The position numbers were made by a program, and so were the translations under genes. Shown here piece by piece: positions 1 to 64,000 of a DNA stretch of 64,000 nt. The notes under the pieces are model-generated. The model had not been told where the DNA came from, ran no database searches, and saw only the letters and a list, made by a program, of their open reading frames with translations. Position 1 is the first letter of the stretch, and each line of letters opens with the position of its first letter. Origin of the DNA: Christiangramia sediminis (GTDB lineage: Bacteria > Bacteroidota > Bacteroidia > Flavobacteriales > Flavobacteriaceae); NCBI RefSeq assembly GCF_020552705.1, contig NZ_JAJBZG010000005.1, forward strand, positions 248,001 to 312,000, written 5' to 3'.

Positions 1-209
1 ACGTGTGCCGGTATCTCTCCTTCAGTAAAATCTACAGGGGCCTCTCCCAATACTTCTTCTGAAACGCCATTTTGTTGCATTCCAAAGTCAAATCCTTGAA
101 AAAAAGCCCTCCAACTGGGCTCCACACTATCAGGATGTTTTAAATATTGATCGTAAAGTTCTGCGAAATATGCAGTATGAGCAGCATTTAGAAATGAAAA
201 TCTATCCAT
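1..209 (-). CDS. sucA: 2-oxoglutarate dehydrogenase E1 component (5' part only)
   Basis: The first 69 codons lie in the window and the rest runs off the left edge. The product would be the thiamine-diphosphate E1 subunit of the 2-oxoglutarate dehydrogenase complex of the TCA cycle. The visible N-terminus starts MDRFSFLNAAHTAYFAELYD, followed by a DSVEPSWRAFFQGF motif typical of SucA N-terminal segments, which bind the E2 core. The ATG at 207-209 is preceded by a Bacteroidetes -7 box at 249-256. The call rests on the N-terminal signature alone; no catalytic residue is visible. Confidence 0.88.
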   Translation of the reverse strand, partial: MDRFSFLNAAHTAYFAELYDQYLKHPDSVEPSWRAFFQGFDFGMQQNGVSEEVLGEAPVDFTEGEIPAH

Positions 210-248
210 AAAATTGAAACAAATGTTCCTTTTGTTTTAAAAACATAA

Positions 249-256
249 CAAAAATA
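249..256 (-). promoter_or_regulatory. Probable sucA promoter, -7 box TATTTTTG
   Basis: On the minus strand the sequence reads TATTTTTG, an exact TAnnTTTG match, about 40 bp before the sucA ATG. No clear TTG -33 box is seen about 20 bp upstream, so this is a partial match. Confidence 0.5.
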
Positions 257-338
257 CAATTTTTAAAAAAAACAGCTTGCAGGCATTATGATAATTCTCT
301 ATTGGATTATAGGAATTTTAACACTGCCTGAAAATGAA

Positions 339-352
339 CAGCTGATCAGCTG
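339..352. repeat. 14-bp perfect palindrome
   Basis: CAGCTGATCAGCTG is self-complementary over 14 bases. It lies between the end of the polyprenyl synthase gene and the sucA promoter. There is no T-tract on either side, so it is not an obvious terminator. It may be a protein-binding site upstream of sucA, but that is inference. Confidence 0.35.
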
Positions 353-375
353 ATATTTAGAAAAGTATGGAAAAC

Positions 376-1350
376 TTAAACCTGACGTTCCATTAGCATT
401 TCCCCAAATTTGCGTAATGGCTCCTTTTTTTCTTCTGGCAACTGTATTTTATCCAGAATTTTGAAGGCCATATCCGTGTAATTTTCTATTTCTTTTCTGG
501 TAAGTTCTGCAGCCCCACAAGTTTCAAAAAGTGATTTTACAGCCTCAATTTTTCCAGAATTTTCTATAGGAGAAATACTATATAGATGTTCCAATTGCTG
601 AGCCTCACTCCTGCCGGCCAGCTCAAGGGTTTTAATATAAAGAAAGGTCTTTTTATTTTCGATAATATCACCCCCGGGCTGTTTACCAAAGGTTTCGGGA
701 TCTCCAAAAGCATCCAGGTAATCATCCTGAAGCTGAAATGCAATCCCCAGTAATCTGCCATATTGATAGATGGCCTCTTTACATTCCTGCGAGGTTTGCG
801 CTACTATCGCCCCCATTTGCAGGGAAGCTCCAACCAGCACCGCGGTCTTGTATTCGATCATTAAAAGATAATCTTCGATACCTACATTATCACGGGTCTC
901 AAAATCTATATCGTATTGCTGACCTTCACAAACCTGGATGGCAGTTTTTGTAAAAAGCTTTGAGAGCTCTTTAAAAGTATCGCCTTCATAACTTTCAAAA
1001 AGCTGGTAGGCATTAATAAGCATGGCATCCCCGGAAAGTATCCCGGTATTGATATCCCATTTTTCATGCACGGTCTCCATTCCCCTTCTAATAGGTGCAT
1101 CATCCATAATATCATCATGAACCAGGGAGAAATTATGAAAAATTTCTATCGCCAGCGCGGCGTCAAGCGCTTTTTTGTAATTACAATCAAAAATTTCAGT
1201 AGCCATAAGTACCAGTACTGGTCTTAATCTCTTCCCACCCTGTTCAAGAATATAAACCATAGGCTCATATAAGTTTACAGGTTCCTTCACTCTGATCTTT
1301 TCGTGTAGATAGTCGATGATAGCTTCTCTATACTGGGAAATGGCAAGCAT
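376..1350 (-). CDS. Polyprenyl (geranylgeranyl/farnesyl-type) diphosphate synthase
   Basis: All-trans prenyl transferase that condenses isopentenyl diphosphate onto allylic diphosphates. The 324-residue protein carries GGKRLRP (38-44), the first aspartate-rich motif DDIMD (79-83) and the second DDYLD (209-213), the metal-diphosphate sites of the family. The first motif lacks the two-residue insertion seen in E. coli IspA, and a Phe lies five residues upstream of it (F74), a position that limits chain length in archaeal-type enzymes. A C20 product is therefore plausible but unproven. The gene is divergent from tetR and ends upstream of sucA. Start ATG at 1348-1350. Confidence 0.9.
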   Translation of the reverse strand: MLAISQYREAIIDYLHEKIRVKEPVNLYEPMVYILEQGGKRLRPVLVLMATEIFDCNYKKALDAALAIEIFHNFSLVHDDIMDDAPIRRGMETVHEKWDINTGILSGDAMLINAYQLFESYEGDTFKELSKLFTKTAIQVCEGQQYDIDFETRDNVGIEDYLLMIEYKTAVLVGASLQMGAIVAQTSQECKEAIYQYGRLLGIAFQLQDDYLDAFGDPETFGKQPGGDIIENKKTFLYIKTLELAGRSEAQQLEHLYSISPIENSGKIEAVKSLFETCGAAELTRKEIENYTDMAFKILDKIQLPEEKKEPLRKFGEMLMERQV

Positions 1351-1440
1351 GAAATAAAAAATTTTCGCTAAAATACCATAATTGACAGTATTTCAAATTC
1401 TATGCTCATGTTAAATAATCGTAAACTTTGGAAACTTTTT

Positions 1441-1471
1441 TTGTGTATAAAGTTTCCTTGATATACTTTTG
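1441..1471 (+). promoter_or_regulatory. Promoter of tetR / RND efflux operon
   Basis: A TTG at 1441-1443 is followed after 20 bp by TACTTTTG at 1464-1471, matching the Bacteroidetes -33/-7 pattern. Transcription would start near 1476-1478, which excludes the upstream ATG at 1428 as the tetR start. Confidence 0.65.
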
Positions 1472-1490
1472 CCAAAAATTTGATAAGAAG

Positions 1491-2093
1491 GTGCAGGAGA
1501 AAATATTGAATACCGCTACCGAGATGTTTCTTTACTATGGTTTTAAAAGTGTAACCATGGATGATATTGCCGATAAGCTGGGCATATCTAAAAAGACCAT
1601 CTATGCGCATTATTCTACAAAAAATAAATTGGTACAGGCCACAGGTTCACATTTGCTGCAAACTATTTCTGAAGGAATCGATGAGGTTAGAGCAAAAAAT
1701 CTTAACCCGGTAATTGAAAATTTTGAAATTAAGCGTTTTGTGAATCAGCATTTAAAAGGAGAAAAAACCTCTCCTCATTTCCAGTTGAAAAAATATTACC
1801 CCAAGATTTTCAATAAGCTCATAGAAGAACAATTCAATGTACTGGAGGATTGCGTGGGAGAAAATATCTCACGTGGAATTGAATTGGGATATTACAGGAA
1901 ACAGATTAACGTCCCCTTTGTATGCCGAATTCATTTTGTAGGAATGATGGGCATAAAAGATAAAGAAATGTTTCCCCTGGAGGAATTCAGCGAACAGGAC
2001 CTTACCGAAGAATTTCTGAATTATCACCTCAGGGCGATCTGCACACAAAAAGGAATCAAAACTCTTGAAGAATATTTAAGTAATGAAAAATAG
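1491..2093 (+). CDS. TetR/AcrR family transcriptional regulator
   Basis: A 200-residue one-component repressor, probably controlling the RND pump that follows. The N-terminal TetR DNA-binding domain is clear: the first helix contains ILNTATEMFLYYGF, and the helix-turn-helix runs about residues 22-41 with DDIADKLGISKKTIYAHY. The C-terminal ligand domain is not recognisable by eye. I chose the GTG at 1491. An in-frame ATG at 1428 would add 21 residues, but it lies upstream of the likely promoter and TetR proteins normally begin just before this first helix. The stop overlaps the next gene by 11 bp, so the two are co-transcribed and probably coupled. Confidence 0.88.
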   Translation: MQEKILNTATEMFLYYGFKSVTMDDIADKLGISKKTIYAHYSTKNKLVQATGSHLLQTISEGIDEVRAKNLNPVIENFEIKRFVNQHLKGEKTSPHFQLKKYYPKIFNKLIEEQFNVLEDCVGENISRGIELGYYRKQINVPFVCRIHFVGMMGIKDKEMFPLEEFSEQDLTEEFLNYHLRAICTQKGIKTLEEYLSNEK

Positions 2094-3453
2094 ATCACTA
2101 AAAATCTTCAGCCTTCTTTTACTGGCATCCGTCAGTATTTTTGCCCAGGAAGATACGCTGAAAACCTATCAATTTACTTTAGAGGAAGCGATTGAGTATG
2201 GATTGGAAAACAATTATCAGTCTCAAATTGCAGGAAAAGATGTGGATATTGCTCTGAAACAAAAATGGGAGATCATCGCTCAGGGACTTCCACAAATAAG
2301 TGGAAATGTAGATTATCAAAATTACCTGAAACAGCCTGTAACCCTGCTTCCTGCAGAAATCACAGGTGGACAGCCCGGAACTTTCACCCCGGTTACCTTT
2401 GGAACCAAGCAAAGTATGAACGCTACCGGCACCTGGAATCAGTTAATTTTTGATGGTTCTTATATCGTAGGGATTCAATCGGTAAAGACCTTATTACAGA
2501 TATCCAAAAATGCTAAAACCAAGACCGACCTGGAGATTAAAAAGGCTATCATAAGCGCCTATGCCAATGTCCTTCTGGCTGAAGAGAGCGTGGAAATCTT
2601 TGAAAAGAATGTAGAAAGTCTTCAGAAGAATTATAAAGATACGCAAAAGATCTACGAAAACGGATTTGCTGAACAGGAAGATGTAGAGCAACTAGAAATC
2701 ACTCTTTTAGGTTTAAAGAATAGTTTAAGCCGTAGCCTGAGAATGAGAGATATCGCTTATGAAATGCTGAATCTCAGTTTGGGTATCCCGGTAGAAAACA
2801 AAGTGAACCTCTCTGATGATCTTGATGAACTGGCCATGAAGTATTATGATCTCTCGCTTTTAAGCAAAGAAATTCCTGTGGAAGAAAACATAGATTATCG
2901 TATTGCAAAGAATTCTGCAGAATCTGCAGAGATCCAGGTAAAACTTCAAAAAGCAAAAGCATTACCATCACTTACGGGTTTTGTTAATTACGGTTATCAG
3001 GGTTTTAGCCAGAAATTTACTTTTCTAACCAGCGATCAGGAATATTTTGGTCAGTCTGTTTTAGGAGTAAGCCTTAATATTCCAATTTTCAGTAGTGGAA
3101 TGAGAAGCTCAAAAACCCAGCAAAGAGAACTGGAACACGAACAAGCGATGCTGGACCTGGAACGTACCGAAAACGAGGTAAAGCGCCAGATAAATATGGC
3201 TAAAAGTGAATATGAGTTCAGTATTGAAAATTATCAGAATGCCGTAAGAAATCTCGAACTGGCCGAAAGAATTGAAAATAAGAATCAGATAAAGTTCTTT
3301 GAAGGAATTGCCAGCAGTTTTGAATTAACTGAGGCACAAAGACAGCTTTATTCAGCACAACAAGATTATTTACAGGCAATGCTTGATGTAATCACCGCTA
3401 AAGCAGAACTTGAAAATCTACTCGATACCAGAACCTATAATGATGAAAATTAA
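2083..3453 (+). CDS. TolC-family outer membrane efflux protein
   Basis: Outer membrane factor of a tripartite efflux pump. The 456-residue protein has a signal peptide (residues 1-21, cleavage around FAQ) and two OEP-type halves rich in long amphipathic helices: about 30-240, including the coiled stretch after VEIFEKNVESLQKNYKD, and about 270-445. The segment around FYGYQGFSQKF-like sequence near 300-320 resembles a beta-barrel strand region. It overlaps tetR by 11 bp and is followed by the adaptor and the inner-membrane pump, the usual order in Bacteroidetes RND operons. The substrate cannot be read from the sequence. Confidence 0.92.
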   Translation: MKNRSLKIFSLLLLASVSIFAQEDTLKTYQFTLEEAIEYGLENNYQSQIAGKDVDIALKQKWEIIAQGLPQISGNVDYQNYLKQPVTLLPAEITGGQPGTFTPVTFGTKQSMNATGTWNQLIFDGSYIVGIQSVKTLLQISKNAKTKTDLEIKKAIISAYANVLLAEESVEIFEKNVESLQKNYKDTQKIYENGFAEQEDVEQLEITLLGLKNSLSRSLRMRDIAYEMLNLSLGIPVENKVNLSDDLDELAMKYYDLSLLSKEIPVEENIDYRIAKNSAESAEIQVKLQKAKALPSLTGFVNYGYQGFSQKFTFLTSDQEYFGQSVLGVSLNIPIFSSGMRSSKTQQRELEHEQAMLDLERTENEVKRQINMAKSEYEFSIENYQNAVRNLELAERIENKNQIKFFEGIASSFELTEAQRQLYSAQQDYLQAMLDVITAKAELENLLDTRTYNDEN

Positions 3454-3475
3454 TCTCCCAATTATAAAAAAGAAT

Positions 3476-4645
3476 ATGAAAAAGTTAATCCTAATAGTTG
3501 GACTTCCCCTTTTATTGATTTCCTGTGGTGGAGACGAGGAAACTAAATCTATAGATCAGGTCATAGAAAGTGAAGATCTAAGCCAGATTAGAGCTAAGAA
3601 ATCTGAATTAAGCACCGAACAATCTAAAATTGCTGAACAATTAGACCGCCTGGATGAAGCTATCAAAAGCCTGGATAAGAACCGGAGAATGGATCTGGTG
3701 AGCATTCAAACCATTGAGGATACTCTTTTTAAGCATTATGCTGAAGTACAGGGAAATGTCGCCACCGATGAAAATATTATAGTTTATCCGGAATTTTCAG
3801 GAATTCTCACCAATGTGAGGGTAAATGAAGGAGACAGGGTTTCTAAAGGACAGGTTCTGGCAAGAATTGATGACGGAGGACTGCAGAGCGAGCTTGCACA
3901 GCTAGAAGCTCAGGAAAGACTGGCGAAAACCACCTATGAGAGACAAAAGAGATTATGGGATCAGAATATTGGGTCTGAAATGCAGTATCTGGAAGCTAAA
4001 ACCAATTACGAAGCTTTACAAAGTTCTGTTCAGAGGCTGAAATCTCAGCTGGACAAAACTGTGGTAAGAGCTCCTTTTAGCGGAGTTGTAGATGATGTGA
4101 TAAGCGAACAGGGAGAAGTAGTAAATCCCGGGCAAAACCAGTTATTCAGAATTATTAGCCTGGATAATATGTATGTGGAAGCCGATGTTCCCGAAAACTA
4201 TCTGAGTAAAATTTCAATAGGAACCGGGGTAAAAGTTAATATTGGATCTGTAGGCCGTGAATTCGAAGGTAAAGTGAGCCAGGTTGGAAATAATATCAAT
4301 CCCAATAACCGAACTTTTAGAATTGAGGTAAAAGTTCCCAATGAAAAAGATCTTATCAAACCCAACCAGATCGCGACTATAAAACTGAACGATTATACTT
4401 CAGAAAATGCCATCGTGATCCCTGAGAGTAGTATTCAGAAAAACGCCATGGGAGAAAGCATAGTGTACGTACTGGAGCAGGAAAATGACAAGAACTTTGG
4501 TACTGCCAGGAAAGTGATCGTAGAAACTGGTCTTGTCTATAATGACTCCATTGAAATAAAAGAAGGTCTTACACCCGGACAAATCTTAATTACTGACGGT
4601 GCTAAGAACATTCGTGATGGTCAGGAAGTTAAATTCAGAAAATAA
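3476..4645 (+). CDS. RND efflux periplasmic adaptor (membrane fusion) lipoprotein
   Basis: Links the inner-membrane pump to the TolC-like channel. I start at ATG 3476, giving 389 residues with a lipoprotein signal (MKKLILIVG...LLLIS-C17). An upstream in-frame ATG at 3410 would put 22 residues ahead of the signal and overlap the previous gene. After the lipid anchor there is a charged coiled coil (about 30-75), then lipoyl/barrel-sandwich half-motifs (VRVNEGDRVSKGQVLARID and VVRAPFSGVVDD) flanking an alpha-hairpin, then beta-barrel and membrane-proximal domains. The stop is 5 bp before the pump gene. Confidence 0.92.
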   Translation: MKKLILIVGLPLLLISCGGDEETKSIDQVIESEDLSQIRAKKSELSTEQSKIAEQLDRLDEAIKSLDKNRRMDLVSIQTIEDTLFKHYAEVQGNVATDENIIVYPEFSGILTNVRVNEGDRVSKGQVLARIDDGGLQSELAQLEAQERLAKTTYERQKRLWDQNIGSEMQYLEAKTNYEALQSSVQRLKSQLDKTVVRAPFSGVVDDVISEQGEVVNPGQNQLFRIISLDNMYVEADVPENYLSKISIGTGVKVNIGSVGREFEGKVSQVGNNINPNNRTFRIEVKVPNEKDLIKPNQIATIKLNDYTSENAIVIPESSIQKNAMGESIVYVLEQENDKNFGTARKVIVETGLVYNDSIEIKEGLTPGQILITDGAKNIRDGQEVKFRK

Positions 4646-4650
4646 GCAGA

Positions 4651-7600
4651 ATGAAATTAGATAAAGAATTCAAACTCTCCTCCTGGGCGATAGATAACAA
4701 GATGACCGTATACGTCATCATTGCCATTGTAATGGTGGGCGGACTTCTCTCCTATTACAGTATGCCCAGAGAATCTTTTCCGGAGATCATTGAAACCAAA
4801 ATATACGTAAGCTCGATCAACCCGGGGAACTCGGCAGAAGACGTTGAAAAATTCATAACCGAGCCTCTTGAAGAGGAATTCAATGATGTGGGTGGAGTAA
4901 AAGAAATCAGCTCTACAACACTTCAGGATTATTCACTGGTTATCGTTGAATTTGAAGAAGAAGTAAATGTTGATGTCGCCAAGCAGAAGATCAAGGATAA
5001 GGTAGATTTGGTGAAAGCTGAAACCACATGGCCCACTCTTGATAATGGTGCTAAGGTAGAACCCAATGTATTTGATCTAAATCTTTCCGAAGAACAACCA
5101 ATTCTCAATATTAATCTTACCGGAGATTATACCGTACAGCAGTTAAAAGACTATGCAGAATATCTTCAGGAGAAAATAGAATTACTACCTCAGATTAAGG
5201 AAGCGAGTATTCGCGGGGCTGAAGAAATGGAGGTGGAAATCGCGGTGGATCTCTATAAAATGAGTGCATCCCAGGTTAGTTTTCAAGATATTATTAGCGC
5301 TATAAGCTCTGAGAACAGAACCATTTCGGGAGGGAACATAATCACCAGCGGAGTTCAAAAGAACATCAGGATCATTGGTGAGATCGAGGATCCTCAGGAA
5401 TTAAAAAATGTAGTGGTTAAGCGTGAAGGCGGAAATATCTTTCTAAAGGATATCGCAAGTATAAATTTTCAGGAAAAAGACGCCACCACTTATGCCAGGG
5501 AATATGGCGAACCTGTGGTGATGCTTGATGTTAAAAAGCGAAGCGGTAAGAACATGATCGAAGCGGTAAATAATATCAAGGAGATCATAAAAACCGAACA
5601 GGAGGAATACCTGCCGGAATCTTTGGACATAAGTCTTACCAACGACCTTTCTACAGATACACGAAACCAGGTAAACGACCTGGTGAACAATATTATTTTC
5701 GGGGTTATTTTAGTAGTCCTTGTACTAATGTTTTTCTTAGGCTTTAGAAACTCTCTATTTGTGGGACTTGCCATTCCGCTATCCATGTTCCTGTCTTATA
5801 TTATTCTTTCCAGTTTAGGTTACACCCTGAATACCATGGTGCTTTTTGCGCTTGTGATGGGACTGGGAATGCTGGTAGATAATGGAATTGTGGTAGTAGA
5901 GAACGTGTATACTTTAATGGATGAAGGCTGGTCTAGGAAAAAAGCTGCCAAACAGGGTCTGGGAGAGATCGCATGGCCAATTATAGCTTCTACTGCAACT
6001 ACCCTTATGGCGTTCTTCCCGTTGGCATTATGGCCGGGAACCATTGGGAAGTTCATGGTAATTTTTCCAATTACTCTTTCCATTGTACTGGGATCTTCTC
6101 TTTTTGTAGCTATTATCATCAACTCGATGCTCACCTCACAATTCATGAAAACTGAAGAAGGAAAAATCTCTAAAAAGAGACTTATCAGGATCAGTATTAT
6201 CATGGCTATTATTGGCGCAGTCTTGCTTGTAGGTGGTTATGCAGTGAATATTGGCGCTTTGAGAGCCATTGGAAACTTATTCCTTCTGGGAGTGCTTTTA
6301 CTATGGCTATATAAATATGTATTATCTGGCGCCGTAGATTACTTCCAGTTCAAATCACTAAAAAAACTTGAAAGCAATTACGAACGTTTCCTTAAATATG
6401 CGCTTAGAGGTAGAAAAGCTTACGGATTCTTTTTCGGAACCCTGCTTTTATTATTCCTATCGTTTGTACTTATAGGCCTTGTACAACCGGATGTATTATT
6501 CTTCCCGGAAAACCAGCCAAAACAAGTGATCACTTATATTGAATATCCTGAAGGTACTGATATTGAAAAAACCAATGAACTTACTAAAAATGTAGAGGAT
6601 CAGATCTTTGAAGTTATCAAAAAGTACGAGGACGAAGATGGTTATAACTTCATGGTAGAATCTGTGATCTCACAGGTGGGTCAGGGTGCAGGAAACCCTC
6701 AAACCGATGGCGGACAGCAGAACGAAATGCCTCATAAAGGTAAGGTTACCATTGTAATGCGTGAGTTCAAGGAACGTCGAGGCGTGGAAAGTTCTCAGGT
6801 CCTGGCCGAAGTGAGGGATGCCGTGAACGAATTTCCGGGGGCCTCTATTCAGGTGGAAAAGGATGCCGCGGGACCTCCTGCCGGTTATCCTATAAATATT
6901 GAATTGAAAGGCGAAGATTATGAAAAGATGCTTGCCGAAGCTGAAAATTTAAGATCTTATATTCAGGGTCTTAGTATTCCTGGAATTGAAGAACTGAAGA
7001 TAGATGTTAATAAATCTAAACCTGAACTGGATGTTAGAGTAGATAGAAGAAAAGCTGGACAGCTTGGAGTTTCCACTTCGCAGGTTGGACAGACACTGAG
7101 ACGTGCGATCTATGGTGAGGAAGTTTCTACCTATAAAGATGGAGACGACGATTATGAGGTGAATGTAAGATCTAATGAGGAGTTCAGATATGATGAAAAT
7201 GCACTTTTCAATCAGCCTATAACTTTTAAAGATCAGAATTCCGGTGAAACCCGCCAGGTTCCTATTTCTTCATTGGTTGAAACCGAAGTAGCCTCATCTT
7301 TCAGCTCAATTAAAAGAAAAGATCTAAAGAGGGTAATTACTGTTTATTCCAATGTACTACAGGGCTATAATGGAAACCAGATAGTAGAACAACTCCAAAC
7401 ATCATTGAAAAATTATGAAATGCCTGAGGATATCTCCTTGCAATTTACAGGAGAACAGGAGGAACAGGCTGAAAATATGAGTTTCCTGATAAAAGCACTT
7501 CTTATTGCGCTTGGCGGAATTCTACTTATCCTGGTTGCTCAGTTCAACTCGGTATCAAAACCAGTTATCATCCTGATGGCGGTGGTGCTTAGTCTCGTGG

Positions 7601-8112
7601 GCGTATTTCTGGGACTTATTACATTCCAGATGGATTTTATTATCATTATGACCATGATGGGTATTATCTCACTGGCAGGAATTGTGGTGAATAACGCCAT
7701 TGTACTTATTGATTATACCCAGATACTCATTGATAGAAAGAAGAAAGACCTGGGTCTTGAAGAAGAGGATCTACTTACGAGAGCACAGTATTTTGAGGTG
7801 ATCGTTAGAGGTGGTAAATCCAGATTAAGACCTGTATTGCTTACAGCAATTACCACAGTACTTGGATTGATCCCTTTGGCGGTGGGACTGAATATAGATT
7901 TCTTCGGACTTATCACAGATTATGATCCGGCAGTCTATATTGGCGGTGATAATGTTATTTTCTGGGGACCTCTTGCCTGGACAGTTATCTTCGGACTTGT
8001 ATTCGCAACCTTCCTTACCCTGGTAGTGGTACCGGTAATGTTCTACCTGGTGAACAGAGGGAAAGTGAAATTTGCAGACAAACGAAAAGAGCGGGAATTA
8101 AAAAAGGCCTGA
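4651..8112 (+). CDS. RND efflux transporter, inner-membrane pump (AcrB-like)
   Basis: Proton-driven pump of the tripartite system, 1153 residues, slightly longer than AcrB. It has an N-terminal transmembrane helix, a large periplasmic loop, central TM2-TM6 (about residues 345-520), an extra hydrophobic block about 510-560 at the mid-protein linker, a second periplasmic loop, and TM8-TM12 near the C-terminus. In TM4 the AcrB Asp-Asp pair is LVDNGIVVVEN here (D410, N411). In TM10 the AcrB Lys is Asn (GIVVNNAIVL, N1014). This marks a non-AcrB coupling subclass. The operon ends in a strong terminator. Confidence 0.93.
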   Translation: MKLDKEFKLSSWAIDNKMTVYVIIAIVMVGGLLSYYSMPRESFPEIIETKIYVSSINPGNSAEDVEKFITEPLEEEFNDVGGVKEISSTTLQDYSLVIVEFEEEVNVDVAKQKIKDKVDLVKAETTWPTLDNGAKVEPNVFDLNLSEEQPILNINLTGDYTVQQLKDYAEYLQEKIELLPQIKEASIRGAEEMEVEIAVDLYKMSASQVSFQDIISAISSENRTISGGNIITSGVQKNIRIIGEIEDPQELKNVVVKREGGNIFLKDIASINFQEKDATTYAREYGEPVVMLDVKKRSGKNMIEAVNNIKEIIKTEQEEYLPESLDISLTNDLSTDTRNQVNDLVNNIIFGVILVVLVLMFFLGFRNSLFVGLAIPLSMFLSYIILSSLGYTLNTMVLFALVMGLGMLVDNGIVVVENVYTLMDEGWSRKKAAKQGLGEIAWPIIASTATTLMAFFPLALWPGTIGKFMVIFPITLSIVLGSSLFVAIIINSMLTSQFMKTEEGKISKKRLIRISIIMAIIGAVLLVGGYAVNIGALRAIGNLFLLGVLLLWLYKYVLSGAVDYFQFKSLKKLESNYERFLKYALRGRKAYGFFFGTLLLLFLSFVLIGLVQPDVLFFPENQPKQVITYIEYPEGTDIEKTNELTKNVEDQIFEVIKKYEDEDGYNFMVESVISQVGQGAGNPQTDGGQQNEMPHKGKVTIVMREFKERRGVESSQVLAEVRDAVNEFPGASIQVEKDAAGPPAGYPINIELKGEDYEKMLAEAENLRSYIQGLSIPGIEELKIDVNKSKPELDVRVDRRKAGQLGVSTSQVGQTLRRAIYGEEVSTYKDGDDDYEVNVRSNEEFRYDENALFNQPITFKDQNSGETRQVPISSLVETEVASSFSSIKRKDLKRVITVYSNVLQGYNGNQIVEQLQTSLKNYEMPEDISLQFTGEQEEQAENMSFLIKALLIALGGILLILVAQFNSVSKPVIILMAVVLSLVGVFLGLITFQMDFIIIMTMMGIISLAGIVVNNAIVLIDYTQILIDRKKKDLGLEEEDLLTRAQYFEVIVRGGKSRLRPVLLTAITTVLGLIPLAVGLNIDFFGLITDYDPAVYIGGDNVIFWGPLAWTVIFGLVFATFLTLVVVPVMFYLVNRGKVKFADKRKERELKKA

Positions 8113-8117
8113 TAACG

Positions 8118-8149
8118 AAAAACCCCGAAGAAATTCTTCGGGGTTTTTT
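8118..8149 (+). terminator. Intrinsic terminator after the RND operon
   Basis: AACCCCGAAGAA pairs with TTCTTCGGGGTT and is followed by a T run. A-rich sequence on the other side lets it also serve the convergent gene at 8169. Confidence 0.9.
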
Positions 8150-8168
8150 AATTAAATATTTATTTTCT

Positions 8169-8534
8169 CTAGAGGTTGTTCACCAATGAGCTATCACTTT
8201 TCCAGCTATTCACCGATGCAATTACGCTATTTTGATAGTCAACTTCGGTAAGTTTATTTTCAGACCAAAAAAACCATTTTCCGTCTTTCTTTCCGTTTTC
8301 GTAATTTGCGATGGCTGTCTTTTCACCATTTTGGTTGTAAGAAATCCATTTTCCGTGGAGTCTGCCGTCCTTGTACGTACCTTCCTGTCTAATACTTCCA
8401 TCTTCATAATAAAACGTTCCTTTAATTAATTCACCCTGTTTCTCAAAAACAGGCTCAAGATCTTTTTCCTGAGCAGTAACCACCCCTCCGAGAAGGAATG
8501 CCGCTACTAAAAATATATAATTAATTGTCTTCAT
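8169..8534 (-). CDS. Exported MORN-like repeat protein (YwqK-type)
   Basis: A 121-residue exported protein with signal peptide (1-21, ...VVTA-Q). The body contains about three MORN_2-type repeats of the form GTFYYEDGSIRQEGTY, GKWISYNQNGEKTAIANY and GKWFFWSENKLTEVDY. In Bacteroidetes such proteins are often listed as YwqK-family; no enzymatic motif is present. It is convergent with the RND operon and divergent from aspS. Function is unknown; a periplasmic or surface role is inference from the signal peptide. Confidence 0.75.
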   Translation of the reverse strand: MKTINYIFLVAAFLLGGVVTAQEKDLEPVFEKQGELIKGTFYYEDGSIRQEGTYKDGRLHGKWISYNQNGEKTAIANYENGKKDGKWFFWSENKLTEVDYQNSVIASVNSWKSDSSLVNNL

Positions 8535-8562
8535 AGCTCTTTTTCAGTTAACGTTAAGATCA

Positions 8563-8592
8563 TAAAGATACTAAAAGTTTACAAAAAATCAA
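8563..8592 (-). promoter_or_regulatory. Possible promoter of the MORN-like gene
   Basis: On the minus strand TTG (8590-8592) is followed after 19 bp by TATCTTTA (8563-8570), one mismatch from TAnnTTTG. Weak. Confidence 0.35.
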
Positions 8593-8730
8593 TAATTACG
8601 TAACATTAAGTTAACATTGAAGACGATTTTAACTTATTTTCAGTCATTTATAAAATTTACATTTCGACACATTGGAATAAATTCATTTAATTTTTAATCA
8701 GGAAAGGCTAAGTAAAAGTGTATAACTTCT

Positions 8731-8738
8731 TACTTTTG
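8731..8738 (+). promoter_or_regulatory. aspS promoter, -7 box TACTTTTG
   Basis: Exact TAnnTTTG match. The GTG that opens the longest aspS reading frame (8738-8740) overlaps the last base of this box, so transcription must start downstream of it, near 8743-8745. No obvious TTG -33 box is seen. Confidence 0.6.
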
Positions 8739-8764
8739 TGGCCATTCTAAATTTGAAGGATAAC

Positions 8765-10513
8765 ATGTACAGAAGTCATACCTGCGGGGAACTTAACGCG
8801 AAACATATAGGTAATAAAGTAACTCTCTCCGGATGGGTTCAAAAAGTGAGAAACAAAGGTTTTATGATCTGGGTAGATCTGCGCGATCGCTATGGATTAA
8901 CTCAGCTTATCTTTGATGAGGAACGTTCTTCAAAAGAATTAATGGATAAAGCTGGAAGTCTTGCAAGAGAATTTGTAATTCAGGTTGAAGGTAGCGTAAT
9001 AGAAAGAGAATCTAAAAATCCAAATATCGCTACCGGTGAAATTGAAGTTCTAGTAGAGAGTTTCAAAATTCTGAATTCTTCAAAAACTCCACCTTTCACT
9101 ATTGAAGATGAGACTGATGGCGGGGAAGATCTTAGAATGAAATATCGCTACCTTGATATTCGCCGGAATCCGGTAAAAAATAAATTGATGTTTCGGCACC
9201 AGGTGGGAATGAAGGTGAGAAATTATCTTTCCAACGAAGGCTTTATAGAAATTGAAACGCCATACTTGATCAAATCTACTCCTGAAGGTGCCCGTGACTT
9301 TGTGGTGCCAAGCAGAATGAATGAAGGTCAGTTCTACGCTCTTCCACAATCTCCCCAAACTTTCAAGCAATTGTTAATGGTTGGTGGAATGGATAAATAT
9401 TTCCAGATCGTTAAGTGTTTCAGGGACGAAGACCTGAGAGCCGATCGTCAGCCAGAATTCACCCAGATAGACTGTGAAATGGCTTTTGTGGATCAGGAAG
9501 ATATTCTGAATATTTTTGAAGGCCTTACCAGACACTTATTAAAAGAGATCAAAGGAGTTGAAATAGCAGAATTCCCGAGAATGACCTATGCAGAGGCCAT
9601 GAAAAAGTATGGGAATGACAAGCCGGATATCAGGTTCGGGATGGAATTCGCTGAACTGAACGATCTCGCGAAGAATAAAGGTTTTAATGTTTTCGATCAG
9701 CAGGAATTGGTGGTTGGAATATCGGTTCCAGGAGCTGCTAATTACACCAGAAAAGAGATCGACAATCTAATTTCCTGGGTCAAGAGGCCTCAGGTTGGCG
9801 CAAACGGACTGGTTTGGGCAAAATACAATGAAGACGGAACTTTAAAATCTTCTGTAGATAAATTCTATTCCCAGGAAGATCTTAAAACCTGGGCTGATGC
9901 CACCGGTGCTAAACCAGGAGATCTTATTTTAGTGATGGCCGGGGATTCAGACAAAACCAGAACTCAACTTAGTGCGCTAAGAATGCATTTAGGTAATGAG
10001 CTTGGGTTAAGAAAAGCTGATGAATTCGCCCCATTATGGGTGGTTGATTTCCCTTTATTAGAATGGGATGAAGAGACTGAAAGATTCCACGCCATGCATC
10101 ACCCTTTTACTTCTCCCAAGAAAGAAGATTTTGCACTTCTTGCTACTGAGCCAGGGAATGTAAGGGCGAATGCTTATGACCTTGTTTTGAATGGTAATGA
10201 AATAGGTGGCGGATCTATAAGAATTCACGATAAGGAAACGCAAAGCCAGATGTTCAAATATCTTGGATTTACTCCGGAGGAAGCTAAAGAACAATTTGGA
10301 TTCTTAATGGATGCATTTCAATACGGAGCTCCCCCACACGGCGGTATCGCCTTTGGATTTGACAGACTCGTGGCAATTTTGGGAGGTCAGGAAAGTATCA
10401 GGGATTTTATAGCCTTTCCGAAAAATAACGCCGGCAGGGATGTAATGATAGATGCTCCTGCAAAACTTGATGAACAACAACTGAACGAATTACATCTTCG
10501 TTTGAAATTGTAA
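8765..10513 (+). CDS. aspS: Aspartate--tRNA ligase
   Basis: Class II aminoacyl-tRNA synthetase that charges tRNA-Asp. From the ATG at 8765 ([11 protein letters not shown]) it is 582 residues, normal for the bacterial enzyme. It has an N-terminal anticodon-binding OB fold, the class II motif 2 region [18 protein letters not shown], the bacterial GAD insertion, and motif 3 [16 protein letters not shown] near the C-terminus. A longer frame from GTG 8738 is rejected because that codon lies in the promoter. An intrinsic terminator follows immediately. AspRS versus AspRS/AsnRS (non-discriminating) cannot be decided here. Confidence 0.96.
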
Positions 10514-10520
10514 AAATAAC

Positions 10521-10544
10521 ATCCCGCATATTGCGGGATTTTTT
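10521..10544 (+). terminator. Intrinsic terminator after aspS
   Basis: ATCCCGCA pairs with TGCGGGAT across a 3-nt loop, followed by a T run. It lies between aspS and the CLC gene and contains the TTG that opens the longest CLC frame. Confidence 0.9.
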
Positions 10545-10569
10545 ATATTCACAAGCTAATTATCAGAGA

Positions 10570-12360
10570 GTGGCGAAATTCAGAAATTCTTTTTTACATA
10601 GATTTTTGAACTGGAAATCCAGAAACCTTTCCCATCGCCAGTTTTTGATGTTTTTAAGTGCGATAATTGGTTTTATAGCAGGAATTTTTGCGGTGATCAT
10701 CAAGAACCTTACGCATTTGATCCAGTCTTTATTAGAAGGAGAATTTATTGTAAAATATCACGATGCTTTCTATTTTATATTTCCCGTAATAGGTTTACTC
10801 TTAGTTTACCTCATCATTAAATTCATTTTTAAAAGAAATGTAGGACACGGCATCCCTACCACATTATATGCCATATCAAGGCAAAAAGGGATCATGAAAC
10901 GCTTCCAGATGTACGCATCTTTGATCACGGCACCCATTACGGTGGGTTTTGGTGGTTCTGTAGGATTAGAGGGACCCACCGTTGCTACAGGGGCTTCATT
11001 AGGTTCAAATATTTCCCGCATCTTTTTAATGAATCAGGCTTCAAGAACTTTACTTATTGGCTGTGCAGCAGCAGGTGCGATGTCTTCAATTTTTAAAGCA
11101 CCCATTGCAGCTATTATTTTCGCCATAGAAGTTTTCAGTCTGGATCTAACCCTGGCTTCACTCCTACCCTTACTAATAGCATCTGTTTCCGCGATTCTTA
11201 CCTCCTATTTCTTCTTCGGAAGTGAAATAATCCTTCCATTTAAATTAGAAGACGCATTCACTATTTCTGAAGTTCCCTATTATATCCTCTTAGGAATCCT
11301 GGCATCGGTTTGTTCTATATATTTCTCCAAGGTCTATTTTGGATCTACGAAACTTCTGGCTAAAATAACTTCGCCTTTTGTCAGGCTCATTATTGCAGGT
11401 CTGGGGCTGGGAACTCTTATTTACTTTATTCCTCCGCTCTATGGGGAAGGTTATAATGTGATAAATAATCTGCTTCAGGAAAACTATCTTCAGGCCTTAG
11501 GCACCAATTTATTCAATGCCTACCTGGAAAATATCTGGGTGGTTATTATCCTGCTAGCGGGACTTGTGATCTTCAAGATCATCGCATCTTCCCTAACCTT
11601 TAGCGCAGGAGGTGTCGGTGGAATTTTTGCCCCGGTCTTATTTATGGGTAGTGCGATGGGACATTGTTTTGCCTTAATAATTAATAATCTGGGCATTTTT
11701 AAACACCAGATCTCGGTGAGTAATTTCACGCTTGTGGGTATGGCCGGTCTCATGGCGGGGGTTTTACATGCGCCATTAACTGCCATTTTCCTTATTGCAG
11801 AACTAACCCATGGGTACGAACTTTTTATTCCGCTTATGATCACCGCGGCCATCTCATATATGATCACGAGTAAATTTCAACCACATTCTGTTTATACCAT
11901 GGAACTGGCACAACGCGGAGATTTGCTTACCCACGATAAAGATCAAACTGTGCTTACCCTAATGAATATTTCTCAGGTTGTGGAAAAGAATTTTATTCCA
12001 CTGGAGATAGATATGAATTTGGGGGATGTGATACATCAGGGTGTGGTAAAATCTTCCCGCAATATTTTTCCGGTCATCGATGAAAATCGTAAATTCATGG
12101 GGATCATCCTTCTGGACGATATTAGATCTATCATGTTCAATGAAAAATTATACGATGAAGTTAAAGTTCAGGATATCATGCAACAGGCACCTGAAATAAT
12201 AGATATTGAAAACGATCGGATGAAAACCATTATGAAGAAGTTTCAGGAAAGTAATGCCTGGAATCTCCCAGTAGTGGAAAAAGGTAATTATGTTGGATTT
12301 ATTTCAAAATCAAAACTTCTAACCGCTTACCGTAAAAAATTAATTGAAGTAACCGTTTAG
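10570..12360 (+). CDS. CLC-family chloride channel/antiporter with C-terminal CBS pair
   Basis: Integral membrane CLC protein, 596 residues from GTG 10570. The three anion-path signatures are visible: GHGIP (92-96), GSVGLEGPT with gating Glu134, and GGIFAPVLFMG. The internal proton Glu of E. coli ClC (second Glu of IEE) is Val188 here (AIEV), and the Ser of GSGIP is His. Residues about 455-590 form two CBS domains, likely cytoplasmic regulators. The longer frame starts at a TTG inside the aspS terminator and is rejected. Whether it is a channel or an exchanger is open. Confidence 0.9.
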   Translation: MAKFRNSFLHRFLNWKSRNLSHRQFLMFLSAIIGFIAGIFAVIIKNLTHLIQSLLEGEFIVKYHDAFYFIFPVIGLLLVYLIIKFIFKRNVGHGIPTTLYAISRQKGIMKRFQMYASLITAPITVGFGGSVGLEGPTVATGASLGSNISRIFLMNQASRTLLIGCAAAGAMSSIFKAPIAAIIFAIEVFSLDLTLASLLPLLIASVSAILTSYFFFGSEIILPFKLEDAFTISEVPYYILLGILASVCSIYFSKVYFGSTKLLAKITSPFVRLIIAGLGLGTLIYFIPPLYGEGYNVINNLLQENYLQALGTNLFNAYLENIWVVIILLAGLVIFKIIASSLTFSAGGVGGIFAPVLFMGSAMGHCFALIINNLGIFKHQISVSNFTLVGMAGLMAGVLHAPLTAIFLIAELTHGYELFIPLMITAAISYMITSKFQPHSVYTMELAQRGDLLTHDKDQTVLTLMNISQVVEKNFIPLEIDMNLGDVIHQGVVKSSRNIFPVIDENRKFMGIILLDDIRSIMFNEKLYDEVKVQDIMQQAPEIIDIENDRMKTIMKKFQESNAWNLPVVEKGNYVGFISKSKLLTAYRKKLIEVTV

Positions 12361-12393
12361 TCTAAACGAAAACTTATTATAAAAACCAGTGAG

Positions 12394-12633
12394 ATGAAAT
12401 TATTCATGAAAATACTCGGAATTGCAATTTTAATAGCCATTGCCGTGGGGTTCTATTTTAGATTAACCGACAGAGTTTTGACCGGCGACAGGATCATTGG
12501 AATTTCTGTTCTGGCAAGTGCTTTTATACTGATGCCTATCTTCTTAGTTATACGCTGGAGAGGTAAAAAATTAAAGGATTACACTCTCTCTGAGGAGAAT
12601 ATGAAAAAAATGAGAAACAAAGGAATAGACTAG
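12394..12633 (+). CDS. Small two-helix membrane protein, unknown function
   Basis: A 79-residue protein with two hydrophobic segments (about residues 4-22 and 34-54) and a basic, hydrophilic tail ending near MRNKGID. It lies 33 bp after the CLC gene in the same direction and is probably co-transcribed, so it may be membrane-associated with or simply adjacent to the channel. I recognise no family and no catalytic motif. Confidence 0.65.
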   Translation: MKLFMKILGIAILIAIAVGFYFRLTDRVLTGDRIIGISVLASAFILMPIFLVIRWRGKKLKDYTLSEENMKKMRNKGID

Positions 12634-12693
12634 ATTTCCACAAAAAAATCATAAAAAATTCTGATTTTCAGCTTAATATAAAATTTTATCTAT

Positions 12694-12701
12694 TATGTTT
12701 G
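12694..12701 (+). promoter_or_regulatory. Cold-shock gene promoter, -7 box TATGTTTG
   Basis: Exact TAnnTTTG match, 22 bp before the ATG of the cold-shock gene, in an A/T-rich leader. No convincing TTG -33 box. Confidence 0.55.
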
Positions 12702-12723
12702 TTCTTTATTAATTATTATTTTT

Positions 12724-12918
12724 ATGCAAGGCACAGTAAAATTTTTCAATGAATCTAAAGGTTATGGATTCATTACCAACGACGACACCAAAAGAGACAT
12801 TTTCGTACACATCACTGGTTTAAACGGTGAAACTCTCCAGGAAGGAGATAGAGTGGAGTACGAAGAAACAGAAGGAAAAAAAGGAGTAAACGCTACTGAA
12901 GTACGCGTGATCGAATAA
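12724..12918 (+). CDS. Cold-shock domain protein (CspA family)
   Basis: A 64-residue single cold-shock domain that binds single-stranded nucleic acids and acts as an RNA chaperone. RNP1 (KGYGFI) and RNP2 (IFVHI) are intact and the start MQGTVKFFNESKG is typical. It has its own promoter and a terminator immediately downstream, so it is monocistronic. The leader is short, unlike the long structured leader of E. coli cspA, so the cold-induced leader mechanism is not evident. Confidence 0.95.
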   Translation: MQGTVKFFNESKGYGFITNDDTKRDIFVHITGLNGETLQEGDRVEYEETEGKKGVNATEVRVIE

Positions 12919-12941
12919 ACCTTTTTTTGTGAGTACAAAGT

Positions 12942-12968
12942 AAAAAGCCGCTTTTTAGCGGCTTTTCT
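12942..12968 (+). terminator. Bidirectional intrinsic terminator
   Basis: AAAAGCCGC (12943-12951) pairs with GCGGCTTTT (12958-12966) across a 6-nt loop. Flanking A and T runs let it serve both the cold-shock gene and the convergent threonine dehydrogenase gene. Confidence 0.9.
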
Positions 12969-12973
12969 TATTT

Positions 12974-13933
12974 CTAATTCTGTGTCTTTAAAGTTGCACT
13001 AACTCCTTTAAGCATGGTCGTGGTGAGCTTTTCCAGGTCGAACTCATGCTTCCATCCCCAGTCTTCCCTGGCGGTGGAATCATCTATACTGGAAGGCCAG
13101 GATTCAGCAATACTTTGTCTAAAATCCGGGTCGTAAGAGATTTCAAAATTTTTAATATGTTTTTTTATCTCGCTGGCTAAAACTTCAGGAGTGAAACTCA
13201 TTGCCGCAAGATTGTAAGAAGACCTTACTTTAATCTTTTCAGCCGGAGCTTCCATAATTTCAACGGTAGCCTTAATGGCATCATCCATATACATCATTGG
13301 CAGTCCTGCATCTTCAGCAAGAAAACTTGTATATGCTGAATTTTTTAGAGCTTCATGAAATATTTCAATAGCATAATCTGTAGTTCCTCCGCCGGGCAGG
13401 GTCTTATAACTAATGATCCCAGGATACCTTAAACTTCTAACATCCACCCCGAATTTACGATGAAAATATTCACACCATCTCTCCCCGGTTTGTTTACTTA
13501 TACCGTAAACCGTGGTAGGTTCCATAACGGTAGTTTGAGGAGTATTGTCTTTAGGAGTAGTAGGCCCAAAAACCGCTATACTGGAAGGCCAGAATATCTT
13601 ATCTATAATTCCTTCTTTCGCGATATTTAGAATATGAAACAGAGAATCCATATTTAGATCCCAGGCTTTCATAGGAGCTTTTTCAGCAGTGGCACTAAGC
13701 ATAGCCGCCATCAGGTAAACTTCCTTTACTTCGTAATCATGAATTACCTTTCTTATATGAGCATCATCGGTAGCATTCAAAATTTCAAAGGGACCAGACT
13801 CCATCAATTCTTCCGCACCTTCCCTAATATCACTGGCGATCACCTGATCATTCCCATGAATCTCTCTCAATTTTAATGTAAGTTCAGTACCAATTTGTCC
13901 GCAGGCACCAATAATCAAAATCCTTCCGGCCAT
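12974..13933 (-). CDS. tdh: L-threonine 3-dehydrogenase, short-chain (SDR/epimerase-like) type
   Basis: NAD-dependent oxidation of L-threonine to 2-amino-3-ketobutyrate. The 319-residue protein is an extended SDR: nucleotide motif GACGQIG (9-15) and catalytic pair Y143-xxx-K147 (YGISK), with the segments KAWDLNMDSLFHIL and FWPSSIAVFGPTTPK that I recognise from the flavobacterial SDR-type threonine dehydrogenases, distinct from zinc-dependent Tdh. No 2-amino-3-ketobutyrate ligase (kbl) lies in the window. A -7 box TATATTTG precedes it. A general NAD-epimerase is the alternative. Confidence 0.82.
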   Translation of the reverse strand: MAGRILIIGACGQIGTELTLKLREIHGNDQVIASDIREGAEELMESGPFEILNATDDAHIRKVIHDYEVKEVYLMAAMLSATAEKAPMKAWDLNMDSLFHILNIAKEGIIDKIFWPSSIAVFGPTTPKDNTPQTTVMEPTTVYGISKQTGERWCEYFHRKFGVDVRSLRYPGIISYKTLPGGGTTDYAIEIFHEALKNSAYTSFLAEDAGLPMMYMDDAIKATVEIMEAPAEKIKVRSSYNLAAMSFTPEVLASEIKKHIKNFEISYDPDFRQSIAESWPSSIDDSTAREDWGWKHEFDLEKLTTTMLKGVSATLKTQN

Positions 13934-13948
13934 AAATTAAATTTTTTG

Positions 13949-13956
13949 CAAATATA
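13949..13956 (-). promoter_or_regulatory. tdh promoter, -7 box TATATTTG
   Basis: Exact TAnnTTTG match on the minus strand 16 bp upstream of the tdh ATG. Confidence 0.55.
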
Positions 13957-14059
13957 TTTATTTCTACAGAGGAATTCGTAATCTTAGTATTTTCTTGACG
14001 TTCTTCTTTAACAATTCTTCAATACTATTTAATTCTGAAGTATATCAGCAAATAATGAA

Positions 14060-14067
14060 TAACTTTG
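14060..14067 (+). promoter_or_regulatory. Promoter, -7 box TAACTTTG
   Basis: Exact TAnnTTTG match 22 bp upstream of the lipoprotein ATG at 14089. -33 box unclear. Confidence 0.5.
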
Positions 14068-14088
14068 TAATACTTTGAATTCCATTTT

Positions 14089-14655
14089 ATGAAAAAACTG
14101 ATCTGTTTCAGCTTGATTCTGGCTATAATTTCGTGTAAAACGGAAAAAGATGGGGAAAACTCCATTCAAAATGCCTTGGATACCACGGCTTTTCAGAAAG
14201 AATTGAAAATTGAAAAAGTTGAGTTTTCACTAGAACCTGAAGCCCGAAAATTTGCGCTTAACTGGGTAGAATATATTACCGCGCAAAATGAAATAAAAAG
14301 ACTGGAGAATTCAACTATTAATCAGGTAATGATTAATGCTCCCGCCATTGCCCAGATCATGGAGTCTCTCAAAAATTCTGTTCCCGATAGTTTGAAATCG
14401 GTTGCGGTGGAATCAAGGCTAAATGTGGTAAATACCAAAGCGCAACTGCTAAAACAATATTCCGGGAAGCAGGAGCCAGATGCAGAAGATATCGCACAGA
14501 CCACCAAAGAATTACATCAGGAATTTACCAATCTCAAACTCCAGATGAACGAGATTTTCTTAAAATCCCTGGAGGACTTTGAGAAGGAACTTGATGAATT
14601 TGAAAAAATGGAAAGAGAACAGGATTCAATTCCTGAAAAAACTAACGAATCATAA
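14089..14655 (+). CDS. Predicted lipoprotein, helical, unknown function
   Basis: A 188-residue protein with a lipoprotein signal (MKKLICFSLILAIIS-C). The rest is mostly charged and helix-prone, with a Glu/Lys-rich C-terminus (about 150-188) that could form a coiled coil. No family recognised. The NTF2-like gene starts 20 bp downstream in the same direction, so the two are probably one transcript. Confidence 0.7.
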   Translation: MKKLICFSLILAIISCKTEKDGENSIQNALDTTAFQKELKIEKVEFSLEPEARKFALNWVEYITAQNEIKRLENSTINQVMINAPAIAQIMESLKNSVPDSLKSVAVESRLNVVNTKAQLLKQYSGKQEPDAEDIAQTTKELHQEFTNLKLQMNEIFLKSLEDFEKELDEFEKMEREQDSIPEKTNES

Positions 14656-14675
14656 TTTTTAGAAATATCTGATCA

Positions 14676-15206
14676 ATGAAAAAATCTATACTCATATCTC
14701 TAGTTCTCGTCAGCTTCTTTTTCGCAAATGGGCTAAATGCACAGGTTAAAAACACTGAGGAAAATATTAAAGCTGCAAAAAGACAGATTAATAAGACCAT
14801 TGGCGAATGGCATAAGGCTGCTGCATCGGCTAATTTTGAAGATTATTTCAACCAGATGACCGAAGATGCTGTTTTTATTGGAACTGATGCCACTGAAAAC
14901 TGGACCTTACCCAAATTTAAAAAATTCTCAAAGCCTTATTTTGAAGCCGGAAAAGCATGGAGTTTTTCTACGCTGGAAAGAAATTTATATGTCCATGAGA
15001 ATACCCGGGTAGCATGGTTTGATGAGCTTTTAGATACTCATATGGGAATTTGTCGAGGTTCCGGGGTACTTATGAAAGAGAATGGCACCTGGAAAATTCA
15101 TCACTATGTGCTTTCCATTACAATTCCAAATGAAAATGTGGATGAGATCACCGAATTAAAAAAGAAGTTTGATGAAAAACTGATCTCAAAAATAAAGAAG
15201 AACTAG
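14676..15206 (+). CDS. Exported NTF2-like (SnoaL_3/DUF4440-type) protein
   Basis: A 176-residue protein with signal peptide (1-22, ...GLNA-Q) and one NTF2/SnoaL-like alpha+beta cone domain: the helix INKTIGEWHKAAASANFEDYF, then the DAVFIGTDATENW strand and the NGTWKIHHYVLS strand characteristic of this fold. Members are often small enzymes or ligand-binding proteins; no specific active site can be assigned. It is placed in the periplasm by its signal. It follows the lipoprotein gene at 14089. Confidence 0.8.
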   Translation: MKKSILISLVLVSFFFANGLNAQVKNTEENIKAAKRQINKTIGEWHKAAASANFEDYFNQMTEDAVFIGTDATENWTLPKFKKFSKPYFEAGKAWSFSTLERNLYVHENTRVAWFDELLDTHMGICRGSGVLMKENGTWKIHHYVLSITIPNENVDEITELKKKFDEKLISKIKKN

Positions 15207-15315
15207 GCTCTAAAATTGTAGGCTTCTCTAAAAATCATTCTTTAGGGAAACTGAAAGATTCTTTCTTAGTTTTTGAATCGCAACAACTTAACATTAAAGA
15301 TCTGCTCATAAATCC

Positions 15316-15345
15316 TTTGATTTTTTGGCAGATTTTTTACTTTAG
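15316..15345 (+). promoter_or_regulatory. Possible promoter of the M13 peptidase gene
   Basis: TTTG (15316-15319), an 18-bp spacer, then TACTTTAG (15338-15345), one mismatch from TAnnTTTG, 30 bp before the ATG. Confidence 0.4.
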
Positions 15346-15375
15346 CCGGCATATTTATATTTATCAATTAAAACA

Positions 15376-17448
15376 ATGAAAAAAATAAACAGATTTCTTC
15401 TTTTGTCAATAGTAGGAGCCGGACTTTTAACGGCCTGTGATGACGAAGATAAAAAAGTTGAAGAAAAAGATGATCAGGTCCATGGTATTAATCTTGCCTA
15501 TATGGATACCACAACTACTCCCAAAGAGGACTTTTTCCGTTATGTGAATGGAACCTGGCTGGATAGCACAGAAATTCCAGACGACCGTACCCGTTGGGGA
15601 AGTTTTGACGAATTACGTCAAAGAACCGATGAAGATGCGCTGGCACTTTTAGAGAAGACCGCTAACAGTGATAGCCTGGACGGGTCTACAGACCAGGGCA
15701 AAGCTGTTTTCCTTTACAAGAGCATCATGGATACGGTAAGTAGAAATGAGCAGGGTGTGGAGCCGGTTAAGCCGTATTTGGCAAAAATAGACGCTATTCA
15801 GTCTAAGGAAGATCTTCAGGACTTCCTGGTAGAAATGAGTGAATATGGTAGCGCCGGATTCTTTTCATTTGGCGTGGGTGCCGATAGCAAGAATTCCGAT
15901 ATGAATGCTGCTTATCTTAATCCATCTGGTTTAGGTCTTCCGGAAAGAGATTATTACCTCACCCAGGATTCAGATTCTAAAGATAAGAGAGAAAAGTATA
16001 AAGCCTATATCGCAGACATGCTTCAGTATATAGATTATTCTGAAGAAGAAGCTTCAAAAGCTGCTGAAACTATTCTGGCTTTTGAAACTAAACTAGCCGA
16101 ACCTCGTTTGGATAAAGTAGAACGTCGTGATGCTAGAAAAACTTATAACCCAATGACCATTGCCGAACTTCAAAAAACGACTCCGGCAATGCAGTGGAAA
16201 GAATATTTTGATGGAATTGGAGCTAAAGAGCTTGATACCATTATCGTTTCTCAGCCAGGTTATATGAAAGCGCTACAGGGAATTTTTGCTGAAAACTCAG
16301 TAGAAGACTGGAAGACTTATTTAAAATGGGATCTTTTTAATAGTGCTGCATCTTCATTAACTACAGATCTGGAGCGTGAATCATGGGAATTCTATAGCAA
16401 AACTCTTGGTGGAGCTAAAGAACAGAGACCTAGAGATGAAAGAGCACTTGGAAGCATAAATGGGGTTCTTGGTGAAGCTCTTGGTAAATTGTATGTAGAA
16501 GAGCACTTCCCGGCGGAAGCGAAGGAGAAAGCTCAGGAGATGGTTGCAAATATTCTGAAAGCTTATGAGAATAGAATTAACAATCTAAGCTGGATGAGTG
16601 AAGACACTAAAAAGAAAGCACTGGAAAAACTGAGTACTTTCAATGTTAAGATTGGATATCCGGATGAGTGGAAAGACTACAGCGATCTTGAGATCGTAAG
16701 CCCTGCTGATGGAGGTTCTTATTTCCAGAATATGCTGAACGCCCAAAAATGGAGAGTAGCCGAAAATATGGCAGATCTCGGAGAACCCGTAGATAAAACA
16801 GAATGGTTCATGTCTCCTCAAACCGTAAATGCATATTACAATCCTCGCTATAATGAGATCGTATTCCCGGCGGCTATTCTACAACCTCCATTTTATGATT
16901 ACAAAGCCGATGCCGCTGTAAATTATGGTGGAATTGGAGCTGTGATCGGGCATGAGATCTCTCACGGATTTGATGATAGCGGTGCTCGTTTTGATGCTGA
17001 AGGAAACCTCAACAACTGGTGGACAGAGAAAGATCTTGAGCAGTTTGAAGAGCTTGGGAACGATCTTGCTGAACAATACAGCGCTATTGAAGTTATGGAC
17101 AGTGTGTACATCAACGGAAAATTCACTCTTGGAGAGAACATTGGTGACCTTGGAGGTGTAAATGCCGCATATGACGGACTTCAGATTCACCTTGAAGAAA
17201 ATGAGAATCCCGGAAAAATTGATGGATTTACTCCGGAACAACGTTTCTTCCTTTCCTGGGCTACAGTTTGGAGAACTAAAATGCGTGAGGAAGCTTTAAG
17301 AAACAGGATTAAGACAGACTCACATTCTCCTGGCATGTACAGAGCCTATGTTCCACTTCAAAATATCGATGCGTGGTATGACGCATTCGCTATTGAAGAG
17401 GGTGATGCTATGTACGTGAAACCAGAAGAAAGAGTAAGAATCTGGTAA
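15376..17448 (+). CDS. M13 family zinc metalloendopeptidase (neprilysin/PepO-like), lipoprotein
   Basis: A 690-residue secreted peptidase anchored as a lipoprotein (MKKINRFLLLS...LLTA-C21). The N-terminal M13 domain spans about 50-430 and the catalytic domain about 480-690. Zinc ligands are HEISH (526-530) and E587 in GENIGDLGG, with D591 as the usual orienting Asp. NAYYNP just upstream matches the substrate-backbone-binding NAxY motif. It ends VRIW, like the conserved M13 C-terminus. It likely degrades peptides at the outer membrane or periplasm. It is monocistronic with its own terminator. Confidence 0.94.
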   Translation: MKKINRFLLLSIVGAGLLTACDDEDKKVEEKDDQVHGINLAYMDTTTTPKEDFFRYVNGTWLDSTEIPDDRTRWGSFDELRQRTDEDALALLEKTANSDSLDGSTDQGKAVFLYKSIMDTVSRNEQGVEPVKPYLAKIDAIQSKEDLQDFLVEMSEYGSAGFFSFGVGADSKNSDMNAAYLNPSGLGLPERDYYLTQDSDSKDKREKYKAYIADMLQYIDYSEEEASKAAETILAFETKLAEPRLDKVERRDARKTYNPMTIAELQKTTPAMQWKEYFDGIGAKELDTIIVSQPGYMKALQGIFAENSVEDWKTYLKWDLFNSAASSLTTDLERESWEFYSKTLGGAKEQRPRDERALGSINGVLGEALGKLYVEEHFPAEAKEKAQEMVANILKAYENRINNLSWMSEDTKKKALEKLSTFNVKIGYPDEWKDYSDLEIVSPADGGSYFQNMLNAQKWRVAENMADLGEPVDKTEWFMSPQTVNAYYNPRYNEIVFPAAILQPPFYDYKADAAVNYGGIGAVIGHEISHGFDDSGARFDAEGNLNNWWTEKDLEQFEELGNDLAEQYSAIEVMDSVYINGKFTLGENIGDLGGVNAAYDGLQIHLEENENPGKIDGFTPEQRFFLSWATVWRTKMREEALRNRIKTDSHSPGMYRAYVPLQNIDAWYDAFAIEEGDAMYVKPEERVRIW

Positions 17449-17467
17449 GATATTATTAAAGATAATT

Positions 17468-17500
17468 GAAAAAAGGCTGGTCTTGGACCGGCCTTTTTTA
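17468..17500 (+). terminator. Intrinsic terminator after the M13 peptidase
   Basis: AAGGCTGGTC pairs with GACCGGCCTT (one G-T wobble) across loop TTG, followed by TTTTTTATTTTT. The A run on the other side may also serve yraN. Confidence 0.9.
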
Positions 17501-17503
17501 TTT

Positions 17504-17863
17504 TTAGAAATACAAAAATGCATCTTGAATATGCTCAATCTTAGTTCCCGCTTTGTTTTTAATGATCGCAATAATATCAAATCTCACATCAACATCTAAG
17601 TCCTGCTCTTCAACATAATGATTCACCGCCTTCACCAACTGCTGAATTTGTTTGGGTTTTACAAAATCCTGGGGATTCCCGAACTCGGGAGTACTTCGGG
17701 TTTTTACTTCCGCAGCAATTAAGGTATTTGCCCTTCTGGCAATAATATCTACCTCGGCTTTTTGATAGCGGTAATTCAATTCAAGGATCTCGTATTCCTT
17801 CAGCCTTAAATATTCCACAGCCAGCTTCTCCCCTTTTTTCCCAAGTTCGTTATGCTCTGCCAT
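17504..17863 (-). CDS. YraN family protein (UPF0102), predicted nuclease fold
   Basis: A 119-residue member of UPF0102. It has the helix GKKGEKLAVEYLRLKEYEIL, followed by the restriction-endonuclease-like core with Asp in AEVDIIARR and Glu/Lys in IAAEVKTR, the PD-(D/E)xK pattern of the family. Function is not established, although the fold suggests a nuclease or Holliday-junction-type role. It is convergent with the M13 gene and lies 13 bp downstream of the lipoprotein gene at 17877 on the same strand, so the two may be co-transcribed. Confidence 0.88.
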   Translation of the reverse strand: MAEHNELGKKGEKLAVEYLRLKEYEILELNYRYQKAEVDIIARRANTLIAAEVKTRSTPEFGNPQDFVKPKQIQQLVKAVNHYVEEQDLDVDVRFDIIAIIKNKAGTKIEHIQDAFLYF

Positions 17864-17876
17864 GATCTACTTTTTT

Positions 17877-18458
17877 CTATATCGCGTAATTAATAACAAT
17901 AGATCCCACTTTAAGATCTAGAGCTTCGATCTCTTCAGGAGTAGCATCTATAATCTTATCTCCATAGAATTTATTGGCAGGCTTATTTCCAGGACTTAGA
18001 AATACTCTTAATCCACTTTTTTCAAGTTTTCCGCCATTCCAGTCTACCGCACCGCTATAATCCCATCCAAAACCGTAAAAAGAGATATTCTTTCCGTTCA
18101 TTTTATTAAGCTCGGCATAAGTTGTTCCTATATCTACTCCTGTTGCAGATTTCCACTTCCCCTTATTGGAATATCTAAGGTCGTGTATCCTGGTTCTATT
18201 CTTATCCTGCCAGGTGATATGTAATTCATCGGCGGTTTCGGGATATAGAATGGTATATGGCCTTTCATCTGTGCCTTCTTCAAACATATCTGTGCCCTCC
18301 GCAATATTCGCATCGGGATAATTTTGAGTAAGATCATCAGAATTCATTCTTTCAAGATTCTCCACGGTATATTTATAAGTACTTCCGGAAGTTCCTTTTT
18401 TCGCAGAATTACAGGCAGCCATTAAGACTACTGTTACAATTAAAATTATTTTACGCAT
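17877..18458 (-). CDS. Predicted lipoprotein, unknown function
   Basis: A 193-residue protein with lipoprotein signal [16 protein letters not shown]16. The mature part is probably beta-rich and has a conserved-looking segment ([34 protein letters not shown] cut into parts: [15 protein letters not shown] and [10 protein letters not shown]). This pattern, a start of an allele-like IGTTYAEL helix before a strand, recurs in Bacteroidetes exported proteins, but I cannot name a family. It is divergent from metG and upstream of yraN. Confidence 0.68.
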
Positions 18459-18581
18459 TTCGAGTTGATTTTAGGTAAAAGTAGAAAGATATTCCGCAGG
18501 CCTTTTGCCTTTTACAAGAATTTAACGCGTATTCAAACACCTTTGCTTAACTTTACGGCTCTTAAAAAAGGACTTAGAATA

Positions 18582-20657
18582 ATGAACAAAAATCCTCAGA
18601 GATTTACGATTACAGCGGCCTTGCCATATACTAACGGGCCTATTCATATTGGACATTTGGCCGGCGTTTATGTTCCGGCAGATATTTATTCCCGCTTTCT
18701 TCGAATGCAGGGGCACGATGTTGCCTTTGTTTGTGGTAGTGATGAGCACGGTGTGCCAATTACCATCAAAGCGAAAAAAGAAGGAGTTACTCCGCAGGAT
18801 GTAGTCGATAAATACAACGGGATCATTAAAAAGTCCTTTGAAGATTTTGGGATAACATTTGACAATTATTCACGTACTTCAGGAAAGACTCATCATGATA
18901 CGGCTTCGGCATTTTTCAAAAAAATGTATGAGGATGGTAAATTCATTGAAGAATCTACCGAGCAATTGTACGATGAGGAAGCAGGACAATTTCTTGCCGA
19001 TAGGTTCGTGACCGGAACATGCCCAAAATGTGGAAACGAAGAAGCTTATGGTGATCAGTGCGAAAGCTGCGGAACTTCCCTAAATGCAACAGATCTTATA
19101 AACCCAAAATCGGCCATTACCGGGGCAGTTCCTACTTTAAAGGAAACCAGGCATTGGTTTTTACCCTTAGATCAATATGAAGATTTCCTAAAAGAATGGA
19201 TTTTAAAAGGACATAAATCAGATTGGAAATCTAATGTATATGGTCAGGTGAAATCCTGGATAGACGACGGGCTTCGAGCCCGGGCGGTAACCCGTGACCT
19301 GGACTGGGGAATTCCTGTACCTGTTGAAGGCGGCGAGGGCAAAGTGCTATATGTATGGTTCGATGCTCCTATTGGTTATATCTCATCTACCAAAGAATGG
19401 GCCGAACGTGAAGGTAAAGACTGGGAGCCCTACTGGAAAGATGAAAATACCAAGCTGATTCATTTTATAGGAAAGGATAATATCGTCTTTCACTGTATCA
19501 TTTTTCCGGTGATGCTGAAAGCTCATGGAGAATATATACTTCCGGAAAATGTTCCCGCCAACGAATTTCTGAACCTGGAAGGAAAGAAACTTTCCACTTC
19601 CAAGAACTGGGCGGTATGGCTGCATGAATACCTGGAAGACTTCCCGGGTCAACAGGATGTTTTAAGATATGTACTGACGGCAAATGCTCCGGAAACAAAA
19701 GATAATGACTTTACCTGGAAGGACTTCCAGGCTAGAAATAATAATGAACTGGTGGCCATCTTCGGAAATTTCATTAACCGGGTGGTGGTGCTAACGAATA
19801 AATATTACGACGGAATTGTTCCTGAACCGGGAGCCTATTCAGAAGTGGACGAGAAAACCATCGCTGAATTAAAAGCCTACCCGGCGGTAATCGCTAGCTC
19901 TATTGAGAGATATAGATTCAGAGAGGCTCAGGGTGAATTAATGAACCTGGCCAGGCTTGGGAATAAATACCTTGCTGATGAAGAGCCCTGGAAACTGATC
20001 AAGACCGATGCAGAAAGAGTAAAGACAATCATGTATGTAGCGCTTCAGATCGCTTCAGCTTTATCAATTATCAGTGAACCATTCCTCCCATTTACCTCAG
20101 CGAAACTGAAAAAAATGTTGAATCACGTGGGTGAGAATTCAGATAATACGCCAGACTGGGATATTATAGGAACGAAAGAAGCCCTTATTCCGGGAGGACA
20201 TCAGATCGGAAAAGCTGAATTGCTTTTCAGTAAGATCGAAGATGAGCAAATGGAAAAACAACTGGAAAAATTAGAAGCTACTAAAACAGCGAACGCCATG
20301 GAAGACCAGAAAGCAGAACCACAAAAAGATATCGCCACTTTTGAAGATTTCACCAAAATGGATCTTCGTGTTGGAACCATCATTGAGGCTGAAAAAATGC
20401 CTAAAACCAAAAAACTAATGGTTTTAAAAGTGGATACGGGAATAGATAAAAGAACCGTGGTTTCAGGAATCGCTGAACATTTTAAAGCCGAAGATATCAT
20501 CGGGAAGAAAGTGACCGTTCTGGTAAACCTTGCTCCAAGAAAGCTTCGCGGAGTAGAAAGTGAAGGCATGATCTTAATGACCGAAAATGCTGAAGGAAAG
20601 CTGGTATTTGTGAATCCAGATGAAGATGGCGTTAAAAGTGGAACAACGATAAATTAA
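18582..20657 (+). CDS. metG: Methionine--tRNA ligase with C-terminal tRNA-binding domain
   Basis: Class I synthetase charging tRNA-Met, 691 residues from ATG 18582 ([16 protein letters not shown]). HIGH is at 22-25, a zinc knuckle uses C147, C150, C160 and C163, and the KMSKS loop is KLSTS (336-340). An anticodon-binding helical domain follows. Residues about 590-691 form the EMAP-II/Trbp111-like OB fold ([19 protein letters not shown]) used for dimerisation and tRNA binding. A longer frame from ATG 18465 adds 39 residues with no family counterpart and is rejected. A long palindrome follows. Confidence 0.96.
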
Positions 20658-20661
20658 TAAT

Positions 20662-20694
20662 AAACCTCCAAGGTTTTAAAAACCTTGGAGGTTT
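20662..20694 (+). terminator. 15-bp perfect hairpin between metG and the deacetylase gene
   Basis: Arms 20662-20676 and 20680-20694 (AAACCTCCAAGG... / ...CCTTGGAGGTTT) pair perfectly with a 3-nt loop and a short T tail. It should end metG transcripts, but it finishes only 5 nt before the next ATG, so it could also be a leader structure or a dispersed palindrome. Confidence 0.75.
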
Positions 20695-20699
20695 TCTCT

Positions 20700-21602
20700 A
20701 TGCTCAAAATAGCCTTTCACCCGATCTATAAACATCCCCTGCCGGAAGGCCACCGCTTTCCCATGGAAAAATATGATCTGCTGCCGAAACAGCTCTTGCA
20801 TGAAGGTACCTGTAATCAGGCTAATTTCTTTCAACCGGATTTTCCTGAAAAAGAGCCCATATTAGCGGTACATGATAAAAGCTATTATAACCGACTTCGA
20901 AATTTAGAATTATCTAAAAAGGAAATACGAGTTTCGGGATTTCCACTTTCTCAGGCATTAGTAGACCGTGAGCAGATCATTGCTGATGGAACCATTAAAG
21001 CCTGTGATTATGCGCTAGAAAATGGCATTGCGATGAATATTGCGGGTGGAACTCATCATGCTTTTTCTAACAGGGCTGAAGCTTTTTGCTTGCTGAACGA
21101 CCAGGCGATTGGAGCACGATATCTTCAGAAAAAAGATTTGTCCAAAAAGATCCTAATCGTGGATCTAGATGTTCACCAGGGTAATGGAACTGCCGAAATT
21201 TTTAAAAATGACGATTCCGTATTCACCTTTTCCATGCATGGAAAGGGAAATTATCCCTTCAAAAAGGAAAATTCTGACCTGGATATTGAACTGCCAGATG
21301 GAACCAGGGATGCTGAATATCTTAAAAAATTAAAATCTACCCTCCCCGATCTTATAGAAAAAACCAGTCCCGATTTCATATTTTATCTCTGCGGCGTGGA
21401 TATTCTTGATACCGATAAACTGGGCAGACTTTCCTGCTCTATTTCAGGTTGTAAAGAAAGAGATCGTTTTGTTTTACAAACCTGTCATGATCTTAAAATT
21501 CCTGTAGAATGCAGTATGGGTGGTGGTTATTCTAAAGAGATCAAACTCATTATCGAGGCTCATGCAAATACCTACAGACTGGCGCAGGAAATCTATTTTT
21601 GA
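20700..21602 (+). CDS. Histone deacetylase superfamily protein (acetoin-utilisation/HDAC-like amidohydrolase)
   Basis: Zinc-dependent deacetylase fold, 300 residues from ATG 20700. The tandem active-site His pair is GGTHHAF (H119, H120). Zinc ligands are D157 and H159 in DLDVHQGNGT and probably D234 in CGVDILDTD. HGKGNYPF matches the loop after the second core strand. Bacterial members act on acetylated small molecules, polyamines or proteins such as acetyl-CoA synthetase; the substrate here is unknown. A longer frame opening at TTG 20685 lies in the hairpin and is rejected. It is convergent with ssb. Confidence 0.9.
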   Translation: MLKIAFHPIYKHPLPEGHRFPMEKYDLLPKQLLHEGTCNQANFFQPDFPEKEPILAVHDKSYYNRLRNLELSKKEIRVSGFPLSQALVDREQIIADGTIKACDYALENGIAMNIAGGTHHAFSNRAEAFCLLNDQAIGARYLQKKDLSKKILIVDLDVHQGNGTAEIFKNDDSVFTFSMHGKGNYPFKKENSDLDIELPDGTRDAEYLKKLKSTLPDLIEKTSPDFIFYLCGVDILDTDKLGRLSCSISGCKERDRFVLQTCHDLKIPVECSMGGGYSKEIKLIIEAHANTYRLAQEIYF

Positions 21603-21624
21603 AAAGGTTGATAATTAAAAAATA

Positions 21625-21655
21625 AATACCCCGCTGCTAGCGGGGTATTTTATTT
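21625..21655. terminator. Bidirectional intrinsic terminator
   Basis: AATACCCCGCT (21625-21635) pairs with AGCGGGGTATT (21639-21649) with loop GCT, flanked by T and A runs. It separates the deacetylase gene from the convergent ssb. Confidence 0.9.
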
Positions 21656-21668
21656 TAAAACAGGTCTA

Positions 21669-22001
21669 TTACTTCCCCAATAAAAGTAATTCATGGCATA
21701 CCACCTCGGTAATATATCTTTTTACCCCATCCTTATCTTCGTAGCTCCGGCTGGTAAGTTTACCTTCAATTCCCACTTCTTTGCCTTTAGGGACATAATT
21801 TTCAACCAGTTCGGCAGTTTTACCCCAGGCAACGATATTGTGCCATTGCGTATCGGTTACTTTTTCTCCTTTAGCATTTTTATAGCTTTCATTTGTGGCT
21901 ACTGAAAATTTTGCCAGTTTCTTTCCTGATTCAAGATTTACGATCTCAGGCTCATTACCTACATGTCCAATCAATTGTACTGTGTTTCTTAAAGTGCTCA
22001 T
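21669..22001 (-). CDS. ssb: Short single-stranded DNA-binding protein (SSB paralogue)
   Basis: An OB-fold SSB of 110 residues. The start STLRNTVQLIGHVGNEPE and the segment TQWHNIVAWGKTAELVENYVPKGKEVGIEGKL are standard SSB. The protein ends right after the OB fold (HELLLLGK) and lacks the Gly/Pro-rich linker and acidic DDxPF-like tip that recruits repair partners. It is therefore probably a secondary SSB rather than the replication SSB. The 270-bp region upstream (22002-22271) holds no gene; I saw only an imperfect GTTTAC-N8-GTAAAC inverted repeat at 22102-22121. Confidence 0.92.
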   Translation of the reverse strand: MSTLRNTVQLIGHVGNEPEIVNLESGKKLAKFSVATNESYKNAKGEKVTDTQWHNIVAWGKTAELVENYVPKGKEVGIEGKLTSRSYEDKDGVKRYITEVVCHELLLLGK

Positions 22002-22101
22002 AACTATAGAATTTATTGCAGCTGAAAATCATTCGTTCATTTCAACAGGACAAAGATGTGACAGCTTCAAAGCTTTATTCGTCTGGAAAGTATTTGTATG
22101 T

Positions 22102-22121
22102 GTTTACTTTCGTTTGTAAAC
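22102..22121. repeat. Inverted repeat GTTTAC-N8-GTAAAC
   Basis: Six-base arms separated by 8 bases, lying between ssb and the second CLC gene, about 100 bp from the ssb start. Possible operator; weak. Confidence 0.25.
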
Positions 22122-22271
22122 GTTTAAAAATGGATAAGTTCCCGAATCCATTGGTTTTGTTTAAAAAAATAATTCTTAGAACGATCTTCATATTGAGCTT
22201 ATAAATTACTTCTAAACTAATCCTATAAACTTTCAGCCTCTATTTCATATATTTAAAGCCCACATTTAAAA

Positions 22272-23594
22272 ATGTGTCTAGCTTTTATAACAAGAGAACT
22301 ACTCTATTTTATTCCAGGAAAAGTGAAATTAAAAAGAAGAAGAAAACTAGTTAGCTATTTAAATATTCTAGATCAACCTGTAAGATTTAATCCCTTTCTT
22401 TTTAGTCGCTCTTTTCTATTATGGGCACTGCTTGGATTAATGGGAGGAATAATAGCCGGAATATACTGGATAGGCCTTGAATTTTTAACTCACAGCCTGG
22501 CCTTTTTTGATGGCTGGCAGGTAATTCCCGTTATGGCAATTTGCGGTTTACTGGCAGGACTAATTATTCATTTTATCGGTGATCCTGGAGAGATAGATTT
22601 AATTGTAAATAATGTTCGCTTTAATAAAGGAAAGCTGGATCCTAAAAATAATCCCTCCATGATACTTTCCTCGTTGTTGTGTGTGGCGTCGGGAGGAAGC
22701 CTGGGACCGGAAGCTCCGCTGGTGCAGGTCACGGGCTCTACGGGAAGCTGGTTGGGCAAGATTTTCAGACTTAAAGGAGAAGAGTTAAGATCTTTAAGTA
22801 TTGCGGGGATGGCCTCAGGTTTTACTGCGCTTTTCGGTGCCCCGCTAGGCGGAAGTTTATTTTCTCTGGAAATTCTTCACCACAAACATGCAGTTGAATA
22901 TTACAAAGCCATTATTCCAGCTTTTGTGGCAAGTTGTTTTAGTTATCTGGTGTTTGCATTGATCATACACCTGGGATTAGGGCCCATCTGGAATTTATCT
23001 GCCTACGAGTATTCAGGGATTTTTGATTTTGGATATGCGGTTCTATTCGCAATTATTGGAGCTTGCTTGGGATGGGCATTTATTTTCTGCACTAAATTTT
23101 TTAAGGCTCTTTTTGATCGCCAACCCATACCAATTTATATTAAAACTTTAATTGGCGGAATTTGTCTTGGAATCATAGCATTTTATTTTCCGTTAACCAG
23201 GTATTTTGGACATCATGAGATCAATGAGCTTTTAGGTGGAGAATTCACCTTAACGTTACTAATTGCCATTCTGGTTTTCAAAATTATTGCAATTGCGATA
23301 ACGGTTACTTCCGGTTGGAGGGGAGGATTTATCATTCCGCTTTTTTTTGTGGGCGCAACCCTGGGAGTGATAATAAACCAGTTGTTCCCCTCTGTTAATC
23401 TGTCTCTGGCAGTGGTTAGCTGTATGGCAGCAATAAATACCTGTGTAACCAGAACTCCAATGAGCACCACGATCTTACTGGCCACTTTAACAGGTTTCGG
23501 ACATTTTATCCCAATCCTTTTTGCAAGTTTAACCGGCTATTTTCTAGCGCCAAGATTAGCTTTTATAAACTCACAAAGGGATATAACTAATTAA
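22272..23594 (+). CDS. CLC-family anion channel/transporter without CBS domains
   Basis: A 440-residue CLC membrane protein. The first signature is GDPGEID (103-109) instead of GSGIPE. The second is GGSLGPEAPL with the gating Glu E147 but Ala for the usual Gly. The third is GGFIIP (351-356). The internal proton Glu position is I201 (SLEIL). There is no cytoplasmic CBS domain. It differs markedly from the CBS-bearing CLC at 10570, so the two are not recent duplicates. Substrate (chloride, fluoride or other) cannot be assigned. The methyltransferase gene begins 8 bp downstream. The ATG at 22272 is the first; GTG 22323 is an alternative start. Confidence 0.85.
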   Translation: MCLAFITRELLYFIPGKVKLKRRRKLVSYLNILDQPVRFNPFLFSRSFLLWALLGLMGGIIAGIYWIGLEFLTHSLAFFDGWQVIPVMAICGLLAGLIIHFIGDPGEIDLIVNNVRFNKGKLDPKNNPSMILSSLLCVASGGSLGPEAPLVQVTGSTGSWLGKIFRLKGEELRSLSIAGMASGFTALFGAPLGGSLFSLEILHHKHAVEYYKAIIPAFVASCFSYLVFALIIHLGLGPIWNLSAYEYSGIFDFGYAVLFAIIGACLGWAFIFCTKFFKALFDRQPIPIYIKTLIGGICLGIIAFYFPLTRYFGHHEINELLGGEFTLTLLIAILVFKIIAIAITVTSGWRGGFIIPLFFVGATLGVIINQLFPSVNLSLAVVSCMAAINTCVTRTPMSTTILLATLTGFGHFIPILFASLTGYFLAPRLAFINSQRDITN

Positions 23595-23602
23595 ATAAGC
23601 TT

Positions 23603-24229
23603 ATGAGTATTGAAAAAGCTTACGATCAATGGTCTTCACAATATGACCATAACAAGAACCTGACTCGTGATCTGGATAAACGGATCACCCGGGACAATCT
23701 GGAAAATTTAGTTTTCAATAGTGTATTGGAACTTGGCTGCGGTACGGGAAAAAATACCGAATGGCTCCAAACCAAAGCTTCAAAAATATTGGCGGTAGAT
23801 TTTTCAGAAGAGATGCTTGGAATCGCCAAGAAGAAGATCAACAGCGAAAATGTCATTTTTCAAAAGGCTGATATTACTCAAAACTGGGACTGGTCTATAG
23901 AGAAATATAACCTTATCACCTGCAACTTAATTCTGGAACATATAGAAGACCTTGAATTTATTTTTAAGCAGGCATTTTCGAAACTGAATAAGGACGGATA
24001 CTTTTTTGTATCTGAATTACATCCTTTTAAACAATACAAAGGCACCAAGGCAAGATTTGATTCCGAAAAAGATGGACTAATTGAACTTAAAACTTATACC
24101 CATCATATTTCAGAATTTTTCGATGCCGCCCGGTCGGCAGGTTTTCAGCTTAAAAAATTCAATGAATATTTTGATGAGGATAATAATGAACTTCCCAGAA
24201 TATTAAGTCTCTTATTTCAAAAAGTATGA
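23603..24229 (+). CDS. Class I SAM-dependent methyltransferase
   Basis: A 208-residue Rossmann methyltransferase. Motif I is VLELGCGTGK (41-50), followed by the acidic ribose-binding loop AVDFSEEML and the motif IV region NLITCNLILEHIEDL. The substrate is unknown; the family includes small-molecule O- and C-methyltransferases. It is 8 bp after the CLC gene, and its TGA overlaps the ATG of the ABM gene (ATGA), indicating translational coupling. Confidence 0.88.
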   Translation: MSIEKAYDQWSSQYDHNKNLTRDLDKRITRDNLENLVFNSVLELGCGTGKNTEWLQTKASKILAVDFSEEMLGIAKKKINSENVIFQKADITQNWDWSIEKYNLITCNLILEHIEDLEFIFKQAFSKLNKDGYFFVSELHPFKQYKGTKARFDSEKDGLIELKTYTHHISEFFDAARSAGFQLKKFNEYFDEDNNELPRILSLLFQKV

Positions 24230-24555
24230 TCGCAACAATGCCAAAACCGCCCTATTATGCGGTGATATTTACTTCTTTATTGAAAAAGGATCAGGAAGGA
24301 TATGCTGAAATGGCTGAAAAAATGGAGCAGCTCGCGAAAGAACAACTAGGCTACCTGGGTTTTGAATCGGCCAGATCAGAAATAGGGATCAGTATATCCT
24401 ATTGGAAAGATCTCGCAAGTATTCAGGATTGGAAAAATAATTCAGATCATCTTTTAGCTCAAAAATTAGGAAAAGAAAAGTGGTATAGCTCCTACCATAT
24501 TAGAATTTCAAAGGTTGAAAGAGCTTATGAATTTAATACAAAGGAAAACAATTAA
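24226..24555 (+). CDS. Antibiotic biosynthesis monooxygenase (ABM) domain protein
   Basis: A 109-residue dimeric ferredoxin-like ABM domain. The pattern YYAVIFTSLL, GYLGFESAR, ISYWKDLASIQDWKN and HIRISKVERAYEF is typical of the small ABM/YgiN-like proteins annotated as monooxygenase-like. It starts within the methyltransferase stop codon (ATGA overlap); ATG 24238 is an alternative start. Possible roles are quinone or heme handling or metabolite tailoring, none shown by the sequence. Confidence 0.85.
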   Translation: MIATMPKPPYYAVIFTSLLKKDQEGYAEMAEKMEQLAKEQLGYLGFESARSEIGISISYWKDLASIQDWKNNSDHLLAQKLGKEKWYSSYHIRISKVERAYEFNTKENN

Positions 24556-24605
24556 CGCAACCTTTTCGTTTTTATCCCATCTATCTATTGAAACATCCTT
24601 AAAAC

Positions 24606-25109
24606 ATGAAGAAGTCTGTCCTTTTATTCCTTGCCTGCCTCCTGCTGTTTTCCTGTAGTAAATCTGACGATGGCGAAAATCCAGAAAATACTGATTATAT
24701 AGTCTATCAAAATTCTACTCTTGTTATTAACGAAACGGAGAATGGAACTTTTATTGAGGTGGGCGAGGGAGATAAACTGGTTTTTGAATATAAATTTTCC
24801 ACGGAAGGGCGACCCGAAATTGCTGATGATGAGTTTACCGAAGTTGTCTATTTTGAGTTAGATCAAAATACCGGGGATTTTACATTGGATGAGTCCGACT
24901 TTGAAAAGGCCAGAACCTATCTGGGTAGATTTTGCTTTTGTGGAAACACGGGATTTTTCCAGGTGACCTCAGGGATTATTGATGGCGAAAAAACGGGAGA
25001 TCTTCGATGGAATGTAACTTTAGATGTGGAAGCATTGATCGAAGCAGAAAATGATATTCCGGAAACAAGCTTCGAGGTTCAGGCGTCAGGAACATTTAGA
25101 CCTGAATAA
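24606..25109 (+). CDS. Predicted lipoprotein with the domain shared by the next gene
   Basis: A 167-residue protein with lipoprotein signal MKKSVLLFLACLLLFS-C. The mature part aligns with the C-terminal half of the next gene: GEGDKLVFEYKF versus GGEKLVFKLLQY, ADDEFTEVVYFEL versus ADDEVTKIVYFEI, and FTLDESDFEKARTYLG versus FTLNPDNFDEAKAVIG. I cannot name the domain; it is likely beta-rich and exported. The two are tandem, in the same direction, 44 bp apart, and look like an old duplication. Confidence 0.72.
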   Translation: MKKSVLLFLACLLLFSCSKSDDGENPENTDYIVYQNSTLVINETENGTFIEVGEGDKLVFEYKFSTEGRPEIADDEFTEVVYFELDQNTGDFTLDESDFEKARTYLGRFCFCGNTGFFQVTSGIIDGEKTGDLRWNVTLDVEALIEAENDIPETSFEVQASGTFRPE

Positions 25110-25153
25110 TATTGTTTCTATTATAAACCTAATAATCAACCTAAGCTCTTTAT

Positions 25154-26107
25154 ATGAAAACCATTCTCAAATATTTATTTTTATTTACAGTAATTTCAAT
25201 TCAAAGCTGTAGCGATGATGATGATTCAGATTGTTCTGCCAGACTTTGTGCAGAGGGATCTGCACTATTAGAATTCAAAATTGTGGATATTGAAACCGGA
25301 GAAAATATTGCGGGGAGTATAATTTCAGGTCCCGAAATAGAAGTTACTAATACCTCTTCAGGTGCTGAAGTGAATTATGACTTCATTACCGAAAATGATT
25401 TAAATATTCTAAGAATTAGAACCGCTAACAGTTCAGAGTACAGCATCCAGTACGGAGAGGAAGAAATTTTCAAACTTTCAATAGATGCAGAAATGATTAC
25501 CGAAGGTTGTTGTTCTTCTACAAAGATCAATGAGCTAAGTATTTCTGGTGCCGATTTTGAAATTGAAGAAGAAACCGGAATTTATATTATTAAGAAATCA
25601 ATAAGGCCACATCTTACTTCCGGAGAAAGTCTTGATAATTACCATGCATTTTTTGAAAATTCAAAACTTCAGATTGAGCCTGATGAAAATGCAGATTCTT
25701 ATAACGAATTGCTGAAAATCGATGTTTTGGGAGGAGAAAAATTGGTTTTTAAGCTATTACAATATCAAAACCCAAACGAAATGGTAGCCGATGATGAGGT
25801 TACTAAAATTGTCTATTTCGAAATAGATCCTGCAGATACAGAATTCACGTTGAATCCTGATAATTTTGATGAAGCTAAAGCGGTGATAGGTTCATCGGCA
25901 AGCGTTAGTTATATAAAATATATTACAGAAGGAGAAATTACAGGAACCAAAATATCTGATGAGGAATGGCAAATCGCTGTAAATGTTTCTGCTGGCGATG
26001 AAGAGGAACAATTTAATACTACTGTGGAAGAATCGAAAACTAGTTTTACTAAAAGCATCTATGAAGACGTTTGGATGCCGATCTTTCAAACACATGTTTT
26101 CAACTAG
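25154..26107 (+). CDS. Predicted two-domain lipoprotein, paralogue of the preceding gene
   Basis: A 317-residue protein with lipoprotein signal (MKTILKYLFLFTVISIQS-C) followed by an acidic linker (SDDDDSD). An N-terminal unit of about 25-165 contains several Cys (CSARLCAEG, EGCCSST). A C-terminal unit of about 170-300 is homologous to the mature part of the upstream lipoprotein (shared ADDEVTKIVYFEI and FTLNPDNFDEAK motifs). Function unknown. Confidence 0.72.
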   Translation: MKTILKYLFLFTVISIQSCSDDDDSDCSARLCAEGSALLEFKIVDIETGENIAGSIISGPEIEVTNTSSGAEVNYDFITENDLNILRIRTANSSEYSIQYGEEEIFKLSIDAEMITEGCCSSTKINELSISGADFEIEEETGIYIIKKSIRPHLTSGESLDNYHAFFENSKLQIEPDENADSYNELLKIDVLGGEKLVFKLLQYQNPNEMVADDEVTKIVYFEIDPADTEFTLNPDNFDEAKAVIGSSASVSYIKYITEGEITGTKISDEEWQIAVNVSAGDEEEQFNTTVEESKTSFTKSIYEDVWMPIFQTHVFN

Positions 26108-26155
26108 TTTTATTTTCCTGTTTCCGTGTAATTAAGATTTTAACTATATTTCAAT

Positions 26156-26503
26156 ATGGAAAAATCTTGCCCGGAATGCGGAGAGAAAATTATAGGCCGG
26201 ACCGATAAGAAGTTTTGCAGCGATTATTGCCGAAATGCCTATCATAACCAAGCGAATAAGGATTCCACTAAACTTATAAGGAATACAAACAACCTGCTTC
26301 GCAAGAATTATCGTATTCTGGAAGAATTAAATCCAAATGAAAAGACCTCCGTTTCCAGAACCAAACTACTCTCCAAAGGCTTTAACTTTGAGTACTTTAC
26401 CAGTATCTATATTACAAAAACAGGAAATCAGTATTTCTTCGTGTACGACCAGGGTTATTTAAAGCTGGAAAATGACTTTTATGCTTTGGTAAGAAGAAAT
26501 TAG
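26156..26503 (+). CDS. Small zinc-ribbon protein, unknown function
   Basis: A 115-residue protein with a four-Cys zinc knuckle at the N-terminus: C5-x2-C8 and C21-x3-C25 (CPECG and FCSDYC), similar to short MYM-/DUF2116-like zinc ribbons. The rest is basic and probably alpha/beta (about 60-112, ending YALVRRN). No signal peptide, so it is cytoplasmic. It may bind nucleic acid, which is only inference from the basic charge and the zinc ribbon. Confidence 0.7.
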   Translation: MEKSCPECGEKIIGRTDKKFCSDYCRNAYHNQANKDSTKLIRNTNNLLRKNYRILEELNPNEKTSVSRTKLLSKGFNFEYFTSIYITKTGNQYFFVYDQGYLKLENDFYALVRRN

Positions 26504-26550
26504 TATTCGTTTGAAATAAAATATGCCTTCCTGTTCTTATCTTATAGATC

Positions 26551-26979
26551 ATGAAAAAATTATTAATCTTCGTTCTTACTTTAATTACCTATTCAACCAT
26601 GACCTCACAATCTATAGCTGATTTTCAATGGAAAAACAGGTTAATAGTAGTTTTTACAGATTCTATAAATTCTCAAAAATTTCAGGAACAACTGGAGCTG
26701 TTTAAAAACGAAATGGATGGATTTAATGACCGGAAGCTAAAGTTAATTCATCATCTCCCACATAAAAAGCAAATTGTTTTACCTGAGGTATCAGAATGGC
26801 AGGATTCCAGTTTTTATAAAAAGAATAAAAAAAAGAAAGCAGCAGATTTTGAAGTCATCCTTATTGGATTGGATGGTGGGGTCAAATTAAGGCAATATAG
26901 GCTAGTTGAAACCAAAGAAATTTTTGATCTTATAGATTCCATGCCCATGCGGCAGTCAGAAATTCGTGAAAATAATTAA
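26551..26979 (+). CDS. DUF4174 domain-containing exported protein
   Basis: A 142-residue protein with a signal peptide (about 1-19). The pattern WKNRLIVVFTDS, then AADFEVILIGLDGGVKLR and the ending IFDLIDSMPMRQSEIR, matches DUF4174, a thioredoxin-like family of unknown function lacking a redox Cys pair here. It is convergent with the CBS gene, overlapping it by 4 bp at the stop codons. Confidence 0.78.
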   Translation: MKKLLIFVLTLITYSTMTSQSIADFQWKNRLIVVFTDSINSQKFQEQLELFKNEMDGFNDRKLKLIHHLPHKKQIVLPEVSEWQDSSFYKKNKKKKAADFEVILIGLDGGVKLRQYRLVETKEIFDLIDSMPMRQSEIRENN

Positions 26980-27443
26980 TAAGTCCAGGTGTTTCCTCTA
27001 AGTTTTATCGCTGCTCTTAAGACATCTCTCTGACTTATTTGTCCTACCAGTCTACCATTTTCAACAATAGGAAAACGCCTGAACTTTAATTCTGTGAACT
27101 TTCTTGCTGCCTCCAGAACATTCATATTGCCATCTATAGTTTCTACTTTTTTTACCATACGTTTTCCCACGGTGAGATCACTCATTGGCATATTATAATA
27201 ACGACTGTCTGAAATCTCTTTCACACAATCACCTTCAGAGATCATCCCCAATAACTCCATTTTCTCATTTACTACACAACCGCCGGATATTCCATGTTTG
27301 ATAAGTTTTTCCATCACATCCATGATATTTTCAGATTCTGTGAAGGTTACCAGATGCTCTGTCATATAATCCCTAACTGAAATTGGTGTTTCAGCAGGTT
27401 TTTCTGGGGCTGCACGCTTACCCATAAAACTTTTGATACCCAT
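26976..27443 (-). CDS. Stand-alone CBS-pair protein
   Basis: A 155-residue cytoplasmic protein consisting of a short basic N-terminus and two CBS domains (about 20-80 and 85-150), containing the typical VRDYMTEHLVTFTESENIMDVM and RFPIVENGRLVGQISQRDVLR patterns split over each repeat. CBS pairs bind adenine nucleotides and usually report energy status. The partner is unknown. It is convergent with DUF4174 and divergent from the M28 gene. Confidence 0.9.
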   Translation of the reverse strand: MGIKSFMGKRAAPEKPAETPISVRDYMTEHLVTFTESENIMDVMEKLIKHGISGGCVVNEKMELLGMISEGDCVKEISDSRYYNMPMSDLTVGKRMVKKVETIDGNMNVLEAARKFTELKFRRFPIVENGRLVGQISQRDVLRAAIKLRGNTWTY

Positions 27444-27514
27444 ATTGTATGTTTTTGATTACTAATTACTTAAATATAAGGATTTTTACTTTAGTGAGGA
27501 CTACCGTAAATTCA

Positions 27515-27546
27515 TTGCCGATTAATAAAAAACTTATTTAACTTTA
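27515..27546 (+). promoter_or_regulatory. Possible promoter of the M28 peptidase gene
   Basis: TTG (27515-27517), 21-bp spacer, TAACTTTA (27539-27546), one mismatch from TAnnTTTG, 21 bp before the ATG. Confidence 0.38.
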
Positions 27547-27566
27547 AGACTTCTGAATCTAAATTC

Positions 27567-29888
27567 ATGAATAACAGATTTACCGGCTTAGTTGCCTTTC
27601 TCCTGATCATTCTCGCTGTCTGGCTAAGTTTTAATTTTGACCAACCTCATTTTGAACCCGATTCCTCTAAAAATTTAACTGAATTTTCTACTTCCCGGGC
27701 GTTTGAACATGTGGAAGCGATTGCAAAAGAGCCACATTATGTTGGCAGTCCTGCTCATAGCAAAGTGAGAAATTATATTGTAGATCAACTCCAAAATATG
27801 GGACTTGAAGTACAAACCCAGGAAGCTTACCATCTTAATAAACATGGAGTTCTGGTCAAGCCGCAAAATATCCTTGCCAGAATTAAAGGTACTGGCGATA
27901 GCAATGCCCTCGTTCTAATGACACACTATGATAGTGCCATGCATTCGTCTTTTGGCGCAAGCGATGCCGGTAGCGGAGTTGCTACCATTCTGGAAGGCTT
28001 ACGGGCCTTTCTTGAAAAAAATACAGAACATGCGAATGATATAATTATTCTTTTTACCGATGCCGAAGAATTAGGATTGAACGGTGCTGGACTTTTTATA
28101 GAAGATCATCCCTGGGCTGAAGATGTAAAACTTGCCCTGAATTTTGAAGCCCGTGGCAGTGGTGGGAATCCTTTTATGCTCCTGGAAACTAATGCTAAAA
28201 ATGCGCGTTTAATTGAAGCCTTTCAGGAAGCAGGAGTTAAATATCCCGTGACCAACTCCCTTGCCTACAGCATTTATAAAATGTTACCGAATGATACAGA
28301 TCTTACTGTTCTAAGGGAACAGGGAGATATCAACGGCTATAATTTCGCTTTTATAGATGATCATTTTGATTATCATACCGCTACCGATCTCCCAGAAAAC
28401 CTGGATAAAGAAACCCTGGCACATCAGGGCAGTTATTTAATGCCACTTTTAGATCATTTTAGTAATACCGATATAGAAAATCTTTCCAGCGACAGGGACC
28501 TTATCTATTTCAGTCTGCCTTTTGGTGAATTTGTAAAATATCCCTTCAACTGGATCACCCCAATGCTCATCCTGGCGATCATTCTTTTTATGGCTCTGCT
28601 TATTTACGGCTTACGAAGGGACAGATTGAAGGTAACAGGAATATTTAAAGGTATTATACCAATGATTTTAAGTCTAATCCTGGCCGGACTTCTGGTTTGG
28701 GCTTTTTGGAAATTTTGCCTGTTCATTTATCCAGAATATTCTGAAATGGAACATGGATTCACCTATAATGGCTACTGGTATATCGCTATTTCCATATTCC
28801 TTGCGCTAGCAGTTTGTTTTATAATCTACCATTTACTTCGGAAAAGTCTTAGAACGGCATCGGTATTTATTGCCCCACTCCTTCTCTGGTTGGTGATCTG
28901 CGGACTGGTTTCTGTTTATCTCAAGGGTGCTGCTTATTTTATAATTCCGGTCTATTTTGGATTAGTTCAGCTTTTTGTGATGATTCGTCAGGAAAAACCA
29001 AATCGAATTCTGATGGTGATTCTCTCTATTCCTGCTATTTTTATTTTACTCCCGTTTATCTGGAGCCTGCCAGTCGCGCTGGGTCTAAAGATGCTTTTTG
29101 TTACCGCAATACTTACGAGTTTATTGTTTTTCCTTTTTCTGCCTTTATTCGGATATTTCAGACGTTTGAAATCCTTTGCGGTTCTTTGTTTTCTAGTATT
29201 TAATGTGCTTATCTTCGTGGCACATTATTATTCTGATTTTGATTCGGAAAGACCAAAGCCCAACAGTCTTGTATATTTACAGGATCTGGATGAAAATACT
29301 TCGACCTGGTATTCTTATGATAGAATAGTCGATGAATGGACCTCAGAATTTTTTGGGGAAGATCCTGTTGAAAGTTCTCATACTGAATCTAACTTTAGCA
29401 GTAAATATGGAAGTAGTTTTACTTTTAAAGCTGAAGCTCCTTCCATACAAATTCCTGAACCAGGAATTATTATTGAGAAAACCGGAGCAGATAGTTTAAA
29501 AAATCAGGCTTATTCCTTAAAAATCGCTCCCAACAGGAAGATTAACAGAATGGAGATCTATGAAACAAAAGATGTTGATTTTAAGGAATTCAAAGTAAAC
29601 GGCTTAGAAGCAGATGAAGTCTATCTGGGCAGCAATGCATTTCATATGTTTAAAAGACGCTGGAGAGAGCGTTTATTGACTTATTACGCGTCCAATCAGG
29701 ACACCTTAAGGATAGAGTTCAGCATTGAAAAAGGTGATCTGCCAGAATTTATTTTATATGAATCGGCTTACGATCTTATAGGAAATAAAGATCTAAACGT
29801 AAAACCAAGACCAGCAGGCATGATCCCCAGGCCTTTTGTGCTTAATGACGTTACTATTTTAAAGAAAACAATTAGAATTAAAGACTGA
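27567..29888 (+). CDS. M28 family membrane metallopeptidase
   Basis: A 773-residue zinc aminopeptidase with an N-terminal anchor helix (7-23), an extracytoplasmic M28 catalytic domain (about 45-310), about eight further membrane helices (about 330-560) and a soluble C-terminal domain. Zinc and catalytic residues visible: H120 and D122 in THYDS, D133 in SDAGSG, E167/E168 in DAEELG, E194 in FEARGSGG, and a late His in HTATD. The architecture resembles eukaryotic Fxna/vacuolar M28 peptidases. It is followed after one base by an SDR gene, so the two are coupled. Confidence 0.9.
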   Translation: MNNRFTGLVAFLLIILAVWLSFNFDQPHFEPDSSKNLTEFSTSRAFEHVEAIAKEPHYVGSPAHSKVRNYIVDQLQNMGLEVQTQEAYHLNKHGVLVKPQNILARIKGTGDSNALVLMTHYDSAMHSSFGASDAGSGVATILEGLRAFLEKNTEHANDIIILFTDAEELGLNGAGLFIEDHPWAEDVKLALNFEARGSGGNPFMLLETNAKNARLIEAFQEAGVKYPVTNSLAYSIYKMLPNDTDLTVLREQGDINGYNFAFIDDHFDYHTATDLPENLDKETLAHQGSYLMPLLDHFSNTDIENLSSDRDLIYFSLPFGEFVKYPFNWITPMLILAIILFMALLIYGLRRDRLKVTGIFKGIIPMILSLILAGLLVWAFWKFCLFIYPEYSEMEHGFTYNGYWYIAISIFLALAVCFIIYHLLRKSLRTASVFIAPLLLWLVICGLVSVYLKGAAYFIIPVYFGLVQLFVMIRQEKPNRILMVILSIPAIFILLPFIWSLPVALGLKMLFVTAILTSLLFFLFLPLFGYFRRLKSFAVLCFLVFNVLIFVAHYYSDFDSERPKPNSLVYLQDLDENTSTWYSYDRIVDEWTSEFFGEDPVESSHTESNFSSKYGSSFTFKAEAPSIQIPEPGIIIEKTGADSLKNQAYSLKIAPNRKINRMEIYETKDVDFKEFKVNGLEADEVYLGSNAFHMFKRRWRERLLTYYASNQDTLRIEFSIEKGDLPEFILYESAYDLIGNKDLNVKPRPAGMIPRPFVLNDVTILKKTIRIKD

Positions 29889-29889
29889 G

Positions 29890-30696
29890 ATGAAAATATC
29901 AATATTAGGATGCGGCTGGTTAGGAATGGAACTGGGAAAAAGACTTTACAAAGAAAACCATGAAGTGAGAGGTTCGGTTACCCGAATGGAAAAAATGAGT
30001 GAAGTCCGCGATGCTGGTATGATTCCCTATTCCATCAAGTTATTTGAACGGGGAATTCAGGGAGACATACGTTCTTTTCTTTCGGGAATTAATATTCTTA
30101 TCGTAGATGTGCCACCGGGATTAAGAAAAAACCCTGAGATCAATTTTGTAAAAAAAATAAAGAAACTGATTCCATATATCGAAAAATCATATGTTCAGAA
30201 GGTAATTTTTACCAGTTCCACTTCGGTCTATGAAGATACAGAAGATTTTAAGCAATATGATGAAACTGCAAATACCAATAATTCTGAGAATACCTCGATT
30301 CAACTAAGAAATGTGGAGTTATTGTTTTTAAATAATGAAAGTTTTAACGCTTCCATTCTAAGATTTGGTGGCCTTATTGGCGAAAAAAGGCATCCAATCT
30401 CCCATTTAGCAGGAAAAACCGGAATAAAAAATCCTGAGGCACCCGTTAACCTGGTACACCAGGAAGATTGCATTGAAGCAATTCTAAAGTTGATGGAAAA
30501 AGAAAAGGATAATTCTATCTGGAATGTGGTCTATCCGGAACACCCAACTAAAAAAGAATATTATACCAGGATCGCAGCAGAGCGAGAACTTGCAACCCCT
30601 GAATTTGATGATTCAGAGGCTTCAAAAGGGAAAATAATAAGTTCAGATAAACTTAAAAAAGATCTGAATTTTAAATTCTCTAAGCCCATTTATTAA
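29890..30696 (+). CDS. NAD(P)-binding epimerase-like protein (YeeZ/SDR type)
   Basis: A 268-residue Rossmann-fold protein with an N-terminal dinucleotide motif GCGWLGMELG (7-16) and the segment FTSSTSVYED, typical of the atypical SDR group related to YeeZ. The usual SDR YxxxK pair is not evident, so catalysis is uncertain. It is probably co-transcribed with the M28 gene (1-bp gap). Its stop codon abuts that of the convergent lipoprotein gene. Confidence 0.78.
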   Translation: MKISILGCGWLGMELGKRLYKENHEVRGSVTRMEKMSEVRDAGMIPYSIKLFERGIQGDIRSFLSGINILIVDVPPGLRKNPEINFVKKIKKLIPYIEKSYVQKVIFTSSTSVYEDTEDFKQYDETANTNNSENTSIQLRNVELLFLNNESFNASILRFGGLIGEKRHPISHLAGKTGIKNPEAPVNLVHQEDCIEAILKLMEKEKDNSIWNVVYPEHPTKKEYYTRIAAERELATPEFDDSEASKGKIISSDKLKKDLNFKFSKPIY

Positions 30697-31257
30697 TTAT
30701 TGTACTTTAAGTTTGAATTCACCCGTAATATTTTTTGATTGAGATTTATCATTGGCATTGTAAACCATAATATCGAAATTACCTTTTAAATTTTCTCCAT
30801 CCCATAAGGTAATTTCAAGATAGCCGTCTTCTCCGGTATCATAAAGGGAATACCAGGAAATACCAAAATCGAAAAAATTACAGTTATTTTTCTGTTCTTT
30901 CCCGGTCTTATAAATTCCTTCGCCATTAAAGTTTTCAATATTACCTCCCAGTCTTTGCAATTCATTAGAACTTGTTTCTTCCATTTTTCCCCAAAAACTC
31001 AGAGAATGATATAATTCACCAGAACGTGAATATCTGGCAACTAATTCGGCACCTAATTTCTTTTCACTTTGGTTTTTTGTTCCAGCTCCAAAAATTATAT
31101 CCCTGGTTCCTAATTTAAGGTAGATAAATTCTTCATAATTTTCAGTATTTATTGGTTCTGAATTTTGTTGAATTTCATCCGGAGATAGATCATTGTCATC
31201 TGCCTGGCAGGAAATAAAAAGAAGAGAAACTAAAAAGAATTTGATAAGAATACGCAT
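30697..31257 (-). CDS. Predicted lipoprotein, unknown function
   Basis: A 186-residue protein from ATG 31257 with lipoprotein signal (MRILIKFFLVSLLFIS-C). A TTG three codons upstream opens a longer frame but the ATG is preferred. The mature part is acidic and probably beta-rich (GDFGISWYSLYDTGEDGYLEI-like strands, shown here only as the pieces ISWYSLYDTGEDG and NFDIMVYNA). No family recognised. A palindrome lies just upstream. Confidence 0.65.
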   Translation of the reverse strand: MRILIKFFLVSLLFISCQADDNDLSPDEIQQNSEPINTENYEEFIYLKLGTRDIIFGAGTKNQSEKKLGAELVARYSRSGELYHSLSFWGKMEETSSNELQRLGGNIENFNGEGIYKTGKEQKNNCNFFDFGISWYSLYDTGEDGYLEITLWDGENLKGNFDIMVYNANDKSQSKNITGEFKLKVQ

Positions 31258-31264
31258 GGCCCCC

Positions 31265-31281
31265 AAGTTTAAATTAAACTT
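31265..31281. repeat. Palindrome AAGTTTAA-A-TTAAACTT
   Basis: Perfect 8-base arms with a one-base centre, 7 bp upstream of the lipoprotein ATG at 31257. It could be an operator for that gene; inference only. Confidence 0.35.
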
Positions 31282-31411
31282 CTGTAGGGTCTTATAACAT
31301 AAGAATATACAATTTTAATTACTGATTATCAGTTCATTACGTATTTTTTAGTTGAATTGAATAAAATTTCGGTTTAAAAACAAAGTCCACATTTGAGTGT
31401 AGTAATTTTAA

Positions 31412-32137
31412 TCACTTAGAATATGCTTCGGCATAAGGAGACCATATTTCATAAATAGGATCGCCTTTTGAACTTTTACCGGAATGATGCCATTCCCCGT
31501 CTTTTACTTCATAATCGAATTGCAGACTAGCTCCTACTCTATTTTTATCTCTGGAGAACAAATCGATATTTTCAGAATATTTTCCATTTTCGGCTGAGTA
31601 ATTTCCAGCACCGGTACCGTAGAATTCTCTGGTTGCTGAATTGAAGGCCACCCATTGGAATCTTTCTCCACCAAGAATTTTTATGGTGCGACGATCGCCG
31701 GGTTTCATAGTGTTCATCTCTCCGTCTCTTTGTCTACCGGTGATCACCCAGTTTCCATCAAGATCATTTTGTTCTTTTGAGATTCTTTTCCAGAGCTGAA
31801 CTGAATTTACCTCATTTATCTCAATAGTATTTTCATCAATAAATTCCAGTTTTGGGTCTGAAGTTTGGCCCACGAGTTCCGGTGATTTTGTATTAAAATC
31901 CAGCATTACTGAATAATCTTCAGCATTATATTCGCCTCCCAGGGCCCATAAAAATTCATTGGAATCTGTTACTTTGGCGGCTTCAGCAAAGTAATCGTCC
32001 TGGTAGATCCTTATAACTTCTTTATTAGTAAGGTTTTGACCATTCTCTTCGGTAAGTTTCCAAGAACCATCGAGAGATTGTGCGGTTGTGCCAAGGCTTA
32101 ATGCGGTAAAAACTAAAAGTATATATAGCTTTTTCAT
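31412..32137 (-). CDS. Exported protein with two lipocalin-like repeats
   Basis: A 241-residue protein with signal peptide (1-19, ...GTTA-Q). Two similar halves begin LDGSWKLTEENG (about 22) and LDGNWVITGRQRDG (about 126), each followed by strand-rich sequence that includes YSAENGKYSENID-type turns. This resembles the lipocalin-like domains of Bacteroidetes exported proteins. Function is unknown. No close partner; hflX lies downstream on the same strand 200 bp away from its start codon region. Confidence 0.65.
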   Translation of the reverse strand: MKKLYILLVFTALSLGTTAQSLDGSWKLTEENGQNLTNKEVIRIYQDDYFAEAAKVTDSNEFLWALGGEYNAEDYSVMLDFNTKSPELVGQTSDPKLEFIDENTIEINEVNSVQLWKRISKEQNDLDGNWVITGRQRDGEMNTMKPGDRRTIKILGGERFQWVAFNSATREFYGTGAGNYSAENGKYSENIDLFSRDKNRVGASLQFDYEVKDGEWHHSGKSSKGDPIYEIWSPYAEAYSK

Positions 32138-32205
32138 ATCTATAAGTTTTTGATTCCCATAAATTTAAAAAGATACTTTCAAAAATCAGTTAAAGTTTTA
32201 CCAAG

Positions 32206-33429
32206 CTATTCTTTCTCCTCACCGTATTTATCGTATTCCGGATACAGAAAGTTATTGTAAGGAAATCTGGTAATATGAATTTCTCTAACCGCCTCGTATA
32301 CTTTTTTGCGAAAATGCTCCATATTCTCCTTATTAAGAGCAGAAATGAAAAGCGCATTATCGCCAACACGGTTCATCCATGTTTTTTTCCATTCTTTAAG
32401 GGTATAATGAGCTGAAGTTTTTTCTGTCATCAGGTCATCCTCTTCGATCTTTTCTGCTTTATAAGTATCGATCTTATTAAAAACCATGATGGTGGGTTTG
32501 CCAATAGTTTCAATTTCGGTAAGGATCTGGTTTACAGAATCTATATGATCTTCAAAATTTGGATGTGAAATATCTACTACATGTAATAGAAGATCTGCCT
32601 CTCTCACCTCATCCAGTGTTGATTTAAACGACTCTACAAGCTGCGTAGGCAACTTTCTTATGAATCCAACCGTATCACTTAACAAGAACGGCAGGTTGCG
32701 TATAACCACCTTTCTAACGGTTGTATCCAGAGTTGCAAAGAGTTTATTCTCGGCAAATACCTCACTTTTACTAATAACGTTCATCAAGGTAGATTTACCT
32801 ACGTTGGTATATCCAACCAGAGCAACACGTACTAACTGTCCCCGGTTACCCCGCTGAACTTCCATTTGCTTATCAATGGTTTTCAGCTGTTTCTTTAAAA
32901 GGGAGATTTTATCACGAACGATCCTACGGTCAGTTTCGATCTCCGTTTCTCCGGGACCACGCATACCAATACCACCACGCTGTCTTTCAAGGTGAGTCCA
33001 CATACCGGCAAGTCTGGGAAGCAAATATTCATATTGTGCCAGTTCTACCTGGGTTCTCGCATAACTGGTCTTTGCTCTTTGTGCAAAAATATCCAGGATT
33101 AGACCGGTCCTGTCCAGGATCTTACATTTCAATATCTTTTCAATATTCTTTTGCTGGGCAGGAGAAAGTTCATCATCAAAAATTACGGCCCCTATATCAT
33201 TCTCATCAGCGAATTCCTTTACATCGTTCATTTTCCCGGAACCTATAAAGGTCTTTGGGTCCGGGCGATCCAAACGCTGTGAAAATCTCTTGATAACTTC
33301 CCCACCGGCAGTATAGGTAAGGAACTCCAGTTCATCCAGATATTCCTCCAGTTTATCCTGGTCCTGATCTTTGGTAACTATACCAACCAGTACAGTTCTT
33401 TCGTAAGATAAATCGGTCTTTTCAATCAT
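32206..33429 (-). CDS. hflX: Ribosome-associated GTPase HflX
   Basis: A 407-residue P-loop GTPase that splits stalled ribosomes. I start at ATG 33429 (MIEKTDLSYERTVLVGI) rather than a TTG six codons upstream. It has an N-terminal HflX domain (about 10-175) with the Gly-rich segment ERQRGGIGMRGPGETEIETD, G1 GYTNVGKST (206-214), the switch region and G3 DTVGFIRKLP, and NKID as G4. Highly conserved. It is transcribed away from the convergent region and not in an obvious operon. Confidence 0.95.
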   Translation of the reverse strand: MIEKTDLSYERTVLVGIVTKDQDQDKLEEYLDELEFLTYTAGGEVIKRFSQRLDRPDPKTFIGSGKMNDVKEFADENDIGAVIFDDELSPAQQKNIEKILKCKILDRTGLILDIFAQRAKTSYARTQVELAQYEYLLPRLAGMWTHLERQRGGIGMRGPGETEIETDRRIVRDKISLLKKQLKTIDKQMEVQRGNRGQLVRVALVGYTNVGKSTLMNVISKSEVFAENKLFATLDTTVRKVVIRNLPFLLSDTVGFIRKLPTQLVESFKSTLDEVREADLLLHVVDISHPNFEDHIDSVNQILTEIETIGKPTIMVFNKIDTYKAEKIEEDDLMTEKTSAHYTLKEWKKTWMNRVGDNALFISALNKENMEHFRKKVYEAVREIHITRFPYNNFLYPEYDKYGEEKE

Positions 33430-33498
33430 AGGTGTAAAGATAATCAATAGAAAGCTACTGTATTAACAGCTCGCCTACTTCAACAAAAATTTAACTGA

Positions 33499-33531
33499 AA
33501 AGGCCTGCATATATTAAAATACACAGGCCTT
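33499..33531 (-). terminator. Probable terminator after the DUF3078 gene
   Basis: On the minus strand AAGGCCTG pairs with CAGGCCTT across a 16-base A/T loop, followed by TTTTCAG. It would end the sufE-DUF3078 transcript. Confidence 0.5.
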
Positions 33532-33555
33532 ATAATATTATAGGTTCGGTTTGAT

Positions 33556-34461
33556 CTAGAATCCGAAATTAAATCCTACCCCTAGTACCTCCCTGATCTG
33601 AAAGGCTCCAACAGCATTATCATCATAAATTGCCTGAAAGATGAAATTGGCAGAAAGATAGTCGTTGATGCCCATTTCAAGATTCAGCAAATAATCTATA
33701 TCTATGTTTGCCGGTTTGTCTAAATAATTTGAATAGAGCGCAAGAGAATGTTCCATATTTACATTTTCCAGTATTTCGTAGCTTACAAACCCGCTTAGCG
33801 AAGCACCAAATTCATATCGCATGGATTTTCCCTGATCTACCCCAAAATAATCTCCATCTATATATCCTTGAATAGAAGTAAAATCTTTATCCACGAAAAT
33901 GAATCTTGCCGTGGCAGGAGCAAGATTTACCACAAAATTATCGGTCTTTTTGTACATAATGCCAGGCCCGGTTTGTAAATATCCCGGGGACATAAAATGG
34001 GTAGTCTCTGTACGTGTAGTTTCTCCAGTTTCGGGATCTTCTCCAAATTCATATCCCTTTGCAAACTGGGTTCTAAAGTTCAAAAACCAGGAATAATAAA
34101 AATTAGTCTCCTCTATTTGTTTGCCGGCGATGGAATTCAATTCCAACCTGTCACTGGTCTTTCTTGCAAATTCATCTCCCTTCACCTTGGTTAGCCCGTA
34201 ATTTGCAATGATCTTGTTATCCCATGTGAAATCATCCTTGCGATAATTAAATTGATAATTTACCGTTAGATTCCCGGCAATACTGGAGGTTCCTCCACCG
34301 GTCCATTCTTTATTAAAGGCTGATTGGTTGAAAAGCAACTGGATATTTCCTTCTTTAGTCCAACCGTTTGGGGGTATGGAATCTTTTTTTTCTTCTTCCT
34401 GCGTAAATGCTATTCCAGAGCAAAGAAGCAATGAAAATGCAAATAGTAAAGTTCTATTCAT
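33556..34461 (-). CDS. DUF3078 family outer membrane protein
   Basis: A 301-residue protein with a signal peptide (1-21, ending IAFT-Q) from ATG 34461; an earlier ATG adds 14 residues ahead of the signal. Motifs include PPNGWTKEGNIQLLFNQSAF and NEWTGGGTSSIAGNL-type beta strands (KEWTGGGTSSIAGNL). Alternating hydrophobic and aromatic strands and the C-terminal Phe (VGFNFGF) suggest an outer-membrane beta-barrel. It is the last gene of the minus-strand cluster with sufE, DUF59 and DUF2480; its link to Fe-S assembly is only positional. Confidence 0.8.
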   Translation of the reverse strand: MNRTLLFAFSLLLCSGIAFTQEEEKKDSIPPNGWTKEGNIQLLFNQSAFNKEWTGGGTSSIAGNLTVNYQFNYRKDDFTWDNKIIANYGLTKVKGDEFARKTSDRLELNSIAGKQIEETNFYYSWFLNFRTQFAKGYEFGEDPETGETTRTETTHFMSPGYLQTGPGIMYKKTDNFVVNLAPATARFIFVDKDFTSIQGYIDGDYFGVDQGKSMRYEFGASLSGFVSYEILENVNMEHSLALYSNYLDKPANIDIDYLLNLEMGINDYLSANFIFQAIYDDNAVGAFQIREVLGVGFNFGF

Positions 34462-34463
34462 TT

Positions 34464-34976
34464 CTATTTTTTTGATTGTTTGTATAAAGGAACTGATGAA
34501 CATGCTTCTCCATACATAAGGCTTTTCACAACGGGTTGTAATTTATTTATCAGAAAAATATAAGCATTTTTGGGTACTGGCCTGTTTGAACAACCCTTAA
34601 TAATAACCGATTTATCTGTTAAATCTGAAACATCTAATTGCTCAATAATTTCCTGATATAGATGACTTTCAAGAATTTCCAGATCACCTATAACTACTTT
34701 TTTTGCGTAAGGCTCAAGGTAAGTGCTTACCAGCATATATGCCCAGGCAGGCACGATCGCATCTGTAGAACAAGTAAGCGCCACGAACTTATCCTGGTAT
34801 TGAGACCAGTCATGTTGTTTAGCATACTCCCTGAAATCCTTTTCTTTTAAAACAAATCCTTCATAAAGCCACTGGCTAAGATCAAAAAGAAACCTTTCCC
34901 CTTTTGGATAGTGATCCTCAAGGTTAAAGGTTATCAGTTTACTTTGAGCGACCCGATTTAATATCTCTTCCGCCAT
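34464..34976 (-). CDS. DUF2480 family protein
   Basis: A 170-residue cytoplasmic protein. The pattern DLSQWLYEGFVLKEKDFRE, then ALTCSTDAIVPAWAYMLV and a final segment CSNRPVPKNAYIFL, is characteristic of DUF2480, a Bacteroidetes-specific family found with SUF genes. Three Cys residues (in LTCST, KGCSN and EACSS) could bind a metal or cluster. It is 9 bp downstream of the DUF59 gene and is probably an Fe-S-related accessory factor, by context only. Confidence 0.8.
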   Translation of the reverse strand: MAEEILNRVAQSKLITFNLEDHYPKGERFLFDLSQWLYEGFVLKEKDFREYAKQHDWSQYQDKFVALTCSTDAIVPAWAYMLVSTYLEPYAKKVVIGDLEILESHLYQEIIEQLDVSDLTDKSVIIKGCSNRPVPKNAYIFLINKLQPVVKSLMYGEACSSVPLYKQSKK

Positions 34977-34985
34977 AATTTCAAA

Positions 34986-35309
34986 TTATAAAAGTCCCAG
35001 TTCCAGCTTGGCGCCTTCACTCATAAGGTCCTGACTCCAGGGCGGATCAAAAGTGATCTCCACCTCAGCATCTTTTACCATATCCAGAGACTTTACTTTT
35101 TCCTCCACTTCCAGTGGAAGAGTTTCAGCTACGGGACAGTTTGGAGTGGTAAGAGTCATTAGGATCTTCACATCATAATCTGTACTCACCATCACATCGT
35201 AAATAAGCCCCAGCTCATATATATCTACCGGAATTTCCGGATCATATATGGTTTTAAGAACAGTTACGATCTTCTCCCCTAACTCCTGTGTATTAATTTC
35301 CTGTTCCAT
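34986..35309 (-). CDS. Metal-sulfur cluster assembly factor, DUF59/MIP18 (SufT-like)
   Basis: A 107-residue DUF59 protein. GEKIVTVLKTIYDPEIPVDIYELGLIYD is the family signature, followed by LMTLTTPNCPVAETLPLEVEEK with the conserved Cys (TTPNCP). Members assist Fe-S cluster maturation (SufT) or delivery. It starts one base after the sufE stop, so it is co-transcribed with sufE. Confidence 0.9.
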   Translation of the reverse strand: MEQEINTQELGEKIVTVLKTIYDPEIPVDIYELGLIYDVMVSTDYDVKILMTLTTPNCPVAETLPLEVEEKVKSLDMVKDAEVEITFDPPWSQDLMSEGAKLELGLL

Positions 35310-35310
35310 C

Positions 35311-35733
35311 TTAGTTCAATTGCGTTTGGTATGCCAATGCATACATTTTTAGTTGTTTGATCATACTCACCAAGCCGTTGGCTCGTGTTGGAGATAAATG
35401 CTCTTTTAAGCCAATTTCATCAATAAATTTGGTGTCGGCTTCAATAATTTCTGAAGGATGTTGTTCTGAAAATACTCTAATAAGAATTGCCACGATACCT
35501 TTAGTGATTATAGCATCACTGTCTGCCGTGAAAGCAAGTTTATTTCCTTCAAGTTCAGCATGAACCCATACTTTACTTTGGCAACCTTTGATCAAATTCT
35601 CGTCAATCTTATATTTTTCGTCAATAAGAGGAAGAGACTTTCCCAGCTCTATCATATATTCATAGCGCTGCATCCAGTCATCAAACATTGAAAACTCATC
35701 AATTACCTCCTGTTGTTTTTCCTGAATCGTCAT
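35311..35733 (-). CDS. sufE: Cysteine desulfuration protein SufE
   Basis: A 140-residue SufE that takes persulfide from SufS and passes it to SufB. The catalytic Cys is in LIKGCQSKVWV, in the expected position in the first third. The segment GLVSMIKQLK near the C-terminus is also typical. The gene follows a lipoprotein gene 37 bp upstream and is separated from sufS by that gene and a terminator. Confidence 0.93.
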   Translation of the reverse strand: MTIQEKQQEVIDEFSMFDDWMQRYEYMIELGKSLPLIDEKYKIDENLIKGCQSKVWVHAELEGNKLAFTADSDAIITKGIVAILIRVFSEQHPSEIIEADTKFIDEIGLKEHLSPTRANGLVSMIKQLKMYALAYQTQLN

Positions 35734-35770
35734 ATTTCAATTTTACACAAAAGTACAATAAGAAGAAGTG

Positions 35771-36202
35771 CTATTCAACATTTTCTGCCAATCTTAAAAT
35801 AGCCTCCACTAATGGCTTTACTTCTGCCGGCGGATTACCGTGATCGAATGAATTAGTCTTAAAAATGGTATCATTCTTACGCACACTCAGGAGCGCATGA
35901 AGGGCGGCATCTGATGCTCTGGAGTCTGATGGAGCTTTTAATTTGCTCATTTCTGAAATATCGATATTTTGAGCAGTATTCACCAGAGAATTCCACTTTG
36001 CTGGAGTGATATTATTTGAATTTTCATTAGAATTCAAACCTGTACTTTTTACCTGAATTTTATCAGGAGTTACGGTATATATGGTTGAAGAACCCCGGGT
36101 AAAGGTTTCGTAGGTAAAGGATTCAATTGAATCTATTTTCTGGTTGGAACAATTATTAGTAGAGAAGAACATCATTATAAGGACTAAAAAAGAAATTTTC
36201 AT
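35771..36202 (-). CDS. Predicted lipoprotein in the suf locus, unknown function
   Basis: A 143-residue lipoprotein from ATG 36202 (MKISFLVLIMMFFSTNN-C). A longer frame starts at GTG 36247 inside the sufS terminator and is rejected. The mature part has TYETFTRGSSTIYTVTPDK and a serine/aspartate-rich middle; no family recognised. It sits between the sufS terminator and sufE, so it leads the second part of the locus. Confidence 0.7.
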   Translation of the reverse strand: MKISFLVLIMMFFSTNNCSNQKIDSIESFTYETFTRGSSTIYTVTPDKIQVKSTGLNSNENSNNITPAKWNSLVNTAQNIDISEMSKLKAPSDSRASDAALHALLSVRKNDTIFKTNSFDHGNPPAEVKPLVEAILRLAENVE

Positions 36203-36232
36203 ATCTATATTCTTTATGGATTTATGACATAT

Positions 36233-36262
36233 TACAAAAAAAGGCACCGCAAGGGTGCCTCT
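36233..36262 (-). terminator. Intrinsic terminator after sufS
   Basis: On the minus strand AGGCACC pairs with GGTGCCT across loop CTTGC, then TTTTTTTGT. It splits the Fe-S locus into sufABCDS and sufE-DUF3078 sections, with probable partial read-through. Confidence 0.88.
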
Positions 36263-36291
36263 TTAAAATTTAATTAACTGAAATAGTATTC

Positions 36292-37530
36292 CTATTGTAG
36301 CATCATTTTGGCCTTTTTCAATGCATCGATGAAAAGGTCAATTTCATGAAAAGTATTATAAAAAGAGAAGGATGCTCTAACGGTTCCTGGAATCTTAAAG
36401 AAATCCATCACGGGTTGGGCACAATGATGTCCGGTACGCACCGCAATTCCCATTTTATCCATTAACGTGCCTATATCATAAGGATGTAAGCCTTCAATAT
36501 TAAAAGAGATAACAGCCGTTTTTTCAGCAGCTTCACCGTAAATTTTTACGCCATCAATTTTTTTGAGTTCATTGGTAGCGTACTCTAAAAGTTCGTGCTC
36601 GTATGCCGCAATTTCATCAAATCCAATTGCATTCATATAATCTATTGCAGCACCAAAAGCGATTCCACCACATATATTAGGTGTACCGGCTTCAAATTTA
36701 TGCGGAAGACCCGCATAGGTAGTTTTTTCAAAAGAAACAGTAGCGATCATTTCACCTCCACCCTGATAAGGTGGAAGTTTTTCCAGCCACGCTTCTTTTC
36801 CATAAAGGATACCAACTCCTGTTGGACCACACATCTTATGCGCTGAAACAACATAAAAATCCATGTCCAGTGCCTGTACATCTGCTTTAATATGCGGAGC
36901 GGCCTGCGCTCCATCAATCAGAACAGCCGCATCTACAGAATGGGCTTTCTCAATCACAGACTTAATTGGATTTACCGTACCCAGGGCATTTGAAACATGA
37001 TTAAGAAATACCAGTTTTGTATTAGAACTAATAAGTTTCTCAAATTCTGAATAGACAAGTTCTCCCTTTTGATCCATAGGGATCACCTTAAGCTTAGCCC
37101 CGGTCTTTTCACAAAGCATCTGCCACGGAACGATATTGGAATGATGTTCCATTGCCGAAACCAGGATCTCGTCACCTTCTTTCAGAATAGAAGAAAATCC
37201 GCTGGCAACCAGATTAATTCCATGAGTGGTACCCGATGTAAATATGATCTCATGGGCTTTTTCCGCATTAAAATGCTTCTGGATCTTGATCCTCGCCTGC
37301 TCATATTTATCGGTAGCTTCCTGGGATAAAGAATGCACGCCCCTGTGAATATTGGCGTTATAATTAGAATAATAATCCACGATCGCATCCATCACCTGCT
37401 TAGGAGTCTGCGCCGTGGCGGCATTATCAAAATAAACCAAAGGATAGCCATTAACCTTGCGGTTAAGTATTGGAAAATCCTTTCGGATCTTTTCAACCTC
37501 AAAAGTATTTGTTTGAGTTTGCTGACTCAT
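36292..37530 (-). CDS. sufS: Cysteine desulfurase SufS
   Basis: A 412-residue PLP enzyme that removes sulfur from cysteine. The PLP Lys is K232 in SAHKMCGP, and the active Cys is C370 in TGHHCAQP, both in group II (SufS/CsdA) positions. NIHRGVHSLSQEATDKYEQAR is the standard N-terminal signature. It is 24 bp downstream of sufD and followed by a terminator. Confidence 0.96.
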   Translation of the reverse strand: MSQQTQTNTFEVEKIRKDFPILNRKVNGYPLVYFDNAATAQTPKQVMDAIVDYYSNYNANIHRGVHSLSQEATDKYEQARIKIQKHFNAEKAHEIIFTSGTTHGINLVASGFSSILKEGDEILVSAMEHHSNIVPWQMLCEKTGAKLKVIPMDQKGELVYSEFEKLISSNTKLVFLNHVSNALGTVNPIKSVIEKAHSVDAAVLIDGAQAAPHIKADVQALDMDFYVVSAHKMCGPTGVGILYGKEAWLEKLPPYQGGGEMIATVSFEKTTYAGLPHKFEAGTPNICGGIAFGAAIDYMNAIGFDEIAAYEHELLEYATNELKKIDGVKIYGEAAEKTAVISFNIEGLHPYDIGTLMDKMGIAVRTGHHCAQPVMDFFKIPGTVRASFSFYNTFHEIDLFIDALKKAKMMLQ

Positions 37531-37554
37531 CCTTAAAGTTTTTTTGAATTTATA

Positions 37555-38871
37555 TTAAAGCTTATTAAAACCCAGATCTACCTCTAGTTTTGAAGCGATC
37601 AGTTTGTTAATTCTCTTCTTAACTTCAGGGATTTTAACGCTTTCAAGTACATTATTAGCAAATGCATACATCATCAATCCACGAGCTTCCTTACGAGGTA
37701 TCCCTCTGGATTGTAAATAGAACAATGCATCTTCATCCAGCTGCCCTATAGTACAACCGTGGCTACAAGCTACATCATCTGCAAAGATCTCTAACTGAGG
37801 TTTTGAATTGATAGTTGCTTTATCATCTGCCAGGATATTGTTATTAGACTGATAGGCATTGGTTTTCTGAGCTTCTTTCTCCACCAAAACTTTTCCATTG
37901 AAAACCCCGGTAGAACTATCTCCGAAAATCCCCTTGTAATCCTGGTGACTCTCACAGTTTGGTTCAATATGATGAACCAAAGTATTGTGATCTACATGCT
38001 GTTTACCTTCAATGATAGTAACTCCTTTCATGGTAGAATCTATACGCTCACCTTTCTGGTAGAAATTCAGATTGTTACGCGTAAGTTTTCCGCCGAAAGA
38101 AAAAGTATGCACAGAAACGTGACTCTCATCTTTCTGCTCCACGAAAGTATTATCAATCAAGGAAGCGGATGCATTATCATTCTGAATTTTATAATAATCA
38201 ACAATCGCTCTTCTATCTGCAAAGATCTCGGTTACAGAATTGGTAAGCACCGGGTGATCTGTAAGACTTTGATGTCTTTCAATGATCTGGACATGAGAAT
38301 TCTCTTCCACTACTACCAGATTTCTTGGTTGAAGCATTAAAGAAGATTCATTCCCGGTCGCGAAATTCACGATCTGTATAGGCTTATCGGCCTGCTTATT
38401 CTTATGAATATGAATAAAGGCTCCTTCTTTGGCAAACGCAGTATTTAAAGAATTTAAACCCGTTTTAGGAGCTATTTTATTAAAGTAATTGTCTATTACC
38501 GGTCTGTATTTATCCTTAGTTAATGCAGACGACATCAGGCAAACATCGATCTTCTCATGTGTTGTTTGAGACAGGTGTGAAGAATAGATCCCGTCAATAA
38601 AAACAAGGTCATAGGTATCAATATCGTGGATCAGATATTTTTTGATATCACGATAATCAATGGCATCTTCTTTTTTTGGAAATACGCTATAATCATGTTT
38701 CAATATAGTATTGAGCGAAGTATATTTCCAGTCCTCCTCCTTTTTACTGGGAAAACCAAGGCTTTCAAAGTCCTTGATCGCCTGATTTCTAATGGAGTCC
38801 ATTCCATTATCAGGTTCCAGCCCTTCTTCAAAGGCTAAAAATGATGAGATAAGTTTATCTTTTAATTCCAT
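37555..38871 (-). CDS. sufD: Fe-S cluster assembly protein SufD
   Basis: A 438-residue member of the SufBCD scaffold. I start at ATG 38871 (MELKDKLISSFLAFEEGLE) rather than a TTG seven codons upstream. The beta-helix core contains IIERHQSLTDHPVLTNSVTEIF, and the C-terminal segment SHGCTIGQLDEDALFYLQSRGI with the His of HGCTIG is the SufB/SufD signature. A short repeat-rich gap separates it from sufC. Confidence 0.95.
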   Translation of the reverse strand: MELKDKLISSFLAFEEGLEPDNGMDSIRNQAIKDFESLGFPSKKEEDWKYTSLNTILKHDYSVFPKKEDAIDYRDIKKYLIHDIDTYDLVFIDGIYSSHLSQTTHEKIDVCLMSSALTKDKYRPVIDNYFNKIAPKTGLNSLNTAFAKEGAFIHIHKNKQADKPIQIVNFATGNESSLMLQPRNLVVVEENSHVQIIERHQSLTDHPVLTNSVTEIFADRRAIVDYYKIQNDNASASLIDNTFVEQKDESHVSVHTFSFGGKLTRNNLNFYQKGERIDSTMKGVTIIEGKQHVDHNTLVHHIEPNCESHQDYKGIFGDSSTGVFNGKVLVEKEAQKTNAYQSNNNILADDKATINSKPQLEIFADDVACSHGCTIGQLDEDALFYLQSRGIPRKEARGLMMYAFANNVLESVKIPEVKKRINKLIASKLEVDLGFNKL

Positions 38872-38880
38872 TCTTTTCAA

Positions 38881-38946
38881 TTTCGTGTTCAAGATTTAAA
38901 GTTCAAGATTCATTTAGTCTGAAATCCTGAAATTTGAATACTGAAT
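38881..38946. repeat. Short direct repeat in the sufC-sufD gap
   Basis: GTTCAAGATTTAAAGTTCAAGATTCA contains two copies of GTTCAAGATT. It looks like degenerate dispersed repeat sequence of the kind seen between genes in flavobacteria, similar in style to the sdhA-sdhB gap. Confidence 0.4.
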
Positions 38947-38949
38947 TAT

Positions 38950-39702
38950 TTAAACGGCTTTCTCTGGCTTTACCCAATCATAACCTCTTTCTTCCAACTC
39001 GTGAGCCAGTTCTTTTCCACCTGACTTCACGATCTTACCATCTACCATTACATGTACAAAATCTGGTACGATATAGTTCAATAATCTCTGGTAATGAGTA
39101 ATAAGCAACACAGCATTATCTTCTCTTCTAAGCTTGTTTACCCCATTGGCAACGATTTTAAGTGCATCTATATCAAGACCCGAATCGGTTTCATCAAGAA
39201 TAGATAATTTGGGATCTAATATCGCCATCTGAAAGATCTCATTTCGCTTTTTCTCACCTCCTGAAAATCCCTGATTAAGAGAACGCGATAAAAATTTACG
39301 ATCTATTTCCAGCATTTCAGACTTATCACGGATCATTTTCAGCATTTCATTTGCCGGCATATCCTCTTTTCCATGAGCTTTACGCTGAGCATTAATAGCC
39401 GTTTTAATAAAGTTTGTTACCGAAACTCCTGGAATTTCCACTGGATATTGAAAAGAAAGAAAAATGCCTTTATGAGCTCTTTCTTCAGGATCCATTTCAC
39501 GAAGATCGGCTCCTTCAAAGATCATCTCCCCATCAGTCATTTCATATTCTTCCCTTCCTGCAATTACAGAAGAGAGTGTACTCTTCCCCGAACCGTTAGG
39601 TCCCATGATTGCATGAACTTCTCCCGGATTGATCTCAAGATCAATTCCTTTAAGGATTTCCTTATCTTCTATGCTGGCGTGTAAATTCTTTATTTTAAGC
39701 AT
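38950..39702 (-). CDS. sufC: Fe-S cluster assembly ATPase SufC
   Basis: A 250-residue ABC ATPase that powers the SufBCD complex. Walker A is GPNGSGKST, the signature is FSGGEKKR, and Walker B LSILDETDSGLD is followed by the H-loop TH in LLITHYQR. I start at ATG 39702 (MLKIKNLHA); a TTG three codons upstream is less likely. It lies between the lipoprotein gene (39744) and sufD. Confidence 0.96.
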   Translation of the reverse strand: MLKIKNLHASIEDKEILKGIDLEINPGEVHAIMGPNGSGKSTLSSVIAGREEYEMTDGEMIFEGADLREMDPEERAHKGIFLSFQYPVEIPGVSVTNFIKTAINAQRKAHGKEDMPANEMLKMIRDKSEMLEIDRKFLSRSLNQGFSGGEKKRNEIFQMAILDPKLSILDETDSGLDIDALKIVANGVNKLRREDNAVLLITHYQRLLNYIVPDFVHVMVDGKIVKSGGKELAHELEERGYDWVKPEKAV

Positions 39703-39743
39703 GTTTATCAATTCTGAATCTGCCTCAGCAGATATTTAATTTT

Positions 39744-40133
39744 CTATTTTTTTTCTATTGTATCGGAAGCTTTTGCGACCTGAGGAACTTTAATAATTTC
39801 CCTTATCTCTATTACTTCCTCCCAACCTTCCTGCGCGGGATTTGGTAGTATTTTTGCTTTTACCGTTACCGGAATCATTTCAAAGTCATCTTGTTTCACC
39901 GGACTAACCTGGTCTGAGAGCACCTGAGACATAGAATCTAAAGTAACCCCATATACAAAACCATCTCCCCTTAATACTGCCGCGTCTGCCACATATATAA
40001 ATTCTCCTTCCAGCACCTGAATACTATCCGGGACTTTTTCAGCCTGGGGCTGATCCATTAGCTCCCTACGATCTTCATCCTGACAGGAAAAGAGAATCAT
40101 ACTTAGTATCAATAATCCAAATAACTTCTTCAT
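39744..40133 (-). CDS. Predicted lipoprotein embedded between sufB and sufC
   Basis: A 129-residue protein with lipoprotein signal MKKLFGLLILSMILFS-C17. The mature part is charged; a strand-like block (GEFIYVADAAVLRGDGFVYGVTLDSMSQ cut as GEFIYVADAAVLRG and VYGVTLDSMSQ) is followed by KAKILPNPAQEGWEEVIEI. I recognise no family. It is in the same direction as the suf genes with 21 bp to sufB and 41 bp to sufC, so it is part of the operon. Why an exported protein is embedded here is unclear. Confidence 0.75.
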   Translation of the reverse strand: MKKLFGLLILSMILFSCQDEDRRELMDQPQAEKVPDSIQVLEGEFIYVADAAVLRGDGFVYGVTLDSMSQVLSDQVSPVKQDDFEMIPVTVKAKILPNPAQEGWEEVIEIREIIKVPQVAKASDTIEKK

Positions 40134-40154
40134 AACAGTATATCCTACTTGAAT

Positions 40155-41600
40155 CTATCCTACGGAACCTTCCAGGGAAATTTCAAGTAGTTTTTGAGCT
40201 TCAACTGCAAATTCCATCGGCAACTTATTCAATACTTCTTTACTAAAACCGTTCACAATTAATGCAATCGCTTTTTCAGTATCAATACCACGTTGATTAC
40301 AATAAAAGATCTGGTCTTCTCCAATCTTACTGGTAGTCGCCTCATGCTCTACCTGGGCCGATTTGTTCTTAACCTCAATATACGGGAAGGTATGCGCACC
40401 ACACTTGTTACCCATTAACAGGGAATCACATTGCGAGAAGTTCCTGGCATTGTGAGCACGCCCGTTAATTTGAACGAGTCCACGATATGAGTTTTGAGAT
40501 TTACCTGCCGAAATACCTTTAGAAATGATTGTACTCTTGGTATTCTTTCCAAGGTGGATCATTTTTGTTCCGGTATCTGCCTGCTGATAATTATTGGTTA
40601 CCGCAATTGAATAAAATTCTCCTACAGAGTTATCTCCTTTTAAAATACAACTAGGATATTTCCAGGTTACTGCTGAACCAGTTTCAACCTGAGTCCAGGA
40701 GATTTTTGCGTTTTTCTCACAAAGTCCTCTCTTAGTAACAAAATTGAAAACTCCTCCCTTACCTTCTTTGTTTCCCGGAAACCAGTTTTGAACGGTACTA
40801 TATTTAATTTCTGAACCATCCAGAGCCACAAGCTCTACCACAGCTGCGTGTAATTGATTTTCATCACGCGAAGGTGCAGTACAACCTTCCAGGTAACTTA
40901 CATAACTATCTTCATCAGCAACTACCAATGTTCTTTCAAACTGGCCGGTTCCCGCCTGATTAATTCTAAAGTAAGTTGATAGTTCCATAGGGCAACGAAC
41001 TCCTTTTGGAATGTAACAGAAAGAACCATCACTAAATACAGCAGAATTCAATGCTGCATAGAAATTATCTTTTTTAGGAACCACCGTACCTAAATATTTC
41101 TTCACCAATTCAGGATGTTCCTTGATAGCTTCAGAAATCGAACAAAAAATAATTCCTTTTTCAGCCAGGGTCTTTTTAAACGTAGTAGTAACAGATACAG
41201 AATCCATCACGATATCTACCGCGACTCCGGCAAGTTTTTTCTGCTCATCTATAGAAATACCCAACTTCTTGAAAGTATCCAGTAATTCAGGATCTACCTC
41301 ATCCAGACTGTCGTATTTCGGTTTTTTATTAGGAGCAGAATAATAAGAGATATTTTGAAAGTCCGGTTTTGGGTAATGTACATTAGCCCATTCCGGTTCG
41401 ATCATATCTTCCCAGGCGCGGTATGCTTCCAAACGCCATTCAGTCATCCATTCCGGTTCTTCCTTCTTTTTAGAAATTGCCCGCACGATATCCTCGTTCA
41501 AGCCCACAGGAAAAGTATCAGATTCTATGTCTGTATAAAATCCATACTCATACTCTTTGGTTTCGAGCTCTTTCTTTAAATCGTCTTCAGTATATGCCAT
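40155..41600 (-). CDS. sufB: Fe-S cluster assembly scaffold SufB
   Basis: A 481-residue SufB. Typical features are AFWPESEC-like [23 protein letters not shown] (here [15 protein letters not shown]), the [19 protein letters not shown] motif with His/Cys near the C-terminus, and SLEGSVG at the end. It is the sulfur acceptor of the SufBCD complex and is followed by a lipoprotein gene and sufC. Confidence 0.96.
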
Positions 41601-41650
41601 TATTGCTAATTCTAACTAGATTAACGTCAATCTAAATTGACGTATTAATT

Positions 41651-41980
41651 TTACAGTGAAAAACTTTCACCGCATCCGCAGGTTCTTTGCGCATTGGGAT
41701 TATTAAACACAAATCCCTTACCGTTCAATCCTCCTGAATATTCCAGGATAGTTCCGGCTAAATACAACACACTGCGTTTATCTACAACGATCTTTACCTC
41801 GTTATCTTCAAAGACTTTATCGCCTTCGGCCTGGCTCTTATCAAAATTCAATTCATAAGATAAGCCAGAACATCCACCACTCTTAACACCAACACGAACG
41901 TAGTCGGCCGAAGGATTGAAACCTCCTTCAGACATCAGGGCGGAAATTTTACTTTTAGCTTCTTCGCTAACTTTAATCAT
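41651..41980 (-). CDS. sufA: A-type Fe-S carrier protein (SufA/IscA/HesB family)
   Basis: A 109-residue HesB/IscA-like protein with the three conserved cysteines C37 (GGCSGL), C101 and C103 (TCGCGE). It accepts clusters from SufBCD and hands them to targets. It heads the suf operon, 50 bp upstream of sufB, and has a -7 box TATATTTG upstream. Confidence 0.94.
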   Translation of the reverse strand: MIKVSEEAKSKISALMSEGGFNPSADYVRVGVKSGGCSGLSYELNFDKSQAEGDKVFEDNEVKIVVDKRSVLYLAGTILEYSGGLNGKGFVFNNPNAQRTCGCGESFSL

Positions 41981-42010
41981 AACCTATAAAGATTAATTCT
42001 AAATTGGGCA

Positions 42011-42018
42011 CAAATATA
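42011..42018 (-). promoter_or_regulatory. suf operon promoter, -7 box TATATTTG
   Basis: Exact TAnnTTTG match on the minus strand 30 bp upstream of sufA. No IscR-like operator recognised. Confidence 0.55.
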
Positions 42019-42176
42019 CTACAAAGCATGTGTTTTACCATAGACTAAGCATATGTTTTAAGAATTGACTGATAGAGCCCATCAATCAAAAATCAAGCTT
42101 GCTTAAGATCCATTATCTACACTATTCTCACTTATAAAGCTTTCACTTCATTCTTCTTCATTGAATTTTATAATCG

Positions 42177-42184
42177 TACTTTTG
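42177..42184 (+). promoter_or_regulatory. thiL promoter, -7 box TACTTTTG
   Basis: Exact TAnnTTTG match 20 bp upstream of the thiL ATG. No TPP riboswitch-like sequence is seen in the short leader. Confidence 0.58.
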
Positions 42185-42203
42185 CACTTTAAAATTCAAT
42201 TGC

Positions 42204-43259
42204 ATGTTTGAGAATAGTCAGGAAAGCAAGACAAACCTTTCAGAATTAGGTGAATTTGGTTTAATAGACCATCTAACCAAGAATTTTAGCCCCAAGCTGG
42301 AATCCACCATAAAGGCTATTGGGGATGATGCTGCCGTGCTTAATTTTGAAAATAAGCAAACTATCGTAAGTACCGACCTACTCGTTGAAGGCGTGCACTT
42401 TGACCTGGCTTATATGCCTCTTAAACATTTGGGTTATAAAGCCGTGATGGTAAATCTTTCCGATATTTATGCCATGAATGGAACAGCCACCCAAATTACT
42501 GTTTCCATTGCAGTTTCAAATCGTTTTCCTGTTCAAGCTTTAGAAGAATTATATGCCGGAATTCAGTTAGCCTCTAAAATATATAATGTTGATGTAATTG
42601 GAGGGGATACTACTTCTTCTACCTCCGGTTTAATGATAAGCGTGACTGCCCTTGGAATTGCTGAAAAGGAAGACATCGTATATCGTGACGGGGCAAAAGC
42701 AAATGACCTACTGGTTTTAACCGGTGATCTTGGAGCAGCTTACATGGGATTACAGGTTTTGGAACGCGAAAAAGAAGTTTTTAAGGCAAATCCAAATTCA
42801 CAACCAGACCTGGATCAATACACCTATTTAATTGAAAGGCAACTAAAACCTGAAGCACGGAAAGATATTGGCCCACTACTCAAAGATCTTGAGGTAAAAC
42901 CAACTTCTATGATTGACATTAGCGACGGACTTTCTTCTGAAATAATTCATCTTTGCAAAAAATCAAAACTTGGTGCTAATATTTTCGAGGAAAAGATTCC
43001 TTTAGATCCGGCAGTAATTTCGGTTTGTGAAGAATTTGAAATAGACAGCACCATGATCGCCTTGAGTGGTGGTGAGGATTATGAATTATTATTCACCATC
43101 TCACAGGACGACTACGATAAAATTAAAGGGAATCCACATTTAACCGTTATTGGCCATATGACCGAAGAAAATGAAGGCATGCACCTGGTTACTCGAGCAA
43201 ATCAAAAACTGCCATTAATTGCAAGGGGCTGGAACTCTATGGAGAATAGAGAGGATTAA
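42204..43259 (+). CDS. thiL: Thiamine-monophosphate kinase
   Basis: Phosphorylates thiamine monophosphate to thiamine diphosphate. The 351-residue protein has AIGDDAAVL (Mg/ATP-binding) near residue 39, followed by DLLVEGVHF and SDIYAMNGTATQ, and DISDGLSSEI in the C-terminal half, all of the ThiL/PurM-like fold. It is monocistronic, with a 4-bp convergent overlap with the next gene. Confidence 0.95.
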   Translation: MFENSQESKTNLSELGEFGLIDHLTKNFSPKLESTIKAIGDDAAVLNFENKQTIVSTDLLVEGVHFDLAYMPLKHLGYKAVMVNLSDIYAMNGTATQITVSIAVSNRFPVQALEELYAGIQLASKIYNVDVIGGDTTSSTSGLMISVTALGIAEKEDIVYRDGAKANDLLVLTGDLGAAYMGLQVLEREKEVFKANPNSQPDLDQYTYLIERQLKPEARKDIGPLLKDLEVKPTSMIDISDGLSSEIIHLCKKSKLGANIFEEKIPLDPAVISVCEEFEIDSTMIALSGGEDYELLFTISQDDYDKIKGNPHLTVIGHMTEENEGMHLVTRANQKLPLIARGWNSMENRED

Positions 43260-43507
43260 GAAGCTTTTGAAAAATACACCCGCCTGCGTCTTTTATGGAT
43301 CTTGGCAAGATATTCATTGGTTTCTTTAAACTTTGGAGTTAACCGTGCTAAAAGTCCGTCCGCAGTATCGGTCATTTCCATCCCGCACTTTCTACATTTA
43401 TATTCATGTACGTGATTGGTAATATTCTTTGACACTCTTAATTTATGCCCGAAAAGACTACAATGAACCTTGGCAAATGAAAATAAACTAGGGTTTGCTT
43501 TTTTCAT
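43256..43507 (-). CDS. Small CxxC (zinc-ribbon-like) protein, unknown function
   Basis: An 83-residue basic protein with a CxxC pair (YKCRKCGM, C38 and C41) and a further Cys (VHCSLFGH, C16) in an N-terminal half that could bind zinc, similar to small DUF1660-like proteins. It is convergent with thiL (4-bp overlap). No signal peptide. Function unknown. Confidence 0.65.
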   Translation of the reverse strand: MKKANPSLFSFAKVHCSLFGHKLRVSKNITNHVHEYKCRKCGMEMTDTADGLLARLTPKFKETNEYLAKIHKRRRRVYFSKAS

Positions 43508-43579
43508 ATAAGGTTAAATTTCTGGTTTCTAGATTACTAAATTATAAAAAAAAGTTAATAGTTCGACAAAAAGCGTTAA

Positions 43580-44359
43580 TTAATCGATGAAAAGCATAAT
43601 TGTTCTTAAATTGTTCATATCTTCCATATAAGAATTATGCCCGTTTTCCATCTCATAAAACTCACAAGCACAATCCCCTGAAACCTCCGCTATTTCATTG
43701 ATCTCCAATATAGGATCCTGTTTTCCGGCAGCGATTATTTTCTGGCCTGAAAAGCTTTTTAACTCCTCACTATAATTTGTACGATTTTTCATACCAATTA
43801 ATGCTGCCTGAATATTTTTAGCCTTCATTTTAAGTGCCCGGGCTTTCAAATCTTGAATTTCTGAAGCAAATTTTCTTTTACTCTCTTCAGGATACAAATT
43901 TGAAATTGCCATACTTACATATGCCTCCTTATTTTTCCCGACCAACTTAACAGATCTTTCACGAATTTTTCGTTTTTCCACAGTGTCCCCAATCGGTGTT
44001 GAATTAATCAACATTACGCTCTTTAATATCATAGGAAAATTTTTCAGGAATTCCAAACTCACATAACCTCCCATGCTGTGCCCGGCAATACTAATTAACT
44101 CTATTTCAAGCTCCTTAAGCACCTTCCAAACGACCTCAGCCATGAGCTGCATACAATGTATTTTTGCAATTCCTTCCGATTTTCCATGACCAGGTAAATC
44201 AATGCAAATAACCTGCCGCTCCTTTTGGAGTTCTTCAACAATTGGATCCCAGATTTCTGAATCCTCTAAAAAGCCATGTAATAACACCAATGGCACTTTA
44301 CTTCCCTCCCCCTGGCTTGTAAAATGAATTTTTGCTCCTTTAAATATTATTTCACTCAT
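43580..44359 (-). CDS. Alpha/beta hydrolase
   Basis: A 259-residue serine hydrolase. The oxyanion region is VLLHGFLED, the nucleophile elbow is GHSMGG (Ser in AGHSMGGY), and the C-terminal His is in MENGHNSYME. An acid residue in the QDPILEI stretch is the likely third member. The substrate is unknown; it could be an esterase or MenH-like. The start is preceded by a strong terminator for the gene upstream (44375-44412). Confidence 0.88.
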   Translation of the reverse strand: MSEIIFKGAKIHFTSQGEGSKVPLVLLHGFLEDSEIWDPIVEELQKERQVICIDLPGHGKSEGIAKIHCMQLMAEVVWKVLKELEIELISIAGHSMGGYVSLEFLKNFPMILKSVMLINSTPIGDTVEKRKIRERSVKLVGKNKEAYVSMAISNLYPEESKRKFASEIQDLKARALKMKAKNIQAALIGMKNRTNYSEELKSFSGQKIIAAGKQDPILEINEIAEVSGDCACEFYEMENGHNSYMEDMNNLRTIMLFID

Positions 44360-44360
44360 A

Positions 44361-44412
44361 TAAAAAAATAAAAAACCGCGAACCCAGGAATAAAAATTCA
44401 GGAATTCGCGGT
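44361..44412 (-). terminator. Intrinsic terminator after the aminopeptidase P gene
   Basis: On the minus strand ACCGCGAA pairs with TTCGCGGT across a 22-base loop that holds an inner GAAT/ATTC stem, followed by TTTTTTATTTTTTT. It lies within 20 nt of the next gene's ATG at 44359. Confidence 0.82.
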
Positions 44413-44506
44413 AAATAAAAAATTTCCAAAAACTGGTTATACAGATCTTTTGTTTTCAATTCCAGGAGAATATAAGATTAAATTTTTTATTTCTCTCTCT
44501 CCCTAC

Positions 44507-44524
44507 CCTCTCCCAAGGGAGAGG
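44507..44524. repeat. Isolated CCTCTCCC-AA-GGGAGAGG hairpin
   Basis: Perfect 8-base arms with a 2-base centre and a pyrimidine-rich flank (CTCTCTCTCCCTA) in the 200-bp gap between the aminopeptidase and hydrolase genes. Its pyrimidine/purine arms resemble the elements beside the DUF559 gene in layout but not in sequence. Confidence 0.4.
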
Positions 44525-44559
44525 TAAATCGCAAACTTCGATGCTAAATCATTGGTATA

Positions 44560-45852
44560 TTAGGAATTCATGATATCCTCTATCTCCTCAATTTCTATAG
44601 GTATATTTCTCATTAAATTAAATGGCTCTCCTTTTTCCTGAATTACCACATCATCTTCCAGTCTAATTCCAAAACCTTCATCAGGTAGGTAAATACCAGG
44701 CTCTACTGTAAATACCTGATTTGCCTGCATTGGTTCAGTCAATATACCATAGTCGTGCGTATCAAGACCAATATGATGTGAAGTACCGTGCATAAAATAC
44801 TTTTTATAAGCTGGCCAGTCCGGATCTTCATTCTGTACATCTGCTTTGTCAAGCAACCCAAGATCAAGCAATTCTGAAGTCATCATTTTTCCAACCTCAA
44901 CATGGTATTCCTTCCACATAGTTCCCGGAACCAACATCTTGGTAGCGTCCTTCTTAACCTTATTCACCGCATTATAAACCTGCTTTTGCCGGTCTGTATA
45001 TCTTCCCGAAACAGGAATCGTCCGGCTAAGGTCACTGGAATAATTTGCATATTCTGCGCCAGTATCCAAAAGAATAAGATCTCCTTCTTTACATTGATGT
45101 CTGTTCTCTATATAATGTAACACATTCGCATTATTCCCACTCGCGATAATTGGAGTATATGCGAAACCTTTTGAGCGATTTCTGATCATTTCATGATAGT
45201 ATTCCGCTTCAATTTCATATTCCCAAACGCCGGACTTCACAAATTTCAAAGTTCTTCGGAAAGCTTTATCGGTGATATCACAAGCTTTTTGCATTAGATC
45301 CAGTTCAATAGGATCTTTTACTGAACGCAATCTCTGCAGGATAGGATTTGCTTTGGCTACCTGGTGCGCAGGATATTTTTCCTTACACCATTTAATGAAT
45401 CGATCATCTCTGGTCTCCGTTTGATGATTCGCTCTATAGTGTTCATTAGTATTTAAATAAACCGTTTCACACTGCGTCATTACTTCGAAAAAGATCTTTT
45501 CAAAATCTTTCATCCAGTAAACCGTTTTGATCCCACTTACCTCAAGAGCATCTTCTTTGGTAAGCTTTGCTCCTTCCCAAACCGCAATATGCTCATTGGT
45601 CTCTGTAAGGAAAAGAATTTCCCGGTGTTTCTCTTCAGGCGCATCTGGAAATAAAACCAGAATACTTTCGTCCTGGTCTACCCCGCTTAAATAAAAGATA
45701 TCACGATTTTGCTGAAAAGGCATGGTACTATCGGCACCAATTGGATAAATATCATTTGAATTAAAAACCGCCAGGCTTTTTGGCTTCACCTTCTGCATGA
45801 AGTTTTTGCGGTTTTTTATAAAGAGTTTCGAATCTATTCTATCATATTTCAT
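44560..45852 (-). CDS. pepP: Aminopeptidase P (Xaa-Pro aminopeptidase)
   Basis: A 430-residue M24 metallopeptidase that removes N-terminal residues from Xaa-Pro peptides. The metal ligands of the pita-bread fold are in LLDTGAEYANYSSD (two Asp), HGTSHHIGLDTHDYG (His), FTVEPGIY (Glu) and IRLEDDVV (Glu). An N-terminal creatinase-like domain of about 180 residues precedes it. A -7 box lies upstream. The stop is followed by a terminator. Confidence 0.93.
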   Translation of the reverse strand: MKYDRIDSKLFIKNRKNFMQKVKPKSLAVFNSNDIYPIGADSTMPFQQNRDIFYLSGVDQDESILVLFPDAPEEKHREILFLTETNEHIAVWEGAKLTKEDALEVSGIKTVYWMKDFEKIFFEVMTQCETVYLNTNEHYRANHQTETRDDRFIKWCKEKYPAHQVAKANPILQRLRSVKDPIELDLMQKACDITDKAFRRTLKFVKSGVWEYEIEAEYYHEMIRNRSKGFAYTPIIASGNNANVLHYIENRHQCKEGDLILLDTGAEYANYSSDLSRTIPVSGRYTDRQKQVYNAVNKVKKDATKMLVPGTMWKEYHVEVGKMMTSELLDLGLLDKADVQNEDPDWPAYKKYFMHGTSHHIGLDTHDYGILTEPMQANQVFTVEPGIYLPDEGFGIRLEDDVVIQEKGEPFNLMRNIPIEIEEIEDIMNS

Positions 45853-45874
45853 AAATAAATCTTTTCAATTTTTT

Positions 45875-45882
45875 CAAAATTA
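45875..45882 (-). promoter_or_regulatory. pepP promoter, -7 box TAATTTTG
   Basis: Exact TAnnTTTG match on the minus strand 23 bp before the pepP ATG. No convincing -33 box. Confidence 0.45.
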
Positions 45883-45985
45883 AAGGAATTAAACGCAAAA
45901 GCTATTAAAGCTATTTAAAATTTTAAGTCATCTGGAGTTTTACTAATTTAGACTAGAAAAATTAATATAAACACCTGGCTTTTTA

Positions 45986-46510
45986 ATGCAAATAGGGAAT
46001 TATAAAACATTTGAGACCGAAAGGCTTTTAATAAGACCTACCGCCCTGGAAGACGCAAATTTTATTTTTAAACTATTAAATTCTCCAAAATGGCTTCAGT
46101 TTATTGGTGACCGCAAGATTAAAAGTATTAAGGATGCCGAAAATTATATTTCCACCAGGATGCATCCTCAACTGCAAAAAATGGGTTTCTCTAATTATAC
46201 GATTCTTAGAAAATCTGATTTCACAAAAATTGGAACCTGTGGTTTATATAAACGTGAGGGTTTAAAAGATGTAGATCTTGGATTTGCTTTTCTTCCGGAA
46301 TTTGAAAAAATGGGCTATGCTTTTGAGGCTACCAGTGAACTTAAAAAAGCTGCAAAAAAAGAATTTGGAATTTCCAGGCTTTGCGCTATCACCTTAGAGG
46401 AAAATACTGGTTCCAGAAAATTACTGGGTAGACTGGGTTTTAATTTCAGGGAAAAAACTCACTTGCCCGGTGACCCCACAGAATTGATGCTATTTTATAT
46501 TGAACTTTAG
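45986..46510 (+). CDS. GNAT family N-acetyltransferase (RimJ-like)
   Basis: A 174-residue acetyltransferase. The N-terminal TERLLIRPTALEDANFIFKL block is the RimJ/RimL-like start, and the acetyl-CoA-binding motif is in EFEKMGYAFEATSELK. The acceptor (ribosomal protein or small amine) is unknown. It is convergent with the cbpM gene. Confidence 0.88.
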   Translation: MQIGNYKTFETERLLIRPTALEDANFIFKLLNSPKWLQFIGDRKIKSIKDAENYISTRMHPQLQKMGFSNYTILRKSDFTKIGTCGLYKREGLKDVDLGFAFLPEFEKMGYAFEATSELKKAAKKEFGISRLCAITLEENTGSRKLLGRLGFNFREKTHLPGDPTELMLFYIEL

Positions 46511-46520
46511 TGGTATGATA

Positions 46521-46811
46521 TCACTCATAAAGCCCCAAACGGTTTTTCAAGCGTCTGTTATCTTTCTGTAATTGCTTTATCTGCTGCAATAAATGATTTA
46601 TTGCTTCCAGCCCTTCAAGGTTAATTTCCAGGTCATGATGCAACCGCATCATCTTTTCAAAATTCGCCAAATGATCACAATGAACATATTCTGTTTCTTC
46701 AATTGTAATTATTTCAATGATTCCGCTTTCGTAAAGTGAACTCACAAATTGACGCCCCACTTTATAGCGAACACAAATCTCTTCCGCAGGAATCAGATCT
46801 TCTTTTCTCAT
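46521..46811 (-). CDS. cbpM: Chaperone modulator CbpM
   Basis: A 96-residue CbpM-like protein. An N-terminal MerR-type helix-turn-helix-like segment (PAEEICVRYKVGRQFVSSLYESGI) is followed by a helical tail. In E. coli CbpM binds the J-domain of CbpA and inhibits it. Its start overlaps the stop of cbpA by 4 bp, fully consistent with this role. Confidence 0.86.
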   Translation of the reverse strand: MRKEDLIPAEEICVRYKVGRQFVSSLYESGIIEIITIEETEYVHCDHLANFEKMMRLHHDLEINLEGLEAINHLLQQIKQLQKDNRRLKNRLGLYE

Positions 46812-47728
46812 ATTCCCGTTTTTTTAAGTTCCTGAAATAATTCTTTCTGTTTTTCAGATAAATGTTCGGGTATTTTCACTTTATAAGTAATATAAAGGTC
46901 TCCAAACTGATTTTCTTTTTTATACTTCGGAAATCCTTTCCCTTTCAATTTGACTTTAGTATCATTCTGAGTTCCCGGCTTAACCTTAAGTTTTACTTTC
47001 CCGTTAAAAGTATTTACCTGGATCTCTCCTCCCAGAACAGCGGTACTCAAACTTATTTCTTCAGTAGCGTACAGATTTTCTTTTTCTCTTCGGAAGGCAG
47101 TATCATTTAAAATATTAAAAGTAATATACAGATCTCCTTTAGGCCCACCCTGAACTCCGGGTCCGCCATGACCTTTGATCTTTATAGTCTGACCATTCTC
47201 AACCCCTGCGGGAATACTAAGCCTGATATTCTTGCCGTTGACTGTAATGGTATGTTTTTCGTCCTTATATACCTGGCTTAGTCTTAGCTGAAGTTCAGCA
47301 TTAAAATCCTGTCCCTTGAAATGGGCGCCACGCTGTGAACCGCCAGCTCTTGCCCTGCCTCCAAACATCTGTTCAAAAAAATCTGAAAAAGTATCCTCAT
47401 CAAAATTACCGCTATAGGATCTAGACTGTCCGCCACCACCAAAACCTCCAGCATAACCTCCCGAGGCCGCCTGTTGTTTTCTGGCCTCTTCAAATTGATC
47501 GGCATGCTGCCAGTCTTTTCCGTATTCGTCGTATTTTTTACGTTTTTCAGGATCGCTTAAAACTTCATTAGCTTCATTGATTTGCTGAAATCTCGCCTGG
47601 GCTTCTTTATCACTGGGATTGAGATCTGGATGATATTTACGCGCAAGCCGACGATAGGCTTTTTTTATATCTTCTTTACTGGCTGACTTATCAAGCTCTA
47701 AAAGTTTATAATAGTCTATAAAATCCAT
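46808..47728 (-). CDS. cbpA: Curved-DNA-binding-type DnaJ co-chaperone CbpA
   Basis: A 306-residue type II (no zinc finger) J-protein. The J-domain HPD is at 33-35, followed by a Gly-rich region (about 85-110) and the two-barrel C-terminal substrate-binding domains (from GQDFNAELQLRLS). It works with DnaK and pairs with CbpM. The gene lies 15 bp after dinB on the same strand, forming dinB-cbpA-cbpM. Confidence 0.9.
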   Translation of the reverse strand: MDFIDYYKLLELDKSASKEDIKKAYRRLARKYHPDLNPSDKEAQARFQQINEANEVLSDPEKRKKYDEYGKDWQHADQFEEARKQQAASGGYAGGFGGGGQSRSYSGNFDEDTFSDFFEQMFGGRARAGGSQRGAHFKGQDFNAELQLRLSQVYKDEKHTITVNGKNIRLSIPAGVENGQTIKIKGHGGPGVQGGPKGDLYITFNILNDTAFRREKENLYATEEISLSTAVLGGEIQVNTFNGKVKLKVKPGTQNDTKVKLKGKGFPKYKKENQFGDLYITYKVKIPEHLSEKQKELFQELKKTGI

Positions 47729-47743
47729 TTAATAAATCTGTTT

Positions 47744-48253
47744 TTAAGCTTTAAAAACACCTGAATCAATCTTCTTGTCTTTGAGCTGACTTTCAATTAG
47801 ACCAATCTGCCCTAAATGGTAAATATCATGCTGAATAATACCATTTAATAAATATCCGAAATTATAATCTTTCCCGCTTACTTTATTTCCTAGAAAAGAA
47901 TCATCTTTCTTCTGAAGTAAGATTTCATATATCCTACTTTGAGCCGCGACCAGTCTTCTTTTTAGATCTTCCCATTCTTCCTGAGATTGAACTTCAATTA
48001 TGGGCCAGTCTTCCTTAGAATCTATTTCAATGTTATACTTTTCATTATTTCTCAACTTTTCAGCAGCAAAGGTTTTCCAGGCAATTAAATGCCCCACGAT
48101 CTGAGCAACGCTGTGAGATTCAGGAATACAGGTCTTATACCCTATTACGTAAGGTACATTTTCCAATTTTCGCATTACCGACTCACCGTACCAGGGTTCA
48201 CCTTCGAAAATTTCTGAAAGCGATTTTATAATTTCTTCAGTTCTATTTTTCAT
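47744..48253 (-). CDS. DinB family protein (metal-dependent, YfiT-like)
   Basis: A 169-residue four-helix DinB fold protein. Metal-binding His are suggested by SHSVAQIVGHLIAWK and HDIYHLGQIGL, as in DinB/YfiT proteins that bind divalent metals and act as thiol-dependent enzymes (e.g. bacillithiol transferases); a specific role is unknown. It leads the dinB-cbpA-cbpM set. Confidence 0.85.
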   Translation of the reverse strand: MKNRTEEIIKSLSEIFEGEPWYGESVMRKLENVPYVIGYKTCIPESHSVAQIVGHLIAWKTFAAEKLRNNEKYNIEIDSKEDWPIIEVQSQEEWEDLKRRLVAAQSRIYEILLQKKDDSFLGNKVSGKDYNFGYLLNGIIQHDIYHLGQIGLIESQLKDKKIDSGVFKA

Positions 48254-48456
48254 TGTAGGGTTTGATGAAAAAGAAAATTACAAAAATTGCTTTTTTCGCG
48301 CAGTTAAGTTTTTGCCAAAACAAGAATTTTGACCTCCGAAGATTCCTTTAAGAATTGTTTAAAAGTCTAATCTGCAAGGCACTCTGATTCAAAGCTTCAA
48401 CAAATTATAAAGTACTTTAAATTAGTTCTAAATAGAGCTTAAAAAGACCGCCAAAG

Positions 48457-48488
48457 TTTGTTAAAAATTAGAAGGAAGCGTATTTTTG
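48457..48488 (+). promoter_or_regulatory. sdhCAB promoter
   Basis: TTTG (48457-48460), 20-bp spacer, TATTTTTG (48481-48488) matches both boxes of the Bacteroidetes consensus exactly. Transcription should start near 48493-48496, about 25 nt before sdhC. Confidence 0.8.
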
Positions 48489-48519
48489 CGGCACTTTATC
48501 TAAATAATTCAAAACATTT

Positions 48520-49236
48520 ATGGCGAAATCTGCCCTTTTAAAGTCATCATTGGCGAAAAAATACTGGATGGCTTTCACAGGCCTTTTCCTGTGCCTGTTT
48601 TTAGTAGGTCACCTTCTCGGAAATTTACAATTATTGCTGCCTGTAAGTGAAACGGCTAAGGATCAGTTTAATGAATACGCATTATTCATGACCACTAATC
48701 CGGCAGTTAAGGTTTTATCTTACCTAACGTATATAAGTATTATTTTCCATGCGATTGATGGTCTAATGCTGACTATCCATAACCGCAAGGCCCGACCTCA
48801 AGGTTACGTAAGTTTCAAGCCTTCAACAAACAGCATGTGGTCTTCTAGAAATATGGGGATCCTTGGTAGTATCATTTTAGCTTTTATCATTATTCACATG
48901 AGCATGTTCTGGGCTGAAATGAAATTTGGAGGTCTTGACGATACTATTTATACCACTGCGAATGGGGAAGAGGTGAAAGATCTTTATACACTAACTATCA
49001 AAACATTTCAGGATGCGCAGTATGGCCTAATTTGGGCTATTGCATATGGATTTGCAATGCTTGCTATTGCATTTCACCTGTCACATGGTTTTGCAAGCGG
49101 ATTTCAGTCACTTGGTGTTAATCATCCTAAATACAATGGGTTTATAAGAAAGCTTGGTTATGCTTTTTCGGTCTTGGTACCCCTGGCATTCGCAGTAATA
49201 CCTTTTTATATTTACTTTGTACTAGAAAAAATTTAA
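48520..49236 (+). CDS. sdhC: Succinate dehydrogenase cytochrome b subunit
   Basis: Membrane anchor of succinate dehydrogenase/fumarate reductase, 238 residues with about five hydrophobic helices. This is the single-subunit, Bacteroidetes type (SdhC without SdhD), with His residues for heme ligation in GHLLGNLQ, FHAIDG and IIHMSMFW. It starts the sdhCAB operon; sdhA begins 3 bp downstream. Confidence 0.92.
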   Translation: MAKSALLKSSLAKKYWMAFTGLFLCLFLVGHLLGNLQLLLPVSETAKDQFNEYALFMTTNPAVKVLSYLTYISIIFHAIDGLMLTIHNRKARPQGYVSFKPSTNSMWSSRNMGILGSIILAFIIIHMSMFWAEMKFGGLDDTIYTTANGEEVKDLYTLTIKTFQDAQYGLIWAIAYGFAMLAIAFHLSHGFASGFQSLGVNHPKYNGFIRKLGYAFSVLVPLAFAVIPFYIYFVLEKI

Positions 49237-49239
49237 GCT

Positions 49240-51243
49240 ATGGGAATATTTGAATCAAATGCACCTAAAGGCCCATTGGCAGAAAAGTGGACCAGTCATA
49301 AAAACTCAATAGACCTGGTAAACCCGGCTAACAAACGAAACATTGACGTTATCGTTGTGGGAACCGGACTTGCAGGAGGTAGCGCCGCGGCCACTCTTGC
49401 TGAACTGGGCTATAACGTAAAAACATTCTGCTACCAGGATTCTCCACGTAGAGCGCATTCTATTGCGGCACAGGGAGGAATCAATGCAGCAAAGAATTAC
49501 CAGGGCGACGGTGATTCTGTATACCGTCTTTTCTATGATACTGTAAAAGGTGGGGATTATCGTTCCAGAGAATCCAACGTATACAGACTTGCACAGGTTT
49601 CCGGAAATATTATTGATCAATGTGTTGCTCAGGGAGTTCCCTTTGCCCGCGAATATGGTGGTCTTTTAGATAACCGTTCTTTCGGTGGAGTACTTGTATC
49701 GAGAACTTTTTATGCAAAAGGACAAACAGGACAGCAATTATTGCTTGGAGCCTATTCAGCAATGAACCGCCAGATAAACCGTGGTAAGATCCAGGCTTTT
49801 AACAGGCATGAGATGCTTGATGTTGTAAAGGTTGATGGCAAAGCTCGTGGAATCATCGCCAGAAATCTGGTAACTGGAGAACTTGAAAGACATTCAGCAC
49901 ATGCAGTTGTGATTGCTTCAGGAGGATATGGGAATGTATTCTTCCTTTCTACCAATGCCATGGGAAGTAACGTAACGGCTAGCTGGAAAATACATAAAAA
50001 GGGAGCTTATTTTGCCAACCCTTGCTTTACACAAATTCACCCTACCTGTATTCCGGTTTCCGGAGATCATCAGTCTAAATTGACGTTGATGTCTGAATCC
50101 TTACGTAATGATGGTAGGATCTGGGTTCCGAAGAAAAAAGAAGATGCTGAAGCGATAAGAGCCGGAAAGAAAAAACCAACAGAACTTTCAGAAGAAGAAA
50201 GAGATTATTACTTAGAGAGAAGATATCCCGCATTTGGTAACCTGGTGCCCCGTGATGTGGCTTCAAGAGCAGCAAAAGAACGTTGCGATGCAGGTTTCGG
50301 AGTAAATAAAACAGGAGAAGCGGTGTATCTGGATTTTAGTGCAGCGATCATGAGATATGGTAAAGAAGCTGCAACTACTCAAAAAATAAGCAATCCTACA
50401 GATGCTAAAATTCAGGAGCTTGGGAAAGAGGTTGTAGAAGCCAAATACGGTAACCTCTTCCAAATGTATGAGAAGATCGTGGATCAAAATCCATACGAAA
50501 CTCCAATGATGATTTATCCTGCGGTACATTATACCATGGGAGGTGTTTGGGTTGATTACAACCTTCAAACCACAATTCCCGGATGTTACGCGATTGGAGA
50601 AGCGAACTTTTCAGATCACGGAGCTAACAGGCTTGGAGCTTCTGCTTTAATGCAGGGACTTGCTGATGGCTATTTCGTATTACCTTATACCATTGGTAAT
50701 TATCTGTCTAACGATATTAGAACAGGAAAAATTCCAACTGATTCTGCTGAATTTGACGCTGCAGAAACAGAAGTTCGTGAAAGACTGGAAAAACTTATCA
50801 ATACTAAAGGAACCAAATCTGTAGATCATTTCCATAAGATCCTTGGTAAGATTATGTGGAATAAGGTTGGAATGGCAAGAAATGCTGAAGGCCTTACGGA
50901 AGCGATCAAGGAGATACAGGAACTTCGTGAAGAATTCTGGAAAGACGTTCGGGTTCCTGGAAATACCATGGAAATGAATGCCGAGCTTGAAAAAGCAGGT
51001 CGTGTGGCAGATTTCCTTGAATTAGGTGAATTATTCGCTAAAGATGCGCTGCATAGAAAAGAATCTTGTGGTGGTCACTTTAGAGAAGAATATCAAACGG
51101 AAGAAGGGGAAGCTCTTCGTGATGACGAGAACTTTATGTATGTAGCAGCCTGGGAATATACAGGTAATCCTGCAGATGCTATTCTTCATAAAGAAGATTT
51201 AGATTATGAAAATATCCAGGTAAAAACAAGGAGTTATAAATAG
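49240..51243 (+). CDS. sdhA: Succinate dehydrogenase/fumarate reductase flavoprotein subunit
   Basis: A 667-residue FAD subunit oxidising succinate. [17 protein letters not shown] is the dinucleotide motif, the FAD-attaching His is in [17 protein letters not shown], and the active-site Arg/His segment includes [16 protein letters not shown]. Slightly long with respect to the E. coli enzyme, normal for the Bacteroidetes type. A repeat-rich 82-bp gap precedes sdhB. Confidence 0.96.
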
Positions 51244-51325
51244 ATTTGAGATTTGAGATTGAAGAATTGAGACGAATGTCCCGATAATTCTAAGATCTCA
51301 TTTCTAAATACTCAATACTAAAAGT
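51244..51325. repeat. Degenerate repeat-rich spacer between sdhA and sdhB
   Basis: Contains GATTTGAGATTTGAGATTGA and later TCTCATTTCT, a direct repeat with partial inverted complement, in an otherwise tight operon. It resembles dispersed intergenic repeat sequence. It is not a CRISPR. Confidence 0.45.
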
Positions 51326-52069
51326 ATGAACCTTACATTAAAAATATGGCGTCAGAAAAACGCCGACACCAAAGGAAAAATGCAAACCTACGAGGTTTCA
51401 GATATTTCTGCTGATATGTCTTTTCTTGAGATGATGGATGTTCTTAATGAACAGCTTATCGAAAAGGGAGATGAACCTGTAGCTTTTGATCATGACTGTC
51501 GTGAGGGAATTTGCGGATCCTGTAATTTACAGATCAACGGTGAGCCTCATGGACCAGATCGTGGAGTTACAACCTGCCAGTTACACATGAGAAGATTCAA
51601 GGACGGTGACACCATCGTTATTGAACCTTTCAGAGCTAAAGCCTTCCCGGTAATCAAGGATCTGGTGGTAGACCGCAGTTCTTTTGACAGGATTCAGCAG
51701 GCCGGTGGATATATTTCTGTAAATACTTCAGGAAATACCCAGGATGCCAATTCAATTCCAGTTGAAAAGGAAAATGCTGATATGTCTTTCTATGCTGCAA
51801 CCTGTATTGGTTGTGGAGCCTGTGTGGCGGCCTGTAAAAATGCCAGCGCCATGTTATTTACTTCAGCAAAAGTGAGTCAGTTTGCGCTACTTCCGCAAGG
51901 AGAAGTTGAAGCAGATCGCAGAGTTTTGCAAATGGTAGAGCAAATGGATAAAGAAGGATTTGGTAACTGTACCAATACCGGCGCATGTGAAATTGAATGT
52001 CCTAAAGGAATTTCTTTAGAGAACATCGCCAGAATGAACAGAGAATACTTGAAAGCAAGTGTAAAATAA
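51326..52069 (+). CDS. sdhB: Succinate dehydrogenase/fumarate reductase iron-sulfur subunit
   Basis: A 247-residue subunit with three clusters: the [2Fe-2S] site in CREGICGSC plus a later Cys in TTCQLH, and the [11 protein letters not shown] and [14 protein letters not shown] motifs for the [4Fe-4S] and [3Fe-4S] clusters. It transfers electrons from SdhA to the membrane quinone. Last gene of the operon, followed by a terminator. Confidence 0.96.
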
Positions 52070-52093
52070 TCGCTTTCAGAATAAATATAGATG

Positions 52094-52122
52094 AACCCGG
52101 ACTTTGCAGTCCGGGTTTTTTT
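52094..52122 (+). terminator. Intrinsic terminator after sdhB
   Basis: AACCCGGACT pairs with AGTCCGGGTT across loop TTGC, then a T run. It closes the sdhCAB operon. Confidence 0.92.
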
Positions 52123-52147
52123 ATGCATTTTAATTAAAATTTGAACT

Positions 52148-53302
52148 ATGTCCGGAATCTTCGAAATCAAATCAAAATTACCTGGTACCAAAACCAGCAT
52201 ATTTTCGATAATGAGTAAAATGGCCAACGATCATAATGCCATAAATTTATCTCAGGGATTTCCAAATTTTGAAACAGATCAAAAATTAAAAGATCTTGTG
52301 ACCAGGGCAATGGAAGAGGGATATAATCAATATCCACCAGATTCCGGAGTGCAGGTTTTAAGAGAAGAGATCATCAAAAAGATCAGATCGCTCTATGGAA
52401 AAGAATACGATGTAGATTCTGAAATAACAATTACCTCCGGTGCGACGGAAGCTTTATACACAGCAATTACTGCCTTCGTAAAAAAAGGAGATGAAGTGAT
52501 CGTTTTAAAACCAGCTTATGACACCTATGAGCCTACCATTAAATTAAATGGCGGAAAACCGGTTCAGATCCAGTTAAAGGGCGATAATTATAAGGTAGAC
52601 TGGGAAGAAGTGAGATCGGTGATCACTTCAAAAACCAAAATGATCATTATTAATACCCCTCATAATCCAACCGGTACAATTCTTTCTGAAGAAGACATGC
52701 TTCAACTTCAAAATATCCTTTCAGAAACTGATATTATCCTTTTAAGCGACGAAGTTTATGAACATTTGATCTTTGACAAAGAACAACATCAAAGTGCCTC
52801 GAAATTTTCTGAGTTGTCTGAGCGATCCATTGTTTGTGCATCTTTCGGAAAGACATTTCATAATACAGGCTGGAAAACCGGATATTGTGTAGCTCCTGAA
52901 AATTTGATGAAAGAAATAAGAAAGATCCATGAAATTACCGTTTTTTCTGTAGTTCATCCAATGCAAAGAGCTTATGCTGAATATTTAAAAAATGCCGAAA
53001 ATTATTTAAGTCTTTCTAAATTTTACCAGACCAAGAGAGATCTTTTTCTTAACTTGATAAAAGACTCAAAATTTACCTACACACCTTCAAAAGGAACCTA
53101 CTATCAGCTTTTAAATTTTTCCGGGATAACCGATGAAAATGACGTAAATTTCGCGGAAAGATTAGTGAAGGAACACGGGTTGGCCTCTATCCCCGTTTCA
53201 GTTTTTAATATTAACGAAAAGGATAACAACCAGCTGCGCTTTTGTTTTGCGAAAACAGATGAGACACTGGAAAAGGCGGCGGAAATACTTTGCAAATTAT
53301 AG
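52148..53302 (+). CDS. Methionine aminotransferase (YbdL-like)
   Basis: A 384-residue PLP class I/II aminotransferase. GVQVLREEI, ITSGATEALYTAI, NTPHNPTG, SDEVYEHLIFD and the PLP Lys in SFGKTFHNTGWK are typical. The start KLPGTKTSIFSIMSKMANDHNAINLSQGFP is the pattern of the YbdL/methionine (or 2-keto-4-methylthiobutyrate) aminotransferases. It opens a three-gene set with pdeM and the TspO-like gene. Confidence 0.88.
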   Translation: MSGIFEIKSKLPGTKTSIFSIMSKMANDHNAINLSQGFPNFETDQKLKDLVTRAMEEGYNQYPPDSGVQVLREEIIKKIRSLYGKEYDVDSEITITSGATEALYTAITAFVKKGDEVIVLKPAYDTYEPTIKLNGGKPVQIQLKGDNYKVDWEEVRSVITSKTKMIIINTPHNPTGTILSEEDMLQLQNILSETDIILLSDEVYEHLIFDKEQHQSASKFSELSERSIVCASFGKTFHNTGWKTGYCVAPENLMKEIRKIHEITVFSVVHPMQRAYAEYLKNAENYLSLSKFYQTKRDLFLNLIKDSKFTYTPSKGTYYQLLNFSGITDENDVNFAERLVKEHGLASIPVSVFNINEKDNNQLRFCFAKTDETLEKAAEILCKL

Positions 53303-53938
53303 ATGAATTTTAACATTAAGATCCAGAATCAGGATTTTGTATTACACCCTTTTGGAGCGGTTTACTGGCCAGAACAGGAAGTATTACTGGTTGCTGATGT
53401 TCACCTGGGAAAGGTCTCTCATTTTAGAAAACATGGTAGCGCAGTCCCATTAAAAGCAACTTCTCAGAACTTTTTAAAACTGGATCAATTACGAAAAGAA
53501 TTCGATCCTGAACACATTGTTTTTTTAGGCGATCTATTTCACAGCTCCATGAATATGGAATGGAATATGTTTGAGGAATGGATTGGTAGTATAGACAACC
53601 AGGTGCACCTCATTGCCGGAAACCATGATATTATTTCTCCCTTGAAATATCAGGCACTTGGAATAAGAATTTTCCCTGATATCAAGGTGGGAGGCTTCCA
53701 TCTAAGTCATCATCCTGAAAATATCGCAGATCATTTTAATATTTGTGGACATATTCATCCCGGGTTTAAAATGCGAGGCAACGGAAAACAGTTAATAAAA
53801 CTTTCTTGTTTCTTTAAAAGTCAGGACCAGATGATACTTCCTGCCTTTGGAGAGTTTACCGGAAATTATTTTATGGAACCAGAAGAAGGAGATCGTATCT
53901 TCGCTATTACCGGTAAAGAAGTTATTGCCGTTAAATAA
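53303..53938 (+). CDS. pdeM: Ligase-associated DNA damage response endonuclease PdeM
   Basis: A 211-residue calcineurin-like phosphoesterase. VADVHLGKVSHFRKHG (Asp/His metal motif), LGDLFHSSMN, GNHDI and ICGHIHPGF are the standard metal-binding motifs in order. This subtype is usually encoded with an Lhr-type helicase and a ligase as a repair cassette; neither partner lies in the window. It starts immediately after the aminotransferase stop. Confidence 0.88.
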   Translation: MNFNIKIQNQDFVLHPFGAVYWPEQEVLLVADVHLGKVSHFRKHGSAVPLKATSQNFLKLDQLRKEFDPEHIVFLGDLFHSSMNMEWNMFEEWIGSIDNQVHLIAGNHDIISPLKYQALGIRIFPDIKVGGFHLSHHPENIADHFNICGHIHPGFKMRGNGKQLIKLSCFFKSQDQMILPAFGEFTGNYFMEPEEGDRIFAITGKEVIAVK

Positions 53939-53948
53939 AATTTTATAA

Positions 53949-54746
53949 ATGATAAAAAGACTGGCAGTTTTTAACTTCCTCTCGGTAGTTATAGCCATAA
54001 TCACCAATTTTTTCGCACAAACAGGAAGAATTAATAACACCACTATTGGTGAAGTAAGCGAGAAATATTCCAATTTATTCACCCCGGCAGATTATGCATT
54101 TTCTATCTGGGGTTTAATTTACCTGGGATTGATTGCCTGTTCGGTTTTCATGCTCTACCAGGCTTTTACCAACGGCAAGTACACAGATTTTATTAAAAAC
54201 ACTTCCATCTGGTTCATTGTCGCCAATATTGGCACTAGTCTCTGGGTGGTGGCCTGGCTTTATGATTTCACAGGTTTATCGGTAGTTCTCATGTTCCTTG
54301 TTCTGGCTAAACTTTTAAAACTGATCCTTAATAATGATATGGAAATCTGGGATGCTCCTTTTAAAGTCATATTTTTTTACTGGTGGCCTATCTGCTTATT
54401 TTCAGGATGGATCACGGTAGCCAGTATTGCCAATATGGCTGCCTGGTTAACCGAAACTGGCTGGGACGGGGCAATCTTTTCGGAAACGGACTGGACCGTG
54501 ATTATGATTGGGGTTGCTGTTATTATTAACCTTCTTATGATCTATATAAGGAACATGCGGGAATTTGCCGCGGTAGGAGTTTGGGCTTTAATCGCCATTT
54601 ATATAAGACACCAGGGGACCGAAGAATTTATAGCAAAAACCGCCCTCGCCGGAGCTATACTTATATTTCTGAATATTGCCTATCATGGTTTTATCAATCG
54701 GAAAACCAATCCCATGTATAAAATGCTGAATGGAAATAAGAAATAA
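53949..54746 (+). CDS. TspO/MBR-like tryptophan-rich membrane protein
   Basis: A 265-residue protein with about seven hydrophobic helices, longer than the usual roughly 160-residue TspO. The segment TPADYAFSIWGLIYLG is the TspO-like signature near residue 45. Such proteins bind porphyrins or other hydrophobic ligands; the additional helices make a distinct bacterial subtype. It lies 10 bp after pdeM. Confidence 0.78.
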   Translation: MIKRLAVFNFLSVVIAIITNFFAQTGRINNTTIGEVSEKYSNLFTPADYAFSIWGLIYLGLIACSVFMLYQAFTNGKYTDFIKNTSIWFIVANIGTSLWVVAWLYDFTGLSVVLMFLVLAKLLKLILNNDMEIWDAPFKVIFFYWWPICLFSGWITVASIANMAAWLTETGWDGAIFSETDWTVIMIGVAVIINLLMIYIRNMREFAAVGVWALIAIYIRHQGTEEFIAKTALAGAILIFLNIAYHGFINRKTNPMYKMLNGNKK

Positions 54747-54765
54747 TAGGTATTACTTCTGAACT

Positions 54766-56121
54766 TTAGACCATCGCTTTTATATCGCTCGCCCAGCTTG
54801 GATAGGAAAAGATCATTCCTTTTAAGGTTTCGCAATTTAGCTTTCCGCACATAGCCATCACGAACATATTGATCATTTCACCGGCATCTGGCCCTAGCAA
54901 GTGAGCACCCAGCACCAACCCGGTTTCTTTATCAACCAGGGTTTTATAAGCATAATAATCATCATTGATCCTTTTTGCATTAAACCATTTGGGAACCAGT
55001 TTCTGCTCTACCTTAAAATCATAGCCTTTTTCCCTGGCCTGCTTTTCATTTAATCCTACTGAAGCCAGATTAGGTAAGGTAAACACTACGGAAGGTTGCG
55101 GGGGATAATCTACAGTTTTCGCCCTATTTTTATTCAAAATATTACCTGCAACAAGTCTGGCTTCTTGAGAAGACAATGGGGTTAATGGCAGACCTTCACT
55201 TGCCGAAACATCTCCACAGGCATAAACATTTTTATTTGTTGGGCTCTGTAAATGTTCATTTACGGTAATTCCTTTATTAGAAAAATCAACATTCCCTTTT
55301 TTCAGATCCAGATCATCAATAGAAGGAACTCTTCCGGCAGTGTTCACCACGAGTTTTGCCTTTATTTCAATCTCTTTTCCTTTCTGATTTGCTATAACCC
55401 TGTAATTCGTTTGTAATTTCTCTACTCCTGTGACTTTAGCATCAAAAATGAATTTAATCCCGATCTCTTCGGAAGCTTGTTGAAGATGTCTCACCATATC
55501 CTCATCAAAATTATTCAGCGCCCTGGATTCACCATCAAGTATGGTCACATCAACTCCACATCTTGCTGCAATATGCGCGAATTCCATCCCTATATAACCC
55601 GCACCTATAAAGATCATGCTTTCAGGAAGTTCTTCTAATTCCAGGAAATCATCACTGATAATGGGTAGCTCTCTTCCGGGAATTGGCAATTCCATTGCTT
55701 TATTTCCTGTAGCAATAACGATCTTTTTGGCCTTGACCGTCTTGCCTTCTACAGACAAGGTATTTTCATCTAGAAATTTAGGAGATTGATGGTACATTTT
55801 TATCCCCAGTTCTTTCATGTCCTTTTCAGTTGCAGCAGGAACTGCACTGGTAAAGGTTTTTTTGAACTCCATGAGATCTTTCCAGCTGAACTCAGGCATT
55901 TTTGTGATGCCGTGACCTTCCATTTTGCCAGCCCTGTCCAGAATTTCTGTTAGTCCAACCAAAACTTTCTTAGGATCACAGCCCCGATTTGCACAGGTAC
56001 CGCCAAATTCACGATTATCGGCGATTGCCACTTTTAAACCTTCAGCAACAAATTCTTTAGCGACACTTTTTCCGGCAGTTCCAGTTCCGATCACAAAAAC
56101 ATCAAATTCCTCAATTCTCAT
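54766..56121 (-). CDS. Flavoprotein disulfide reductase-like protein (NAD(P)/FAD)
   Basis: A 451-residue pyridine-nucleotide disulfide oxidoreductase. The N-terminal FAD motif GTGTAGKSV is followed by the redox Cys pair C43/C48 in GGTCANRGCDPKK, and a second Rossmann motif GAGYIGMEFAHIAARCG. The dimer-interface active-site His-Pro-Thr of glutathione or lipoamide reductases is Tyr440-Pro-Ser (SYPSWASD). It is thus neither a standard lipoamide dehydrogenase nor glutathione reductase, and its substrate is unknown. It is divergent from mfd. Confidence 0.85.
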   Translation of the reverse strand: MRIEEFDVFVIGTGTAGKSVAKEFVAEGLKVAIADNREFGGTCANRGCDPKKVLVGLTEILDRAGKMEGHGITKMPEFSWKDLMEFKKTFTSAVPAATEKDMKELGIKMYHQSPKFLDENTLSVEGKTVKAKKIVIATGNKAMELPIPGRELPIISDDFLELEELPESMIFIGAGYIGMEFAHIAARCGVDVTILDGESRALNNFDEDMVRHLQQASEEIGIKFIFDAKVTGVEKLQTNYRVIANQKGKEIEIKAKLVVNTAGRVPSIDDLDLKKGNVDFSNKGITVNEHLQSPTNKNVYACGDVSASEGLPLTPLSSQEARLVAGNILNKNRAKTVDYPPQPSVVFTLPNLASVGLNEKQAREKGYDFKVEQKLVPKWFNAKRINDDYYAYKTLVDKETGLVLGAHLLGPDAGEMINMFVMAMCGKLNCETLKGMIFSYPSWASDIKAMV

Positions 56122-56229
56122 AATTTCCCTTGATTTTCAGTGAAATTAGCCAACTTCCCATTGATTATGCGTTAGGAAAATGGTAAAAGTTAGTAAATGC
56201 TATTTAATCGTTAAAAATCAATTAACTGG

Positions 56230-56260
56230 TTGTAAGGCAATTTCGTGGAATTTATATTTG
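56230..56260 (+). promoter_or_regulatory. mfd promoter
   Basis: TTG (56230-56232), 20-bp spacer, TATATTTG (56253-56260), exact in both boxes. The -7 box ends 6 bp before the ATG at 56266, so the transcript may be leaderless or nearly so. Confidence 0.7.
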
Positions 56261-56265
56261 CAGCA

Positions 56266-59200
56266 ATGAGTACAAGTCTTATCGCCCAGAAATTTTCACG
56301 GTCCCCGCAACAGCAGGAACTGCGAAATGCCATTGCCAGTTCCGAAAAAAATCACTCAAATATTCATCTTAAAGGCCTGGTAGGTTCTGCATTATCATTT
56401 GTAGTAGCAGATGCTTTTAAAGAATCTGAACATCCTTTTTTGATGATTTTTAATGATAAAGAGGAGGCTGCTTATTATCTAAATGATCTCGAGCAGCTGG
56501 TTGGCGAAAAGAATGTACTTTTTTACCCCGGCAGTTATAGAAGACCTTACCAGATAGAAGAGACCGACAATGCGAATGTGTTGCTACGTGCGGAAGTTCT
56601 AAACCGAATAAATTCCAGGAAAAAACCGGCTTTAATTGTCACTTATCCCGATGCTTTATTTGAAAAAGTGGTTACCAGAAAGGAACTGGATAAAAGCACA
56701 CTGAAAATTGCCGTTGGGGACGAGCTTTCTATAGACTTTGTAAACGAGGTCCTTTTTGAATATCAGTTCAAAAGAGTTGATTTTGTTACCGAACCCGGAG
56801 AATTCTCGGTGCGTGGGGGTATTATCGATGTGTTTTCATTTAGCCACGATGAACCTTACCGGATCGAGTTTTTCGGGGATGAAATAGACAGCATCAGGAC
56901 CTTTGATGTAGAAACTCAACTCTCTACAGATAAAAAGAAGAAAATTTCTGTCATGCCGAATGTCGAGAATAAACATCTTGACGAGGTTAGAGAAAGCTTT
57001 CTGAAATATATTTCAGCCAGGACCATTGTCTTTATTAAGAATCTCGACCTGCTTTCAGCCCAGGCTGACAAGCTTTATAAAAAAGCAGAGGAGGCTTTTA
57101 AGGAACTTTCAGATGATGTTAAACATAGTGAACCTCAAGAACTTTTTTGTAACGGTGAGCTTATTAAAAAACAATTACTGGAATATTCCTCCGTGGAATT
57201 AAGCACCCAGGCCTTTTTGAAAGCTGAAGAGACCATAACTTTCAATACGAAGCCTCAGCCTTCTTTTAATAAGCAATTTGAATTACTCATTGAAAACCTT
57301 ATTGAAAATCAGGAAGCCGGATATACAAATTTTATCTGCTGTGTAAGTGAGCAGCAGGCAAAGCGTTTTCATGATATTTTTGATGACCAGGAAAAACAGG
57401 TGAAATATCAGACTCCGGTTTTTTCAATGTTCCAGGGATTTATAGATGAAGATTCAAAAACAGTTTGTTATACAGATCACCAGATCTTTGAGCGTTATCA
57501 CAAGTTCCATTTAAAGAATGGGTACGCCAAAAAACAGGCAATCACTTTAAAGGAATTGACCAATCTTGAGGTCGGGGATTATGTGACCCATATAGATCAC
57601 GGAATAGGAAAATTCGGCGGACTTCAGAAAATAGATGTAGAAGGCAAAAAACAGGAAGCTATTAAATTGATCTATGGTGAAAGGGATATTCTATACCTAA
57701 GTATCCACTCGCTTCATAAGATCTCAAAATTCAACGGAAAAGACGGGAAACCACCAAAGATCTATAAACTGGGTAGTAATGCCTGGAAAAATCTTAAGAA
57801 GAAAACCAAGGCTCGGGTAAAACATATTGCCTACGACCTTATAAAACTTTATGCAAAACGCAGGTTAGAGAAAGGTTTCAAATATGATCCAGACTCTTAT
57901 TTGCAACATGAACTGGAGGCCTCTTTTATGTATGAAGATACGCCAGATCAAAGTTCAGCTACGGCAGCGGTAAAAGCAGATATGGAAAATGAACGTCCCA
58001 TGGACCGGCTGGTTTGTGGAGATGTTGGTTTCGGTAAGACTGAAATAGCCATTAGAGCTGCTTTCAAGGCAGTAGATAATAACAAGCAAGTGGCGATATT
58101 GGTTCCTACCACAATTCTTGCTTTTCAGCATCATCAAACCTTCACTGAAAGATTGAAAGATTTTCCGGTAAGGATAGATTACCTGAACCGTTTTAGAACG
58201 GCTAAGGAACGCAAAGAGACGTTAGCCGATCTTGAATCTGGAAAAGTTGATATTATAATCGGAACCCACCAATTAGTTAGTAAAGCGGTCAAATTCAAAG
58301 ATCTTGGATTGCTGGTTGTGGATGAGGAACAAAAGTTTGGGGTAGCTGTAAAAGATAAATTAAAGACGATCAAAGAGAACGTAGATACACTAACGCTCAC
58401 GGCGACACCAATTCCGCGAACACTTCAGTTTAGTTTGATGGCCGCGCGAGATCTTTCTACGATCACAACTCCACCTCCCAACCGTTACCCGATTGAAAGT
58501 CATGTAGTACGTTTTTCTGAAGAGACCATTCGCGATGCTATTTCTTATGAAATTCAGCGCGGCGGCCAGGTTTTCTTTATTCACAATAGAGTGGAGAATA
58601 TCAAGGAAGTTGCCGGAATGATCCAGCGATTGGTGCCTGATGCTAAAATTGGCGTGGGTCATGGGCAGATGGAAGGTAAAAAACTGGAGAAATTAATGCT
58701 CAGCTTTATCAATGGAGAATTTGATGTACTGGTTTCTACCACTATCGTAGAAAGCGGACTTGATGTTTCTGAAGCGAACACCATTTTTATTAATAACGCC
58801 AACAATTTTGGGCTTTCAGATCTGCATCAAATGCGTGGACGTGTAGGCCGAAGCAATAAAAAAGCATTTTGTTATTTCATTACTCCGCCATATTCAGCTA
58901 TGACCGAAGATGCCAGAAAGCGTATCACCGCGCTGGAGCAATTTTCGGAACTGGGCAGCGGATTCAACATCGCCATGAAAGATCTGGAGATTCGTGGTGC
59001 CGGTGACCTGTTGGGTGGTGAACAAAGCGGATTCATAAATGATATTGGTTTTGATACTTATCAAAAGATCCTGAATGAGGCTATTGAAGAACTGAAAGAA
59101 AATGAATTCCGTGATCTATATGCCGAAACTGAAGATTTAGAGCACAAGGATTTTGTTAAAGACACCCAGATTGACACCGATTTTGAGCTGTTGTTCCCAG

Positions 59201-59643
59201 ATGATTACATCAACAACATCAGTGAAAGATTGAATCTCTACACCAAACTGAATGAACTAAAAACCGAGGAAGAACTGCAAAAATTTGAAGCAGAATTGGT
59301 AGACAGGTTTGGTGAATTACCTACCCAGGCCGTGGATCTGTTGAATTCTGTCAGGATAAAATGGATCGCGGCGAAAATAGGATTGGAACGAGTGATCATG
59401 AAAAAGAACAAGCTGGTAGGTTATTTTATCGCTGATCAGAAATCAAGGTTTTATCAAACCAATAATTTTACAAGAGTGCTGCAATATGTGCAAACGCATA
59501 GACAGAATTGCACCATGAAAGAAAAAGAAACCCGGGGCGGACTCAAACTTCTGCTGACATTCGACAGAATTACTTCCGTAGAAAAAGCATTGAAGGTATT
59601 ACAGCCGTTGGATTTTAGGGAGAAGAAAGAAGAAGTTGTCTGA
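56266..59643 (+). CDS. mfd: Transcription-repair coupling factor Mfd
   Basis: A 1125-residue SF2 translocase that removes stalled RNA polymerase and recruits UvrAB. I start at ATG 56266 (MSTSLIAQKF) since GTG 56245 lies within the promoter. An N-terminal UvrB-homology region (about 1-400) precedes the CarD/RNAP-interaction domain (GDYVTHIDHGIGKFGG, about 440-500) and the helicase core with Walker A GDVGFGKT (585-592) and DEEQ (686-689). The TRCF C-terminal domain follows. Its stop codon TGA is also the first base triplet of a palindromic element (59641). Confidence 0.96.
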   Translation: MSTSLIAQKFSRSPQQQELRNAIASSEKNHSNIHLKGLVGSALSFVVADAFKESEHPFLMIFNDKEEAAYYLNDLEQLVGEKNVLFYPGSYRRPYQIEETDNANVLLRAEVLNRINSRKKPALIVTYPDALFEKVVTRKELDKSTLKIAVGDELSIDFVNEVLFEYQFKRVDFVTEPGEFSVRGGIIDVFSFSHDEPYRIEFFGDEIDSIRTFDVETQLSTDKKKKISVMPNVENKHLDEVRESFLKYISARTIVFIKNLDLLSAQADKLYKKAEEAFKELSDDVKHSEPQELFCNGELIKKQLLEYSSVELSTQAFLKAEETITFNTKPQPSFNKQFELLIENLIENQEAGYTNFICCVSEQQAKRFHDIFDDQEKQVKYQTPVFSMFQGFIDEDSKTVCYTDHQIFERYHKFHLKNGYAKKQAITLKELTNLEVGDYVTHIDHGIGKFGGLQKIDVEGKKQEAIKLIYGERDILYLSIHSLHKISKFNGKDGKPPKIYKLGSNAWKNLKKKTKARVKHIAYDLIKLYAKRRLEKGFKYDPDSYLQHELEASFMYEDTPDQSSATAAVKADMENERPMDRLVCGDVGFGKTEIAIRAAFKAVDNNKQVAILVPTTILAFQHHQTFTERLKDFPVRIDYLNRFRTAKERKETLADLESGKVDIIIGTHQLVSKAVKFKDLGLLVVDEEQKFGVAVKDKLKTIKENVDTLTLTATPIPRTLQFSLMAARDLSTITTPPPNRYPIESHVVRFSEETIRDAISYEIQRGGQVFFIHNRVENIKEVAGMIQRLVPDAKIGVGHGQMEGKKLEKLMLSFINGEFDVLVSTTIVESGLDVSEANTIFINNANNFGLSDLHQMRGRVGRSNKKAFCYFITPPYSAMTEDARKRITALEQFSELGSGFNIAMKDLEIRGAGDLLGGEQSGFINDIGFDTYQKILNEAIEELKENEFRDLYAETEDLEHKDFVKDTQIDTDFELLFPDDYINNISERLNLYTKLNELKTEEELQKFEAELVDRFGELPTQAVDLLNSVRIKWIAAKIGLERVIMKKNKLVGYFIADQKSRFYQTNNFTRVLQYVQTHRQNCTMKEKETRGGLKLLLTFDRITSVEKALKVLQPLDFREKKEEVV

Positions 59644-59780
59644 CCCATCCGTCATGCTACGCCTGACACCTTCCCTATTTTAGGGAAGGAGCAGATTGGA
59701 GCAAAATCAAATTTTGTTTTCAAAATAAATAAGGCTCCCATCCTATTTATAGGAGGGGTGTCCGAAGGACGGGGTGGTCA
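59641..59780. repeat. Left palindromic element beside the DUF559 gene
   Basis: A 140-bp imperfect palindrome. The outer stem pairs TGACCCATCCGTC (59641-59653) with GACGGGGTGGTCA (59768-59780). Inside are hairpins CTTCCCTA-TTT-TAGGGAAG (59670-59688), TCCTAT-TT-ATAGGA (59741-59754) and GTCC-GAA-GGAC (59760-59770). Block 59649-59690 matches 60160-60201 at 40 of 42 positions. Its outer TGA is the stop codon of mfd on the left and, on the minus strand, of the nuclease gene on the right. Confidence 0.8.
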
Positions 59781-60137
59781 GTTTCTAAAATTTTCTTTTA
59801 TTTCTTCCAGAACCGAATGTAAATTTTCAAAAACCAGTCTATTCTCAAACCTTATCACTTTAATGCCAAGTTCATTTAAGTCTTCAGTTCTTTTCTTATC
59901 GTATTCCCTGGTTTTTTCATTGAAATGAACCTGACCATCGAGTTCAACCACAAGCCTTTCTTCCGGACAATAGAAATCTGCAATATAGTTTTCAATGCTA
60001 TGTTGCCTTCTGAATTTCCTATTCTCAAGTTTTTTATTTTGCAGTTGCTTCCATAAAAATGCTTCCGCAGGAGTAAGTGATTTTCTCAATTTCTTGCGAT
60101 AGGGTTCCAGATATTTTCTATTGTGAATTCTTTTCAT
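59778..60137 (-). CDS. DUF559 (Vsr-like) endonuclease domain protein
   Basis: A 119-residue protein of DUF559, a restriction-endonuclease-like (very-short-patch-repair-like) family. Candidate active-site residues are E25 (TPAEAFLWKQL), D54 (IADFYC), E65 and D67 (VVELDG) with Q69 and H71 nearby. The start MKRIHNRKYLEPYRKKLRKSLTPAE is typical. It stands alone on the minus strand between two palindromic elements, and its TGA (59778-59780) is the end of the left element. The likely biological role of such orphan copies is unknown. Confidence 0.88.
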   Translation of the reverse strand: MKRIHNRKYLEPYRKKLRKSLTPAEAFLWKQLQNKKLENRKFRRQHSIENYIADFYCPEERLVVELDGQVHFNEKTREYDKKRTEDLNELGIKVIRFENRLVFENLHSVLEEIKENFRN

Positions 60138-60151
60138 AATAATTCCAGTTT

Positions 60152-60271
60152 TGCGCCTTCCGTCATGCTGCGCCTGACACCTTCCCTATTCTAGGGAAGG
60201 AATTTTTTTGTTTTTTTGCTCCCCTCCTAAAGTTTAGGAGGAGTGTCCGCCACAGGCGGACGGGGGGGTCA
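60152..60271. repeat. Right palindromic element beside the DUF559 gene
   Basis: A 120-bp copy in the same orientation as the left element. The outer stem TGCGCCTTCCGTC / GACGGGGGGGTCA has two mismatches and two wobbles. Inner hairpins are CTTCCCTA-TTC-TAGGGAAG, CTCCTAAA-G-TTTAGGAG and GTCCGCC-ACA-GGCGGAC. The last differs from the left copy (GTCC-GAA-GGAC) yet still pairs. Confidence 0.8.
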
Positions 60272-60278
60272 GTTATTT

Positions 60279-61658
60279 TTATTCACCTAAAATCCTAATA
60301 TTATCCAGATCATAAGTTGTGGTCTTGTCATAAGTAGAACCCAGATATCTAAAACCAACCCAAACCTTTCCATCCAGACAGGAGATATCAATTTTAGAAT
60401 TTTTGAAAATTGTTGAATTAGAACTCGAAGGACCTAAAGGAATATTTGCATCCAGTTCTGTCCATTCTGTGGTGCGAGGGTCGCCAGAATATTCCTGAGT
60501 AATAAATACTTCTAATATCAACCCTTTGTCAAAAGATGAGCGAATATCAAAACTCAAAATCTCATTTACAGAATTATTTAGATCAACCGCCGGAGTCACC
60601 AGCCAGGCCTCCAGCGGACTTTCATTGGTATTATAAGCCGAAATTCTTAAAATACGATTCCCGCTCGAGAGCATAGGTTTAAATTTCACTTCTCCCCCGC
60701 TTACATTTATATTCGTCCAGCCCCTTGAATTAAGCGTTGTATTAGAAGTGACCCCTTCAAAATTCTCCTCAAAAATTATTTTTGATCCCTCGTTAGAATC
60801 ACTTCCGCAGTCTAAATACTCTGTATCACAGCGTTCTCCGGTCATTTCAAGAGCATCGGGAGAATTGACAATAATCACATAATGTTCATCGTAAAAATCC
60901 CGGGAAAGTATTCCTTCCACACTTCCAGAGCCAGAAGGAATAAGAAGTGATTTGAAATTTGAAAAAGTACTCGTGCTAAGTAAAACAGTTTCACCTGTTT
61001 CACAACTTTCCAGCTGGCGTTCCCCATCATATTGATCGGCTGGATTTGAAGCAAATGAAAAAACCTGATTTTCTTTTACAAGATTTCTGTCAAATTGGAT
61101 ATCCTGAATTCGTACATATAAATTTTTTAGATCAGGATTAAATTCTGAAATTTCAATGTGAAGAGGTACGATCTCGCTTGTAATTTCAGATCTTATAATA
61201 TGATCGTCTATTAAAGAATTTGGAATGGACATTACATCTCCCCTATTCTGAATCCCAAGCTGTAAAACGCCGTTATTATACCATAAGCTCAATCCATCCA
61301 GCTTCACATAGATCTTCCTTCCAAAATTAAAAGTGTCAAAAAGCGAATTATGATCCAGCAATAAGTGTATTCCTGAAGTTGGATTTGAAGCTTTGTCCTG
61401 AACGATCAACTCCTTATAGAAGTTACCGCCGGCATCACTGGAAATCACATAGGCCTCGAACCAGGTATCTGTATCCCTAAATGTATAAATAGCTTCAGTT
61501 TCAAAATTGAAATTTCCCTTTACCGCAGCGATATTTGTTAGATCACCTTCAATCTCGATTTCTGTAATTTCCAGAGCTGGCATTTCAAAATCATCTGTTT
61601 TCACACATCCCAGAAGGCTAAAAACCATCAACAAACTCAAAATTTTAATATGCTTCAT
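60279..61658 (-). CDS. DUF5689 lipoprotein with choice-of-anchor/adhesin-like domain
   Basis: A 459-residue lipoprotein (signal MKHIKILSLLMVFSLLG-C18). After a short segment starting EIEIEGDLTNIAAVKG, an extended DUF5689-like region runs about 45-270 and a concanavalin-like/choice-of-anchor J domain about 290-455 (FEENFEG, GWTNINVSGG, LRISAYNTNESPLEAWL). It is 11 bp after the TonB-dependent receptor gene on the same strand. The two are probably co-transcribed, so a surface-exposed or substrate-capture role is likely but unproven. Confidence 0.8.
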   Translation of the reverse strand: MKHIKILSLLMVFSLLGCVKTDDFEMPALEITEIEIEGDLTNIAAVKGNFNFETEAIYTFRDTDTWFEAYVISSDAGGNFYKELIVQDKASNPTSGIHLLLDHNSLFDTFNFGRKIYVKLDGLSLWYNNGVLQLGIQNRGDVMSIPNSLIDDHIIRSEITSEIVPLHIEISEFNPDLKNLYVRIQDIQFDRNLVKENQVFSFASNPADQYDGERQLESCETGETVLLSTSTFSNFKSLLIPSGSGSVEGILSRDFYDEHYVIIVNSPDALEMTGERCDTEYLDCGSDSNEGSKIIFEENFEGVTSNTTLNSRGWTNINVSGGEVKFKPMLSSGNRILRISAYNTNESPLEAWLVTPAVDLNNSVNEILSFDIRSSFDKGLILEVFITQEYSGDPRTTEWTELDANIPLGPSSSNSTIFKNSKIDISCLDGKVWVGFRYLGSTYDKTTTYDLDNIRILGE

Positions 61659-61669
61659 TTTTCCTTCGA

Positions 61670-64000
61670 TTAAAACCTTAAATAAATATTCGCAAAGAAA
61701 GTAGTTCCCTGCCCGTACCAGTATTTGTTAGAGAAGAGTGGTAGATCACGATCAAAATCCTCTTTCAGATTTCTGTAATTTGAATTTCTAGCCTGCTCAT
61801 AGCCCCCACTTTTATAAAAAACATCAAAAATATTATTCAGGCTAATAAAGGTACCGAGGTAGTTATCCTTTATACGCCAGGATTTTCCTCCCACGATATT
61901 TGTCAAAAAATAATCTTCGAATTTTTCCTGTTTCAATAATTCCGATGCGATATTCGAATCATAATCAAGGAGTGGAAGACCGTCATAATCCTGTTGAAAA
62001 TTAAGCGTACGAGTAAGCGGATTTATATCTACAAACCCATTGGCAAAATAATTATGACTAATCCCAAACCACCAGAAATCTGGATCGCGATATTCAAATC
62101 CTATTTGTGCAGCAGTTTGAGGGCCTCCTGGTAAGTGATAATTTTTTAGATAGGCTTTGCCATAATCTAAATTTGATTGAAAACCCGCCGAATTTAGAGA
62201 TAGGTTTGGATTATTCGCATAGACATATTCTCCTAAGGCCAGCGCTGCTTTTAACTTTATAGTGGAAGTGATCTGAGATTCTGCACCAGCCTCCAGGCCA
62301 TAATATTTTTTATTCAATCCACTAAGGACTTCCTGAACAAAAGCTGCCGTAGTTTCCCGTTCAAGACCGGAAAGGCCCTCTGCAAAATAATAAGAAACCT
62401 CTGTGATATTATTGATCTCGGTATAATATCCTGTGATCCTGAAATTTAAAAATGAAGATCTATACCTGTAGGAGAGGTCTCCCGTTAAAATCTGTTCACT
62501 GGAAAGATCATCCACCAAAAGATCATTTTGCCTGGGATTTATAAATGCATTCCTAAAACCCGTGGCTTTGGTGAAAAATCCTGAATTGATCTCAAGATTC
62601 TGCCGCCCTGATATTTTATAGATCGCACCAGATTTTATTCCAAAATTTAAAAATTCAGCATCTTTACTTCTCCCCAGGGAACTTTCAGGAAAAACACCAT
62701 TTTTATATTTCCCACTTCTTTGATAACCTACAGCCTCAACATTTCCCGATAAATAGATCTCAAACTTTCTTTCTGTCCATTGTAACTGAGTAAATAACTC
62801 GCTTTCCCGGGCTTCAACTTCATAATTATACTTATACCTTTCTCCTTCAGAAACCAGCCTGTTTAAGTTTTGTAAATCACTTTGGGCGGCGAGCCCGGTT
62901 ACATCCCCAAATTCATCCTGCACAAAAATATCTATATCTAAAAACTGATTTCCGCCCAACAGATCTTTTATTCTGGCAAAATTTGCACTTTTCAGGCTTT
63001 GATATCTCAAAGAAGAATTCAATTTCAAATTATTACGCAGCTCCCAGCTTAGGTTAGAATTTACAGCAAATTGATTGTCTTTATTAACGTCTTCAGCAAG
63101 CACATATATGGAGTTTCCAGCGCTGGCATTAGCATTGGTATTGGCCAGATATAGAGAATTCCAATCTAATTGTCCATTTTCAGCAATTTCGTTGCGGGCG
63201 CGAAAAGCAGATTCAAAGTTCTGATCATCCTGAAATCTTAGGAAATAGGATGGTAATTTTTGATAATACGAAGGATCTGGATTTGCTCCGCCGCCTATAA
63301 AACTATTTTGAGCATTCGCAACATTCAGGCTGGTTCCTCCATAATCGATCCTGGAATTTGAAATCTCTCCGAACTGATAGGAAATACCGGTATTCAGTTT
63401 TATTTTTTCTGAAAGATCCCAGCTATGGTTAAGCATTAACACAGGTTCCTTAATTTCTCTGATTCTGGAATTACGAATTTCATCATTCTGAAAACCCCAA
63501 TAAGGATTATAAGTTCTGCCCTTAAGATCCAGCACTTCCTCAGTGATCGCCGCAGATCGCCCACGGGTATTCGGCGTATAGATGCCACTGAAATTCAAGA
63601 AATGGTCTTTACCCAGTTTCTTTTCGGCAGAAACAAAAACTGAATTTGCACTATACAAGGTTCCATCGATATAAGCTTCTTCGGCAAAGCGTCTTCCCAA
63701 GGAAACCGCATAATACCAGCCGTTTTGTTGTTCCCCGGAAGCATAGGTAGCCATTATTCGCCCGGTATAACTTCGGTTTGCACTGGCTAAAGAAAGCCTT
63801 CCTCCTTTTTGATATTTAGAAGCTCTCATAATAATATTGGTGGTACCGCCGAGTCCGCCAAACTGAAAATCATTTGCGGCTATTCCATTAGAAAAGATCT
63901 GGTTGCGCTGTACATCATTTAAACCGCCCCAATTAGCCCATAGCGGCCTGCCGTCATACATTTTATTCATTTCAAGGCCGTTTATGAGGATCTTTCCATA
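61670..64000 (-). CDS. TonB-dependent outer membrane receptor (N-terminus beyond window)
   Basis: At least 776 residues of a TonB-dependent receptor; the frame stays open to the right edge. The visible N-terminal part is plug-domain sequence (ILINGLEMNKMYDGRPLWAN and GGTTNIIMRASKYQKGG), and the rest is beta-barrel strands ending in YLRF with the C-terminal aromatic residue. Signal peptide, TonB box and any carboxypeptidase-like domain are outside the window. An ATG at 63970 is internal. The ligand cannot be inferred; the partner lipoprotein gene lies 11 bp downstream. Confidence 0.88.
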   Translation of the reverse strand, partial: YGKILINGLEMNKMYDGRPLWANWGGLNDVQRNQIFSNGIAANDFQFGGLGGTTNIIMRASKYQKGGRLSLASANRSYTGRIMATYASGEQQNGWYYAVSLGRRFAEEAYIDGTLYSANSVFVSAEKKLGKDHFLNFSGIYTPNTRGRSAAITEEVLDLKGRTYNPYWGFQNDEIRNSRIREIKEPVLMLNHSWDLSEKIKLNTGISYQFGEISNSRIDYGGTSLNVANAQNSFIGGGANPDPSYYQKLPSYFLRFQDDQNFESAFRARNEIAENGQLDWNSLYLANTNANASAGNSIYVLAEDVNKDNQFAVNSNLSWELRNNLKLNSSLRYQSLKSANFARIKDLLGGNQFLDIDIFVQDEFGDVTGLAAQSDLQNLNRLVSEGERYKYNYEVEARESELFTQLQWTERKFEIYLSGNVEAVGYQRSGKYKNGVFPESSLGRSKDAEFLNFGIKSGAIYKISGRQNLEINSGFFTKATGFRNAFINPRQNDLLVDDLSSEQILTGDLSYRYRSSFLNFRITGYYTEINNITEVSYYFAEGLSGLERETTAAFVQEVLSGLNKKYYGLEAGAESQITSTIKLKAALALGEYVYANNPNLSLNSAGFQSNLDYGKAYLKNYHLPGGPQTAAQIGFEYRDPDFWWFGISHNYFANGFVDINPLTRTLNFQQDYDGLPLLDYDSNIASELLKQEKFEDYFLTNIVGGKSWRIKDNYLGTFISLNNIFDVFYKSGGYEQARNSNYRNLKEDFDRDLPLFSNKYWYGQGTTFFANIYLRF

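Follow-up and report, generated by a model that had tools for sequence, protein, structure and literature searches.

The stretch of DNA analysed here (64,000 nucleotides of Christiangramia sediminis, referred to as the window) contains a suf operon on its minus strand. From 41980 to 33556 the gene order is sufA-sufB-lip1-sufC-sufD-sufS-lip2-sufE-sufT-DUF2480-DUF3078, where lip1 and lip2 denote the genes found between sufB and sufC and between sufS and sufE. The features are as follows.

41651-41980, minus strand: sufA (IscA-like A-type carrier), which opens the operon; identified by reading of the sequence and by synteny
40155-41600, minus strand: sufB; named by sequence and synteny
39744-40133, minus strand: lip1, located between sufB and sufC, predicted 129-residue lipoprotein whose OB domain resembles the C-terminal one of NlpE
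38950-39711, minus strand: sufC; TIGR01978 over cut-off
37555-38892, minus strand: sufD; TIGR01981 over cut-off
36292-37530, minus strand: sufS; TIGR01979 over cut-off
35771-36202, minus strand: lip2, 143-residue protein, likely exported, between sufS and sufE
35311-35733, minus strand: sufE; PF02657
34986-35309, minus strand: SufT-like DUF59 Fe-S assembly protein; TIGR02945 at 4e-41, just under cut-off
34464-34976, minus strand: DUF2480 protein; PF10652
33556-34503, minus strand: DUF3078 protein with a signal peptide-like N-terminus; PF11276

Names were taken from Pfam or NCBIfam for SufC, SufD, SufS, SufE and the SufT-like DUF59 protein, and from sequence reading and synteny for SufA and SufB. 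The sufB query (P0003) gave a match at E 1e-40 in 79/80 and 64/64 genomes searched.

The original prediction of a lipoprotein gene between sufB and sufC, in the direction of the operon and with small gaps, was confirmed. The gap of lip1 to the upstream sufB is 21 nt and that to the downstream sufC 32 nt, with all genes on one strand. No terminator-like site was found on the minus strand of the sufB-sufC interval. Spacing, direction and the lack of such a site indicate that lip1 would be read on one transcript with its neighbors. A promoter-like site (9/12) was observed directly upstream of lip1 at 40186-40157. Sites of this kind occur at chance level (34 found, 28.9 +/- 5.3 expected), and lip1 may have an own promoter with the qualification that this site is a chance-level one. 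A Bacteroidetes-type promoter motif gave 2 matches in the window, at chance level and none of them near the operon. The sufA-sufB spacer holds a hairpin with a perfect 8-bp stem at 41624-41643 (ACGTCAAT/ATTGACGT). Four further loci (L204, L208, L213, L214) have hairpins at the same place with partly different sequence, and no hairpin excess was found in general across 108 sufA-sufB spacers. Another lipoprotein-like ORF was seen at 30697-31266, with a sub-threshold match to NCBIfam Riean_0653 (22.9 of 57 bits).

We then looked at lip1 as a protein. Its N-terminus (MKKLFGLLILSMILFSCQDED) reads as a lipoprotein signal, with a hydrophobic stretch followed by the lipobox LFSC and Cys17. This cysteine is invariant in 23/23 aligned genus relatives, which puts the lipoprotein reading beyond chance. 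Among the 69 aligned sequences of the wider family, 66 have a lipobox-like sequence. By its type II signal peptide and lipobox cysteine lip1 is thus predicted to be lipidated. The residues following the lipid cysteine are QDE or QDD in 19/23 genus sequences (CQDE/CQDD). This is loosely similar to the export signal (LES) of surface lipoproteins, described as QKDDE-type with a polar or basic residue followed by acidic residues at +2 to +6 (PMC5080379). Such a motif, together with the place of the gene in the operon, would fit a direct service to SUF, for instance by a lipoprotein on the cell surface passing iron or haem on to an importer. The motif is, however, not kept in the family, since 40/69 sequences start with CKN. 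The nearly invariant residues (G43, A52, V53, Y61, V63, L72, K80, D85, V89, W104, I110, I113) look mostly structural and include no His, and no Cys besides the lipid Cys. Also, SufBCD is cytoplasmic. Direct iron supply is therefore the least probable reading that we considered, and we give it almost no weight.

The AlphaFold (AF2) model of lip1 predicts a single folded domain, an OB fold at residues 37-115. The pLDDT was about 93-95 at residues 41-90 and had a mean of at least 85 over residues 41-120. When the model was compared with solved structures, Escherichia coli NlpE ranked first with both Foldseek and VIA-align. The Foldseek E value was 3e-3, with no row under 1e-3. VIA-align superposed the C-terminal domain of NlpE (2z4i) with a Z of 10.5 over 82 residues and an rmsd of 2.6, the next entry reaching 7.6. 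A profile search of solved structures with lip1 did not find NlpE. Against the Pfam family NlpE_C (PF17185, gathering cut-off 22 bits) the window protein scored 14.7 bits, below the cut-off, and lip1 was the sole place in its own genome to match NlpE_C at E 1 (E 0.09, also below the cut-off). The orthologues gave higher scores. Eight of ten chosen lip1 orthologues were over the cut-off (best 35.1 bits), compared to 0/5 others scanned, and 36/69 family sequences matched at E 0.1 or better. Sub-threshold Pfam names such as GvpO had also come up for lip1 and were dropped as the larger set of sequences pointed to NlpE_C. A literature search found no paper on NlpE with the OB fold.

The predicted fold and these Pfam scores raise the question of whether lip1 takes the part of NlpE in this family, signalling envelope problems with lipoproteins or redox state to a sensor kinase, with the suf supply following iron and oxidative stress. 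NlpE of E. coli (CutF; PF17185, PDB 2z4h/2z4i) shares with lip1 the lipoprotein nature and, as predicted, the OB fold. Its C-terminal domain, which forms its own disulfide, is reported to have a presumed role in the sensing of adhesion, whereas the N-terminal domain is reported to be enough for lipoprotein and copper stress to activate Cpx (PMC6593411). In contrast to NlpE, the Pfam scan of lip1 found no N-terminal NlpE family. The disulfide is absent as well, a second cysteine past the lipid Cys being present in 0/23 genus and 4/69 family sequences. For the periplasmic domain of CpxA (CpxA_peri, PF16527), the own genome gave nothing at E 1; one genome of the control set exceeded the cut-off, and E. 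coli was among the three with a match. Finally, the gene stands inside suf. By these tests lip1 could at best do the work of one half of NlpE and is not an NlpE sensor, and we regard a sensor function as very unlikely.

Next, the conservation of lip1 was determined. In the genus, lip1 was present in 24/24 sampled genomes, in 22 of them between sufB and sufC and in two at contig ends. Identity to the window protein was 52-80% in the other genus genomes, and that of SufB was 94-99%. The dN/dS of the mature protein was about 0.085-0.09 (14 sequences, 48 of 91 genus pairs usable), a rough value as dS was about 2 and near saturation. Purifying selection acts on lip1.

Christiangramia belongs to the Flavobacteriaceae, and the genus profile matched 171/299 genomes of this family at E 1e-3. 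Strong matches (E 1.5e-7 or better) accounted for 165 of these, and 6 were weak (3.6e-6 to 3.8e-4). The places of 150 of the 165 strong matches, one per genome, were listed and checked by script; they comprise 148 fetched family loci and two genus genomes in the draw. Second matches, all weaker, occurred in 14 genomes and are not among these 150 places. Among the 150 strong places listed, 147 are between sufB and sufC in the direction of the operon, the remaining three (L082, L286, L304) are beside sufB or sufC at a contig end, and none is outside suf. In one locus (L063) lip1 is present according to the mature profile and is overlapped by a long ORF on the opposite strand. The named carriers are Christiangramia/Gramella, Salinimicrobium, Mesonia, Haloflavibacter, Winogradskyella and Psychroserpens. 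Their 30 loci, of which 16 are Christiangramia/Gramella and many identical to genomes of the genus search, have lip1 between sufB and sufC in 28 cases and at contig ends in two.

No match was found in 128/299 family genomes. Of these, 80 were searched for sufB, which was found in 79. All 50 checked loci of lip1-negative genomes were without lip1 according to the mature-domain profile. Where both sufB and sufC were present (n = 49), the gap was empty in 38 loci and held a MomL-like gene in nine and a four-helix protein in two. Thus lip1 is dispensable. A search of 296 genomes of the order gave nine strong matches, each from the own family; the best one after these (E 1.6e-6) was due to the signal peptide. 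At the order level, the weak matches obtained with the full-length profile (E 1.6e-6 to 1e-3) covered mostly model positions 1-50 and were likewise rejected as signal peptide matches. With the mature-domain profile (A4), 395 genomes of the phylum gave seven matches, again all in the own family. In 40 suf loci from 13 other families of the order there was no mature-profile match at E 0.01, and one large genus of the own family (g128) had no strong match in either draw. At most 14 candidates per genome were scored, of up to 88 in the family search, 264 in the order search and 21 (among the rows shown) in the phylum search. Therefore, absences in family and order are less sure than those seen with the mature domain in the phylum.

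Inheritance of lip1 was followed on a FastTree phylogeny of SufB+SufC, in which many forks were weakly supported (195 rows used of 198; L304, L169 and L286 dropped as partial). Presence of lip1 required 12 changes, compared to 39-49 in 200 label shuffles. Distances of the lip1 domain correlated with SufB+SufC distances (r 0.50, 146 rows), and the best of 300 shuffles reached 0.16. Inheritance of lip1 is tree-like. The original prediction had left open a coincidental insertion. The fixed place of lip1 across the family, 150/150 of the strong places listed being in the suf operon, leads us to reject coincidence for this gene, in line with tree-like inheritance and purifying selection. The original prediction had also named relatives that lack the genes or have them elsewhere as evidence to the contrary. 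Lack of lip1 was found (128/299 without match, and six weak), and relocation was seen at none of the 150 places listed.

Genes other than lip1 were also found at the sufB-sufC junction. Lipoproteins of the metallo-beta-lactamase type, similar to MomL, were present in 8/148 lip1-positive and 9/49 lip1-negative family loci (L122, L125, L127, L131, L140, L141, L145, L153, L164, L055, L060, L080, L106, L116, L244, L276 and L311), either alone or on either side of lip1. The label MomL-like was given by place, lipobox, the motif SH[TI]HFDH and one Pfam Lactamase_B match, that is, by features and not by comparison with the MomL sequence itself. The MomL-like proteins of L116 and L141 had been taken for lip1; the likeness came from the signal peptide and was ruled out by the mature profile. 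On the SufB+SufC tree the MomL-like genes needed 14 changes for 16 carriers (one carrier, L131, was missed by the pattern and is omitted), equal to the 13-16 seen in shuffles. MomL-like genes thus come and go. In one other family (f5), 19/20 loci had both sufB and sufC in reach and 15 of these 19 hold an intervening ORF. These ORFs are mostly cytosolic by eye, with L317 and L323 as exceptions that look exported. Judged by eye, the f5 gaps (L317-L336) contain acetyltransferases, GxxExxY proteins and VapBC-like (toxin-antitoxin-like) pairs. The junction therefore appears as a general landing place, and as it takes unrelated genes, finding a gene in this slot does not by itself speak for a function. 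In the other 12 families, 19/20 loci had sufB and sufC, with a gap of 123 nt or less in 18/19.

Other junctions of the operon were compared in the same way. In the family draw, gaps above 200 nt were found in 11/165 cases at sufA-sufB, 10/177 at sufC-sufD, 5/109 at sufD-sufS and 0/13 at sufE-sufT. The sufA-sufB gap exceeded 200 nt in 11/15 named Christiangramia loci, and the sufT-DUF2480 gap in 6/13 other named relatives. Insertion is thus not confined to sufB-sufC and sufS-sufE. In the Christiangramia loci whose sufA-sufB insert could be read, the gap holds, by eye, a four-helix protein of the 23S-rRNA-intervening-sequence type. Such proteins stand there in the relatives L199, L200 and L201 and are absent from the window.

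These data bear on a reading in which lip1 is a passenger. A permissive and well expressed sufB-sufC junction would have received lip1 once in an ancestor of the family, and the gene would have been kept for its expression level, with no tie to iron or Fe-S clusters. The many unrelated genes that the junction carries in Flavobacteriales (MomL-like, four-helix, and the f5 acetyltransferase and toxin-antitoxin-like genes), the shuffle-like scatter of the MomL-like genes and the inserts at sufA-sufB all argue in its favor. A gene kept for dosage only should now and then stand elsewhere, however, and lip1 was outside suf in 0 of the 150 places listed. In addition, a dN/dS near 0.09 is incompatible with a neutral passenger, although still compatible with an unrelated useful gene. 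We consider the passenger reading rather unlikely, though it is the alternative that we take most seriously.

The second gene, lip2, gave a mixed picture. It starts with ATG and directly precedes sufE. A hydrophobic N-terminus is present in 16/16 lip2 relatives, and an exported protein is likely. The lipobox is poor in most relatives (FSTNNC or FAANDC), and 3/16 pass the lipobox pattern. The exported part of the earlier claim of a second lipoprotein gene before sufE is therefore retained, and the protein may or may not be a lipoprotein. In the genus, lip2 stands directly before sufE in 19/24 genomes, with sufS within reach on the other side in 16. A 20th genome (G006) has a distant lip2 relative located elsewhere. 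When loci with sufS and sufE in reach were counted with repeats removed, lip2 was present in 16/16 from the genus and 7/13 from other named relatives. The other 6/13 have a META-domain lipoprotein in the sufS-sufE gap. The META-domain (HslJ-like) protein occupies the lip2 position in L087, L088 and L215-L220; one member was assigned by Pfam. Both sufS and sufE were reached by 19 loci of the family draw, with 17 gaps of 200 nt or less, two META-domain genes and no lip2. This count has a length bias, as stretches of 8.4 kb extend to sufE chiefly where the sufS-sufE gap is short. A match to the lip2 profile after sufS was found in 8/40 family stretches. Thus conservation of lip2 is established for the genus and for Winogradskyella-like relatives, not for the family as a whole. 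The positions were to be checked for conservation across flavobacteria; this holds for lip1 in about half of the family, and is established for lip2 only in the genus and some relatives. Between sufS and lip2, six loci (L032-L035, L041, L048) have a further lipoprotein of about 320 residues that looks by eye like a secreted metalloprotease; its first 200 residues had no Pfam match.

A sub-threshold match to DUF6438 was obtained for 10/19 lip2 relatives, and a literature search found no paper on DUF6438. The predicted model of lip2 (pLDDT 82) was similar to Mago nashi. Eight Mago nashi entries gave a Z of 9.8-11.2 over 106-113 residues, with the next row at 4.7, and Foldseek gave E 4e-4 with a TM-score of about 0.48. 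In eukaryotes, Mago nashi belongs to the core of the exon junction complex. Thus, the lip2 model has a Mago-like fold, but lip2 is a presumably exported bacterial protein and there was no sequence match in either direction: PF02792 matched nothing in the own genome at E 10, and the lip2 profile (A2) found no Mago chain among solved structures at E 10. With no sequence support for common descent, the resemblance of the model may be a chance likeness of a small alpha/beta fold.

Among open papers on suf operons in this group, two cases were judged relevant. In Muricauda olearia Th120, momL lies between sufB and sufC, and co-transcription with suf was reported from similar qPCR levels (PMC5484670). 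In that report dipyridyl raised sufA and sufD about 2-fold, indole under dipyridyl raised sufA, sufD, sufE and momL 6- to 7-fold, and indole under H2O2 raised these genes 3- to 4-fold; the arrangement was called unreported elsewhere in 2017 (PMC5484670). The case shares with lip1 a gene for a secreted protein, the sufB-sufC slot and the family. In contrast, MomL is an AHL lactonase unrelated to lip1, and the MomL-like genes are scattered whereas lip1 shows a tree-like distribution over about half of the family. The second case is RAYM_06482 of Riemerella anatipestifer, annotated as 'Outer membrane lipoprotein nlpE' and present with suf genes in a list of iron-responsive genes (PMC5609570, Table 3). 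Its locus tag lies between those of SufB (06467) and SufD (06507), similar to lip1, and the source gives the protein by annotation only. As strong lip1 matches in the order were confined to the own family and the 40 suf loci of other families gave none, RAYM_06482 may be another kind of NlpE, and serves as a lead only.

Based on these observations, we favor with some confidence the reading that lip1 is a stand-alone OB lipoprotein of the NlpE_C type, a member of the suf operon in about half of the Flavobacteriaceae that is coupled to it by shared expression. It would most likely be an envelope product of the suf (iron and oxidative stress) regulon and not a part of SufBCD. The gene would be transcribed with sufBCDS, and the amount of lip1 would rise as Fe-S assembly is raised under iron shortage or oxidative stress. 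After export and lipidation on Cys17, the protein would stay in the envelope, and there a putative ligand or partner relevant under the same stress could bind to its OB domain. Coupling to Fe-S assembly would run through shared expression, with no contact to SufBCD. Together with spacing and direction, the precedent of momL co-transcription suggests that the signal that induces suf also brings lip1 to the envelope, and an envelope link at the level of expression is plausible by this analogy. Of the suggested link between envelope status and Fe-S assembly, shared expression thus appears likely from the momL case in the same slot. A role in sensing or reporting envelope status stays hypothetical.

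To our knowledge, SUF has been treated as a purely cytoplasmic machine and the suf operon as intact. A bolder reading is that the suf operon of the Flavobacteriaceae is a combined Fe-S and envelope regulon. The sufB-sufC junction and, in some genera, sufS-sufE would be standing places for exported proteins (an NlpE_C-type lipoprotein, a MomL-type protein, a META-domain lipoprotein, a Mago-fold protein), and lip1 would serve the response to iron and oxidative stress as its dedicated arm in the envelope, needed under Fe-S attack. The length bias of stretches that reach sufE and the inserts at sufA-sufB weigh against this proposal, and we consider it doubtful. If an envelope lipoprotein is indeed a regular part of the suf operon in about half of the family, there may be a wired connection between Fe-S stress and the cell envelope in these bacteria. 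The data also widen the momL-suf arrangement from one strain to a recurrent one, and a free-standing NlpE C-terminal domain gains a genomic context.
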